The notes beneath the pieces were generated by a model. It had not been told where the DNA came from and did no database searches. It saw only the letters and a program-made list of their open reading frames with translations. Below are positions 1 through 64,000 of a DNA stretch of 64,000 bases, one piece after another. This DNA is from Malus domestica (taxonomy: Eukaryota > Streptophyta > Magnoliopsida > Rosales > Rosaceae). The stretch spans positions 37,283,001 to 37,347,000 of the forward strand of contig NC_091663.1 of the NCBI RefSeq assembly GCF_042453785.1, written 5' to 3'. Each line of letters begins with the position of its first letter. Positions within the stretch are counted from its first letter, which is position 1. The position numbers were made by a program, and so were the translations under genes.

Positions 1-646
1 TCACCTCTAGAACAATGTGAAAGTGTTGGAGATAATGAAACTTTGACACGAAGATCATCCATCCCCATCACGATGCGTGACATCTTCCCAGAAGACTTCT
101 TCAACTACTCAGTCAAGGCTCCTTGCTATGAAGATTGAGAGGAACGACTCTCTCATATCGCTTGACGAACCAAGCTCCTCGTCTGTAAGAGCCTAAACTG
201 CAAGACACAACGCTCCTGGCCCGCAAGAGCATAAACTGCATACGGCACCAAAAAAAAAAAAAAATGTGTATTTTGAACTACGTTTTGACTTGATCTCTTT
301 CTTTGAAAGGGTACGTAGGCAGCTGAAATATTTAATTTCGAGTTCAGTCATATCAAAATAAAAAATAAAAAAATGTTTTATTAAAGAAAAAAAAATATAC
401 ATATGTTTTATGTATTTACAAAAAAATATATTTATTTACATCTTCAAAAAATAAAAAAATAATAAAAAAATAATAAAAAATAAAAAATGTCAGCAAAAGA
501 CCCCAAATGCTAGGCCTATCCCTTCGCCAAAATGTCTGCTTCTTCTTCTTCCAGGCCCAGGCCTCCCTCCATTTCACAGGCCCGGATGCCAAGAGCCCAA
601 CTCTCGTGGCCCGCCCGAGCAGCAGCTAAAAGAGCACCAACCGACA

Positions 647-838
647 ATGGCATCGCACGACGTCCCATACACTGGCGGTGATGTGAAGAAATCTGGAGGG
701 CACATGCTTACCCTGACCGGAAAAGATACCAAGCCCTCAGGCTCGCACCCTTACATCTCCCAGAGAAATCAAAGAAAAGAAAAGCCAGCTAGTTTCGCAG
801 AGAGAAACCCAAAGGGCAAGGATTTGAGCGATGACTAA
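647..838 (+). other. Small unrecognised ORF (63 aa), probably part of the captured sequence
   Basis: An open frame with a hydrophilic product (MASHDVPYTGGDVKKSGGHM...) lies immediately upstream of the aspartyl-protease fragment. It has no signal peptide or membrane segment. I do not recognise the family, and it may be a fragment of a host exon. Confidence 0.25.
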
Positions 839-844
839 GTATCG

Positions 845-1178
845 TTGACGGAGCAGAAGTTCACGCTCTTCGACATTGACAACGGCTCGTGGAGCATTTT
901 CCGGGTCGATTTCCATTTTCCCAAGGGTCTGGAGTCATCTTCTGAGTTCCCGATCACTCCCACTCGAGTCACTCCATCGGGGCTCCACCGGCGACCCTTC
1001 GACGGCCGGCGGCTCCAGAGATCGGTGCCCAACGCCCACATGAGGCTCTATGACGATCTCCTCGCCAACGGGTACTACACGACGCGGCTGTGGATTGGGA
1101 CGCCACCGCAGCAATTCGCGCTGATTGTGGATACGGGAAGTACGGTGACTTATGTGCCTTGCTTTGACTGTGAGCAGT
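845..1178 (+). pseudogene. Fragment of exon 1 of a plant A1-family aspartyl protease
   Basis: The frame ends with NGYYTTRLWIGTPPQQFALI followed by VDTGSTVTYVPCFDCEQ. This is the start of the mature domain of plant atypical A1 aspartic proteases, with the first catalytic Asp in DTGS. The exon appears to end at the GT of CAGTGAAC (donor about 1179), followed by intron-like T-rich sequence to about 1260. The second catalytic Asp and the rest of the enzyme are absent. The secretory signal peptide is also missing: the residues upstream are not hydrophobic. It is therefore a non-functional piece of a gene, taken as unspliced DNA. Confidence 0.7.
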
Positions 1179-1419
1179 GAACTTTTCATCTGTGTTTTTT
1201 TCCAATTTGTCTAATTTCTGAGATCTGCTGGAGAATTGGATCGATTTGGGTTTATTTTCAATTGGGTTTCCTGGATTTGAAGAATTGGCGATAAAGATCG
1301 GTTCTTTTGATCTTAAGATCTTGGGATTTTGGAGTGGAAAAAGTTACTGCGATCTTAGACATGCATAGATCTTGTTGAGATTGAACAAGAATTTTGAGCC
1401 ATTGTACACATCTGAGCAA

Positions 1420-2088
1420 AGGAGAAGGTTCCTGAGAGTGAGAAGACTGATCAGCTATTGGCTTTGCTCGTAGCAGAGGCATCTCGGGTTGAAGGAACTG
1501 GCCATCCCTTTCCCTTAAACGATTGTGTTTGTTGAAAGGAAGACGAGATGTGACGAAGTTGCTGAAGCTTTGGTAACACAAGGGTTGCATGCAGTTGCTC
1601 TTCATGGTGGTCGTACACAAACTGAAAGAGAGGCTGCTCTACGTGATTTTAGAAAAGGCACTACCAGTATTTTGGTTGCCACTGATGTTGCGTCTCGCGG
1701 TTTGGATGTCTCAGGAGTTGCACATGTTATCAATTTGGATCTTCCAAAGAGCATGGAAGATTATGTACACCGGATTGGAAGGACGGGAAGAGCAGGATCA
1801 ATGGGACAATCTACGTCCTTTTACACAGATCGTGATATGTTCCTCGTGGCAAATATAAAGAAAGCGATATCAGATGCTGGATCTGGGAATGCTGTGGCTT
1901 TCGCAACTGGGAAGACTGCAAGAAGGAAAGAAAAAGAAGCAGCAGCTACTGAAAAGCAAGCCAGGGTTGCTTCCAGAAGCTCAATAGCAGGACCAACATC
2001 AGTAAACATTGAGGACAAGTATCGGTTCATGTTTGCGGATTCGAACAATAAAAAAGAAGGGGCATCAGATAGTGCTTGGGACGATTGA
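1420..2088 (+). pseudogene. C-terminal fragment of a DEAD-box RNA helicase gene, intron-less
   Basis: The 187-residue frame from 1525 carries the second RecA-like domain of a DEAD-box helicase: FVERKTRCDEVAEAL (motif IV region), ATDVASRGLD (motif V) and HRIGRTGRAG (motif VI). A basic tail follows, ending SAWDD at the natural stop (2086-2088). About 100 bp upstream (1423-1520) continue the homology (EKTDQLLALLVAEASRVEGT) in another frame, so there is one reading-frame break just before the long ORF. The DEAD, Walker A and SAT motifs are missing. Sequence to about 2330 may be the parent's 3' UTR. No intron is visible over 660 bp, which suggests an mRNA-derived copy, but the parent's intron map is not known to me. 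I cannot assign the RH paralogue. Confidence 0.75.
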
Positions 2089-2589
2089 TGAAGTCTACCC
2101 TCGGTGGGTTTTAAAAAAAACAAGCAAAGATTCGCTCTTGGGGATTCGAGATTGACGCTGGTAAGTAGTTTTGTGGAAGCTAGAATAGAAGTGCCCCGAC
2201 TCTCTCTACCCCTCCTTCGTTCCCTCGCAGTCTCCTTTTTTGCCCATCCACACCTCGTGGCCTCTGTCGACCGGAAACATGCCTGTGCTGCTTTACGCAT
2301 GCTTGTCTTGCCACCTCTGTAAAATGATAGAGGCATGTTGCTTCTGACTTGAGGCTCGGACTACAAAGGTGTTGAATACGAGCAGTTCCTTGTACGTGCC
2401 TGCGTTTCAGCTCTGTCGTTTTACATTGTTTGTGTACCCAGTATCTGTACCAAGGATGAACGATTCGACAATTTTAGAGATCGTAGGGTTGGCTCATAGG
2501 TTTTGCATTGTATAATCTTAAACATGATGTTTACCTGAGACGTCTGTAGCAGAATCAAATTTACAATGTCACGGTTTCGGTCCCATCAT

Positions 2590-3160
2590 TGTCTGCCGCA
2601 AAAGGAGCTCCATTTCGTCAAAACCTCGACGGCTGCTTCTAGCTTTGGTCAGACTCTCAAAGGAGATGAGAAGAAGAAAGCAGCAGCTCCGGCAAAGCCT
2701 AAAGTTGCAGCGAAGGAACAAGTGTTAAGGCTATGAACACTTGGTGGTTTTCGTTGGCGGCGGTGACGTCCTCCTCTGTTCTCCTCACCACTGCGCCGCT
2801 GCCTACAACTCCAGCTCTGCCACGACCGGCAACCATCGTCACAACAACTGCGGTAGTCGCGAGCAGGACTCTTCATCACCATATCTGCAGCTCTCCCCTT
2901 CTGCCCATCAGTTCCAAGCAGCAACGGCGACGGCAAAGTCTCCGACATCAAGGCTGCACCGCTCATCTCTTGCACCCTCCTCCGTCTCTTGCCTCGCAGC
3001 TGCCAACAACTTCAAAGACCGCTGTCAAACGACTAGCCGGCCGAGAAGCGCTTCCTCAAACTCCAGCTCTCCGTCCGTCTTCGTCCGCTCCCTGTAAATT
3101 CCTCTACCCACCACCCAAATTTATACAGAAAGAAATACAAAAAAAAAAAAAAAAAAAAAA
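2590..3160 (+). other. Unidentified GC-rich, gene-like fragments ending in a poly-A run
   Basis: Around 2610-2735 one frame reads FVKTSTAASSFGQTLKGDEK followed by an Ala/Lys-rich stretch, which looks like a real protein fragment I do not recognise. From 2735 the sequence is Ser/Thr/Pro-rich and GC-rich in two frames, unlike the AT-rich surroundings, and ends at about 3140 in a run of some 20 A. The poly-A end suggests a retrocopied transcript. The two open frames (2733-3188 and 2741-3097) overlap and neither is recognisable. Confidence 0.35.
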
Positions 3161-3480
3161 GGGTGGTGGTGCATCTGGCACCACGTGAAAAAAGAAGAAT
3201 GGTGGATCAAAGATGGGGTACAGCCCCATGGCAGATTAAAAGTTTCTGATGGTGCATGGGTACCATGTGCAGAAGAAAAAAAAATTGTAAAAAAATAAAA
3301 TTAATTAAATTAAATTAAAAAAATAATAATAAAAAAAATGATGGAACTTGGTGCATCCAGCTAAAAAAAAAAAAAAAAAAAAAAACCGCATAGAGAGAAA
3401 TAGAAGGTCCATTTTATTTATTTTTTTTGGAAATTTTACATAAATTTGCATTATACATAATTTAAAAAAAAAAATCAAAT
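3161..3480. other. AT-rich spacer with poly-A runs
   Basis: Contains A-runs (3286-3340 region, 3362-3385) and TAAATTAAATT simple sequence. No gene or site is seen. Confidence 0.5.
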
Positions 3481-3511
3481 CAAATCAAATCAATTTTACA
3501 ACAGGGGATAT

Positions 3512-4123
3512 TCAAGGACGATCAGATGCCGCATCACCACTCGGCGGAACTCCAGGAAGAAGAGGAGCCAAAGGTTGATCATTCGGAGCTTCACTACGCG
3601 GTACAGTCCCAGAAGACGAAGGCAAATGTTGTTGGAATAAGCCCACAAACCTCCGATGATCAAGTAAAATCTGACCATCAGATTCCTGCATCTGGTCAAT
3701 TTTCCTCTTCATATTTGTGGCATAGTTGTGTGCGAGCTTGTGCAACTGTTTATTCTCATGCTTAAGCCCTCTAATCTCCTGTTTGAGACTCATCACTTCA
3801 GCCGCTAACGATTCAACTTGACGGGTTCGAGCAAATAGGCGTTGGGCCATGTTGGACACAGAACCCGCACACTGCATACTAAGAGCCAGAGACTCCTTAA
3901 CAGCCAACTCATCAGATCGCCTGGAAAGTAGTCTGTTATCTTTGGGAGTGACAAGGTTCCGGGCCACCACCGCAGCGGTCATATCATTCTTCACCACCGA
4001 ATCCCCAACGGTAAGAGGACCAGTAGGGGATATGAATGATGGGCGCCATATGTTATCTGGAGAAGGCGGGACTGCCTCTTCACCAAGATTCAAGTCAAAA
4101 CGACGGTCAGAGGGTCCAGACAT
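3512..4123 (-). CDS. Antisense ORF of the Tat-like element (203 aa, coiled-coil)
   Basis: An open 203-residue frame runs opposite to the LTR element. I chose the Met at 4123, which begins MSGPSDRRFDLNLGEE, over the upstream Met at 4162. The N-terminal 60 residues are acidic and proline-rich. Residues around 95-150 form a likely coiled coil (repeated Leu with Glu, Lys and Gln, for example EVMSLKQEIRGLKHENKQLH), and the C-terminus is Pro-rich. Tat-lineage Ty3 elements (Grande, Retand and relatives) are known to carry an extra ORF in antisense between pol and the 3' LTR; its function is not established. I recognise this ORF type from Rosaceae genomes but assign no activity. It is uninterrupted although the surrounding element is badly decayed. 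Confidence 0.6.
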   Translation of the reverse strand: MSGPSDRRFDLNLGEEAVPPSPDNIWRPSFISPTGPLTVGDSVVKNDMTAAVVARNLVTPKDNRLLSRRSDELAVKESLALSMQCAGSVSNMAQRLFARTRQVESLAAEVMSLKQEIRGLKHENKQLHKLAHNYATNMKRKIDQMQESDGQILLDHRRFVGLFQQHLPSSSGTVPRSEAPNDQPLAPLLPGVPPSGDAASDRP

Positions 4124-4469
4124 TTTCAAAGTGTTGAAGAAAGAAGAGATCGGACAAATCAAGATCTTAGAAGTGTAAGAAGGGAGTTTTCACAAGCGAA
4201 AATTCAAATGTGCTTTGAAACGAACTGCGTGCCTCTATAAAAAATCAGCACTCGACGGGATTTCAGAGATCGAAGAGGCGAGCTCAGAATTCGAAGAGGC
4301 CAATTCAAAAATCGAAGAGGTGCTAGCTTTCTCAAAAGCTGGGCTCGCTCGGAAACCACGGGCCAATCTTCTTTTCCAGACTTGTCCGCACTTGTCACAT
4401 GCAACCTCTACACTTGACGAAGCTCAGAAATCAGATAGGCATCTTGCTTTTCCAGACGCGTTAGCACCC

Positions 4470-4720
4470 GTCACACGCAAACTCAGCTTTGCGGAAATCA
4501 CGGGCAATTTGTTAAAGCGCCAATCCCAGATATCGAAGAGGTGCCAGTCTTTTCAGCCTCGTCAGCACCCGTCACGCGCAAACTCAGCTTTGCGGAAATC
4601 ACGGGCAATTTGTCGAAGCGCCGATCCCAGATATTGAAGAGGCGCCCGTCTTTTTCAGCCTCGTCAACACCTATCACATACACACTCAGCTTGACGAAAA
4701 TTACAGACAATTTGTCGAAG
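4470..4720. repeat. About 100-bp tandem repeat, roughly 2.5 copies
   Basis: The block beginning CGCAAACTCAGCTTTGCGGA recurs at about 4476 and 4577, with a more diverged copy near 4675. It also contains repeated ATCGAAGAGG words, which occur upstream at 4270-4320. It lies in the non-coding 3' region of the first LTR element, upstream of the antisense ORF. Confidence 0.75.
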
Positions 4721-5699
4721 ATTTCTGATAAAGAAGAAAGCACGTGAAGCCATACTGATCAATCACGCATTGGTTGCCGACACGAGTGAAAGAATAGTAC
4801 CTCTACAGGTATAAGGGACCTCCTATAACTGTCTACCTTCACCTTCCATAGCAAGACAGACATACAGAGCCTTTCTTCATCTCAAAAAATGCTTTCCCAA
4901 CGAATCCTCTCGAGTCATTCAGTGTTCCTTATTCCTTGGGGTACCTCTGCAAGCCAATGACTCCAAAGCAAAAGCATCTCATATCACCAGGGTAGAAAGC
5001 AAGAGTATCTCATATCATGCACTCTCCCTGTCATTTCCTTTGTCCTTGTTCCTACCTACAAAGACAAGGATAAAGAAAACAATATGCCGGAACTTCCACT
5101 CAAACTCGGGTAAGGAACTGACTGCTTGGAACCCTTCCCTGATTGCCTACCTAGCACTGCTCTCGAGTACTCGCCTTCCACTGCTGCTGTACTTTCAAAG
5201 AAGCTGCCACATCTGCCTGGAGGACAGATAAGGCAAGTGAAAATGATACCTTGCAGCATGTGGAGACAAGGTGCAGAAGGAACAAGCAGAGAAAAATGCG
5301 GTCTGCACGGTTAACTCAGCAGAATGAGTCCGAACTGAGGAACTCGAAAAGCTGCCACATCTGTCTGAAGAAACAAGCAGAGAAGAATGCAGCATGCACA
5401 GTCAACTTAGCAGAAAGAGTCTGAGATGAAGAACTCGAGAAGATGCCGCATCTGCCTGAGGACGGTGAACTCGTTTTGACCCTCAAATTCTTGGGTCGAC
5501 TTACTAGGCGTTGTGGGCTGCACGTGCCGATTCACCACCCTTGAATCAAGTCCTTAAAGACCAAGTCACCAACTGGAAGAAGAGCCCATCAATCTTGAAG
5601 ATCATACCGTTGACCAAACTGCTCAGGTGTGAATTAGAAAGATTGAACAAAGCAACAAGTCGTCACCTTCACCTCGTGCCTGCTTGCCATGTGTTCGAG

Positions 5700-6150
5700 T
5701 CAACCTTCAAGAATCAAGCCTCGACGGCCCTTGAAGAAGTTTCCAACCAAATTCAAGATCAAGCCTCGACGGCCATCGAGGAAATCACAAGTCCGATTCA
5801 AGATCAAGTGTCTACCACCCTTGAATCAAAACCTAGTTCAAGAATAAGCTATGGAAAATCAACAATTGGAGGAATCCAGAAAATCCTCCAACCCAGTTCA
5901 AGATCAAAGCTGTGGAAAGTCAACAAGCGCAACAAAATACGTGCCGATTCACCCACTACCAAAGCCAAAGATCATCTACCACATGAAGCTCCTTGTGGTC
6001 CAATTTCAACCTTCAAGATCAAGCCTCGACGACCCTTGAAGAAATCTCAAGCCCAATTCAAGATCAAGCCTCAACGGCCCTTGAAGAAATCTCCAGCCCA
6101 ATTCAAGATCAAGCCTCGACGGCCCTTGGATCGACATCTACATTAAGGGA
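5700..6150 (+). repeat. Internal cluster of the same hairpin units upstream of the polypurine tract
   Basis: At least six degenerate units (near 5708, 5752, 5798, 6008, 6055 and 6101) of the LTR hairpin repeat occur in the internal region just before the 3' LTR. The same motif therefore lies on both sides of the LTR boundary. The long ORF at 5511-6146 simply reads through this repeat. Confidence 0.8.
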
Positions 6151-6215
6151 CTTCAAAACGCATCTCCTACACGTGACAAGCACATGTATACGACGCGCCT
6201 TGAAGTGGGGGCATT

Positions 6216-7110
6216 TGTAGACATCGAAATTTCGGTAAATAAATGTTGACCGATAAATCAAAGTGTCAACGCTCATGTATTACATAAATTTTACACGTAG
6301 CGTGTGACTCAACGAAAATTGAAATGAGTTGGAAAAGTCATCAAATAGGACACGTGTCAACACCTGGCAGAAACGACTTATTTCATCTGGAATATTATAT
6401 TCAAAATTAGGCCTTGGAAAATTCTATAAATACAAGCCCAATTTCATTCATTTGAGGAGGGAACCAATTGATATTACACCTTGAAGCTCTGAAGCTCTGA
6501 AACTCCGAAGCTCTCAAGCATCCAGGTTCCCGAAGAATCAAGAAAGTGTTCTTCGTTCTTCGTTCATCACTCTTTCAAGATCAAGCCCCGACGGCCCTTG
6601 AAGAAAGCACCATCGTTCATCATCCGTTCATCCAAGATCAAGCCCCAACGGCCTTTTGGATCAACAAACGTCGACAAATCCACACATCCAACCGTTCTTC
6701 AAGATCAAGCCCAAAAGCCCTTGAAGATCCGTTCATCACTGTTCTTCAAAGATCAAGCCCAAACGCCCTTGAAGATCCGCTCATCACCGTTATTCAAGAT
6801 CAAGCCTCAAACAGCCCTTGAAGAAACATTCATCCTCAAGATCAAGCCCCAACGGCTCCTTGAAGATCCGCTCAAATCCAACTTCAAAGATCAAGCCCAC
6901 GGCCCTTTGAAGAAACTTCCAACTGTTCATCCAAGATCAAGCCTTGACGGCCCTTGGATCAACAAAATACCCATAAATCAACACCTTACGGAGATCGAAT
7001 CAGAGGATCAAATTTGAGAGAGATTGTAACCCAAAATCATCAAATACTTAATATTTGTTTGTGCGCGTTTGTTCTTGTCTCTTTCGTTTCGGGAATTTTC
7101 CTTGTTTACA
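6216..7110 (+). repeat. 3' LTR (895 bp) of the first Tat-like element
   Basis: Starts TGTAGACATCG directly after the polypurine tract and ends GTTTACA. The first 330 bp and the last 100 bp align with the 5' LTR of the second element at 59731-60395, including the CACGTGTCAACAC block and a TATA-like CTATAAATA near 6424. The middle consists of about eight degenerate copies of a unit built on TTCAAGATCAAG...CTTGAA, against three in the other LTR. That difference accounts for most of the 230-bp length difference. Confidence 0.85.
6570..6965 (+). repeat. Array of about eight hairpin-forming LTR repeats
   Basis: Units of about 35-45 bp each read CTTCAAGATCAAGCCC, then CGACGG or CAACGG, then CCCTTGAAGA. 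The outer TTCAAG and CTTGAA arms are complementary, so each unit can fold into a short hairpin in RNA or single-stranded DNA. Spacers vary (CCGTTCATC and similar). The ORFs across this stretch are by-products of the repeat. Confidence 0.85.
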
Positions 7111-7498
7111 AAAACTAAAAAGAAAATTGGTACAAATTAAGAATGGTTTGCAAATTAAAAATGGGTACAAACTAAAAATAAAAATATATGATAAAAAATT
7201 TAGCCATAAATATAAATATACTAATTGTAACATTTTTAACACTAAATGAATATTTTTAGGTAAAAATATTTTATTATTAAAATAATTAATGATGTTATTA
7301 ATATCCAAGTACCTTGGGCAAAAATTGAAAATGAATAATGTGTAGCTTAATTTCTCCTATATACATCCATCACATCAGGTGAACCATCACACGTAGTTAA
7401 TAAATTTGAAACCCTAGCTAACTAATCTTCCATTCTCTCTCTTTCCCAATCACAATTCCGAAAAAAGAAAAGCATCAAACTTGCTCGACAAGTTAACA
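7111..7498. other. AT-rich gap and probable upstream region of the NAC relic
   Basis: No LTR-element sequence is recognisable after 7110. A TATATA word (7357-7363) lies about 140 bp before the NAC-like ATG at 7499 and could be its old TATA box. Otherwise nothing is seen. Confidence 0.3.
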
Positions 7499-8619
7499 AT
7501 GGCCGGTTACGATGATGACGTGGATTTTAGGTTCAAGCGAGCGGATCAAGAACGCATCAACTTCTTCCTCTACCGGAAGGTTGTTCTCCGACAGCCACTA
7601 CTGCCGCGACATGTTGGCTTCGTGCATGAGATTGATTTCTTAGGAGACCACCAGCCCTGGGAGATTTGGGATGCCTGCGGAGGACCTCACCCCTACGGCA
7701 AAGAAATCTACTTCTTCTGCAAGCTCAAGAAATTATCAAAATCCGGCGTACGCCTGCGTCCGGAGAATTTTGGAACGGCAAATAACAGTTTATCATCATG
7801 ATGAAAACCCTAATAATAAGCGGATTATCGGTCGAAAAAAAAAAGTTTATGTCCATGAAGGGTCGGAGCACCATCACGATTGGTATTTGGAAACGTACAC
7901 TCTTGCTAGCATTCCTGATGATGATCAACCAGTAGCAGCGATTTGCCGACTTAGAAAGCATTACCACAAGAGAAAACGTTATACACCCCGAAAGAAATCG
8001 AAAGAGAATCAGCGGCTGAAAAGAAAGAGATCGAGGGAGAATCAACGGACAATTGATGCAAACAGAAGGGTAAAATTATCTACACAATTAGAAATGTGAC
8101 AACAACCAGAACTAGGGCAAACATTAGAATTAGGGCAACCAGAGCAACAAAGCTGCTCAAGTAATTTAACTACTGATGAGAAGTTGAACATAAACGACGG
8201 GGTTGCAACTATTGGTTATGATCAATGTCATAGTTTTTGTGTCCCGACGACGTGTGAGATTAATGCTTCTTATTATAATTATGATCACTATGGGGCTACT
8301 AATAGCAATTGGAAAGAGTACTCAATTTATACACGAGCCGCGGGGGCCGCCGGTGGACGTCAACGTGGATGAGTATTTAATGAGAAGCCTAGATGCCGAA
8401 AACCAAATGCTGCCGCAGCTGCCGCCTGAGATCGCTGAATATAATTATGAAAACCAAATACCGCCGCTGGCGTTGCCAACTTCTGGGATGGATTATGGTG
8501 ATCATGGACTCGTGGGAGCTAGTAATCCAAGTCCTTTTGGGATTTGGTCCGAATCGTTGGATGAGCTATTCATGAGCCAACATCGATTATCATCACATCA
8601 TTATTTACATATCCAATAG
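7499..8619 (+). pseudogene. NAC-domain transcription factor pseudogene
   Basis: The ATG at 7499 starts MAGYDDDVDFRFKRADQERI, matching the NAC subdomain A pattern. It is followed by GFVHEIDFLGDHQPWEIWDA (subdomain B) and GKEIYFFCKLKK (subdomain C). Homology then moves to another frame with NNKRIIGRKKKVYV and DWYLETYTL (subdomains D and E), then a basic stretch. That frame has a TGA at 8097-8099 and continues through an Asn/Tyr-rich linker. A third frame carries the acidic C-terminus (VDVNVDEYLMRSLDAENQML... to the stop at 8617-8619). The reading frame therefore changes twice and is stopped once. It has no introns, whereas typical NAC genes have two, suggesting a retrocopy or a divergent single-exon NAC-like family. 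An alternative is a lineage-specific NAC-like gene with misread exons, but no good GT-AG pairs fit the frame changes. Confidence 0.6.
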
Positions 8620-9790
8620 CTAATTATATTACTAATTAAGATTTGGATGCAGTGCAGAAGTTGGCAGTTTAATCAATGTTTGTTTACTTCCTTGACTATT
8701 CTTTAATTTCTAGTTAGTTGATGATTGCAAATTCCTCGGGGATTTACTCTTGGACCATCTTTGATTGCACTGATACATGAGTCGCAATGTATCAATAAGA
8801 AACAAGTATTTTAATGGACACTTAATTAATAATCCAATCATCTACAACCATATCATTTGGTTTGCAAATTTAGTTTAAAAAATTTGATATCCCTAACATT
8901 ATCCATTATTTAACGATCCATGCAATTACAAATTTAATAATATTTGTTCAATTTCCAATGAAGTGTCAATGTTGTGGCCTATAGACTAACCAAGTTTGGG
9001 CTCTAGTTCAAGAATCTGATTTTGTTTTGGTTCGATCATCCTCCGGATATTATCCGAGATGCTCAAATTGTAATATCGCCTCAAAAAATTATTTGTTGAA
9101 TCTATGAGGAGGTGATTCGGGCAGTATGGCTGTTTTTAAGGATAAAACACAATGTTTATTATATGGTCCATATGATCTGCCTCTGGCCATGTAGAGTAGG
9201 GCAGTTCATGTAGAATAAAACACAACGTAGTAGCACATTCTGTTTGACCCGGGAGCCAATAATATGATGTTGCCTCATGTGGTACTAGAGTTGCATAGTA
9301 ACGAGAATTAGTTTGACATCAAAGTATGGCGGGATGCTCATATATGTATTTACTTACACATATGAAATAAAATTAATATGCATCCTACATTACAATTCAT
9401 AAACTAATACATAAAAGATCATTAATTATATTGATTAGGGAGTAGTTCATCACACATCCTATTCACGTACGTTCTCTATATAATTCAGTATCTCCAATTT
9501 GGAATTTCACTAGTTTCAAGTAAGAGCATTTTTAATGGGCTCCCTATATGAGCTCCTAACTAGAATTTAGGGAGGATAAAAAAAAATCAACTTGAATCAT
9601 AACCTATCAACCTCTTAAAGTAGGGATTAATCTGGGAGCTCCTAAATATAAGGAGAGAGATGTGAGTTCCTAGCGACTTTTTATAATTAATGCTAACTGT
9701 TTTAATATTTTTTTAAATAGATAATTAGTTCTTATTTGTTGATTATTGATCATAGACATTACGAGTTTTTAAAGTAGAAAGTAATAGTAT
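8620..9790. other. Intergenic DNA, nothing identified
   Basis: AT-rich, with no convincing ORF. Around 9530-9680 a segment beginning GAGCATTTTTAATGGGCTCC and containing several AGCTCCTA words resembles MITE ends, but I could not find a matching terminal inverted repeat. Confidence 0.35.
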
Positions 9791-9799
9791 GGTTGGGCA

Positions 9800-10690
9800 T
9801 GAGCTTATTTTTTGTTGCGATGATCCCTCTTCTCCCCCTGGACCCTCCCTATTGACAACGTTGATGGTTTTTGGAAGGGCTCTGTTTCAGGAGTAGGAGT
9901 TATTATCTGCAATCCAAGAGGGTCCTTAATTTGTGGCCAGACTCTTGACTTGTCCGACGCTGAAAGAAGTGGAGGCAAAGATTATTTTAACTGGTATGAA
10001 ATTAGCTTTGGAGCCAAATTTGGAACATATTGTTATAGAGGATGACTCTAAGGTGATGATTGATGCTATCAAATATAGAGGAATTAAGAGGTCTTGGAGA
10101 ATTTTTCTCATTGCTATCGTTATTTGTCAGAAGGTGAGTCTGTGTCATTCAATCACTTGGAAGTGGTTTTTGAGATCTTTCAATCGAGCAGCCCATGCCG
10201 CTGTAGCCTTAGCCAATTCGAGGGTGCGCTTTATGAGTTGAGCAACTATGCCTCCTCCCTCGCTGGTGATGGTCCTCTCTCATGATGGACTACTACTCTG
10301 TTCTCCAATTTTGTAATTTTTTAGGAGAGATGTTTCCTTTTCTTCTCTCATTTTTTTGGTATGCCTATTTTTGGTGGCATTTGCCTCTTCTTTCTAGGTT
10401 ATTTTTTAGGAACTTTAACAAAAACTCCTGGTACTGTTTACTTTAACAAAAAATCATATTTTTACATTAAAAAGTCAATCTTAGTACTATTCAATTTACC
10501 ATTTATTTTATCATTTTCGTTAAAACTCAAAGTTTTCAAACTATTTTCATTATTTTTCTTTCTTCTTTTTAGGTAGCACTTTTCCCCTTCGTTGCGTGGG
10601 GCTGAGAGTCGTAGTGCGACTTCTGCTTGTATTTCTGTTTACTGGTTTCAATATATTAACTATCTTTCCCAAAAAATAAAAAAAAGCAGA
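9800..10690 (+). mobile_element. 5'-truncated LINE: RNase H end and 3' tail
   Basis: The frame from 9933 reads an RNase H-like domain of plant LINEs (EVEAKIILTGMKLALEPN, IVIEDDSKVMIDAIKYRG, and a C-terminal FNRAAHAAVALANSRV). The domain's beginning (VDGFWKGSVSGVGVII, 9860-9905) is in another frame. The 3' region runs to an A-rich end at about 10665-10685. A MITE is inserted in the tail (10409-10561). Only the last tenth or so of a LINE remains; reverse transcriptase and endonuclease are missing, consistent with 5' truncation at insertion. It is related to the LINE at 41-45 kb. Confidence 0.75.
10409..10561 (+). mobile_element. Small MITE (family GGAACTTTAAC), copy 1
   Basis: Starts GGAACTTTAACAAAAA and carries the internal words AAAAAGTCAATC and GTTAAAACTCAAAG shared with the copies at 46292 and 55215. 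Flanking 9-mers match at about 7 of 9 positions. It sits inside the LINE tail and so is younger than that LINE insertion. Confidence 0.7.
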
Positions 10691-10724
10691 TCATAAAAGT
10701 ACAAGTTTTGGATTTATATTAGAG

Positions 10725-11027
10725 TAATAATGCTATTTATACCATATTTTTATATCATATTTTCATATCATCCTAAATGGCATTTGATGTGGACAACCAC
10801 ATCATTTGAATTAATCAGATTTTTAAATTTAATTCATTATTTAATAAACTAATAATTAAGAAAAACTAGTTAATTAAATGATGATTGTGATATACGAGAT
10901 GTATTTTTAATTCATTTCCTTGGGTTTTGTAAAATTTTCAAATGATGTAGCTATCTACGTAAGATCAGATGATATCTAAAGTAGTATAAAAATATAATAA
11001 AAAAATATGGTATGAATAACACTACTC
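10725..11027. mobile_element. AT-rich palindromic MITE
   Basis: The left end AGAGTAATAATGCTATTTAT and the right end, read on the minus strand as AGAGTAGTGTTATTCATACC, form imperfect inverted repeats. They continue with ATACCATATTTTTAT on both sides for about 50 bp. The length is about 300 bp with no ORF. The target-site duplication is not clear. Confidence 0.65.
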
Positions 11028-12534
11028 TTTAAATACTAGAAAAAGGAAAAGGTCAACGTCTAAGTCCTCGCGTGAGTAAATAATATAATAGAAAATGACT
11101 CTCACTAACACAAGCCGACAGTGCGCAGGATAGTAAACCTGCGCATAGACTTGCAGCACAAGAGGGAGGGAGGGAAAATAAGAAGAGGAAAGAAGGAGGA
11201 TTGAGTTGGAAGCGAGCGAGTCAAGCGAGTCGGCCGATTCGGAGACGAAACAAGAAAATAAAAAGGTCACAGGCAGAGGGGAATTTCGGGGAAAAAAAAA
11301 ACTTGGGCTTTTGGGTCGTGGAATTAGCAAAATGGTGAACACGAAGATAATTAGGCAACCAAGCCAGCCCCCCCCTTCTCTCCTCTCTTCTCCTTTACCT
11401 CTCTCTCCACCACCCTCCTTCCTCTCTCTTCTTTCTCTCTCCTCATCACATTACCCTAAAATCTCCAGCTCTCACTCTATCACTTTGTTCCCTTTCTCTA
11501 ACCCTAGCTCCTCCACCGCGTCTCTCTCTATCCGAACCAGACACCCACCGCATTCTTTTTCTACTCTCCCCACCCCAATTCGTCATTCTCTCCCTGCTTC
11601 TCTCTTCCTCTATTTCTCTATTCTCTCTGCTGTGTCTACTTGGGTTGTTATTCTCTGCGGCGGGTTTCAATTGTTTTCGCTGCGGCGGCTTTGGGCGGTA
11701 CCCCAATTGGGTTCGATTTGCGAAGGTATTGGATTGGTGTATCGGTTGTGTTTACGTTGATTTTGTTAGGTTTTTCTAACTGGGTATTTCGACTTCAATC
11801 TGTTATATGTGGGTTTTTGGGTGAGTGTTTGTTTATGGTGTTCAATTTATTTCTGATGAGTGATGAGTGTGTGCCATTGTTCTTGTCTTGATTGTGTTCT
11901 GAATTGGTGTATTTTTTAGGTTTGGAGGTATGCAATTTTGGTTGGGTTGCTTTTAATTTCGTAAATTCGTGGACTTTATTTCATATTGCTTCTAAATTCT
12001 GCTACTTTCTGTGAATGGTTGGTTGATTTGGGGTTTTCGTTCTAGCATCTTAATGGAATTAGTTGAGTTTTTGCTATATCCCACTCTGTTTTTTTTTTTT
12101 TTAGGTTGTAGTTTTTGTAATGCTCGTTATATCGTGTGTGAATGTCATCGGTTTGATTGCTATTGTTTTTGTTGGTTATCTGTTAACTACTCGGATTCTG
12201 GGTTTTCACCTGCGCATATGATCAGCTACCAATGCCAATTTGTGTTGTTGTCAACCTTAGTCACTTTCCGTTCCTAATTGAATGTCATGGTTTAACTCTC
12301 TGTTTGTAGTTGTTCTCCCTGGTGTCATATTATGAGTGCTTTACACCCTTCTCCTTTGTGCTGTTGTGTTACTGATGGCATATGATTTTCTTGTTTGCAA
12401 TTAAATATGTTTCCTTTTGTTTTTGGGTAGGATTTTTGGCTTCGCTGGAGTACCTCGTTGGCGTTTTATTTTTCTTATTTCATGTTTTGATAAGTAGTGC
12501 CATCAGAAGAACTGAGTTGTAACAAGATTGTCTC
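11028..12534 (+). promoter_or_regulatory. Promoter, 5' UTR and leader intron(s) of the INO80B-like gene
   Basis: A CT-rich stretch (11380-11640) looks like a plant 5' UTR. T-rich intron-like sequence follows to about 12530, where AACAAG precedes the first coding exon by a few bases. A leader intron of about 0.8 kb from near 11725 (GAAG/GTATTG) to near 12529 is plausible but unproven. The ORFs here (11206-11760, 12011-12277) are not supported as coding. No clear TATA box is seen. Confidence 0.45.
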
Positions 12535-15089
12535 ATGGAAGACTGGGGCAATAATCATAGATTGGACAGTATAAGCAGTGCTGTAAGAAAGAAGAGAAGT
12601 CAAACGTTTCGTCGACCTCGACCTGATTCATATACTGAACTCCATGATGAGTCACCGTTGTCATCAACTACACCTTCGGATGATCAGAGCAAGGTCTCTA
12701 GTGATGAGAATGCAGGTTGTGATGCCAATTCAAAGAGAAAAGAATTAAGTCTTAATGAATGTATGGCCAGGGGTTCTTCTGCAGCAGGTAATGGCGAAAA
12801 ACCTCACAAAATGGATAGTAAGGGTGGAGGATGTAATTCGTTTTACAAGAATGAGCCAGGACGGAATGAGAGCAATAACAAGCGTTCTAGCGAAGGTTGC
12901 CTTGCCCCTGCTAATTGGAAGAGCTCAAGCTTAATGAAAGATGATTTGATAACGGAGTCAATAAGTGCTGGTGCATTTAATGGGAGGAATGGTGAAAGTC
13001 CAAGTACTAGGTTGTCAGGGTTAGATGGATTTGGAAATGAGAACAAGGTTAAAAAGGTTAAGCTCAAGGTTGGTGGTGTCACACGTACAATTCAGGCCAA
13101 CTCTACATTGAATGGTACAACGGAGGGTGGGTCTACCACAAAGACTGCTCGATTGTCAGATGTGTCTAGACCACGGCAAAAGCAAAATCTTATGGTAATA
13201 AACTATTGCTCTTCTTAGCTTGAATCAAGGACTCAGTATATCCCCCAATTATACCAAGAGGATCTTAAAGTTTTTAGATCTTGCTTCATATTACTCGATT
13301 TATGCTTAATTGCTTATGCATTTGTGTTATGGGCCCTTGATGTCTTAGTTTGTTAAAAAAATTTAAACTTTGAGTATACTTATTAAAAAGAATGTCAATT
13401 TGTGTTTAACATTTGTGGTAATCAACTTGCTTGTTTATTTGATCGAGAGCAGACAGTCTGCTAGTTACCACACAGATCGTGTTAATTAGATAAATGGAAA
13501 TTTGGAATCTTTTTATGTATGGAAATTAATCTTTTGCATTTATGTTTGCATATGAACATAATAAATGGTTAGTCTATTACGATCTTTTCATTAAACAAAT
13601 TTTTTCATAGCAGGAAAATTCGGATGATAATCATTCTCCTTCGGATAAGAAGCAAGGGTTAAAAGGAATTCCATGGAAGGATTTCTCAAGAAGTGGTATT
13701 AGTCTCGGGAGGGATAATTGTTCAATGGGCAGGACAGCGGGAAAGAATACCTATGGTAAGGAAGGCGATAGATCTGAACCAGTTCGTAAGAGCAAGCGAG
13801 TGCCTAAGAGGCGCATTCTTGATGGAGATTTTGGAGATGAAGAAGAGGATGATGAGATTCGGTATCTGGAGAAACTCAAAATATCAAAGGTTGCTGCAGT
13901 GTATGGAGACGACGACGATGAATCAAGCAGGAAGCACAGAAAACTTTCTGCAGTTTCCAACATTGATAATGCCAGTGCATCAAGGTTGGATAAAGACCTT
14001 AAAAGGAAGTCGAGAGCTGATAGAGTATCTGGCGACACTGATTATGAGGAAGAACAAGGTTCATTATCTGATGGCGAGCTTGAAGGTAAAAAGAAACAGA
14101 AGAAGGAAGCTTTTGACTCTTCGGTGGATGGTAAGAAAGAAGTGATTCTCACAACTCGTCAAAGGACCCTTCAGTCAAGCAAAGATGCCACCCCTGGTTC
14201 ATGCTTAATTGAGTTTCCAAACGGATTACCACCTGCACCATCTAGAAGTGAGCTTTTCCGCCATAATTTCGTACACTTTGAATTACTGTAGTTAATTGTA
14301 ATATTTACAAGTTATTGTTTTGGTTGACCACAGAGCAAAAGGAGAAACTTACAGATGTGGAGCAGCAACTGAAGAAAGCTGAGGCTGCTCAGAGACGAAG
14401 AATGCAGGTTGAGAAGGCTACTAGGGAATCAGAGGTATGTTTGTTATTTGCCTTTTATTTTCATCATGTCCATTAGTTTCTTCGGAGCTCTAGAACTGGA
14501 AATCGGACTTATTTATTTAGTTATTTATTGTTATTGAATTATGTAGGCTGAGGCTATTAGAAAAATTCTCGGTCAAGATTCCAGCAGGAAGAAGCGTGAA
14601 GACAAGATAAAGAAGCGACAAGAAGAAATTGCACAGGTATTGAAATCTATGAGATGATCTCCCTCCCTTCCTCTTTCTCTGTTTCCGTAAAATGCTAGCA
14701 GTTCGGGCTTAGCACTCATTGTACTTTATGCAGGAGAGGGCTGCTAACGCCTTGACACTTCCGCGAAACACCATCAGAACAGTGATGGGCCCAGCGGGTA
14801 CTGTAGTTACATTCTCTAACGATATGGGTCTCCCCAGTTTGTTTGACCCAAAACCCTGCAGGTAGTTACTTTTCTTGCAAATTTTACCCTGTATCTATGG
14901 TTGTTTCCTGATAGTGTCTAACATCTTGTGGTATGGAAATTCAGCTATCCAACTCAGCGTGAGAATTGCGCGGGTCCCTCGTGTATCAATCCATACAAGT
15001 ATAGGGATTCTAAGTCACAGCTTCCTCTTTGCAGTCTTAAGTGCTACAAGGCAATCCAGGAAAAGACAGCGGTGGGAACTACGTGCTAA
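12535..15089 (+). CDS. INO80 chromatin-remodelling complex subunit B-like protein (PAPA-1 + HIT zinc finger)
   Basis: Six coding exons, all GT-AG and phase-consistent: 12535-13194, 13614-14247, 14334-14434, 14547-14636, 14734-14861, 14945-15089. They give 585 residues. Residues 1-430 are Ser/Asp/Lys-rich and disordered, with an acidic patch (GDFGDEEEDDEIRYLEKL). Residues about 431-525 are the PAPA-1 region: a charged coiled coil (KEKLTDVEQQLKKAEAAQRR) leading to ALTLPRNTIRTVMGP and FSNDMGLPSLF. Residues 537-575 are a HIT-type zinc finger with Cys at 537, 546, 551, 567 and 571 (CAGPSCINPYKYRDSKSQLP, then LCSLKC). This pairing is that of the INO80 complex subunit Ies2/INO80B, a nuclear regulator of the INO80 remodeller's ATPase. 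Plants have several such PAPA-1/HIT proteins. Acceptor 2 is a tandem TAGCAG, so one Gln may be included or skipped. Confidence 0.9.
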
Positions 15090-16510
15090 CGTCTGGAAAC
15101 AATCTTGGACTTGCCTTGAAGCCGCGTCTAGCAGAGCGAAGCAACATTCCATTCTTTTCAACGGCATCTTTTCGCATTGGCGGGGATGCTGATGATTCTA
15201 CACACAGTAGTTGATAACTAATAAGTACGTATTTAGGAGATTTGTGGGAGAACATTTTGAAGTCAAGAGTAGAGATGTTTATACAAGTGCAGATTGTTTA
15301 TCCGTCGCAATATATAAAATAATCCCCTTCCATCTCAATGGTATTTCCACTTGAGCATTTTGGTGCGCTTTGGGAAAGTTACATTTACGTACTCTAGCTG
15401 GTTTCAAACAATCCTTGCAATCTTCGAATCTTCCAATCCAGGCCATAGCAAATTGACTGCAGACCGCGTCTTGAGCAATATTTCAAGAAGGTTTTCTGAG
15501 ATGCAATTTAAAGGTTTCTGGACTTGCTCGTAACTACATTTGACTGCAAATTTTAAAAATGCTTATGCGTCGTATAAGCACTTTCTGGAGGAGAATCTGT
15601 TTATGTGCTTCGGAAAGACTTCCAAGTACTTTTCTTAGCAATTGGAAGTTTATAAAGGAGGAGAGTTCTGTGTCTTCCTATTTCTCTCCTCTCTCATCCT
15701 CTCCTGTTTGTTGTGTAATGCATGCGAGGATTGTTGAACAAATTGATGAGAAGGACGATGTAATTCAAGAATCACTCCAAGCTCTGAGATCTTCGAGATA
15801 GCTGTCAAGTTCTGCTACGACGTCAAGATCAACCTGAGGGGCCAACCATGAATGACGTGTAGGAAGAGGGTAAATGGTGGTGTGGACATGAGTGGAGAAG
15901 ACGAAGACCTTTTGAAAAAAATCAATAAAAAATAAATAAAATGAAGCTTACTAAATATGTGGCACAACTTTAAACTATCAAATTTCTTTTGTACGATCTA
16001 GATTAAAAGGAGGAGATGTGAGGGAAGAGAAATAGAAGGGGCGAGAATCCAAGTTCTTTAATAAAATATAGATGTTTATAAAATCATAATAAAAGCACTT
16101 CAAACATAAGTGATTATGAGTAGCTCTTAATTAAACTAGTTTAAAATATGAAAAAAGTTGGACCAATTTCAAACATAAAATCTTAAAATGCTTTTGTGCC
16201 CAAGTTGCAGCATTTTCGTCGTGGAATTCCAAAGTCCAAACTATGAGTATGAGCTCTACATCTAAATGGGCCCATGATATTTGGGCTTTGAAGGAGAAGT
16301 AGGCCCAACAAAATGAAAGAATCGGGTGGAAGATAATTACAGAATGGAAGGTGGTAAGGGGTTGCTTGCTCCAACACTCCAGACTCCTCCACTCCTTGTG
16401 CAGACTGCCGCCGTGTGAGCTTCATTTTCTTTATTTTTAGCAGATAAGGCGCCAAACAATTCAACTTCTTCGTTTCTTCCCCAATAATTTACACTCCGAG
16501 CAGCACACAA
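15090..16510. other. 3' UTR of the INO80B-like gene, then intergenic DNA and the CLPP5 5' region
   Basis: The 3' UTR probably extends to about 15320 (ATATATAAAATAATC). From 15350 to 16180 several short ORFs occur but none is recognisable. The last 100 bp before 16511 should contain the CLPP5 promoter and 5' UTR; no clear TATA box is seen, as is common for housekeeping plastid-protein genes. Confidence 0.4.
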
Positions 16511-17613
16511 ATGGCGCAGACCTCCGTTTCCACCTCCGCCTCTGCCTCCGCTCTCAGATTCAACTCCCTCGTCTTCGCCCCAAACCCTAGCTCTTCTCCC
16601 CAACCGCAGACCCTTTCTCTCCCCTTCCACCGCTTTGCTTCAAGGTCATTTATGTTCAAATTTACTCTCTCTATTTCAATATTTTTTTTTTTTTTTACCT
16701 TGGTAGAACTACTTGGATTGGCTAAGGTAATAAATTACATGTTCTGTAATTCGAAAAAATAAAGGAAGGAAAACCCAGAAATCTTTAGCTAATTGGTGAG
16801 AATTTGATGGGGATAATTGGAAGTAATCCTACGATTTGTATTTGTGTGTGACTTGTTCAGGTTAGGCTCGCTGGATGGTTCATGCATAGAATTAGCAAAC
16901 ATATGGGATTCAAAGATTTGAATTTCTGCTAAACCCATTTCTTTATAATTCTCTGCTTGGTTCGCAGAAATTAATTTGGAAATTTTGGCGAATGTTACCG
17001 TAAAGGAAGGCTTTTTCCATTTGGAAATTTTGCAGGAATTTGAAAAATTTAGTTGGGAGCAGCAAAAGGAGTTCTCCAGTGAAAGCTATCTACTCTGGTG
17101 AATTTTGGACACCGGCGGAAAGGAATTCCCGTCAAGGAATTTGGTCCATAAGGTGGGTTCAGTGTTGATTAGTGCCTGCGTGAATAATATTTACTCGGAC
17201 ACTAAATCTTTTGCATATTTTTCAGTTGTTTACGTCACTATGAATTTGATGTTGTAGGGAGGATGTCCAAGTTCCATCTTCGCCATACTTCCCTGCATAT
17301 GCACAGGGACAGGGCCCACCCCCCATGGTGCAAGAACGCTTTCAAAGCGTTATTAGTCAGCTTTTCCAATATGTAAGGAGTAGCTATTTGTGTTTTTCTT
17401 CCTGTTAAATTTGGTGAGTTTTGCATCGCTTTTTAGTTTCTTATAATTAATGCTTTTCTTGTTTATATGACTGTCAGAGAATAATACGTTGTGGGGGAGC
17501 TGTTGATGATGATATGGCAAACATAATTGTTGCTCAACTTCTTTACCTTGATGCTGTTGATCCTCAGAAGGTCTGTACTATTCTATTTCTGCTCCTCGTT
17601 TATAGACTTATAG

Positions 17614-17656
<43 letters not shown>

Positions 17657-19183
17657 ACTCTCTCTCTCTCTCTCTATTGCATGTTTCTTGCAGTGATTTT
17701 TGGAATTGTAAAGTATTTTTCAATTGATTGATCAGTTAGTCTCTTCTGATTTCTGAACAGGATATTGTCATGTATGTAAATTCACCAGGAGGATCTGTTA
17801 CTGCTGGTACGATCTATCTTACGAACTTGTCTGCCTCTGTTTACAGTTTTTTGTTCATAAGGCAATTGTTAAATGTTACTTGAATAACTAGCTCTTTATC
17901 TGCTTAGGTATGGCCATTTTTGACACAATGAGGCATATCCGACCTGATGTCTCCACTGTTTGCGTTGGACTTGCTGCTAGGTAGATGCCTCTATAATATA
18001 CTCTTCTCTTCCCCATTTACTACTTATGAATCTTTTAAGTGAGTGTCAGTACGGGTCTAGTGTTAGCTTATATTGATACAGATAGTAGCTTTGGGGATGA
18101 AATTCTAAACACAAATGAGGGGTGTTTTATTCATTATTCTTCTGGGTGTATGAGTTGAGATGCTGAGGCATATTTAAGCTTTAGTTTGTGAAAAGATATC
18201 ATTTGTTAATGCTTATAAGTACGTAATTTCTTAATATCAGCTACGTATTCAGAATTTGAGCGGTTTATTGATGGCAAGATTTCTTACTTGTTGGTTGTTG
18301 CTAATGTTAGCATCCAAAAGAAAATGTCTGTTACCAAGCACCAGCAATTGATATATGTATTTGCTTTTAAATAAACAGTATGGGAGCTTTCCTGCTTAGC
18401 GCTGGTACCAAGGGTAAGCAATTCCTGTAGACCTGTGGTTTGTATAATTTGTGGTTTTGTGTCCTAAAGTTTGCTAAATATTTTTCCTTTTTGCTGCATT
18501 AATTCACTGAAGGAAAAAGATACAGCTTGCCAAATTCGAGGATAATGATCCATCAGCCTCTTGGTGGAGCTCAAGGTGGGCAAACTGACATCGATATTCA
18601 GGTATGTTATTTGTTTCCCGTTTTGAAACCTCTCTCTGTGTCAACCGAACGCCAAAAAGGACAAACCTCTGTCCTTATATTATCGTGGGACCTCATGTTA
18701 CTTTAGCAATCACATCTTGGTTAATGTTTTATTACTTGTCATCATGCCTGTCTATTTTTGTACTAAAACCTTTATATATTAAAGTAGAACTCTCGATGTC
18801 TTGAAAATTTTAACCCGCCATTAGGAAAGATTAGATTTTAAAGATTTCTTGAAGGCTTTTGGTCTGCTATTTTCTTGATGGGGTTGGTGCACCTTGTTTT
18901 AAACCCACGATTAAATCTCTAAATAGTTGACATTACTGTGCAGGCAAATGAGATGCTACACCATAAGGCAAACTTGAATGGCTATCTCTCGTACCACACT
19001 GGTCAAAGTCTTGAAAAGATCAACCAAGACACAGATCGCGATTTCTTCATGAGTGCGAAGGAAGCCGAAGAATACGGGCTTATAGATGGTGTTATATCGA
19101 ATCCTCTCAAAGCTTTCCAACCTTTGGCAGCCGCAACAGCGAGTGGAGATGAACCTGCTGAGCAGACTGTTGCGGAGAGTTAA
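16511..19183 (+). CDS. CLPP5: Chloroplast ATP-dependent Clp protease proteolytic subunit 5
   Basis: Nine exons, all GT-AG: 16511-16644, 17036-17152, 17258-17372, 17478-17570, 17761-17806, 17908-17980, 18379-18413, 18513-18601, 18944-19183. They give 313 residues. Residues 1 to about 65 are Ser/Ala-rich and lack acidic residues, as in a chloroplast transit peptide. The core holds the full catalytic triad: Ser193 (GLAASMGAFLL), His218 ([10 protein letters not shown]) and Asp267 ([10 protein letters not shown]), with the spacing of E. coli ClpP (25 and 74 residues from Ser). The block [20 protein letters not shown] and the whole core match Arabidopsis CLPP5 as I remember it. The protein is a catalytic member of the plastid ClpPR ring, degrading stromal proteins with ClpC/ClpD. 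The Ser193 codon is split between exons 6 and 7. Intron 4 contains a long CT microsatellite. Confidence 0.95.
17615..17678. repeat. CT microsatellite in CLPP5 intron 4
   Basis: About 64 bp of nearly pure CT repeat with short interruptions, 45 bp downstream of the exon 4 donor. Likely to be length-variable between individuals. Confidence 0.9.
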
Positions 19184-19980
19184 AGGGGAATCTAGAGTCC
19201 GAACTTGTTGGTTTGTTGCGAGTAACGACATGGATATGTTGTAGAGTTGGATGGCGAGGAGAGTGATCTTTACTGGGGTTCATTTTTAATGCTGAATGAT
19301 GTTAATATCCGTCAATCAGCGTAGAGAAACATTAGTATTGCTGTTGATTTTCTCTGAACTAATCATTGAATCGTGAAAGAATAGAAATTTCGATTAATTT
19401 GGGTTTTCATAGTCATACTCGTACATTGTCAATTTGAACTTCCTCATTACATCTCCAGAAATTCTTGTACTAGGATCGGGTGGACTAAGCTCACCATGAA
19501 ATGAGCCCTACCACTAGGCCTCATGGGATACAAACCCCAGAGCAAGGGTTTCACTCCTTTGTTTGTGCGTTTGATAGTCTCTCTAGCTTCGACTCTCGGA
19601 TACAAGAATTCTTCCTATCTTGTTTTACGATGGTGGTGAACTTGGTTAACGTTGGTAAATTTGAGTGGTAAAAAAACAAAGATACTGATTGATGATATTT
19701 AGAAACGCCAAATGGATATTTTTTGGTCGAATAAAAACACCTAATGATGATTGGCATCTTGAAAGCTTGAATGACAAACACGGCACGTGACTTGCATGCA
19801 TGGTCCAGAGGCGGATACTTGTTCTTATAGTTTGGTCTTCGGCTTTTTGTAAAAGGGGTCTGCAACCATATCACACCAGAAAACAAATAAAACATTAATT
19901 TAAAAAAAAAATATTATTATTAAAAAGAAAATTCGAAACTATTATATTAACCAAATTAACGACGCACAACTCTCTGAAAA
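19184..19980. other. CLPP5 3' UTR and intergenic DNA
   Basis: The 3' UTR likely reaches about 19400. Nothing coding is seen beyond it; the minus-strand ORF at 19551-19895 has no recognisable motif. Confidence 0.4.
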
Positions 19981-20201
19981 GAATCTGGATCTTCGTCGGA
20001 TCCTTTTTGTGAGGATCCTAGATATTCGTCAATCTTGTTCGTTTATCATACATCGTACGGTTAGAAGTTATTTTAAATATTTTTATTTAAAATTAAACAC
20101 AAACAGTACTTGACAAAAAATAACTGCACGATGTACAATGAACGGACACGATTCACGAATTTTCAGAATCATCACCAAAGATCCAAAGAGGATCATGTTG
20201 G
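19981..20201. mobile_element. GGATCC-type palindromic MITE, copy 1 (9-bp target duplication)
   Basis: A 221-bp element bounded by the direct repeat CTCTGAAAA (19972-19980 and 20202-20210). Its halves are inverted copies: GATCCTTTTTGTGAGGATCC on the left, with the GTTCGTTTATCATACATCGT block mirrored as ACGATGTACAATGAACGGAC on the right. A related copy lies at 23721-23943. The 9-bp duplication points to Mutator-type mobilisation. Confidence 0.85.
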
Positions 20202-20210
20202 CTCTGAAAA

Positions 20211-20679
20211 AGCAGGACGGACAGAAAAGAGAAACACCCAACACCACGTCATCCCCAAAAGATGTCGGATGAACACTTGTGCTGTTGTGCACCTCGTGCC
20301 ACCTTCGATTAACTTATAAATAGCCCGTTAATGTGTAGAGAAAGAAATTTAACTATACCAACACAATCACGTATTGTTATGTGTTTTGATTTATCTGCAT
20401 GAAGTGTGTGATTGACTTAGATAACAATCGTCACGGGATGCATTCCAGGTAATTGTCATGATGGCGGTTTCCATGTTGATTAAGTAGCGTCATGTGTTTT
20501 ATTTTTTTGCATGAGACTGTGTAATTGAATGAGATATCGTTATTATGGCAATCCAGTACCGTGAAAGCCATTTTCTAACTAATGACGATATGCATGTGTT
20601 TCGACTTTCACACAAGACAATGTGTAAGTGATTGAAATATCATTTCACCGTGACACTCCAAATGCATGCAAATTCTTTT
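20211..20679. other. Intergenic DNA with an orphan TATA-like site
   Basis: CTTATAAATAGCCCG (20313-20327) is a strong TATA-box match, followed by a GTGTAGAGAAAG leader-like stretch, but no gene follows. Two or three loosely similar segments (around 20385, 20500 and 20590, each with TGCATG and GTGTAATTGA-like words) look like a degenerate tandem repeat. Confidence 0.3.
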
Positions 20680-21789
20680 GGCCAAATTGGATTAATCATC
20701 CTCGTGGTCATAGGATACTTGCGTGATGACCCCTGTGGTAAAAAAAAATTATGAATTAAACCCCTGTGGTCAACACCGTTAGCAAATTTAGCCCATAAAT
20801 AAAGTTTATGTTAAAGATCTGTTAAATGTTGGATAGAATTGTATTTTCATGTCCACTAACAAAAAAACTATCCTAGCATTGCTGATAAACTACACCCCTA
20901 CATCTTTTATCGATCAACAACGTGAACTCTAGTACCATCGATGGTCGCCGCTTCTCTCAATCTTTTCCTCTTCTCTCTCTCTTTCTCCTGTGTCTCCTTG
21001 GTTCCCTCTCTCATCTTTCTCATCTTACTCATGGCACAATCCCTGAATACAAATCAACATTCAATTTTGCAAACAAATTAACTCTTTCGATCTCCTTTCT
21101 ACTGTTTTTGCAATGAACACTTTGTGAACTTTGTTGTAGTTCTATGCGGAGGATTTGATTTTTCCCAAAATTTGACTGATTAAAATTTGTAGTATTTCTA
21201 ATGCTTCTGCACATTTGGTAGGATAATGCTCAAAATGCTTGCAATCAAAATAATCAAAAACCACAAACCCAAAAAGCACCAAAGGTATAAAAGGTAAGGA
21301 CTAAGAAGGAACAAAAACTCCCGCTGCCAAGTTGATGAAGAAGTCTCCATGGAAGAGATTAAGAACTCTACTGAGCTCCCATATAAGGAGGGAGACGGAG
21401 AGGTTAGACCAAATCCAACGTCGATAGAGAACCAAACTCTGAGAATGCGGCAATGGGTTTTGTTGAAATGGAAGTGGGATTGATTGAAATCCTAGAACTT
21501 GAAGTCCTAGTAGCAACAAGATTTGGGAATTTTGTTCGTGCTTTGGAATTGGGAACGTCATGAGGGTTTTAGCTAAGCTATTAGCATGCTACCAACTATG
21601 AAATGACCATCTTATCCTCACATATGAGACTCACGTGCATGCTACTAACGGAGGAATGACGAAAGTTTTAATTTTGGGTATAAATCCTAATAGACTTAGA
21701 CCACAGGTTTAAATCCAATTTTTTTATTTATCATAAGGGCTATTTTCTGAATACCTTATGATCACGTGGACCATTTATCCGATTAGGCC
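20680..21789. mobile_element. Non-autonomous Mutator-like element with about 40-bp inverted ends
   Basis: Flanked by a perfect 9-bp direct repeat AATTCTTTT (20671-20679 and 21790-21798). The ends are inverted repeats: left GGCCAAATTGGATTAATCAT, right (minus strand) GGCCTAATCGGATAAATGGT, similarity continuing to about 40 bp. A second stretch of inverted similarity (CCCCTGTGGT-type words) lies just inside. There is no transposase. The interior has short ORFs on both strands (20922-21116 +, 21301-21561 -) that I do not recognise. Confidence 0.85.
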
Positions 21790-21894
21790 AATTCTTTTCG
21801 ACTGTGTATGTGTGTATTAGAATGATAGTGTTGAAGAACCTACCACCACCCACTCTTCACCCCCATTCATTAACTTTCTGCTCATTAGTCATGA

Positions 21895-23268
21895 GCAAGG
21901 AAGAAAATATCGGTAATATCGGAAATATCGGTAGTCCGAAAACATGGAAATATCGATGGAAATATCGGGATAATATCGATATCGATAAAAATTACATGGA
22001 AACCACGGAAATTGTAAGAAAAACTTGGAAATTTTTATTGAAACTTTGCAGGATGTTTATTTAGTCAATTATCTATTAGTTTATCATAAAAAATTGGAAG
22101 GAAATGCATTGCATGATGGATTTAACATTATCAAGTTGATTATATATCGAGCTGGCAAACATTGTGAGTGTAGAAAATATGTAGTAATTAATGAAAAAAG
22201 TTTAAACACACCATAATTATTTATATATAATGAATTAGTACAATATTTTACACTTTATACATTGTACCATTCCTAAAAGATGTAAAAGTTGAATTATTTA
22301 CCATGCTTTTCTTTTCTCACACCGTCACACACCACCTACACACACACGCCACCGACACACACACACGCACACACAGGGATCACACACGCCACCACACACG
22401 CACACACGACTTGTCTCTGGATCCTTCTCTCTTCTCCCTTTCCCTTCTCCCACAAACACACACAGAGATCGACAGATCTCTCGAATTCTCGATCCTTCTC
22501 TCTTCTCCCTTCTCCCATACACACGCACAGAGACCTTTCTCGATCCTTCTTCCACATGGCATTCTCCTCCTCCCTCGACTTCCTCCTCGTTCGCGTATTC
22601 CGCCTCGTTGGCGAACCCAGGAACTCTGAGTTCTCTTGATCCTTCTCCGCCTTCCTCATCGATCCCACCGATAACAACCCCACCTCTGTCGTTGACTCCA
22701 GCGACGACCACCATGACCCCCAATCGCCCCCAAACCCCAACCTCAACCTCCACAACAACCACCCATTCTCCTCATCCCCCCGAAGATTGCCCCGCCGGCG
22801 CCGCGCTCGCCTTCGTCTCTGTTCCACGTCTGCTTCAACCCAAGACCACGCCTGCTTCGCCGTGGGGACAAACCACGAGTTGTGGATCTACAACTGCGAG
22901 CTCGATCCGTTCTGGAGTTGTGGATCTACGCCTGCTTCAACCCAAGAGCTGCTTCAATCCGTTCTGCGAGCTTTTTCGCCGCGACTTCGACAACGGCGGG
23001 GGAATCGGCGTCGTTGAGGCGCAGATCTTGGGTTTGAGCATGGATTGCAGAGAGATCTGGGCAGCTAGGGGGACGACGCAGCCGAGGCTGCCTTTCCGAC
23101 GACGGATCCACGACGACTTTTTCGATAATATTGAAAATATCGCGATATTATCGATAATATCGCGATATTTTGACGATAATGAGACGGATATGTGGAAAAA
23201 TATCGGAGCCTCTGAAAAATGATAATATCGGCAAAATATCGCCGATATTATCGATATTTAATACCATG
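21895..23268. mobile_element. Repeat element with AATATCG-rich ends and a GC-rich interior
   Basis: The left end (21900-21990) and right end (23120-23265) consist of many ATATCGG, AATATCG and TATCGATA words in inverted orientation. The interior changes at about 22320 to a CA-rich microsatellite and then at 22550-23110 to GC-rich, exon-like DNA. Within that a short CTGCTTCAACCCAAG word occurs twice. An ORF at 22608-23222 spans the interior but has no recognisable domain and runs into the right end. No clean target duplication was found. It may be a non-autonomous DNA transposon carrying foreign DNA. Confidence 0.5.
22315..22470. repeat. Imperfect CA microsatellite
   Basis: CACACACACG-type repeats with interruptions; the ORFs that cross it on both strands are artefacts of the repeat. 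Confidence 0.8.
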
Positions 23269-23334
23269 GGTCCAACTGATTAGGACTATTATTATTTTTT
23301 TAAATATATTTTAATAAAAAAGAAAAAAATGTTA

Positions 23335-23562
23335 GGGGTGGTTTGGGAGTGAGGTGCCTAAAAAAAAGCACCTATGAAAAAAAAGCTATAAGGGTTTTAG
23401 GTGTTTGGTAAACTGAAAAAAAAGGGCTTATTTTGGAAGCTGTTGTGAGAATAAGCTAAAATCAAAGGAAAAAGCTGAAGCTGATATTTGCAGCTTTGGA
23501 AAACTGGTTTTTTTCAAAGAACACAGAGGTACAGTGCTCATTTAATGAAAAGACCCACTATC

Positions 23563-23593
<31 letters not shown>

Positions 23594-23703
23594 TCCAAAA
23601 GCACTTTTACAAAAAAGTTTACCAAACACTCTGCTGATTTATTTCACAGCCGCTTATTCTCACAGCAGCTTTTTTTCAAAGCACAGCAATACCAAACCAG
23701 CCC
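23335..23703. mobile_element. Tourist-like (PIF/Harbinger) MITE
   Basis: A 369-bp element with TTA on both sides (23332-23334, 23704-23706). Ends are GGGGTGGTTTGG on the left and, on the minus strand, GGGCTGGTTTGG on the right. The interior has mirrored AAAAGC and GCTTTT words and a 25-bp T-run. The 3-bp TTA duplication and GGG termini fit PIF/Harbinger. Confidence 0.8.
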
Positions 23704-23720
23704 TTAAGCTGTTATAATAG

Positions 23721-23943
23721 AGAAAGGATCCTCTCCATATCCTTTTTGTGAGGATCTCGAGAATCTTCTAATCACATTCGTTCATTATACATCATGTGAT
23801 CAATTTTTATTAGGTATTATTTATATTTAATTTTAAATAAAAAAAATTTACAATAATTTCTGACTGCACGATGTATGATGAACGGATGTGATTGGAGGAT
23901 TCCCAAAATCCTCACAAAGAGGATCCAGCGAGGATCCTCTCTC
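23721..23943. mobile_element. GGATCC-type palindromic MITE, copy 2
   Basis: Flanked by GTTATAATAG on both sides (23711-23720 and 23944-23953). Ends AGAAAGGATCCTCTCC and GGATCCTCTCTC are inverted, and the interior mirrors TTCGTTCATTATACATCATG with ATGTATGATGAACGGATGTG. It is the same family as 19981-20201 and sits only 17 bp from the Harbinger-type MITE. Confidence 0.85.
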
Positions 23944-23953
23944 GTTATAATAG

Positions 23954-24593
23954 GGTTCAACTTCAAGTGGGAAATTTGGGTCTTTCTTAATACCAAAATG
24001 ATGAGTTTGATTTATCTGAAAAATTCTTTGTGATACAAACTTTTTTATAATGAATTTACAAATAGAGATTTAAAAGAATAAATATATTATCAACATTTTT
24101 ATCGAAAAAGGTGTAAAAATACGACAATCGGTAAGTTTAGTAGCACTTTTTTCTTTTTTGAGAAACCTCAATCTTACTAGAGATATTTTATTGATAATGG
24201 AAAAAATATTACACCGTAGACAGACTTTATCCTTCATAACACAAAGACAATAAAAAGCAACACTCATTATTATAACTTGATAAAGATTTTACCAATTGGA
24301 TTCTTGGGGGATACATTCTTGGGGTTTTGGGACCGCTTCAGACCGTATCACATTCACTGGTGTTATTACAAACAGGTAAACCCATCATGAGTGATGACAA
24401 GGTGATCCAACTTTCTCATTTTGTGAACCCAAAAATATATGTAAAAAAATTTGTAAAAGATGCCAACAAGAAACAACCGCTGGTAGTGGGCTGTGTGGGA
24501 TGGACAAGAACTAGAAGGTGACATATATTACATATATTTTAGGTACATTGTTCTAAAAACACTAAAACCAAACACTTCGAATTTTCACATGGA
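23954..24593. other. Downstream region of the WRKY gene
   Basis: AT-rich, with no recognisable coding potential. It should contain the WRKY 3' UTR, which is read leftward from 24593. Confidence 0.35.
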
Positions 24594-25971
24594 TCAAGAA
24601 GGGACAGAGGGAATCCTTTCAAGTCCAAAGGAAAGATTGTTAGTCCTCCTCATGAAGCTTGGGAAGGATGAAAATGTGGGTAGTTCTTCAAGCTCATCAA
24701 AGAAGTCATTGTTTTCTTCTGATAATTTGGGTGTTGAGAAGCTCATCATCTGAGAATATGATAGTGATAGTGGCTCTTGTTTTTCATCCAACAGGAACTC
24801 AAAACTCGTGTCGTGAGCAATAAAAATGTGTTCTTCTTCTTGCGAAAATCTGATTGGGGACTCGATGTAGTGGAAGTGTTCTTCCAATTTTCGATGTTCT
24901 TGTTCTTGTTCTTGCTTTTGATCTTGCTTTTGATCCTGTTCTTGTTCTTGTTCTTGTTCTTGTTCCTGTTCCTGTTCCTGTTCTTGTTCCTGTTCCTGTT
25001 CTTGTTCATGTTCCTGCTTTTGATCATGTTCTTGTTGGGTGGTGGAGATCACATTCAAATCAGGAGGACCTGAATGATTGTGGCTACAAGTGTAGGTGAT
25101 TATAAGTACTGAAGCATCAGTTTTGCTTCTCTCTACTTGTTTTTTTGCCAAGCAACCTTTCGATGTACTGCAACGGTAGTATCCCCTGCATCATCGGGTG
25201 GTTGCTCGGTCAGTCATGAAGCAACCATCAACAAAAATACCAACAAATCTGAAACATTGTACGAACTTTGAAATCCCACCATATGCCAACCAAAGCTTGC
25301 AAATTCTTGATAAAATATGATCATAGATGGCAACATGCATGAGTACAAATAATCAAGGGTAGTGGTCTTTAAACCCCGTTTTCTCCTTTTGCACTCCTCC
25401 TCTCATTTTTGGTCATTGATCTTCCTCTGATGCGTCGGCAAAATAACAGGGGAGTTTGAAATAACTTCCTATATAATAAATTCACTTTTCCTATGGGGAC
25501 TTCAAATTTAACTAAAGAAATTAAAAAATAAAATGTGAGAACAATTGATCATGAGCCAAAGAGAAAAATATAAAACCTTGGATAAGGAGATCCTTTGATG
25601 GGTTTTTGGCCATATTTCCTCCATGACCAAAGATCAAAAGGCGGCCCTTCATTCTTTAGCTTCCCAGCATTAGCTCCTATCTTCACTGTCACAACAGTCT
25701 TCTCATGAGCCACCTTCCTACAACAATACAAGAACATACATGTGTTTAAAACAAAAATAATAAAAGTACCTGTACAAGTTTTAGATGAAATTTAAAGCCA
25801 GTGATTTTCACGCTCCTAGTTTCTCCTTCCGCACTTCTCCCCTTGTTTCAGTACATCGTTTCTTGTTTGATTTAGGTAGATATGTATATACCTCCTTTTG
25901 GATGACTGAGTTTCTGGCCTTAGCTCCTTTGAAACATCTGAGTCGGGTTCTGGAGAGAGGGTTTCATCCAT
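24594..25971 (-). CDS. WRKY transcription factor, group IIe (WRKY65/69 type)
   Basis: Three exons on the minus strand: 25892-25971, 25577-25717 and 24594-25185, giving 270 residues with phase-consistent GT-AG introns. The start is the ATG at 25971 ([20 protein letters not shown]). A basic cluster SKRRK at 24-28 could be a nuclear signal. The WRKY domain has WRKYGQK at residues 59-65, [10 protein letters not shown], and a zinc site C79-X5-C85-X23-H109-X-H111. The intron falls in the PYPR/GYYRC junction, the usual place for this group. [18 protein letters not shown] and the short N-terminus fit group IIe. Residues about 126-170 are an almost pure (Gln-Glu)n tract made by a GAACAA-type hexamer. 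The Ser/Glu-rich C-terminus ends with the stop at 24594. It binds W-box DNA (TTGAC) in the nucleus. Confidence 0.9.
24895..25040 (-). repeat. Hexanucleotide repeat encoding (Gln-Glu)n in the WRKY gene
   Basis: TTCTTG/TTCCTG units on the plus strand (CAAGAA/CAGGAA on the coding strand) are repeated about 20 times in frame, with AspGln and LysGln variants at the edges. The hydrophobic plus-strand ORFs here are shadows. Confidence 0.9.
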
Positions 25972-26240
25972 GCTCCCACCCTTGGTGATGTTCTATCTTC
26001 TTCTTTTTTCTGGGGAGGGAGGGAAGGAAGTTGCAGAAGCAAATGACACTAAAAAAGAAGGAAGAAATGGACCAAGATGAGACAGAGGAGTTGTCCAGTT
26101 GGTTAAGAGAGAGAAAGAGAAGAGAGAGAGGAAAGCAAAGGAGGAGGAGGATAAGCTCAGAGATGACAAAAACCCCTCCAAGTTGCTTTCTCTCTTTCTT
26201 TTCACTCATTTAATATAAAGTTATGAACACTTACTATATG
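25972..26240 (-). promoter_or_regulatory. WRKY 5' UTR and possible TATA box
   Basis: The minus-strand leader is CT-rich (TTTCTCTCTC-like). TTTATATTAAAT near 26210-26221 on the minus strand, about 240 bp upstream of the ATG, is a reasonable TATA box. Confidence 0.35.
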
Positions 26241-27073
26241 CACTGCACGTATCACCAGCCCCCCCCCCTCTTTCTCTCCCTTTCTTTCTATTAGTAGCCC
26301 CACCCCACCACACATCCAATATTTTATAGCCCCACCCATTAGAGCCATGCAAAAGGATATTTTCCATAGCCAGCATGAACATGTTGGCCCCATGCACCTT
26401 TTAATGCTGTAGAAATACAGCGGATGGATTTGGAAATTATATGTAACAAGTAATCTAACATCCAATATCCACGGAGAATTCAAAAATGTGTATTAGGTTA
26501 ATTGACAGTGACTTAAACCAAGTTCTAACTTCTCCCTCTTAAATAAGAGTAGCTCGTAAAACATATTGGGCCTAACAAATTGAGAAATTGTAGAGGCAAT
26601 TGTATGTAACCATTTTTTTATGGAGGTATTGGTATTATCCCCTCTGAAACTCTTTTATTGGTGTAATGGATCATTGACATTATCTCGTTTCAAAGAGTTA
26701 AGGTTTGAGAGGCATGCAAAATAAGGTGCATATTTTCGGATTTTGTTTTAGATGTTGAGGGCAAATTCTCTCTTCTAACTCTGCACACTCAAGCAACCCA
26801 AAGTTGATATACACTAGAGAGACAAAAGATGTACCAAGATGAAAATCCAAAATTCCTTTCTTAGCTACAAATCCATCCAACCAAGCTGAAACAACTTATT
26901 GCATTCCGAGTGCAACAATCAATTTCTATGTTTTGCACACAAAAGTTCGAAAATATGTGCTATACCCAGGAGACTATCACGATTCACGACAAAATATTAA
27001 GACATGCACTACCAAATGAGAGGTGAATAAAAATTAGACAAGCTAAGAACAAGTCTCTGCTACTGACAAAAAT
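26241..27073. other. Intergenic DNA upstream of the WRKY gene
   Basis: Contains a C-run (26259-26268). No supported gene; the minus-strand ORFs at 26202-26483 and 26698-26880 are not recognisable. Confidence 0.4.
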
Positions 27074-28186
27074 AATTAAGGTATAGTCAAATTAGAATTT
27101 GATAGGATTTTAATAGACTTTAAAATCCGGGTGTAATCATTTAGATTTTAAAAAAGGATTTTAAAGGACTTTAAAATCATAATGTAGTCAAATTAGGATT
27201 AAAAGGATTTTGAAGAAGACGTCAAAATCCAGGAGTAGTCAATTACAATTTTAAAGAATACATCTAAATTCAAGTGTAGTGAAAATGTCAAGGATTTATT
27301 AGGATTTTAATAAGTGAAGGATTTAGATGAATTTGAAAGTGGATGGTATATATACCAAAGGGCATCAAGAATCCAACCCTCCCCCTCAGATTTCTTTTCA
27401 CGCGACCACATAAGATGAACATTCATCTTCCCTGTCCCTCCCTTCCCTACCATCGCCTTCAACCTCACTGTTCAAACTATAAACAAACAAAATCCAAGAT
27501 GATAGATTGCAATACAGAGTAGGCCAAGGTGATTGCAAAGAAGAAGATGTAGAGGAAGAATTTTGTGGCAGCCCTTTGGATCCATTCACTAAAAAATCAT
27601 CAAAATTGACCAAGCCAATATCACAACCCATATTCCAATTCCAAAACCCACTTCATAGAAACCAACTAAAACCTCCATTTTCCCAAACGCCCAGTTTCCA
27701 ACTTGCCCAACATTTCTAAGAAATTCAATACTCACTTAAAGTATCATAGAAAATAACTTAAAAAATAGCTTCACCTTTTCGTGCCAAAGCTAGGGCTTTA
27801 TGTATAGAACTTTCTTCGGTACTATCGGCTTTTGGTGCTTCAGCCATTGTAAGGCACTCTCTTTGGAAGCCATTGAAAGAGGCACGCAAGAGAGGTAAAA
27901 GGCAGCGGAAGAAAGAGATTTCTTGAATTTTTGTTAATTGAAGGGATGGAATCACTCTTTTTATTTAATATTTTTGACATAAAAAATTATTTTCTTTCTA
28001 AAAATCCTAAGAAATCCATGGAAGACCGTCCATACAAATCCATAAAAATCTATATATATAGAAATCCATATAAATCTGCCAAAATTCATGTAGAATTGTA
28101 GAGTCTATTAAAATCCTTTCAAATCTGTCACTTAAAAAAAATCTATTAAAATCCCTTGAAATCCAAAATGACTACAACCCCTATTA
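27074..28186. mobile_element. Non-autonomous DNA transposon with long inverted ends and subterminal repeats
   Basis: The left 270 bp contain many copies of GGATTTTAA/TTAAAATCC, with TAGTCAAATTAGGATT words. The right 200 bp carry their inverted equivalents (ATTAAAATCC, AAATCCAAAATGACTACAA). Outer ends pair as GGTATAGTCAAATT and, on the minus strand, GGTTGTAGTCATTTTGG. ATTA occurs at both borders and may include a TTA target duplication, which would fit PIF/Harbinger. The interior (27400-27960) is non-repetitive; a minus-strand ORF (27758-27955) includes MAEAPKADSTEESSIHKALA but no known domain. Confidence 0.65.
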
Positions 28187-28235
28187 GAGTCGCCACAAAA
28201 ATAAAACGATTCATAACATAGATCAATAAGCCTAA

Positions 28236-28925
28236 TTATATTTTGCTTTGTGTATCTAATTTGTTATGCATCAGCCAACTTAGAGCGCCATTGAAAAACA
28301 CGATCCGAGTCAAATGCATTGAAAAACCATTCCAAGACATGCCTTGAATGCTTTTCCATGAGTTGGATTTTAGGCTATGAACACTGACTTCATAAACACA
28401 ACCTGAACTATTACCCAAAAACTCTACAGTTCTCAGGATTTTATTGTCATCGTTAACTGAATCCTACCCGAATCCATAGTGATGTTTCATTGTGAATTTT
28501 GATGACGGCGGCTGTGGGAGAGAGGAAGCATCTTGAACTTTTGAATGGACGGGTTCCACAAAGCAAATACGCATAGCGTCATAGTTATAAATGCAAACTA
28601 GACCATTGGCATAGCCCAATATCAAAGTACACCATTCTGGATTTTTCAGAGGGTGCTCAATTTTCACGTCTTTACTGTTGGTGGTATCGTTGTCGTAAAA
28701 TGGCGATGAGTAAATAATCAACGGGTTTTTTCGTCCAACCAAATTCCGTGAATAAAAAAGTGCGAGAAGAGTTGGTTTCAATGGAGCGTTGAAGATGGGA
28801 TTTGATGAAGTGCTGGTCATGAATGATAGCAGTCCAAGCCTTGGAGACGCACAAACATCGTAGCAAATCCTCAGGGGAAGCCGTAAAAGGATTTCAAAGA
28901 TTAATTCCAGTGGGAAGCCTGACAT
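28236..28925 (-). pseudogene. F-box protein pseudogene, copy A
   Basis: The ATG at 28925 starts MSGFPLELIFEILLRLP, a typical F-box opening. Right after it the frame shifts by one base, and the rest of the F-box continues in another frame (EDLLRCLCVSKAWTAIIHDQ, then FIKSHLQRS). The reading then returns to the first frame (NPEWCTLILGYANGLVCIYN, FVEPVHSK) until a stop at 28464. Further similarity to the associated-domain end (GNSSGCVYEVSVHSLKSNSW) continues in a third frame to 28236. Intact relatives act as substrate receptors of SCF ubiquitin ligases. At least three frame breaks make this copy non-functional. Copy C at 47.2/54.0 kb shares the first frameshift. Confidence 0.75.
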
Positions 28926-29111
28926 GGCTGGAAATTGGAAGCCTCTCAGTTTAGGGTTTTTAGGGTTAATAAGTCACTCGTGCATTTAGGGTTTAAGGTC
29001 AAGTGCACACGACGGCCCAGTTTTGGACGTAGTAGCCAAATATCCGAAAGCCAAAACGTTAAAATAGCTTAACAGAAATAATAATAAAAAAGTGGGCGAA
29101 GTAGCAACAAA

Positions 29112-29183
29112 GTCGTTGTAGTATAGTGGTAAGTATTCCCGCCTGTCACGCGGGTGACCCGGGTTCGATCCCCGGCAACGGCG
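29112..29183 (+). tRNA. tRNA-Asp (GTC)
   Basis: 72 nt with a complete cloverleaf: acceptor stem GTCGTTG with CAACGGC and discriminator G, D-arm with GTATAGTGGTAAGTAT, anticodon stem CCCGC/GCGGG around loop CTGTCAC (anticodon GTC), T-arm CCGGG-TTCGATC-CCCGG. Box A and box B of the internal Pol III promoter are intact. The TTTT at 29188-29191 can serve as terminator. There is no intron. It lies 185 bp upstream of the F-box pseudogene start and is transcribed away from it. Confidence 0.95.
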
Positions 29184-29353
29184 ATACTTTTGTTTCGTTT
29201 TTTGTTTTCACAATGTTATAGCAGCAGCATGTTTTTGAGCTTAAATTTTTATATATCAACTTGAAAATGTTGTTGGTTGACTGACTGTTGAGGCAAAGAT
29301 TACTATTACTTGATCATCATTGTGACCATCAATCAGGGGGCAGTAGTACTTCT

Positions 29354-29356
29354 TAC

Positions 29357-29441
<85 letters not shown>
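29354..29441. repeat. Compound microsatellite (CA)n(TA)n(GA)n
   Basis: CA, then TA, then about 26 GA repeats. The paralogous microsatellite at 56011-56080 has the same flank but lacks the CA part. Confidence 0.95.
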
Positions 29442-29446
<5 letters not shown>

Positions 29447-29835
29447 GATTTGCAGTTTCATCAAATTATTCAAGAGTACTCACTATCCGTCTCCTAGCTT
29501 TAGTAAATCACCAAACGTCACATGTTACGCCATAATCCTAGACAGTGACATGCAATGTAAAGAATCAGCATGCACGACTGCTATAACTAATTAAGATCAC
29601 CAATATTAATTAAAACTTGATTAGAAAAGAGAGACCAATTGATCATAATTTTAATCCTCCAAATTAACAAGGATAAATACACAAGCAAGTATTTTCTATT
29701 GCAAAAGTCGGCTTGGTCGTAAATGGATGATCATTGATACATAAAGAAGGCATCTTCTACCACCATAATTAAAAATAAAATTTTGTTATTCTTAATTAGC
29801 ATATATATGGCAATAAACTAGCCACACTGGAAGTT

Positions 29836-30506
29836 CATTGGTGTACGGTTGTGGTGAAGCCGGTGGTGGATGACAGGGTTTTAGGTGGCGCTAGAGAGGA
29901 AAAGTGGGTTGAGAGGGTGGCAATAGCTGCCAGCTAGGGTTGTTTGTGATGAAATTGAGATTCCACCATAAAACCAATTGACAATATAAAGAGTAGTCCA
30001 AAATCATATAAGCACATCGCAAACCTTGTCCCTCACTGATGTGGCACAACTCTGAATACGCCCCCGCACGTGTGACGGATTTTCAAGCCTACACGTGGAC
30101 AATAACTGGGTGACGTGGAGCGCGTGTAGCCGTTAGGCTTCACAAGTGGACAACCTTGCTCTGATACCATGATGAAATTGTGGTTCCACCATAAAACCAA
30201 TTAGCAATATAAGGAGTAGTCTAGGATCATATAAGCATATATCAAATCTTGTCTCTCACCGATGTGAGACAACTCTCAACAGTTTGTGGGGGTGGAGGTT
30301 GAGGGATGACGTTGAGTCTTTGGTTGTTGTGGCTAAAGCCAAAAGAGAGCTGGCAATGGGCTCAGAAAGTGGCTGACTTCGATGTTTGGTGGCTGTATTA
30401 CCTCACTGTGACTATTGGTATTGTTAGGACAGCAAAGGGTCTTGTGTGGCTTTCCATGGTTTTGTTATGTAGAAGGACAGAAGCCAAACTTTGTAACGAT
30501 GTGTAG
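29836..30506 (+). pseudogene. Truncated copy of the multi-pass membrane-protein gene, split by a TRIM element
   Basis: The segments 29836-29946 and 30282-30506 align with codons about 183-293 of the intact gene at 45201-46103 (GGAREE, VERVAIAA, LCRRTEAKLCND). The first 540 bp, which encode three membrane segments, are absent. The 335-bp TRIM sits between the segments. A stop occurs just before the TRIM and small frame changes follow. It ends TGTAG at 30506. Confidence 0.8.
29947..30281 (-). mobile_element. TRIM-type miniature LTR element (335 bp), complete in structure
   Basis: Two 112-bp terminal repeats (29947-30058 and 30170-30281) start TGTTGAGAG on the minus strand and enclose 111 bp with no coding capacity. 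The primer-binding site TGGTATCAGAGC (minus strand, 30158-30169) matches initiator tRNA-Met, and a G-rich polypurine-like tract abuts the left repeat. GTTTG is duplicated at both sides (29942-29946, 30282-30286). The terminal repeats differ at roughly 15% of positions, so the insertion is fairly old. The paralogue at 45.8 kb retains the empty site. Confidence 0.85.
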
Positions 30507-30999
30507 AGAAGATCATGATCGTCAAGACGAAAAGGTTTAAATCTTATAACCTCATCCGATTAATTGATTATTGAACACAAAACTTTAGGTTCAAAAATAA
30601 ATGTTCTAAACCATATGAGCTATAGATCCCTTATCTTATTCGTTTCATACTTTATTTTGTATTGTTGGGTAGCTGTTCCAAAATTTAATTCCATTTTTCT
30701 TTTCTTTGGATGAACTTGTACTCTATTTTTAAAGCCAACGTACAACAAGTGTATCATAATTATTTAATTGTATTATTCTTGCCAAGATGTGCATTTATAT
30801 ATTATCAAATCAGCTGATAATGAAGATCAACATTGTTGGTAACTTTGTATTGGTTCTTTTACAATGTAAAAACAAAAAATTGGTGCATTAAGTTGAGAAT
30901 ATGAGAAGTGCTATGATCAAGTAAAACGGTATCTTCTTAAGTACAAATACAGCGACATATTGATATATATACACCAATCTTAACACAGCTCATTGCAAG

Positions 31000-32025
31000 G
31001 TGGTGTCTTTGATTTCACAGATCATAACTTGAGCAAGAAGTATTGTACAGTATTAACCAAAGAGTTAAAATTCTTCAGTTGTGGAACTTACCCGGCTGGC
31101 ACGAAATATCTCATCCCACTTCTCACGTAAGTTATATCACATGAACAGTGAGATAACACAATGGATACAACCCTGCGCTAGTAGGTGTTTTTCTATCATT
31201 ACTGATCTTCTTTTGTAAATATATATAATCAATCACAGCTACTGCAAGGTTAATTGACTTTTTTTTTTTTGTATAATCGATATTATCTACACTATAAGGG
31301 GAGGAGAGTGGGTTTAGCCTCACAATGGGCTAGCAATAATATGGTTCAAAATCGTCTTTGACCAAAATCAAACCTAAGACTTCTCACTTAGCAGTGAAGA
31401 TGAAGACCACTATTAATTGACCTAATCGGAGTTAAAAAGTTTTCTTCCGAATTTCCAATTCCATGATATTACCGAAAATGCTGGATTAAAAAGGATCAAA
31501 GTCTATAGTAATCTTCTCCAACTGAAAAAACTACAGACAGTAATCTAATAATACGTTACTGCTTTTAGTTTTTTACTTTCCTATCCAACCCTTTTATTTG
31601 TCATATTTCTGAGTTTTGTCTTTCAACTCTCCGTACCCATCCAAGCGAGTCCACATCTTCTTCCTTTAATTAAGTCCCTTCGTTTAACAACCTTGTAATC
31701 TTGCAAAAAATATTTTGATTCAATATGGTGATAGACAGTGACAGTTGTTTAACTTTTAGCTCAAATTGAGGGTTAAATACAAGTTTTTGGCATTTCATGG
31801 CTGCTGCCTTTGTTGAATATATCGGAATTATGTTACTATCATGGTTGCATTCCTCGCCTGAAAATGTGCTTTAGTACCCATGCCTGTGATCGTTGTTATC
31901 AACCAAACATACAAATTGATATAGATATATTCATCGGCACATATCCGAATAATACTATTGTCAGGTTCTCTTAAGCTCTGAGAATATATTTGGTGAATTT
32001 GTTTGGGCATATACCCTTATCCGAC
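31000..32025. promoter_or_regulatory. Upstream region of the GRAS relic, duplicated at 46.7-47.1 kb
   Basis: Bases from about 31610 to 32090 align closely with 46735-47200, including the start of the GRAS coding region. The part 31000-31600 has no counterpart there and no gene. Confidence 0.6.
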
Positions 32026-33864
32026 ATGGCGAATGCATTCTTCTCCTTCACAGCCTTTGATTTTTGGAGTCCTCGGCAGCGGTGGTGGTTTGACTCCCCA
32101 GCTTGAAGAATATGAGAAGGAAGATCAGGAGTTCAAAGGGAAGCCAGACCATTTGGTTGGGATACAAGAATTAGGGTTGGGAGAGAGGGAAAATTTATCT
32201 CATTTGTCCAAAGATCAACAACATTTCAAGGCAAGTTATTTGATGACGGATAATTTCAGTTTCGATACAGTTTGTTCCGAACATGATCTCCAACGATCCA
32301 ACAGCAAGTCAAAGAAAGGACGAGCTCATGCAAAGATCACGGCCAATACCAACAACAAAACCAACATTACCAACAACAATCCAAGTCAAATTACTTTGAT
32401 TTGGATAATTTCATCTTTGACCCTTCCTTCCCATCCACTCAAACGATCCAGGATGCGGGGAATCAGCTCATGTACAGCCAAATCGGAGGATCAGACATTG
32501 CGGAAACCAACAAGCAAATGCCCCATCAGTCTTCCTTAGCTGCGTTGGACCTCCTGAACAACTACGGCAGTGCGTTCAAGAAGCTGAGGGGAGACAGATT
32601 AAGCAACAGATGCAATGAAGCTGAAGCCTCCTCGTATTCGATCCAACAAAAACTGTCAACTGAGGAGATCATGAGGGTTGCCGGAGCAAGGTATGTGCAA
32701 ATCTCTGATCAAGGATATGGCGATTTTTTCATGCCTTTGCACCCCTTTGGGTACTCGCTTTCAGGTCTATCTGAAGAAGAAACGAAAGATGTGGAGCTTG
32801 CTCACATCCTTTTAGCTGCAGCAGAGAAGGTAGGCTACCAACAATTTGAGCGCGCAAACCGCCTGCTTCTTCATTGCGAAGTTGATGCCTCCTTCAAGGT
32901 CAACGGTGTTCAGAGGGTTGTTTTCTATTTCACCGAGGCGCTTCGCGAGAGAATAAAACAGGAAACGGGGAACAGCATGTAAAAGGGGAATCAGATGTCT
33001 ACGTATAGTCTTGGACTAGGCACAAACCTTTCATTTCTTGCATGCTGCCAAGATATCCCTTTTATTCCAGTAATGCAGTTCCCAGCAATCCAAGTAATAC
33101 TTGAAAACGTTGCCTTGGAAAGCAAGGTTCATTTGATTGATCTCGAAATCAGAAGCGGAGTGCAATGGACAGGGCTGATGGAAGTGCTTGCAGAGCGTGA
33201 GGAGTGCCACATTGAGCTCCTTACAATAACCGCAGTGGGAGTGACAGGCAAGCAGAAGATCGAGGAGACAGGAAGGAGGCTGGCAAGCGTCGCAAAGGCC
33301 TTGAACTTACCCTTTCAATTCAAGGCAGTGATTGTGGCAGACATGGAAGATGTCAAGGGCCAGTTGTTTGATATTGAGGGTGACGAAGCTGTGGTGGTTT
33401 ACGCGCCTTTAATACTGAGGACAATGATTTCGAGGCCAAGTTGCTTGGAAAATCTGATGAGGGTGATGAGAACTCTCAGCCCTTGTGTAATGGTGGTGAT
33501 TGAGGTGGAGGCCAACCACAATTCACCGTCATTTGTGAACTGATTCATCGATGAGCTGTTTTATTACAGTGCATTTTTCGACAGCCTTGAGCCTTGAGAC
33601 TTCCATGAAGGAATACGAAACATTGTGGTGGCGGAGGGAAGTGAAAGGGTTGAAAGAAGCTTGAAGATGGAGGTGTGGAGAGCCTTCTTTGCAAGGTTTA
33701 GAATGGTGGAAATCAACTTAAGTAATGCAGCTTTGTTCAAAGCTAGTTTGGTGTCTAAAAAGTATGGAAGCCCTGCTTGCACGCTTGATAGGAATGGGAA
33801 TTGTCTTACTGTTGGGTGGAAGGGAACCCCAATTCATTCGCTTTCCGCTTGGAAATTCAGTTGA
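32026..33864 (+). pseudogene. GRAS-family transcription factor pseudogene
   Basis: The ATG at 32026 starts MANAFFSFTAFDF; one extra T near 32063, relative to the paralogue at 47136, shifts the frame. The Asn-rich N-terminal region continues in the second frame to about 32400, where the frame changes again. The GRAS domain then reads ETKDVELAHILLAAAEKVGY (leucine repeat I), VHLIDLEIRSGVQW (VHIID motif), VVVYAPLILRTM and, at the end, VGWKGTPIHSLSAWKF (SAW motif). Three in-frame stops interrupt it (near 32980, 33541 and 33598); the one after SPSFVN replaces an expected Arg codon. With two frameshifts and three stops it is dead but recent. Intact GRAS proteins are nuclear regulators; I cannot place the subfamily, and DELLA/RGL-like is possible. 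Confidence 0.85.
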
Positions 33865-33879
33865 GGAGAAAAACTTATA

Positions 33880-35573
33880 GGATAAAGTACAAAAAATTAC
33901 CTAAACTATTGGTCCCACGACACTTTCATACCTTATCTTTTTAAAATGACAATGTCATACCTCATCTTACGAAATTGTGCCATGTCATACCTCCGTCAGT
34001 TTTTCTGTTAGTTTTTCTGTTAAGTGTTGACATGGCTTGGCTTAAATAGTGATATGGCTTAAATAAATTAATAAAATATTAAAAAATTAATTAAATATTA
34101 AAAACTAAAAAATTAAAATCATTTAATTTTTTTTTACATGGGGACCCACCCTCTTTCCCCCCTCCATCTTCCCCAAATCCGATCCACCCCCTTTATTCCC
34201 CATCCACCCCTTTTCTCCCTTCTCTCATCAGCAACCCCACCCATCTTTCTCTTATCTGCAACTCGCACTCACCCTCCCTTCTCTCCTCTTCATCGTCGAC
34301 TCCATCCACCAACGACCATCACCTTCTTCCCCATTCTAACTAACGACATCGAAGTCGCCGATCTCCGGCGCACCAACCTCACCCCTCTCCGGGTACCCAC
34401 TCCCTCCATTGATCTCCTCCCCTTCCTTACCAAACTACCCATATGGGTTCGAATACTTCTGTGAATCCTTGACAGCCTTGTCGCCCCACAATTACCAAGT
34501 AATTGACTTCGTCATCGGGTTTGCAGAAGTTGAGAACCGCCTCTGCCACCTCCCTCTGCTCCCGCAGCCCAGCACCATCTTCAAGCCCAGCAAAACACAG
34601 CAGCAATCTCGCGCCCACCACTGCTGCCGAGTCTCTTGTGAATACAACTTGGTTTTTTTTTTTTTTTGGGAAAAATTGAATGGTTTTGCTTTGTTTGGTT
34701 GCTTGGAAAATGTTGGAGAAAGGAAATGAATTTTTTTGACATTCTGAAGGTTCCACTTCCTTAGAAAAGTGAGGTAAACTAGAAGATGGATTTTTGAACT
34801 TTTGTTAATGGTGTGTTCTCAGGATTGGTGGGTGCTTTGTTTTTTATGCATGCTTGTAGGTTAGAAATAGAGAGAGCGGCGGAGGAAGAGAAGAGAGGCA
34901 CCTGGTGGGAATAGGAGTGGCTGGTTTAGGGTGGGATCTGGGTTTGGGTTAGGGGAAGACGGCAACCTCGTTAGCCCTGACCTTGACAGCTCTCCCTTTC
35001 TCCCTTTCTCCTTGATAACTTCGGAGACAGCAACGACGACAGATCGATGGTGGGCAATGTAGTGGGAGAGGGAAGCGGGTCGGAGCTTGCAGGTAGATTC
35101 GAGAAAGGAGGGCGGATGAAAAAATCCAGGTGGGTTTGGGGGGTTCTGGGCACGGCAAGAAAGAGAACTGGGGAAGAAGGAGACTACGGTGGAAAGGAGA
35201 GGGAGATGCGAGAGAGAGAGGGGAGAGAGAGGATGGTGGATGAAGGTTGGGGGGGGGACATGTGGGAAGGGGTTTTGGGGATGCAGAGAAGAGAGAGAGA
35301 GAGGAGAGAGAAAGGAGAGAGAGAGATTTAATATATATTTTTTATTTTTTAATTATTAAAAAATATATTTAATTATATTTTAAGCCAGTTGGATTAGTGA
35401 GTGACCCCGTATCTAGCCACGTCAACACTTAACAGAGAAACTAACAGAAAAACCGACGGAGGTATAACATTGCCACAAATTCGTAAGATGAAGTATGACA
35501 TTGTCATTTAAAAAGGATGAGGTATGAAAGTGTCGTGAGACTAATAGTTGATGTAATTTTTTGTACTTTACCC
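33880..35573. mobile_element. Non-autonomous Mutator-like element with long inverted ends
   Basis: A 9-bp direct repeat AAACTTATA flanks it (33871-33879 and 35574-35582). The ends are inverted repeats for about 150-170 bp: GGATAAAGTACAAAAAATTA on the left and GGGTAAAGTACAAAAAATTA on the right (minus strand). Shared blocks include CTTTCATACC and GTCAGTTTTTCTGTTAG. The interior is C-rich then GA-rich with several overlapping ORFs (34138-34464, 34409-34729, 35047-35331) that I do not recognise. It begins 16 bp after the GRAS stop. Confidence 0.85.
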
Positions 35574-35582
35574 AAACTTATA

Positions 35583-35889
35583 TATATCTGCGTATGCTAG
35601 AAAAGTCTTCAAGTTTGAACTGGTCGATCGAACTATATATTGTATAGACTAATTAGCATATATATGGCAGAAAGGTCCTCAAGTTTGAACTGGTCCAACG
35701 AACTATACATTGTATATAGACTAATTTGCATATATATGGCAATAAATTTTCTCTAAGATATATATATATTATAATATATATGAGAAATGCTAAGAAGACA
35801 TTCTCAAAAGTGGAACTCTCCATGAACTTTATGTCATTTTATGTTTTTTACACAATATATTTTAATATTGACACGGAAACTAATGTTTA
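35583..35889. other. Spacer with duplicated short blocks
   Basis: The phrase TCAAGTTTGAACTGGTC followed by TGTATA and GCATATATATGGCA occurs twice (35590-35670 and 35675-35745). A third, diverged copy lies at 55700-55770, and part of it is at 29806-29825. It belongs to the duplicated block around the membrane-protein gene. Confidence 0.55.
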
Positions 35890-35897
35890 ACGGTAAG

Positions 35898-38800
35898 TAG
35901 GCCTGGCAATTCCTGACACGACCCGATAACCCGACACGACACGACACGAAATTAACAGGTGTTTGGGTCGACACGATAACGAAACGGGTCGTTATCGGGT
36001 AACCCGATAAGCACCTGTTAAGATAACGGGTTTGTTCGGGTATACACGTGGGTAACACGATACACGATAAGCAGAATATTAATTTAATAATTTATAACCC
36101 TAAAAAAATACTATAATAATTATATATATATTAATTTAACAATTTTACACCCCTAAAAACTATAATAATTATATATATATATATGTATATATATTAAATT
36201 AACTATAATAATTATAATAATTATATATACTATAATAATTATACCCAAAATATTAACTATAATAATTATATATATATATATATATTAAATTTTATACCCC
36301 TAAAAACTATAATAATTATACATACAAAATAAATAGATTTAAATCTATTTAATAAATAAATATATATATATATATATATACAAACACACACCATTGAACT
36401 TCATGGGATACGAATTATACGAAACTAATTTCAACGATCCAACCGTCAAATATGTTTGTATATACTTCGAGATCGCATACGCCAAAAATTGCAAAAAAAA
36501 AACATTCAAAGAGCAAGTAATGAGACAAAACTTTTTGACGGTTATAAACGAAAAATAACGATTTAACGGTCATTTTAACTCCGATTTTGATGCTTTTTTA
36601 CAACCACACTCCTTGACCCTATATGAATACAATGATTGAATTCGATCTTCATTTTAAAATATTTACACTAGTGGATACCACAAAATCTTATGTTATACTT
36701 AATAAAAGTATGAATAAACTCTTAAGTATTAGTGAATCTATTGTTTTGATGGGATACTCATTCTACAAAACTAGTTTCAATGATCCAACCGTCAAACATG
36801 TTTGTATATACTTCGAGATCGCATACGCCAAAAATTGCAAAAAACAAACATTCAGAGAGCAAGTAATGGGACAAAAGTTTTCGACGGTTATAAACAAAAA
36901 ATCACGATTTAACGGTTATTTTAACTCCGATTTTGATGATTTTTTACAACTACACTCCTTGACCCTATATGAATACAAGTAATGAATTCGATCTTCAATT
37001 TAAAATATTTACACTAGTGGATACCACAAAATCTTATGTTATACTTAATAAAAGTATGAATAAACTATTAAGTATTAGTGAATCTATTGTTTTGATGGGA
37101 TACTCATTCTACAAAACTAGTTTCAAAGATCCAACCGTCAAACATGTTTGTATATACTTCGAGATCGCATACGTCAAAAAGTACAAAAAACAAACATTCA
37201 GAGATCAATTAACGGGACAAAACTTTTCGACGGTTATAAAAAGAAAAATCACGATTTAACGGTTATTTTAACTCCGATTTTGATGATTTTTTACAACTAC
37301 ACTCCTTGACCCTATATGAATACAAGTAATGAATTCGATCTTCAATTTAAAATATTTACACTAGTGGATACCACAAAATCTTATGTTATACTTAATAAAA
37401 GTATGAATAAACTATTAAGTATTAGTGAATCTATTGTTTTGATGGGATACTCATTCTACAAAACTAGTTTCAAAGATCCAACCGTCAAACATGTTTGTAT
37501 ATACTTCGAGATCGCATACGTCAAAAAGTACAAAAAACAAACATTCAGAGATCAATTAACGGGACAAAACTTTTCGACGGTTATAAAAAGAAAAATCACG
37601 ATTTAACGGTCATTTTAACTCTGATTTTGATGATTTTTTGCAGCTACACTCCTTGACCTTATATAAATACAATGATTGAATTCGATCTTCAATTTAAAAT
37701 ATTTACACTAGTGGATACCACAAAATCTTATGTTATACTTAATAAAAGTATGAATAAACTCTTAAGTATTAGTGAATCTATTGTTTTGATGGGATACTCA
37801 TTCTACAAAACTAGTTTCAATGATCCAACCGTCAAACATGTTTTTATATATTTCGAGATCGCATACGCCAAAAATTGCAAAAAACAAACATTCAGAGAGC
37901 AAGTAACGGGACAAAACTTTTCGACGGTTATAAACGAAAAATCACGATTTAACGGTTAATTTAACTCTGATTTTGATGATTTTTTACAACTACACTCCTT
38001 GACCTTATATGAATACAATGATTGAATTCGATCTTCAATTTAAAATATTTACACTAGTGGATACCACAAAATCTTATGTTATACTTAATAAAAGTATGAA
38101 TAAACTCTTAAGTATTAGTGAATCTATTGTTTTAATGGGATACTCATTCTACGAAACTAGTTTCAATGATCCAACCGTCAAACATGTTTGTATATATTTC
38201 AAGATCGCATACGCCAAAAATTGCAAAAAAAAAAAAACATTCAGAGAGCAAGTAATGGGACAAAAGTTTTCGACGGTTATAAACGAAAAATCACGATTTA
38301 ACGGTTAATTTAACTCCGATTTTGATGATTTTTTACAACTACATTCCTTGACCTTATATGAATACAATGATTGAATTCGATCTTCAATTTAAAATATTTA
38401 CACTAGTGGATACCACAAAATCTTATGTTATACTTAATAAAAGTATGAATAAACTATTAAGTATTAGTGAATCTATTGTTTTGATGGGATACTCATTCTA
38501 CGAAACTAGTTTCAAAGATCCAACCGTCAAACATGTTTGTATATACTTCGAGATCCCATACATCAAAAATTACAAAAAACAAACATTCAGAGATCAATTA
38601 ACGGGACAAAACTTTTCGACGGTTATAAAAAGAAAAATCACGATTTAACGGTCATTTTAACTCTGATTTTGATGATTTTTTGTAGCTACACTCCTTGACC
38701 TTATATGAATACAATGATTGAATTCGATCTTCAATTTAAAATATTTACACTAGTGGATACCACAAAATCTTATGTTATACTTAATAAAAGTATGAATAAA

Positions 38801-40824
38801 CTATTAAGTATTAGTGAATCTATTGTTTTGATGGGATACTCATTCTACGAAACTAGTTTCAAAGATCCAACCGTCAAACATGTTTGTATATACTTCGAGA
38901 TCCCATACTTAAAAAATTACAAAAAACAAACATTCAGAGATCAATTAACGGGACAAAACTTTTCGACGGTTATAAAAAGAAAAATCACGATTTAACGGTC
39001 ATTTTAACTCTGATTTTGATGATTTTTTGCAGCTACACTCCTTGACCTTATATGAATACAATGATTGAATTCGATCTTCAATTTAAAATATTTACACTAG
39101 TGGAAACCACAAAATCTTATATTATACTTAATAAAAGTATGAATAAACTATTACGTATTAGTGAATCTATTGTTTTGATGGGATACTCATTCTACGAAAC
39201 TAGTTTCAAAGATCCAACCGTCAAACATGTTTGTATATACTTCAAGATCGCATACGTCAAAAATTACAAAAAACAAACATTCAGAGATGAAGTAACGGGA
39301 CAAAACTTTTCGACGGTTATAAACGAAAAATCACGATTTAACGGTCATTTTAACTCCGATTTTGATGTTTTTTTACAACCACACTCCTTGACCCTATATG
39401 AATACAATGATTGAATTCGATCTTCAATTTAAAATATTTACACTAGTGGATACCACAAAATCTTATACTATACTTAATAAAAGTATGAATAAACTATTAA
39501 GTATTAGTGAATCAATTGTTTTGATGGGATACTCATTCTACGAAACTAGTTTCAATGATCCAACCGTCAAACATGTTTATATATACTTTGAGATTGCATA
39601 CGCCAAAAATTGCAAAAAACAAACATTCAGAGATCAAGTAACGGGACAAAACTTTTCGACGGTTATAAAAGAAAAATCACGATTTAACGGTCATTTTAAC
39701 TCCGATTTTGATGATTTTTTATAACTACACTCCTTGACCCTATATGAATACAATGATTGAATTCGATCTTCAATTTAAAATATTTACACTAGTGGAAACC
39801 ACAAAATCTTATGTTATACTTAATAAAAGTATGAACAAACTCTTAAGTATTAGTCAATCTATTGTTTTGATGGGATACTTATTCTACGAAACTAGTTTCA
39901 ATGATCCAACCGTCAAACATGTTTGTATATATTTCGAGATCGCATACGCCAAAAATTGCAAAAAACAAACATTCAGAGAGCACGTAACGGGACAAAAGTT
40001 TTCGACGGTTATAAACGAAAAATCACGATTTAACGGTTAATTTAACTCTGATTTTGATGATTTTTTACAACTACACTCCTTGACCTTATATGAATACAAT
40101 GATTGAATTCGATCTTCAATTTAAAATATTTACACTAGTGGATACCACAAAATCTTATGTTTATACTTAATAAAAGTATGGTATAGTACTATTGTTTTAT
40201 TTTTTTTCATAATTATTTTGGTAAACTTCTCATAATTTGAATGATTTTTAATGTTTGGTTTTTCTATGCTTAGTTTATGCAGAAGATAGTTATGACGTGG
40301 AAAACCTTACTGAAAACATCATCAACATAACTCTTGAAGGCAATAGATCAAGCCAAAGTTCTAATGCAATTTCATGATGATCGATGTAAATCGAGGATTT
40401 TGTAAATTGAGGTTTAAACTTTTGAGAAAGATTTCACAACTTTGAAAACAAAAACTGTTTCATTTTGCATATCCTTGCACATTTAAAATTTGTAATAGAT
40501 TAGTAGTGTATGTATTATTTTTTTATTAGGCTCTTATTTTCGAGTGTAGATGTAGTACTTAAACGACAAATGTGTTTTAATGTTTTGAAGTAATATTTAT
40601 GTGGCAATGTGTGGTATGTGCAAATTTAAGAAAAAAAATATATTTTTCTGAACGGGTCATAACGGGTCATAACGGGTCGGGTCACTTTACCCGTTGGGTA
40701 AAGTGACACGACCTGTTAAGGACCCGTTAAGATAACGGGTGTGACACGACACGACCCGTTAAGATAACAGGTGTTACACGAAAACGACACGAACACGACT
40801 GACACGACCCGTTTGCCAGGCCTA
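35898..40824. mobile_element. hAT-type element (4.9 kb) carrying a tandem-repeat array
   Basis: The 8-bp duplication ACGGTAAG (35890-35897 and 40825-40832) and the ends TAGGCCTGGCAA / TTGCCAGGCCTA define a hAT element. About 170 bp at each end is packed with CGGGT, ACACGAC and AACGGGT words in both orientations, the expected subterminal transposase-binding sites. The middle is a 3.8-kb array of a 347-bp unit (36395-40185). Downstream of the array, 40283-40374 could be the last exon of an old transposase (DSYDVENLTENIINITLEGN..., stop TGA) after an AG acceptor. No other transposase is present, so it is non-autonomous. Confidence 0.9.
36395..40185 (+). repeat. 347-bp tandem array: ten full units plus partial units at both ends
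   Basis: Full units begin near 36623, 36969, 37316, 37663, 38009, 38358, 38705, 39052, 39398 and 39744, with a partial unit before the first and after the last. Unit length is 346-349 bp, not a multiple of three. Each unit holds an ORF of 95-120 codons starting MNT(M/S)(I/N)EFDL and containing TKSYVILNKSMNKLLSISES. Units at 36969 and 37316 encode identical 96-residue products, and those at 38358 and 38705 differ at about two residues, indicating recent duplication. Each unit contains the palindrome GAAACTAGTTTC or a one-base variant. The predicted protein has no known domain and no signal peptide; coding function is doubtful. Confidence 0.9.
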
Positions 40825-42118
40825 ACGGTAAGATGACAAATAATTCTTGAAGAGTCTCACTTTAAAAGTCTTCTTAATTAACATTAATGATATATATATA
40901 TAGGACCATGACTAGAAGTCAACTCTACTTGGGCGTCGCGACCACTATATATTCTTGTTGGCAACTAATAATTGTGATCAATTTATCTTCTATTTTTTGG
41001 TAAAGCAGGACTTCATTAACAAGGAGTAAAACAGAGGAGCCACAAATGCAAAAGCTTCACTCCCAGCAGGGAGATGAAAAGTACAACCTTAGCATACAGG
41101 GAATACAAGAAACCCAGACAGAAAAGGAGGTACTGCCAAAAGCCATAAAAGGCAACCAAAAGGAGAGTGGAGGATCTCCACCGGCCTCAATCATCCGTAA
41201 TAGGAGGGCACGGTAAGCCGTAGAGTGAAAGAACCATCAACAAAGAGGGAGGGGGCGTTGCCGCCATCTACAAGTGCTCACCCTCAAGTTGGTCAGTTTA
41301 GCAGCAAAATGCGCTGCTTGATTCGAGGACCGTGAAGTCCACGTCCATCGGATATTGGAGAAGTGAGTAGCTAAGCGGCGAATGGCGGCAATTATCGGGA
41401 AAATGCGCCATGATCCTTTGTAATGACGATTAATGATAACATTGAAAACTGACTTTGAGTCGCTTTCAATAATGACTTCTTGTAGTTGATGTTCCCGAGC
41501 CAACAACATTCTTGCCAAAACAGCCTCCGCTTCAATCTCTTCGACAGTAGAACGTAATAAAAATTTTGCTTCTCCTCCCACCATCGAACCCATTGAATCA
41601 CGAAGGAAAGAAGTGGTCCAAGCCCCGTCCACATTCACTTTATAAAAACGAGATGCGGGAGCGGGCCAACTGAGGGAAGGTTGTGGTGATTCAAATGAGG
41701 AGGCATGGCGTAGGAAAGACACCCTTGCAGAAATATCACCAAACAAAAGCTTGCTTTTGGTAATCACACTAATAGGATTTGGACTGGTGTGGTTGAAGCA
41801 AGCATGGCTCCTCTCTTTCCAAATCTCCCAGCAAATAACTCCAATTTGTACCAGTAAGCATGTCTTATGTGAAGATGTAGCATATTGCCTCTGATCCATA
41901 GTCTGTAACCATTGATCGAAAGTAGTGATAGCTTGTCCATTGGGACAATAACCAACATTAGAGCCAAACCAAACATACTGAACCCAAGGGCAAAGAAGCA
42001 AACTGTGTTCAATGGACTCCTCATATTCTTGGCAAAAGGGGCATATTGGATTCGGAATAATGTGGCGACGAAATAAATTCAGCTTTGTAGGAATACAATT
42101 TGAGACAGCTCTCTAGAG

Positions 42119-44102
42119 TAGGGATGGGTTCGGTTTGGTTTTCTGTCAGGTTGTGTTCAGTTCGGTTTGTATTCGATTCGATTTTTCTAGGTTCAATTTC
42201 GGCCTGGTTCGGTTTTTTTTTTCCTCCAAATAGCAAAAAGAAGTTTCAAAGAAAACAACCTGCAGCCATTTTGTAATACATCTTCCAAAGGAGTATAAAT
42301 AAAATCAAAGTCCCATTTCACCATAAAATGAAAACAACTTGCAGCCATTTTGATCTCATTGAGTTTGAACTTGAGCTTAAGGCCATTGAGACCTTTGAAG
42401 CCTTTGACTTCATCTAATTCACACAAATGAATAAGAGGATAGTAGTTAGTACTACAAACATATACAAAAGTAAATGTTAATTAAAATCCGGAAGGCCAAT
42501 GATACAAAATAAAGACAAAATCTGGAAGACAAAATCAAGTCTATTTCCTAGCTCATACAGCGTGCATTGAACTATACATAAACAAATGCAGCATAACCCA
42601 TTATACATAAACAACAAATGCAGCACCCTCAACTTACAAGAGGGACTCATCAGATCAGGACCTCACAACAGTGATTTAATATAGGGTAAACCATAATTGC
42701 TTCCCCCTTCAAAGATAAAAACAGAGAAAAAATATAAATACTTCTCGTTAATACTGACCGAAAGCCAACCAGAAATACTAAACAAAAAGAAAACGTATAG
42801 CTACCATTTTATCAGGCAAGGCATAGAGTACTCGCCACTTTGATTACCTACCAATCAAACAGACACCATCCTAAGCAACCTCTCACTCTTAGTCCTCCAT
42901 GGCTCAGATCAGTCCATGTACTTTTCAGTCTCCAGCTTAAACATATACACTTAAACCTCTAAAACTGTATTACACGTGAGAGTGTGAGTGTTAAACATAT
43001 CAAATTTTGCTGTGATTGAGACTGTATTAAAGGTGTTTGACAAGAAAACATATCAATTGCATAGAATTCCAACTCACACTGGCCAAGCAAATATAACAAA
43101 AAGGAAGACGATCGGAGATTTCAGAATTCAAAATAATGGTATTCCGAAAAGAATCTAGGATTACTGGATTAGTCAATAAGCTTAAGAAACAGTCTACAAC
43201 CTCCCCGACTAATGTAATGTCGAAAAGAGCCCCATACGTCTCCGAAAGGAGTCATATCACACTGAACAACTTCCAACTATAATTCTCCACAGATTTTCAG
43301 ATTTCTTGGATCGTGAATAAACCCTCCAACTCACATTAAGAAATTGAAAGGCTTGACAAGCCCCAATTTTCACAACAAAGAATGAACACATATCACTTTG
43401 TTAATCATAGAATTAATTTTTCTGCACATTTTGATCCCAACAGGTATTTAGCCATTCACAAACAAACAAAAAAAGATCAAATTTTTAAATATATTGGGTA
43501 ATATTAACCAAAATTCAATACAATCATATATAAAACAATGGAAGAAAAACCCTAATTTTAAACAAATTGAATGAAGAAATGAATTGGGGGAAACACATGT
43601 GTTTAAATCGAAGTTTTCGAACAAGAAATAACAGAGAATTTTTTAAGCACCTGAGTCACTTCCGACTGACGCCGATTGCCGATGAAAGAAGTAATAACTC
43701 GCCCAATGCTCTAACTTTGTTTAAGACTCGGGCTATAGAGGTTTGGTTTGAATGTAGAACAGAAAATTAAACGTGAGAGTGTGAGTGAGACTAAACTTTT
43801 GCTGTGATTGAGAGAGTGAGAATGGCCGCCGCTGGGAATGAGAGATAGAGTTTGAGAGAGTGATTGAATTGAAGACCGAGAGAGAGAGGAGGCTGCGCGA
43901 ACTGGGAAGTGAGAAAACAGGAGAGACCGAGAGAGGAGGAAGACCTAGGTTTAGGTTACACTCAGGGTAAAACGGTGGTGTTTTAGAATTAGGATTATTA
44001 ATTAATAAAATATCATAAAACGACGTCGTTTTGGTTCGATTTTGTTTTTCAGTTTGGTTTTTTCGGCCTCGGTTCAGTTTTCGGTTTTTCCAACCCACCC
44101 TA
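42119..44102. mobile_element. Non-autonomous hAT element nested in the LINE
   Basis: Ends TAGGGATGGGTTCGG and, on the minus strand, TAGGGTGGGTTGG fit hAT termini. The flanking 8-mers CTCTAGAG (42111-42118) and CTCCAGGG (44103-44110) match at six of eight positions, and removing the element restores the LINE reading. Subterminal TTCGGTTTGG/CGGTTCAG words are repeated at both ends. The 2-kb interior contains no recognisable transposase; GA-rich leader-like DNA lies near 43800-43950 next to the right end. Confidence 0.8.
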
Positions 44103-44122
44103 CTCCAGGGGAAGTTGTTAAT

Positions 44123-44895
44123 GGGAAATTTTATTTAAACCCATTAATCCTCTTTTCACACCCAACTTCGAAATTTTGTCCCACAAACTTACCATTTTAC
44201 CCTCAAATACAAAATTTACAAACTTGAAAAAATTACACAACCAGACTTGATTCTGGTTGTCATTCCAGAAACTGTCGCCACTGACCAGCTCTTTATCTCG
44301 TCGTCGATCAATTATTCATGCCCAATTCCATAGGGCTGGATTTTGGTCTGACTATTATATCCTTAAACCTTAATGAACTAATTAAAAAAACCCAGCAAAT
44401 TGTAGCTCAAAAGATCGGTGCAGTCTTGCAATTCCTGGAATTAAGATGAAGTTCCATATGTGGACAAGTTAAAAAGCTTTATATGCTTTCAAGGATGACA
44501 AAGCTCGTAGTCATTTGAAATTGGGTGAAGAGAGAATTGATGAGAACCCAAAATTTGAGAGAGAGAGTGGTCAATTTCAATATCACAGCCCCTATATTTC
44601 TTCAATGAACCCAACCCAGCTTTGGCAACACATTCTCCTGATGTCGTCGAAGAGCACAACCGCCCTCCACTATATTTTTGTTGTTCTTCTCCACCCTTCG
44701 GCAATCCCTTTTCCGATTTCCGGCAACCCACCTGGCAGCCAATTGTGGCTTTCAAGGCCATTTCGACCCACCCATTCGCCAGTTGATAATATCTTTCTAC
44801 ACCCATCTTTTCTTTAGGGCATAATTGGAATATAAAACTTAACAAAAAATTAATGGGTGTAGAAATAAGTTTATTGGGTCCAAATAAAATTTCCC
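44123..44895. mobile_element. Mutator-type MITE (773 bp) nested in the LINE
   Basis: Perfect 14-bp terminal inverted repeats GGGAAATTTTATTT / AAATAAAATTTCCC are followed by similar AAACCCATTAA-type sequence. A perfect 9-bp duplication GTTGTTAAT flanks it (44114-44122, 44896-44904). It lies 20 bp from the hAT end, in the same LINE segment. The ORFs inside (44489-44845 - and 44515-44817 +) have no recognisable domain. Confidence 0.9.
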
Positions 44896-45099
44896 GTTGT
44901 TAATTATTGGGACCATCTTGAGCTTCCAAATTAGCTTCCAGACCATTAGGTCAATCTGGTGAGAAGTGTGGGATGAAGAGGTGATATCAAGCATATTATC
45001 ATCCATAGCCCACCAATAACCACTCTTAACAGAGTAGCCCCCATCTTTATTCCAAGGCCACACAAGCCTATTTTATTCCAAGGCCACACAGCCCTTATC

Positions 45100-45200
45100 A
45101 GGTATATAGCTTAACCCTATGCCTTTCACATTATATTGATCATTTTCTAGACAAGAAAAAAGATCCATCGATCGCTTTAATTTAGGGTTTACAACAAAAA
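45100..45200 (+). promoter_or_regulatory. Core promoter of the membrane-protein gene
   Basis: GGTATATAGC (45101-45110) is a plausible TATA box 93 bp before the ATG. The leader ends AACAAAAAATGG, a good plant start context. The LINE border lies only about 10 bp upstream of the TATA, so native upstream control sequences have been pushed 4 kb away. Confidence 0.45.
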
Positions 45201-46103
45201 ATGGGTCGGCAGTACAATTCGGAACAAAGTGCTAAGAAGCTCTTGACCAATTCAACTATCTTCCTAAAACAACCTTTCCATATTCTCACACTCACCCTCC
45301 TCAGTTTATTGCTTCCCCTCTCATTCCTCCTCCTATCCAGGCTATCTTGCGCCAACTGTCTCTTAAGCTTAAGCTTCCCCACTCTCATCATTCCTCCTCC
45401 TGAGCCCTCCAACTACGATTCATCATGCATCTTCTATATCTTCCTCAATGCTGCTACCCCTTTTCTCTATCTTCTTGTTTCCATCATCACCATAGCCGCC
45501 TTTATCCACTGCATAACAAGAAAAATCATCATCATAACCGAGTTGAGTCCCATTTTCCGTCCCCGTTTGAACACTGCTTGGATATTCCTGTGCACATTGC
45601 AAGTCTGCGTCGGTTTGGGAATCAAAGGTAGCATCGACGCTGAGGTAGATGGGTGCGCTACTTTTGGCGGTGTTGTTGATGGCAAAATATGTTTGTCGAG
45701 CAGAAAAATATTTTTCCTAGGGTTGCATGAGACAATGCTTCATTGGTGTAGGGTTGTGGTGAAGCCGGTGATGGATGACACGATTTTCGGTGGCGCTAGA
45801 GAGGAAAGGTGGGTTGAGAGGGTGGCAATAGCTGCCGGCTTTGGTTGTTTGTGGTGGTGGAGGTTGAGGGACGAGGTTGAGTCTTTGGTTGTTGTGGCTA
45901 TAGCTAAAAGAGAGCTGGCAATGGGCTTAGGAATGGCTGACTTTGTTGGTTGGTGGCTATATTACCTCACTGTGGCTATTGGTATGGTTAGGGTGGTAAA
46001 GGGTCTTATGTGGTTTTCCATGGTTTTGTTATGTAGAAGGACAGAAGCCAAACTTTGTAACGATTGCGGAGAAGATCATGGTCGCCAAGACAACAAGGTC
46101 TAA
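45201..46103 (+). CDS. Multi-pass membrane protein of unknown function (300 aa)
   Basis: A single open exon from ATG 45201 to TAA 46103. Hydrophobic segments lie at about 27-48 (HILTLTLLSLLLPLSFLLLS), 77-104 (CIFYIFLNAATPFLYLLVSI), 124-142 (TAWIFLCTLQVCVGLGIKG), about 205-217 and 247-282 (WWLYYLTVAIGMVRVVKGLM), so four to five membrane helices are likely. The hydrophilic C-terminus ends in CNDCGEDHGRQDNKV. I recognise it only as an uncharacterised plant membrane-protein type and give no function. It is intact while its paralogue at 29.8 kb is truncated. The alternative is a not-yet-decayed pseudogene, because its GRAS neighbour is truncated and the upstream DNA is a LINE. Confidence 0.6.
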   Translation: MGRQYNSEQSAKKLLTNSTIFLKQPFHILTLTLLSLLLPLSFLLLSRLSCANCLLSLSFPTLIIPPPEPSNYDSSCIFYIFLNAATPFLYLLVSIITIAAFIHCITRKIIIITELSPIFRPRLNTAWIFLCTLQVCVGLGIKGSIDAEVDGCATFGGVVDGKICLSSRKIFFLGLHETMLHWCRVVVKPVMDDTIFGGAREERWVERVAIAAGFGCLWWWRLRDEVESLVVVAIAKRELAMGLGMADFVGWWLYYLTVAIGMVRVVKGLMWFSMVLLCRRTEAKLCNDCGEDHGRQDNKV

Positions 46104-46291
46104 ATCTCAGTCTCATCTGATTAATTGACTATCGAACACAAAACCTCAGGTGCATGAATAAATTTTCTGAACCATTTGAGCTATAGATCCCTTCTCTTCG
46201 TTTCATACTTAATTTTGTATTGTTGGATAGTTGTTCCAAAATTGTAATTTCATTTTTCTTTTCTTTGGATGAACTTGTACCCTATTTTTAT

Positions 46292-46433
46292 GGGAACTTT
46301 AACGAAAAGCACCCGGTACTGTTCACTTTAACGAAAAACCACATTTTTACACTAAAAAGTCAATCATGGTACTATTCATTTTACCCTTTATTATGATAAC
46401 TCAAAATTTTCAAGCAATTTTCATTAGTTTTCC
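46292..46433 (+). mobile_element. Small MITE (family GGAACTTTAAC), copy 2
   Basis: 142 bp flanked by the 9-bp duplication TATTTTTAT (46283-46291, 46434-46442). Starts GGGAACTTTAACGAAAA and ends TTTTCATTAGTTTTCC, imperfect inverted ends. The paralogous site near 30730 (CTCTATTTTTAAAGCC) is empty. Confidence 0.85.
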
Positions 46434-46577
46434 TATTTTTATAGCCATCGTACAACAACTGTATCTTAATTATTTAATTGCATTATTCTTGGCAAGACGT
46501 GCATTATATATTATATCAATCAAATAATGAAGATCAACATAGTTGGTATCTTGTTACTGCTCCCTTTATAATGTTAA

Positions 46578-46584
46578 AAAAATA

Positions 46585-46617
<33 letters not shown>
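46578..46617. repeat. AAT microsatellite
   Basis: Uninterrupted AAT repeats for about 35 bp, absent from the paralogous site near 30885. Confidence 0.85.
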
Positions 46618-46621
<4 letters not shown>

Positions 46622-47135
46622 AAAATAAAAAAATTTGGTGCATTAAGTTGAGACTACGAGAAGCACCGTATATATGGTCAAGCTAAATGGTATCTTCTCA
46701 AGTTAAATGGTATATATCTTCATGTGTCTGAGTTTGTCTTTTAACTCTCTGTACTCATCCAAGCCAGTCCACATCTTCTTCCTTTAATTAATCCTTTAAT
46801 TTTGTGCAGAATATTTTGATTAAATATGGTAATTAGCAGTGACGTTTGTTTAATTTTTAGCTCAAATAGAGGATTAAATGGTTTTTATTTGGACAAGTTT
46901 TTGGCGTTTCATGGCTGCTGGCTTTGTTGACAATATCGGAATTATGTCACTATCGTGGTTGCATTCCTTGCCTTAAACTGTGCTTTATTATTCATGCGTG
47001 TGATCGTTGTTATCAACCAAACATACAAACTGATATAGATTTATATGAATCCGAATAATCCTACTGTCTCACTTGAGGTTCACTTGAACTCTGAGAAAAT
47101 ATTTGGTGAATTTGTTTGTTCATATATAATCCGGC

Positions 47136-47204
47136 ATGGCGAATGCATTCTTCTCCTTCACACCCTTTGATATTGGAGTCCTCGGCGGCGGCAGTGGTTT
47201 GTAG
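47136..47204 (+). pseudogene. GRAS gene 5' stub, copy B
   Basis: ATG 47136 reads MANAFFSFTPFDIGVLGGGS in the uninterrupted frame, then GL and a stop at the junction. Without the extra T of copy A, this stub shows the ancestral N-terminus. Everything downstream is lost and replaced at about 47205 by the inverted F-box sequence. Confidence 0.8.
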
Positions 47205-47379
47205 CTATTATCAAAGTACATCTTTCTGGATTTTTCAGAGGTGCTCAATTTTCACGCCTCTCTTGTCGGTGGTATCGTTGTCGTAAAATTGCGATGAGTA
47301 AATAATCAACGGGTTTTTTCGTCCAACCAATTTCCATGAATAAAAGAGGGCGAGAAGAGTTGGTTTCAATGGAGCGTTG

Positions 47380-47838
47380 TGTTAGAATAACTCAAAGACA
47401 TCAAAACCTAGATCAGTCTCTTCCTATGAACCGAATTGAATCAAGTGATCAAATCACAACATTAACAAGGATGAAAACAAAATATCGACAGAACATAAAA
47501 GAATACTAACCTGCAGACATGCTGCTTGATGAAGAAGCCATCGCAGCACTTACACAACCCTTCTCCTCTCTGCAAATCTCAATGCTTTCCCAAGAATAGG
47601 TTATTGGTGCAAAGATGAGAGCGTTAATTTGTGAGAGCAGTGGCTTATGTATATATACTAAGCATATCGATTGCCCTATTACAATCCAATAAGGACTATG
47701 AGTTCTATCCATGTGCAAATACAAGAGTTCTCAATATCCTAATCACAATAGGATTACTCCAGCCAACATGACTAAGACTTCATTTATGATAATGTTAATT
47801 ATCCCAAAATATGTAAGAATCATACTCATACTCTAACA
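47380..47838 (-). repeat. Copia 3' LTR
   Basis: 459 bp bounded by TGTTAGA and TCTAACA. It is preceded on the element's strand by the polypurine tract AAGTGGGAGAA (47839-47849). Confidence 0.95.
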
Positions 47839-48165
47839 TTCTCCCACTTGAGTATGATTCTTCACAACAGATAATTATCTCAAATGTATCAAAAAGGTGA
47901 TCACACAAGTCTTTTATCAATTACACTAGTGCACAGTACATCCAGCTTACACAAACCAAAACAATGAATTTGTAATCTCCTTTGTAACACAGAATACAAA
48001 ATCATCTTACAAATCACAATGTCCAATTTATGCTTATAGCAATGCATCTCAATACAGGAGTAAACCTAAAACGTATACTCCCACTCACATAGCCCAAAAT
48101 CAATATCAAAATATCATTCAGTGAACTGTTAACTCAAAATCATTCACTAAAGAGTGAACAACACA

Positions 48166-48611
48166 GTTATGACACATTCAATAGCTTTATCAGTACCAAA
48201 AATGATTCATAAGCTTTTATTGAATCGAAAAACTATTCTCTAGAACAATTAATCACATAAATATCTGGAAAAATTGCGCTGAATATAAACATAACAAACT
48301 GCAAACAAAACAAACAAGAAAACTAACTAAAACACTTAGCTTCCAGAAAACTTTTGCAGAAAACCTCCCCTTTGAAAAGCATTCTACTGTTATGACACAT
48401 TCAATAGCTTTATCAGTACCAAAAATGATTCATAAGCTTTTATTGAATCGAAAAACTATTCTCTAGAACAATTAATCACAGAAATATCTGGAAAAATTGC
48501 GCTGAATAAAAACATAACAAACTGTAAACAAAACAAACAAGAAAACTAACTAAAACACTTAGCTTCCAGAAAACTTTTGCAGAAACGCTCCCCTTTGAAA
48601 AGCATTCTACT
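48166..48611. repeat. 223-bp tandem duplication in the Copia 3' non-coding region
   Basis: The block starting GTTATGACACATTCAATAGC occurs at 48166 and 48389 with few differences, between the end of pol and the polypurine tract. Confidence 0.9.
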
Positions 48612-48655
48612 GTCATTTTCCAATAGCTCTAACATATTGTTGAATACAACAACAA

Positions 48656-51600
48656 TTACTCCCACTTTTCAAAAGCTTCCAATACTCCCATCCGAGTTAC
48701 ATGAGTCTTGAAAATTCCATTTGGCAATGCCTTTGTTAAAGGATCGGCAATCATCAAATCAGTAGTTAAAAGTTCCACCACTATTGCACCTTGCTTAACT
48801 TTCTCTCTGACTTTCAAGAATTTCACATCCATTAACCTCGAGGTTGAAGTCCTTTTGTTGTTCTTTGAGAAGAACACTGCAGAATTATTGTCACAGAACA
48901 TCTTCACTGGTCTCTGTATTGAGTCTACAATCTTCAACTCACTGACAAAATTCTTAAGCCAGATTGCCTGTTTCATGCCTTCAAAGCATGCCACAAACTC
49001 TGCTTCCATAGTAGAGGTAGAGATCATAGTTTGCTTGACACTTCTCCATGAAATAGCACCTTCATTAAACATGAAAACATAGCCACCAGTTGATTTTCTT
49101 TCATCCAGATCACCAGCCAAATCATAATCGGTATAACCAACTACTTCCAGTTCATTTGCTCCACCATAAACTAACATGAAGCTTTTTGTTCTCTGTAAAT
49201 ACCTTAATGCCTTCTTAGCAGCCATCCAATGTGATTCACCTGAATTAGATTGAAATCTGCCCAGCAAGCCAACAATGAAAGCAAGATCCGGCCTAGTACA
49301 TATGTTGGCATACATTAAACTGCCCACCAGAGAAGCATACGGTTTTGAACTCATTTTTCTCTTCTCCAACTCGGATTTAGGACATTGATCTCGAGTGAAT
49401 TTGTTTCCTTTATTCACAGGTACATCAGCACCGTTACAATCTTCCATATTGAACCGAATCAAAACTCTCTCAATATATCCCTTTTGTGATAGCACCAGAA
49501 ACTTCTTTGCTCTGTCTCTGATTATCTCAATCCCTAGGACATAATGAGCCTCCCCCAAGCCTTTCATCTCGAAGTTAGAACTGAGCATAGTCTTGGTTTC
49601 ATGCAGCAATTGCAAATTAGAACTAGCTCTCAAAATGTCATCCACATATAGTACCAGAAATATGAATTTGGTACCTTTGAACTTGGAGTATATGCAGTCA
49701 TTAAGCTTGTTCTCAGTAAACCCGTGTGCAGTCACAACTTTATCAAATTTAATATACCATTGTCTAGAAGCTTGTTTAAGTCCATAGATTGACTTATTAA
49801 GCTTGCAGACCAAACTATCCTTCCCTCTTTTAATGAATCCAGGTGGCTGCTTCATATGAATAGTTTCTTCTAATTCACCATTGAGGAAAGCTGTTTTTAC
49901 ATCCATTTGATGTAATTCAAGATCAAAATAGGCTGTTAATGCCATGATAATCCGCATAGAGTCCTTTGAAGAAACTGGGGAAAAAGTGTCACTAAAATCA
50001 ACCTCTTCCTTTTGTGTAAAGCCCTTTGCTACCAGCCGAGCCTTGTACCTTTCAATTCTACCTTGAGCATCTCTCTTGGTTTTGTAAACCCACTTGCAAC
50101 CTATTGGTTTAGTTTTAGAATCAGATTCCACCAAAGTCCAAACATTGTTCTTGGACATGGATTCTAATTCTTCTTCCATAGCCTTCTTCCATAATACAGC
50201 TTGTTGACTTGTCATTGCCTGAGAATAGGTCAGTGGATCATCAATATCTCCTAGATCAAACTCATTCTCTTGGAGGTATACATAGTCATTTGAAAAAACC
50301 GGTTTTTTCACTCTTGTTGAGTATCTCACAAGTTGCTGCACAGGTTGATGATTGAGTTCTTGAATTTCTTCAGTCACAGATTCAAGATTATCCTCAGCAA
50401 CAGGCTGCAACTCATTTTCAGTCATCTCAGTGTCTTCATTTCTAATTGTAGATGGTGTGTTTGAGAAAATTGGAATATGCAGACAGTCATTTATTGCAGC
50501 ATCATTAGTTGTTTGGTCAATTTCTTCAAATACAAAAGTTTCAGCTACCATATCTGCAACATCTTGGTCTTCAATGAACACAGCATTATGAGTATCTTGA
50601 ATCCGTGAATGAGCCTGTGGACAATAGAATTTATAGCCCTTGGATTTCTCAGAATATCCAATAAAGTAACAAGTTGTGGTTCTGGCATCTAACTTCCTTT
50701 CATTCGGATTATAAAATCGGCCCTCAGACTTGCATCCCCATACATGGAAATGCCCAAAGCTAGGCCTTCTACCTATCCAAACTTCAAAAGGTGTTCCTTT
50801 CACAGATTTAGTGGGCACTCGATTCAAAATATAGTTGGCAGTCTTGAGTGCTTCACCCCAGAGAAAACTAGGCAGTTTTGATCTTGAAATCATACTTCGA
50901 ACCATCCCAATTAAAGTTCTATTTCTTCTTTCTGAAACACCATTTTGTTGTGGTGTCCCTGGTGTAGTATACTGCGCCACAATGCCTTGTTACTGGAGAT
51001 ATATTGCAAAAGGGCCCTTCTGTTGTCCAGCTTCAGTGTACCTGCCAAAATACTCTCCCCATCTATCTGATCTAACAATTTTGATTTGTCTATTCAACTG
51101 CATCTCAACTTCAGTCTTAAAGATTTTAAAACAGTCAAGTATGGCTGATTTTTCACTAATGAGAAAAGTAGAACCATACCTAGAGAAATCATCAATGAAA
51201 TTCACAAAATAGCTATTCCCACATATGGTTTTAACAGGAAAAGGACCACAAACATCAGTATGCACAATCTCAAGAAGGTTTTGACTCATTTTTGCTTCAA
51301 AATTTATGATATTTGTTAACTTTCCTTTCATACAATCAACACACTCTTTTGCATTTTTGAAATCAAGTGCAGGAAACAAGTTTGCCTTGGCTAATTGTAA
51401 AACTCTTTCTTTTGAAATGTGACCTAGTCTTTTATGCCATAAACTATATGAAGACTCTGATTCATGCATTCGTTTAGCAGTAGTACTCAAAACAAGTGAT
51501 GGTTTTTCAAATATGTAGTCTATCTCCCACAATTCATCATGCAAAATAGCTGTCCAAAGTAAGGAATTTATTTTGTTTTTCTGAAAAAATTTTATGCATG

Positions 51601-52786
51601 AATCATCACAAAGAAAACCGAAACCTTGTTTGACCAATTTTGATGCAGAAATCAAACTTCTTCTCATATCTGGTACATAAAGAACATCTTTCAAATGAAG
51701 AACAAAACCTGATTTCATTTTAAGTTTCACAACCCCAATTGCTTCAACACCTACTTTTGTCCCATTCCCCACAAAAACATTGTAGGAGTCTTTATAAGTT
51801 TGTTTTTGTTTTTCAAATCCATGCAGTGTGTTTGTAATGTGAACTGAACATCTTGTGTCAAACCACCAAGAATTAGCAGGAATTTCAATCAAATTTGATT
51901 CTACACAAACATAGACATTAGTTATTCCTTTACTCCTTAGCCAATCCTTGAATGTTTCACAATCCTTTCTATAATGACCCTTGAGTTTGCAGTGATGACA
52001 TCTCACTTTAGTCACATCTTTCACATTATGTTTGTTAGATTTAGAGGGTTTTGAGTATTTTGCAGATTTAGCAGACTTATCGGCATGATTAGAGAATTTA
52101 GATGCCTTACCAGAAGCAATAGTGGTCTCCTAATTTCCAGCATGCACTAGGTTCACATCTTCTGTTTCTTTCATTTTCTTTTGCCTCTGCCGAGTTTCCT
52201 CTTGCACACATTGAGCAATTAACTCATCCACAGTCCAAGTCTTGTCTTGAGTGTTGTATGACACTTTCAATTGGCTATACTTCACTGGAAGAGCTTGCAG
52301 TATCATAAAAACCAGTTGTTTCTCACCGATGTTGACCTCCATGTAATTGAGTTTCTCTGCTGCATCCGACATCTTCATGATGTGATCTCTAATGGATGCA
52401 TTACCTTCAATTTTGTAGGTTGTCAAGATAGACATATATTGACTGATCTCTGCCTTTTCATATTCTTTAAACTTATTCTCAATGGCCTGAAGATAATCAA
52501 TAGCAAGATCATGCTTCTTGATTCCCCCTCTTACAGTATCTGTCATCCCACTTTCAAGGATGGATAAAGCAATTTTGTTGGCCCTAGTCCACCTTTCAAA
52601 CTCAGCCTTCTCTGTCTTGGTACTTTTGTCGGTCAATGGTGATGGTCTAGGCGTATCTAATGCTATATCAAACTCATTAAGAGTAAGCAATAGGCCAATT
52701 TCACGCCTCCATCTTTTGTAGTTACTACCCCCAGTGAGAATAGGAACACTAGCAAGGTTGAGAGTCTTTAGAGGCACTGCAGACAT
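48656..52786 (-). other. Copia gag-pol coding region (fossil)
   Basis: Parts in order on the minus strand: gag at about 52.8-52.1 kb; zinc knuckle CHHCKLKGHYRKDC near 52.0 kb; protease region near 51.8 kb; pre-integrase HKRLGHIS near 51.45 kb; integrase core about 51.3-50.8 kb; reverse transcriptase about 50.1-49.5 kb with YVDDI; RNase H region ending near 48.8 kb. The order gag, protease, integrase, RT, RNase H identifies Copia. Most of the region is open, with two or three breaks overall. Confidence 0.9.
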
Positions 52787-53452
52787 GTCAAAATGAAATC
52801 ACAAAAAAGAACTAAAAGTTCCTGATTTCAGTCTACAATTACTAAGCACATCACTGTAATGAATCAATTTAGTCATATATACAGACTTTTCAATGAATTC
52901 GAAAAGCATATATAGATCAAAACAACCCTACAGTGATGAACACGTTGTATTCTGCAGATTCACAACTCATGGTGTTTTCCAATTCCAACAGATCAAAACA
53001 ATAAACGAAATAAATCAGTTAATCTCTGTAGAATAATCATGCATAAATTCAAAATTTCAGTTTTGAACTACTATTGAATAAATTAGAGAACACTATATTC
53101 TTCACTAATCAATCTCAAGGATCGAATAACTCTTGTCAAGAATTACCTTAAATGCACGATCCAAGAGATCACGCAGCGGAATGTAAAAGTTGAAACATGA
53201 ATCCAAAAGAGATGTGTTTCCTAGATTATCACTTGGATCTGATTCGAAAAACCGATAAGTCGGATGCAAACCCAAGTGTTGTGTGAAGAATTCCTTTCTT
53301 TACAGAATACCAACGGTCAAAATGCCTTTTTTTTTTTTTTTTAACTGAGTCCAAAAACGACGTCGTTTATTATATAGAAAAGCCAACGCAAATTAGTTCC
53401 TCAATTGCAGTTCGTGTTCTGTCCAATTGAATTTAATCACAAGATTTATTTT

Positions 53453-53465
53453 GGCTCTGATACCA
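53453..53465 (-). other. Copia primer-binding site
   Basis: TGGTATCAGAGCC on the minus strand is complementary to the 3' end of plant initiator tRNA-Met. It lies two bases inside the 5' LTR. Confidence 0.95.
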
Positions 53466-53467
53466 CA

Positions 53468-53926
53468 TGTTAGAATAACTCAAAGACATCAAAACCTAGA
53501 TTAGTCTCTTCCTATGAACCGAATTGAATCAAGTGATCAAATCACAACATTAACAAGGATGAAAACAAAATATCGACAGAACATAAAAGAATACTAACCT
53601 GCAGACATGCTGCTTGATGAAGAAGCCATCGCAGCACTTACACAACCCTTCTCCTCTCTGCAAATCTCAATGCTTTCCCCAGAATAGGTTATTGGTGCAA
53701 AGATGAGAGCGTTAATTTGTGAGAGCAGTGGCTTATGTATATATACTAAGCATATTGATTGCCCTATTACAATCCAATAAGGACTATGAGTTCTATCCAT
53801 GTGCAAATACAAGAGTTCTCAATATCCTAATCACAATAGGATTACTCCAGCTAACATGACTAAGACTTCTTTTATGATAATGTTAATTATCCCAAAATAT
53901 ATAAGAATCATACTCATACTCTAACA
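53468..53926 (-). repeat. Copia 5' LTR
   Basis: 459 bp, the same ends as the partner LTR and about 98.7% identical to it. A CGTTG target duplication follows at 53927-53931, matching 47375-47379. Confidence 0.95.
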
Positions 53927-54138
53927 CGTTGAAGATGGGATTTGATGAAGTGATGGTCATGAATGATAGCATTCCAAGCTTTGGAGACGCACAAACATCG
54001 TAGCAAATCCTCAGGGGAAGCTGTAAAAGGGTTTCAAAGATTAACTCTAGTGGAAAGTCTGACATGGCTGTAACTTGGAAGCCTCTCAGTATAGGGTTTT
54101 TAGGGTTAACAAGTCACTTGTGCATTTAGGGTTTAGGG

Positions 54139-54718
54139 CAGGGCCGTCCATGAGATTTTGGGGACTATGTGCGAAATTTATAAAAATGCCCCTCCTTAAG
54201 ATAATTTTTTTTTTTTAAAGGTAGAACAATCTATTGACACTAGAAAGCAATCATTTCAATCAAAACAAAGTTTAGCACTTATTGATTGCAAGTTTAAAAA
54301 TGTCATTATTAATAAGTAAAAAGAGTTACAAACATAACATTCACTAAATAATAAAAAGCAGTTCAATCTTTAACAACCAAATATAAAAAAAAAAAAAAAA
54401 AAACTTCAAAACTCTAACTTTAAAGTTTCAATTGAATATATAACATTATTATAAATAAAATTGAAAAAAAAAACCCTTTTTAAGGTGTTCACCTTATTAT
54501 TAGCACTCAAAATATCTCATTGTACTCTAAATTTTTATATTTAGAAAGGAAAAAGTTTACGCTTATAAGGAGTGCACTATGATATTTTAAAGTGCTAATA
54601 AAAGTAATTTTTAAATACAGATTATATATAAATATTAGATGACAAAATTTTTGGGGAACCCTTCAAATTTGGGGCCCTGTTCGATCGCACATTTCGCTCC
54701 CCCTCAACGCCCCTTTCG
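54139..54718. mobile_element. hAT-type element (580 bp) upstream of F-box copy C
   Basis: Flanked by the 8-bp duplication GTTTAGGG (54131-54138, 54719-54726). The left end is CAGGGCCGTCC; the right end (CTCAACGCCCCTTTCG) is a decayed counterpart. AT-rich interior with no ORF. The paralogous site at about 28997 lacks it. Confidence 0.8.
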
Positions 54719-54972
54719 GTTTAGGGTGAAGTGCACACGACGACCCAGTTTTGGATGAAGTAGCCAAATATCCGAAAGCCAAAACGTGAAAATAGCTTAA
54801 CAGAAATAATAACAGAAAATTTGGGGCCCTATTCGACCGCACATTTCGCTCCCCCTCAACGCCCCATTCGGTTTAGGGTGAAGTGCACACGACGACCCAG
54901 TTTTGGACGAAGTAGCCAAATATCCGAAAGCCAAAACGTGAAAATAGCTCAACAGAAATAATAATAAAAAAG
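54669..54972. repeat. 152-bp tandem duplication spanning the hAT end and flanking DNA
   Basis: TTGGGGCCCT followed by about 140 bp repeats at 54669 and 54821 with few changes. The unit contains the right hAT end and the host sequence ahead of the tRNA copy, so the duplication followed the hAT insertion. Confidence 0.9.
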
Positions 54973-54992
54973 TGGGCAATTGTAACAACAAA

Positions 54993-55064
54993 CTCGTTGT
55001 AGTATAATGGTAAGTATTCCCGCTAGTCACGCGAGTGACCCGAGTTCGATCCCCGGCAATGGCG
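54993..55064 (+). pseudogene. Decayed tRNA-Asp copy
   Basis: Aligns over 72 nt with the intact tRNA-Asp at 29112-29183. The GTC anticodon is kept, but the first acceptor base is C instead of G, the anticodon stem has a mismatch (CCCGC/GCGAG) and the T and acceptor stems carry further mismatches. It is unlikely to give a functional tRNA. It lies in the duplicated block. Confidence 0.8.
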
Positions 55065-55082
55065 ATACTTACGTTTCTTTTT

Positions 55083-55250
55083 TTGTTTACAAGTAATTTA
55101 ACACTTTCCCACATGAATATAATATAAGGAACTTTAACGAAAATCTCTCGGTACTATTCACTTCTTTTTTTGTTTACAAGTAATTTAACACTTTCCCACA
55201 TGAATATAATATAAGGAACTTTAACGAAAATCTCTCGGTACTATTCACTT
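55083..55250. repeat. 87-bp tandem duplication including the start of a MITE
   Basis: ACAAGTAATTTAACACTTTC recurs with an 87-bp period (55089 and 55176), carrying the first about 35 bp of the GGAACTTTAAC MITE. The first MITE start is therefore an incomplete duplicate. Confidence 0.85.
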
Positions 55251-55369
55251 TAACAAAAAAACCACATTTTTACGCTAAAAAGTCAATTATAGTACTATTT
55301 ACTTTACCCTTTATTTTGTCCTTATCGTTAAAACTTAAAATTTTCAAACATTTTTTATTAGTTTTCCTT
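55215..55369 (+). mobile_element. Small MITE (family GGAACTTTAAC), copy 3
   Basis: 155 bp flanked by ATAATATAA on both sides (55206-55214, 55370-55378). It starts GGAACTTTAACGAAAA and ends AGTTTTCCTT. The 9-bp duplication again suggests a Mutator-type source. Confidence 0.85.
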
Positions 55370-56010
55370 ATAATATAATTGTGGTACGACATGACAAGTT
55401 AGAATCCCAAGAATGAATCCAATTTAGATATGTAACCAAGGGCCTGCTTCCTCATCCTCCTGCTCTCTCAATCATTTACTTTACTGGATTTTGTGAGTAA
55501 AAAAAACAATTAATGGCATCCTAGTCATTGGAGGGAATTTATGGGGAAATTAATTTGGAGAAGCTGCCATTGGAAGTCAAATTATGTTTTTAAGCTTTGA
55601 TTAGTGTATAACATGCAATGGATGAAGGGGTCACCGAATGTGTAGCCAAAGATAAAACAATTAATCAATGATCCAAAACAGGTATAAACAATTAGGCATC
55701 CGCGTATACTAGAAAAGTCCTCAAATTTGAACTAGTCCAACCAATTATATATTGTATATAGACTAACAGCATGCCTTGAGTCTGGGCCACTTAATTAAGG
55801 ATCGACCTTAATATTCTGATTTTACTAGAGTATATTAATTGTTGAGTACTTGAGCATATTTATTTACAATGTTATAGTAGCAACATGTTTTTTAGCTTAA
55901 ATTTTTATATATCAACTTGAAAATGTTGTTGGTTGACTGACTGTTGAGGCAAAGATTACTATTACTTAATCATCATCGTGACCACCAATCAGGGGGCAGT
56001 AGTACTTCTT

Positions 56011-56012
56011 AC

Positions 56013-56080
<68 letters not shown>
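56011..56080. repeat. TA/GA microsatellite paralogous to 29354-29441
   Basis: TA repeats then GA repeats, preceded by a flank (about 55868-56010) closely similar to 29215-29353. Confidence 0.95.
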
Positions 56081-56082
<2 letters not shown>

Positions 56083-58279
56083 ACAACCTGTTTCGGAATT
56101 TACGGACCAAAAAAGGTATTTTTATATTTTTACTAAGTTTGGAGGATATTTTCTGTAATACCTCAACCCCCATTTATATGTATAATTTCGTTGTTCCCCA
56201 AAATGTTTACGAAATTATCAATTAGGTCCATTTTCCTTTACCCATTTGAGCTGCCACGTCGCAGTACCCTATCAACCTTCATGTTCCCTCTGTCACCTAT
56301 CCCGTAACCCCCATTCTTTCTTCTTCTTCTTTCTCTCTTTGCAATCATTCTCATCCCTCTCTTTCTCATCCTCCCGTAAACCCACACCCACACTCACGCA
56401 CATGCACACCCCCATCACCAACCCTGTACCTGCAACACCCCCAATCATCATCATCAAACTTCGTCTCTCTCTCTCTCTCCCGTCGCTGCTAGGAGCAATG
56501 GAACCCAGGAACTCTCCGGCCGAGATTCCTTCGATTTTCTCCAGTTAGGTAAGCTTTGGGTTTATCTCTTTTCGTTCTAATTGAAGCTTGGGTGTGATTT
56601 ATTAAGTGTTATACTCGTGATTTCCAAGATGTTGGAACGAGATCGGCTTGGTGGGAAGCACACCCAACTCCGAAAAAATCGTGGGTGTCAAGGATATTCC
56701 CGATCACCTCCGGCCGTTTCACGGCTAATAGAAGGTATAAATCTCTTCCCCTCGTCTCACTCTTCAATTTGGTACCTAGATCGGGGTCTAAAACCCTTGT
56801 TTTCAGTCAGCCGGAGCTTTAGAAGCTCCGGTGTTCTTCCCCGGTGAAACCAGGCCTTTCAGGCTGTTCCTATAGGTCTCTGGCCTTAGGCCCGTGGTGA
56901 GTTAGCCCAAAACCCCAACCTATTCCAATTTATTCTTAATTGTTCTTAAGTCCCAAAGGGCATTTAAGGCCAGTTTCAGTTGAAGGGCTTAAAGCCCAGC
57001 CCTCTTTGCAATAAGGCATTCGGGCCGTGTGTGTATGTGTGGGTCTGGGTCCAAGCCCAGACAACCCTAAACCTATCCCAACCCAAAACCTTTGACTTCC
57101 AAGCCTTAGGGCCAGGAGGAACTCGGGCCTCAAGCCCGTTAAGCCCATCTTCTTTTTATTAAATTGTTTTCAAAACGCTTAAGGCCCTTGGGCCAATTCT
57201 ATTGGGGCTCTAAGCCCAAAACCCTAAAAAGCCATCACCCTAAACTTATTTCCCTAAATCCTTTAGATCCAAAACCCTTAGGGCCCTATAGGCCCAACCC
57301 AGATCCAAACCCTAAGCCCAGAACCAGTTAACCTTTGACCATTGACTCGGTCAACGGTTAGCGTTGACTTTGACATTGACCGGTCAACGTTGACTTTTCG
57401 GGGTTTCGTCTGGGACCTCTTCGAGGCTAATTTCGACGTCCTGGACCCATTTTTGAAGTCTGTTTTCCCAAATTAAATAATTTGAGTAGAGTTTGACTAA
57501 ATGTAACCTTTATATGATTAGGGACAATTATAGTGGCATTTCCGTCTTCACCAGCAACACGACTTTTCGACGGCGAAGTACTGTGGGTGGACCCCTTCTA
57601 AAATTACATGATTTTATAGTTCAATTTGATAAATGAATAGCATGCCTTATGAGTTTATAATTTGATTTTATGTTAAGCATGTTTATTGAATATGTTGATT
57701 TTCGTCTTGTTTTTTTGGTGAAGGATTCATTGTTAGCCTATATTGAGCTATATTTTAATATATAGTATTTTCTATAAAAAATCATGAACTGGTAGAATAT
57801 CCGATGGATGACGATAGGATGCTAGAACATGTTTTCGAAACCCCTCTTTATAGTATAGACGATGGATGACTTTATACTATGAAGTGGTTATTTTTTAGAG
57901 GCGTAAATATTTGTGCGTACCTAGTAGACACTATGCCGCCTGGGGCGAATATCTGGTGTTGGCAATTAGGTCGGGAGAGATAATCCCTAGCGAAAGGTTA
58001 AGGGACATGAAGACAGGCATTGGGCTGGGAAGGAGTTATCTCTAGCTATGGGCACAGAGACTTAGGTGCAGGCATTAGGCCGGGAGTATTATTATTCAGT
58101 GATCCTACTAGCAGAACACCGCGTTTACGAGATGATACCCGCGATGATTTATATGATGTTTTTCCATGTTATACTCGTTGAGATGTTTTATGGTATGCTA
58201 GAGTTTCAGAAAACCTATTAATTATTATGCTAGTAGTTTTCATTATATATAAACCTGGGGGTTAGTATCTTGATAATTG

Positions 58280-58314
<35 letters not shown>

Positions 58315-58656
58315 GAACTTGGTCTACTCACCCTTGTTTTGCTCTCCCTTTCAGGATTTAGAATCGAGACATACGATTTCGACGTCAATGCTTTCGCATT
58401 GGCATATTCAAGTCCTCTTGGTGTAGGACCCACATCCTCTTATTGATTCAATTTTATATTAATTCTTTTAGAGCTCTAGTTAATTGTATGCCCTTAACAC
58501 GTTCCTAAATTATTAACTCATTGTATTTAAATTCCTAACTCTTATTTGCTTCTTACTCTTAGCTTTTGTATCAATTAATGGCTTTCGTCACCCCTGGGTG
58601 TCGGCCAGCACGTGTCTATCCTAATATTCGGGGAATATCAGGGTCGGGACGTGTCA
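56081..58656 (+). mobile_element. Long LTR-like sequence, possibly a solo LTR of a Ty3 element
   Basis: The sequence begins TAACAACCTG at the edge of the GA repeat and ends GGGTCGGGACGTGTCA. It has the character of a long plant Ty3 LTR: a CT-rich leader (56330-56480), repeated AAGCCC/GGGCC words, and no gene. No internal domain or second LTR is in view, and no clean target duplication was found because the left border falls in a microsatellite. Fossil; structure uncertain. Confidence 0.4.
58283..58313. repeat. ATT microsatellite
   Basis: About ten ATT repeats inside the LTR-like sequence. Confidence 0.9.
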
Positions 58657-58826
58657 TTTTCTTTTTTAAAATGATTTTTAGTTCTTAAATGGTGTGCCCG
58701 GTTTTGTGTCCCCGGTTTCCCCCTTCCTGTGGACTCATCTCTCTCCCTCACTTTTATCTCCTCTCTCTCTCTCTCCCGAAACTCTCTATGCAACTCTCTC
58801 ACTTCTCTGCGCTGTCCCCATTTTCT

Positions 58827-58866
<40 letters not shown>

Positions 58867-59730
58867 TCTCTCTCTATCTTCCTATCACTTTCTCTCCCTT
58901 TCTTTCTTCCCGTTCCACACCCCCGAGGTATCCCTCTCCTCTGCAACCCATCCTCATCCTCATTCCCGAGCTTAACAACATTAGCAACCCTCCAAAGTGA
59001 CGCAAGGACCTCGTGAACCCGTGGCTAGAAGCCTTGTACCCCAACAATGACGTTGTCACTGTTCATTATCTTCACCGACGTATTTCTTGATTTCCCAACG
59101 AAGGTAAGCCTCGAAATTGGTCCCTATCATTGTAGATCATGTCTAGGTTGATGGTTAGTAAGTTTTTGGATGGTTTTGGTGGTGTAGGAACTCGAAAAAA
59201 CTCAAAGAAAGTCACTGTGCAAATCTGGAAATTTCCAGGCTGTGGTCATTTGGCCATATTTTCTGGCCAACTTCGGCCACTACTCGGTCCCCACTTAGTA
59301 TGAATCTCTTCTCCACATTCCTAACTACATTTTGGCTTTTGAATCACTCAATTTAGTTAAGAATCAAAGAAGTTACAAAGCTTTGAAAATTGCCCAAACC
59401 TTCGATCAAAAAACCCAATTTTCAAACGAGCACCGCCCCTTTCGAGGAGTTTTCCAGCCAAACAACGATGAGTTGGTCTGTGTTCAGGGTATCAATCTCT
59501 TCATCTTGTCGAGAACTACAACTTTGGATCACTTGATTTGGTTGAGTAATGAAGAAGTTATGAGCATTTGAAAATGTGCCAAAAACCGGCCAAATCCTTG
59601 GCCTGAAATCGGGTCACCTTAACCCAAAACCTTTTAAACCCTTTTCAAAAACCCAGCTGAAACAATTGGGCTATGTAGTCGGCCCAAACCCAAAACCTAA
59701 TCCCCTAACCTAGCCTAACCCAAGCCCCAT
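58657..59730. other. Fragment of another LTR-like repeat, cut by the second Tat-like element
   Basis: A CT-rich leader with a CA microsatellite (58834-58864), then an intron-like GTAAGCC at about 59103. Text resembling LTR bodies of Rosaceae Ty3 elements follows, without a coding region. It stops abruptly at 59730 where the next LTR begins. The ORF at 59332-59571 has no known domain. Confidence 0.35.
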
Positions 59731-60395
59731 TGTAGATATCGAAATTTCGGTGAAATAAATGTTGATCAATAATTAAAATTTCAACGTTCATGTGTCATAT
59801 ATATTTTACACATAGCATGTGACTCAACAAAAAATCAAGAATCATCAGAAAAGCCATCAAACATGACACGTGTCAACACTTGGCAGAAATGATTTATTTA
59901 ATCTGATTATTTAAATCCAAAAAATCAAGTTTTGGAATTCTATAAATAGGAAGCCAAGGCATTCATTTTGGGGGGGAATTCACATACATTTTCTCTACTT
60001 CCAAATTAGAAGAGAATTCATACCACACCAAAGCCTTGAAGCCTTGAAATGCTAAAGCTCTCAAGCAAATCCCGAAGAATCAAGAAAGCCCTCTTCGTTC
60101 TTTGTCAAAATCCTCCTTCAAGATCAAGCCCCAACGACCCTTGAAGAAACTTCCACTAATTCAAGATCAAGCCCCGACGGTCCTTGAAGAAAGTGTTCAT
60201 CATTCATCATCCGTTCATCCTAAAGATCAAGCCCCGACGGCCCTTTGGATCAACAACATCAAATCTACCCATTACAAAGATAGAATCAGAGGCTAAGTTT
60301 GTAGAAGAGATTGTAACCCTTAAATCATTAATACAAAATATTATTTTGTACACGTGTTCTTGTCTCGTTCATCGCAGGAATTCCCCGTGTTTACA
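59731..60395 (+). repeat. 5' LTR (665 bp) of the second Tat-like element
   Basis: Starts TGTAGATATCG and ends GTTTACA. A TATA-like CTATAAATA lies near 59940. Three hairpin units (near 60116, 60160 and 60220) occupy the place where the first element has eight. Confidence 0.9.
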
Positions 60396-60416
60396 AATTT
60401 AGCACGCCCAGTGGGA
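60396..60416 (+). other. Primer-binding-site region of the second Tat-like element
   Basis: AATTTAGCACGCCCAGTGGG follows the LTR directly, the place and style of the primer site in Tat/Ogre elements. Which tRNA it pairs with is not decided here. Confidence 0.55.
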
Positions 60417-63400
60417 CCATTCTCTACCTCTCATCTCTATCTTTGAATCCGCAAAAAAGCATAAATGGCATCAAAGAAGGCTCAAGTTGTTCTCGCGGCC
60501 AATGTAAGGAACAAGAACGTCATCATCGCAAGCGGTGTCACTTCGAGCGTCACAACTCTAAGCAGGGCAAGAGCTCTTCTGCCGCCTCTTCCACCCCTGC
60601 ATAAACTCCGCCAAAGGAACAAGAGCATCCGAGGCATGAACCTGTGATCACCCTGGCCTCGCTAAGGGCGCCAAGGAAGGAAAGCCCAAGGAAGTACTCT
60701 AGTTCCATGCTTTCCGATGCTGACTCAAGCGGCAGCTCAGCCATGCAAGTCATGACTACTGGAGCGACTTCAATCGATGAGCAGCTGGCTCATATGAATG
60801 AAGCAATCGTAAGGCTAACACGGATTGTGAAAGAAAAAGACCAGTAAATCGCCACACTCGTCAACCAACTAGATGCGAAGCCATGTGAAAGTCGAGCAAG
60901 GGGATGATCCAGTAAAGAAGGAAAACGACGAGGATGAGGAGCCTCATACAGAGAAAGTCGAAGAAAAACTAAAGCTAGACCAATCGGCGACACTCATGGG
61001 ATTTCTCTCTATCCAGCAGCTGCAGGAGATGATCGCCAGTACCATCAAGACACAGTAAGAAGGAAGTTCACATGACTCCGTACTATACTCAAAACCCTAC
61101 TCCAAGAAAATTGATGCTTTGAAGATGCCGAGGGGTTATCAGCCACCAAAGTTTATGCAGTTCGATGGAAAGGGAAACCGGAAACAACATGTCGCCCATT
61201 TCATTGAAACTTGCAACAATGCTGGAATAAAGGGAGATTACCTCGCCAAACAGTTTGTACGCTCACTGAAAGTAAATGCCTTTGAGTGGTACATGGACCT
61301 AGAGCCTGAGTCCATCAACAGCTGGGAGCAATTGGAAAGGGAATTCCTCAACTACTTTTACAGCACCCGCCGCACTGTGAGCATGCTAGAGCCGACAAAC
61401 ACGAAGTAATGGAGGGATGAGCCAGTCATGGACTACATCAACCGATGGCGCAATCTAAGCCTCGACTGCAAGGACAGGCTATCGGAGATCTCTTCAATCG
61501 AGATGTGTGTCCAAGGCATGCAATGGGGGTTACACTATATCCTTCAAGTCATCAAACCACGAACCTTTGAAGAATTAGCCACTCGTGCCCATGACATAGA
61601 GTTAAGCATTGCTCATCATGAAAAAAAAGAGCCAATCACAAACTTTAAGAAGGACAAGGTGTTTGCCCTAAATGTAGATAAAACTGGGAAGAAGCCCGTC
61701 AAGAAAGTTTTTACTGTCAACACTGCGCCGCACCCAAGACAGGTACAAAAGCACCTTGAAGGAATTGGAGCAGAAGTCGTACCCTTTTCCTGACTCAAAC
61801 ATGGATGCAATATTAAAAGACTTGCTGGAAAAGAAGGTGATTGAGTTACCAGAATGCAAGCGCCCTGAAGAAATCAATCGCGTGAACGATCCTAGGTACT
61901 GCAAGTACCATCGTATCGTGAGCCATCCTGTTGGCAAGTGCTTCATTCTCAAATAACTCATTATGAAGCTAGCGCAACAAGGGAAAATCGAGCTCGAGCT
62001 CGACTTCGAAGACACGGCCGCAACACATACTACTACAATTGCATTTGGATCATTCGATCCCGTGCCTCTCCAAGCGACACCTGACCATTCTTATCAATGT
62101 TCAAGTTACACAAAACCTTCTGCGCAACCATCGCCGGGGCAAACGAACAAGATGCACATACCGATGATGAAGAAGGATGGACATTGGTGACCTACAAAAA
62201 AACAAGTAAACCAAAACCACAAGCCACAAGACCAAAGGTGGAACAAAGGAGAAAGCACCGTTGCCGCAACAGTAGGAAACCCAAAAGGAATGTAAAAACT
62301 GCTAAGCCAACTTATGCTAGGGAATCTATGAAGTAAGAGCCACGCATTCCTATCTCCTTGCACGAGTACTTCCCAGAGGATTTCTTCCAACAGTGCACTA
62401 TCGCTACATGTCACATGGTCGAAGTAGAAATGGAAGAGCCATCAAAAGGCAAAGTTATCAGCACTGAGGGAGAAAAAACTTTCACGCTCAAAGAAGGTCT
62501 GCCAACACACTTTAGCATCGAGGAAACGTTACAATCACCAAAGAAGATGCGAAGAGAACTGGCAGCAGTCTTGGCAAGTCCTGACGATCACGAAGTGCAA
62601 GAAAGCAAGAACGAAGTCTTGAAGGTTCGACCATATGAATGTGCCACATGCTGTGCCATCGAGGACCCAATCTACTTCACCGACGAAGACTTACTGCTAG
62701 GATCCAAGCCTCACAACCATCATCTCTTCGTTTCTAGGTACGTAAGGGAGCACAAAGTCAACCGCATGCTTGTGGATGGTGGATCAACCATAAACATCAT
62801 GCCAAAGTCAACAATGACTACAATCGGCATCAAGGTGGATGAACTGTCCCTAAGTCGTCTACTAATCCAAGGTTTAATCAAAGAGGACAAAGAGCGATGG
62901 GCATGATCTGAGTGGAGATGACTATTGGTGAACTCAAATCAAGTATGATATTCCACGTGATTGATGCAAGAATTTCCTACGGCTTGCTCTTAGGAAGGCC
63001 TTGGATCCATGCGAATGGAGTAGTACCGTCCACTCTTCACCAATGCTTAAAATTCTACCGAGAAGGAGTAAAGGTGGTATATGGTGACACCAAACCATTC
63101 ACTGAAGCCGAATCACATTTCGCAGACGCCAAGTTCTACATGGATGAAGACATGGTGCCCGAAGCTCTTCTAAAATAGATCAAATCCACGGGCAAAGCAA
63201 CACCTAAAAAGTAGGAGTGGCAAGCCATGCCCAAAAAGCAAGAAGAAGAAGCTATGCCGTCTTCAAGTAAGAACGATGATGAGCTTGCTAAACCTGCAAC
63301 AACTAAAAGGAGCAATATACCCTCAAATGGACCAAACACACCCGTCTTCCGATACATCCCAATGTCGAGAAGAAAGAATGGTCAATCTCCGTTCGAAACT

Positions 63401-64000
63401 AGAGCAAGCAAAGCTGATGCACAGCAGCACAGGGATAATGTAAAGTTGCTCAAGACAAATGCACTTTTTCCTCTGACACGGCTAGGCGACGCTAAGGTTG
63501 CAAGACTACCACAAGGCCTCATAAAAGCTCTACCAAAGGGGATGGAACCAAGCTTTCTCCTAACCAAGAGGACCGAAGAAGGTTTTGATCAAAACGCCTA
63601 TAAACTCATGTCGAAAGCTGGGTACGACTTCGCTTCTTCTTCGAATCTTGGAAAGAATGTTTCAAACACCGTCAACAATAAAGAACGTGACCTCACGGAG
63701 ACCCAAAAGAAGTTGAAGAAGCATGGTTACAGAGTTAACAATAACAAAGCTGGACTTGGCTTCACACCAAATGCACCCGTGAAGATTTCAAGCAAAGCGA
63801 AAAATGCTAGCACCCAACACATCAGTGTGAGCATTGAACAAGATTAAGCGGAGCCTAAATCCGCCCCTCGGACGTCAGTCTTTGATAGGATGAATCGTTC
63901 AAGACCTAGAACATCAACACTTAATCGTATTGGTGGTCAAAACCGAACCTCTGTCTTCAAGAGGCTTAACATGCCAACATCTCAAAGCTCTGTTTTTGAA

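Follow-up and report, generated by a model that had tools for sequence, protein, structure and literature searches.

Structure of the window element

Positions 35898-40824 of the 64,000-nucleotide stretch of Malus domestica DNA analysed here (the window) form a complete hAT element with 12-bp terminal inverted repeats (TIRs), an 8-bp target-site duplication (TSD) and 10.9 tandem units of 346–349 bp. The left copy of the TSD, ACGGTAAG, occupies 35890-35897 and the right copy, ACGGTAAG, 40825-40832. The left end (35898-36075, plus strand) consists of TIR TAGGCCTGGCAA (35898-35909) followed by subterminal ACACGA/CGGGT words. The right end (40650-40824, minus strand) consists of subterminal repeats and TIR TTGCCAGGCCTA (40813-40824), and matches that of a transposase-bearing relative, L049, at 97.1% over 174 bp. 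The whole window was scanned for perfect 12-bp inverted repeats that lie 100–20,000 bases from each other and are flanked by a perfect 8-bp duplication, the simplest words being excluded, and the single match was TAGGCCTGGCAA/TTGCCAGGCCTA with TSD ACGGTAAG. Inside the element, ACACGA and CGGGT are confined to both ends (7 + 7 in 178 bp and 7 + 9 in 176 bp) and have zero occurrences in the central 4.6 kb; elsewhere in the window they are present but far sparser. The clean hAT borders, 8-bp duplication and dense subterminal words reported in the initial annotation were thus all borne out by the TIRs, the TSD and the word counts. TIRs of hAT elements are described as at least 8 bp long, with the plant pattern [T/C]AGNGNNG (PMC6027215), which the window element fits at both ends except at position 5, where C replaces G.

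The AT-rich left interior (36076-36402, plus strand) contains a second, imperfect 49-bp repeat and is homologous in other copies and in the transposase-bearing copy. It is followed by the tandem array (36403-40180, plus strand), made up of 10 full units and one 311-bp partial unit with a repeat length of 346–349 bp; TRF reported 10.9 copies of about 346 bp with 95% matches. An earlier count of ten full and two partial units is correct in the register of the open reading frame (ORF) that each full unit contains. Local amplification of adjacent units, also noted earlier, is real: a recent one-unit duplication (36897-37610, plus strand) appears as an exact 367-bp match at a lag of 347 bp, the ORF products at 36969 and 37316 are identical, and block duplications occur in other copies. 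A search for a common origin of the array unit and the rest of the window element returned short matches only.

To the right of the array, alignment with L049 places the 3' portion of the last intron of a lost transposase gene (40181-40282, plus strand), ending in TTTATGCAG, an acceptor that was found in 20 of 20 elements. The last coding exon follows (40283-40377, plus strand), reading EDSYDVENLTENIINITLEGNRSSQSSNAIS and then TGA; it is kept in all 20 elements, with an internal stop in one (L026), and lies about 100 bp after PF05699 in 11 places. The segment at 40378-40649 (plus strand) is a putative 3' untranslated region of the transposase gene, the right interior being 86% identical to that of L049.

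A related site lacking the element lies 36 kb away, at C3:37359894-37360055. Its 162 bases match the 162 bases of the joined flanks at 88%, spanning the joint. This site is paralogous rather than an allele of the window locus, and its length, equal to that of the joined flanks, fits insertion. Among 37 further rows, 33 are copies of the flanking repeat (73–80%) that run across the joint and extend 10 bases or more beyond it in each direction.

Copies of the family

The exact junction between the array and the right interior has 100 genomic matches in the window's own genome, against 0 for a reversed control. The family to which the window element belongs is young and dispersed, and has this junction in at least 100 copies. 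The 20 loci fetched were those most similar to window unit 2 and are not a random sample; the array and right interior (98.3–99.4%) are present in all 20, and the left end in 19. With a one-base border shift allowed, 18 of 21 copies (window included) have perfect TSDs, all mutually different, one of which (ATATATAT, in L025) is simple sequence; a clean TSD is missing in L011, L021 and L023. The target bias of hAT elements is nTnnnnAn; among the 18 TSDs, 12 have T at position 2 and 9 have A at position 7 (p = 6e-4 in a binomial test against 31%). That the window element belongs to the hAT superfamily, has moved, and takes its array along is supported.

Searching the genome separately with the unit and with the hAT ends recovered other copies with differing unit counts. 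Across 40 copies these run from 4 to 17, each array being made up of complete units and one partial unit that is the same in all. A 7-unit block is duplicated in L015, with six consecutive pairs at 99.1–100%, and smaller block duplications occur in L016, L017 and L019. The array edges are conserved across copies and the block duplications fall between them. The right interior lies 0.6% from its consensus (18 copies), versus about 5% among units inside one element. The best 40 of 1292 left-end candidates are all at 99% or more, and 39 of these 40 scored left ends are paired with an array. The same array is therefore found in many independent insertions (100 identical junctions, 18 different TSDs) with copy-number variation. 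A MITE is a short element, of less than about 800 bp, without coding sequence; we rejected this class for the family, whose 18 clean-border copies measure 2503–6658 bp and which retains one coding exon.

Transposase-bearing relatives

The relative L049 (C10:34409972-34415176), read here in four pieces covering all but about 1.6 kb, has left and right ends 96.1% and 97.1% identical to those of the window element and is flanked on both sides by a perfect TSD, GTTTTAAT. A 573-codon frame in it encodes a hAT RNase-H domain; Dimer_Tnp_hAT and the last exon are present as well, together with a frame weakly matching a BED finger (19.5 bits, just under the curated cut-off of 20.6). The hAT transposase domains (RNase-H-like and Dimer_Tnp_hAT) found in L049 are missing from the window element save for the last exon. 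About 3.8 array units lie upstream of the L049 transposase gene, beside a homologous AT-rich left region. To the right of the array, homology between the two elements starts at the junction, inside the last intron, where 4 bases, TATG, are common to the array and the L049 intron. With its right interior 86% identical, L049 is a relative rather than the direct parent.

Five further Dimer_Tnp_hAT loci have array units upstream on the same strand. Two of these look incomplete or interrupted, since only 948 bp separate array and domain at the C15 locus, and 4.1 kb separate them at the C8 locus, where the frame is short. L045 has a perfect 8-bp TSD, and its homologous units adjoin the same AT-rich left region. 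Two other loci that have a hAT right end contain homologous arrays, at about 88% and 83%. L046 has homologous units and a hAT right end; its extra 1.3 kb was considered as a transposase and rejected for want of a convincing frame. The initial annotation implied that the array stands in place of a transposase, a view contradicted by L049, which shares the ends of the window element and has a perfect TSD, and by the five domain loci, all of which have units upstream of the gene or domain. Since a transposase-bearing relative also holds the array upstream of its gene, the array is older than the deletion derivative in the window.

Coding potential of the repeat unit

Ten ORFs of 95–120 codons span the window array and are open in all ten full units, as first described; across 20 family copies, 41 of 166 unit frames are broken, so the claim that every full unit keeps the ORF holds for the window copy and fails for the family. 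Two observations speak for a small protein encoded by each unit of the array: of 3000 circular units simulated with a first-order model, 0.9% reached 95 codons and 0.17% the 120 codons of the consensus, and the window units have no stop among 33 variants (chance 0.12). Against this stand the broken frames, the absence of any match in a Pfam search of the unit ORF, and a single-sequence structure model with a mean pLDDT of 42.9, a weak test as it was made without an alignment. A selection test on 146 ORF cores, from units of the 20 copies, gave 129 nonsynonymous, 39 synonymous and 13 stop variants, versus a neutral expectation of 129.2, 41.0 and 10.8, which argues against protein function. Because it evolves neutrally, the unit ORF is unsupported as a meaningful feature; as a constrained gene in the window family it is refuted, and an array of small-protein genes is next to inconceivable. 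A reading frame that no full unit of a single array interrupts resembled a gene, yet was neutral family-wide, which calls for caution. Structured RNA was likewise rejected for the unit, the fold of one unit giving a z of 0.16 relative to shuffles and the Rfam matches all falling below gathering scores.

Discussion

We consider it very probable that the window element is a nonautonomous hAT, an internal-deletion derivative of a transposase-encoding hAT that already had the array in its 5' region, and that the array is a hypervariable passenger. The starting point would have been a transposase-encoding element whose 5' region held tandem units of ~347 bp. An internal deletion that began within the last array unit and reached into the transposase gene's last intron, the two sides having TATG in common at the joint, would have removed all coding sequence but the last exon and left both ends in place. 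The derivative may then have spread by cut-and-paste with transposase supplied by relatives. The array gains and loses whole units and unit blocks faster than mutation alters the rest of the element, probably through in-register exchange or slippage and perhaps during post-excision repair.

The array could instead stem from a pre-existing satellite that was taken up as filler when the internal deletion founded the nonautonomous family. Gap repair of hAT elements is known to leave filler at deletion junctions, and 4 bases are common to the junction and the relative's intron. L049 and L045, however, carry homologous units beside the same AT-rich left region, and L046 has homologous units too, so the array predates the family's deletion. 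Capture by the window family was dropped as contradicted by the L049 units and is highly improbable, while capture at a deeper node is possible. One exact 28-base unit word was absent from viral contigs, a 29-base word was absent from prokaryote genome contigs, and the unit had no match among plasmids, as expected for a plant repeat. The initial annotation further envisaged a mobile satellite nursery, an element seeding free tandem arrays that persist without hAT ends. Its first part stands, as the array moves and its length changes between copies, and other arrays of related units do exist (14 listed units at C10:171368-176270; 6 listed units spread across C13:23271679-23278496). No free array lacking the hAT right interior was found, however, among the best 40 of 2173 candidate loci (20 fetched, 20 by coordinates), that interior lying at the array edge in 40 of 40; and L046, the array with ends read in the group that includes C10:171368-176270, has a hAT right end. 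We therefore regard the seeding of free arrays as unlikely.

The array would have a function if its units served the transposase gene as upstream promoter, enhancer or leader modules and survived as remnants in deletion derivatives. Its candidate role is suggested by its position between the left end and the transposase gene in L049 and upstream of the domain at five further loci, by the presence of homologous arrays (about 88% and 83%) at the two other loci that have a hAT right end, and by the finding that none of 39 copies, counted roughly from left ends, has fewer than 4 units. No constraint was seen inside the unit ORF, however, the RNA fold of one unit is no better than shuffles, and the units may also be retained passively; a functional array is accordingly quite unlikely in our estimation. 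A more specific and slightly more doubtful proposal casts the array as a modular 5' control region, in which unit number would tune transposase transcription or silencing, would be reset by repair at each excision, and would be kept at 4 or more by selection for mobility. Were this so, deletion derivatives would spread ready-made, length-variable regulatory or silencing arrays genome-wide. Mouse LINE-1 has tandem 5' monomers with known promoter function and, like the window lineage, a variable number of units 5' of the element's gene; it is a retrotransposon with established promoter monomers, whereas a promoter role for the hAT array is a candidate. A regulatory role is testable because the array has a defined location, 5' of the transposase gene of a hAT. 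Its roughly 100 insertions at different sites are a natural set in which each gain and loss of satellite-like repeats can be counted, with the single-copy parts of the element that carries them as a neutral clock.

Tandem arrays within DNA transposons are already known; the present lineage adds a variation on them, a hypervariable array that occupies the 5' region of hAT elements with a transposase. In the literature on hAT elements with tandem interiors, no report of the window family appeared among the matches listed, a coverage that largely excludes subscription journals. The Ds-del elements of maize are described as nonautonomous deletion derivatives of Ac (PMC3260210). They resemble the window family in their kept ends, in the loss of the coding region to internal deletion and in movement in trans, which is probable for the window family, whose retained interior differs in being a copy-number-variable array of 4–17 units. 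The CACTA element Jozin of Chenopodium quinoa has an internal 171-bp satellite array of 32.5 monomers (5550 bp), with elements on four scaffolds, and a similar satellite in C. sosnowskyi is reported as unconnected to CACTA elements (PMC8978399). Like the window lineage, Jozin is a plant DNA transposon that has a transposase and houses a long array; it is a CACTA element with the array near its 3' end, whereas the window lineage is hAT with the array 5' of the transposase gene, and unit-by-unit variation among many copies, present in the window family, is not part of the cited section on Jozin. Two plant elements of Arabidopsis thaliana, Tnat1 and Tnat2, also hold tandem repeats at their centre; a review gives the repeat lengths as 60 or 240 bp (PMC10794571), which differ from ours. 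In animals, Xenopus miDNA4 and Xstir have transposable-element ends around variable-number tandem repeats able to feed satellites (PMC12628747), and Drosophila Tetris and the Donax clam elements are likewise transposons with satellite-like interiors. These animal elements are described as MITE or foldback types, whereas the window family consists of hAT copies of 2.5–6.7 kb and has a transposase-encoding relative with the array.

A mobile hAT family with an internal tandem array

The nonautonomous hAT transposon in the window (35898-40824) carries 12-bp terminal inverted repeats (TIRs) and an 8-bp target site duplication (TSD) that enclose an array of 10.9 units of 346-349 bp (36403-40180). 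Borders, array and ORFs were confirmed where the initial annotation had placed them, as was its observation of an ORF in each full unit. A scan of the whole window for such TIR/TSD pairs gave that at 35890-40832 as the sole match, and BLAST of the whole window found no unit elsewhere. Just left of the array lies an AT-rich, imperfect tandem repeat of ~49 bp (36076-36324), a region that varies in length between family copies.

The genome (651 Mb, 19 contigs) was searched with the unit, the left end and the right interior (the part between the array and the right end). The unit search, in which the best 40 of 2173 candidates were scored, gave 377 matches, and the 150 listed represent 40 loci, including the window. 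All 20 non-window loci fetched from this set contain the array and the right interior (98.3-99.4%), and 19 of them retain the left end (95.5-99.4%), which L023 has lost. Perfect 8-bp TSDs, all different, flank 18 of the 21 copies (20 fetched plus the window; the exceptions are L011, L021 and L023), counting ATATATAT of L025, which is simple sequence. In the remaining 19 loci the sequence seen beside the array was the right interior; their unit numbers, derived from coordinates by taking the best match as unit 2 as in the window, fall no more than 0.08 from whole numbers. Copies with different unit counts were thereby found, ranging from 4 to 17 across the 40 copies, with 9 and 10 commonest and the count for L021, which extra sequence interrupts, being a lower bound.

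The array-to-right-interior junction has 100 exact genomic matches and its reversed pattern has 0. The array was present in all 12 loci cut out from a right-interior search (best 40 of 1197 candidates scored), which include the window and five unit-search loci. In a left-end search (best 40 of 1292 candidates scored), 39 of the 40 left ends pair with a same-strand array edge, the exception being C9:11617337; one pairing spans 10.4 kb, representing ~29 units or else an insertion. The array of this family is mobile, and to that extent the proposed "mobile satellite nursery" is borne out by the 18 different TSDs and 100 junctions; the evidence stops short of a nursery. In L016, positions 29-1140 hold a second stretch of units, a partly missing right interior and a right end, in opposite orientation beside the first element.

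Insertion site

The hAT looks to be seated in a short, MITE-like inverted-repeat element (~35781-35889 and 40833-40895), relatives of which occur dispersed on many chromosomes. A further copy of the site, 36 kb downstream, matches the joined flanks over equal length (88%), and the empty-site check upheld the insertion, as a paralogous site without the hAT crosses the joint at equal length. The joint was also crossed in 33 of 37 further rows, these being flanking-repeat copies at 73-80%. The paralogous insertion-site copy without the hAT at C3:37359894-37360157 is 86-88% identical to window 35801-40949.

Array turnover

The right interior deviates from consensus by a mean of 0.6% (18 copies), whereas units of one element differ by ~5%, so that unit divergence predates the burst and array reshuffling came after it. 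Typical plant substitution rates alone would suggest an age between a few hundred thousand and one million years. Clustering of 186 units from 20 elements revealed shared unit order at array edges and block changes in mid-array; second units are 98.6% alike between elements, versus 95.0% for units taken from different elements regardless of position. Block duplications are seen as closely matching unit pairs. L015 has six consecutive pairs whose members lie seven units apart (99.1-100%), and L016 and L017 each have two pairs with members two units apart. L017 has a further two with a spacing of four units (98.3 and 99.4%), and L019 has three with a spacing of three (98.8-99.7%). Recent local amplification in the window, as initially suggested, is evident from an exact 367-bp repeat at a one-unit lag. 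Assembly error could mimic some of these duplications, but it hardly accounts for the whole range across chromosomes.

Origin of the array

The right interior contains a clean splice acceptor followed by a short exon. A genome-wide search with the exon's peptide, in which 150 of 387 candidates were scored, gave 40 rows that are 100% identical along the full 41 residues and another group at ~78-90%; in at least 11 of these places a Dimer_Tnp_hAT domain lies ~100 bp upstream of the peptide. One of these relatives, C10:34409972-34415176, was read in pieces, except 34411801-34412599 and 34413101-34413899 (~1.6 kb). It is flanked on both sides by the TSD GTTTTAAT, and its left and right ends are 96.1% and 97.1% identical to those of the window element. 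It holds ~3.8 units (34410441-34411754), an open frame with a BED-finger match below threshold, and RNase-H-like and dimerisation domains followed by the last exon; the RNase-H-like domain is set in an open frame of 573 codons that takes in stretches outside the pieces read. The array had been thought to stand in place of a transposase, yet this relative has both, the array being upstream of the gene. Its homology to the window starts from the array junction, which lies within the last intron; TATG is shared there.

Loci on C5, C8, C16, C3 and C15 likewise have same-strand units upstream of the dimerisation domain (three to ten among the matches listed), those on C15 and C8 looking incomplete or interrupted. 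L045 and L046 carry homologous arrays (~88% and ~83% identical to the unit of the window element), and their sequence between array and right interior differs from that of the window element. L045 has a perfect TSD and belongs to the same subfamily as the C10 element (units ~95%); in L046 a right end was found but no left end. Taken together, the homologous arrays in the C10 element, the five dimerisation-domain loci, L045 and L046 show that the array has long belonged to the 5' region of this hAT lineage, with the window's family being one among several products of internal deletion.

Near the start of C10, a candidate free array (171368-176270) has at least 14 units of a diverged form of the repeat, 84-93% identical to the L046 unit. 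At C13:23271679-23278496, at least six units of a second subfamily occur over 6.8 kb.

DNA transposons with internal tandem arrays are already known (PMC10794571, PMC12628747, PMC8978399). As far as the literature listings searched show, the new feature is that, within one hAT lineage, members with a transposase and members that have lost it have in common an array of variable copy number lying upstream of the gene.

Unit ORF and other window features

The unit ORF had been raised as a possible protein under constraint, which the nonsynonymous/synonymous comparison did not bear out. Its 85-codon core is open in 125 of 166 frames and broken in 41 (20 copies), and pooled variants of the 146 standard-length cores comprise 129 nonsynonymous, 39 synonymous and 13 stop changes, where neutrality predicts 129.2, 41.0 and 10.8, respectively. 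Nothing keeps this ORF in the window element's family. It is long for the unit's composition, 95 codons being reached in 0.9% of simulations and 120 (the consensus) in 0.17%.

Elsewhere in the window, the minus strand carries a Copia-type retrotransposon with three large ORFs (48656-52786; gag, integrase and reverse transcriptase domains) and an ORF with an RNase-H-like domain (41237-42001; PF13456 match), a domain also known in plant LINEs.
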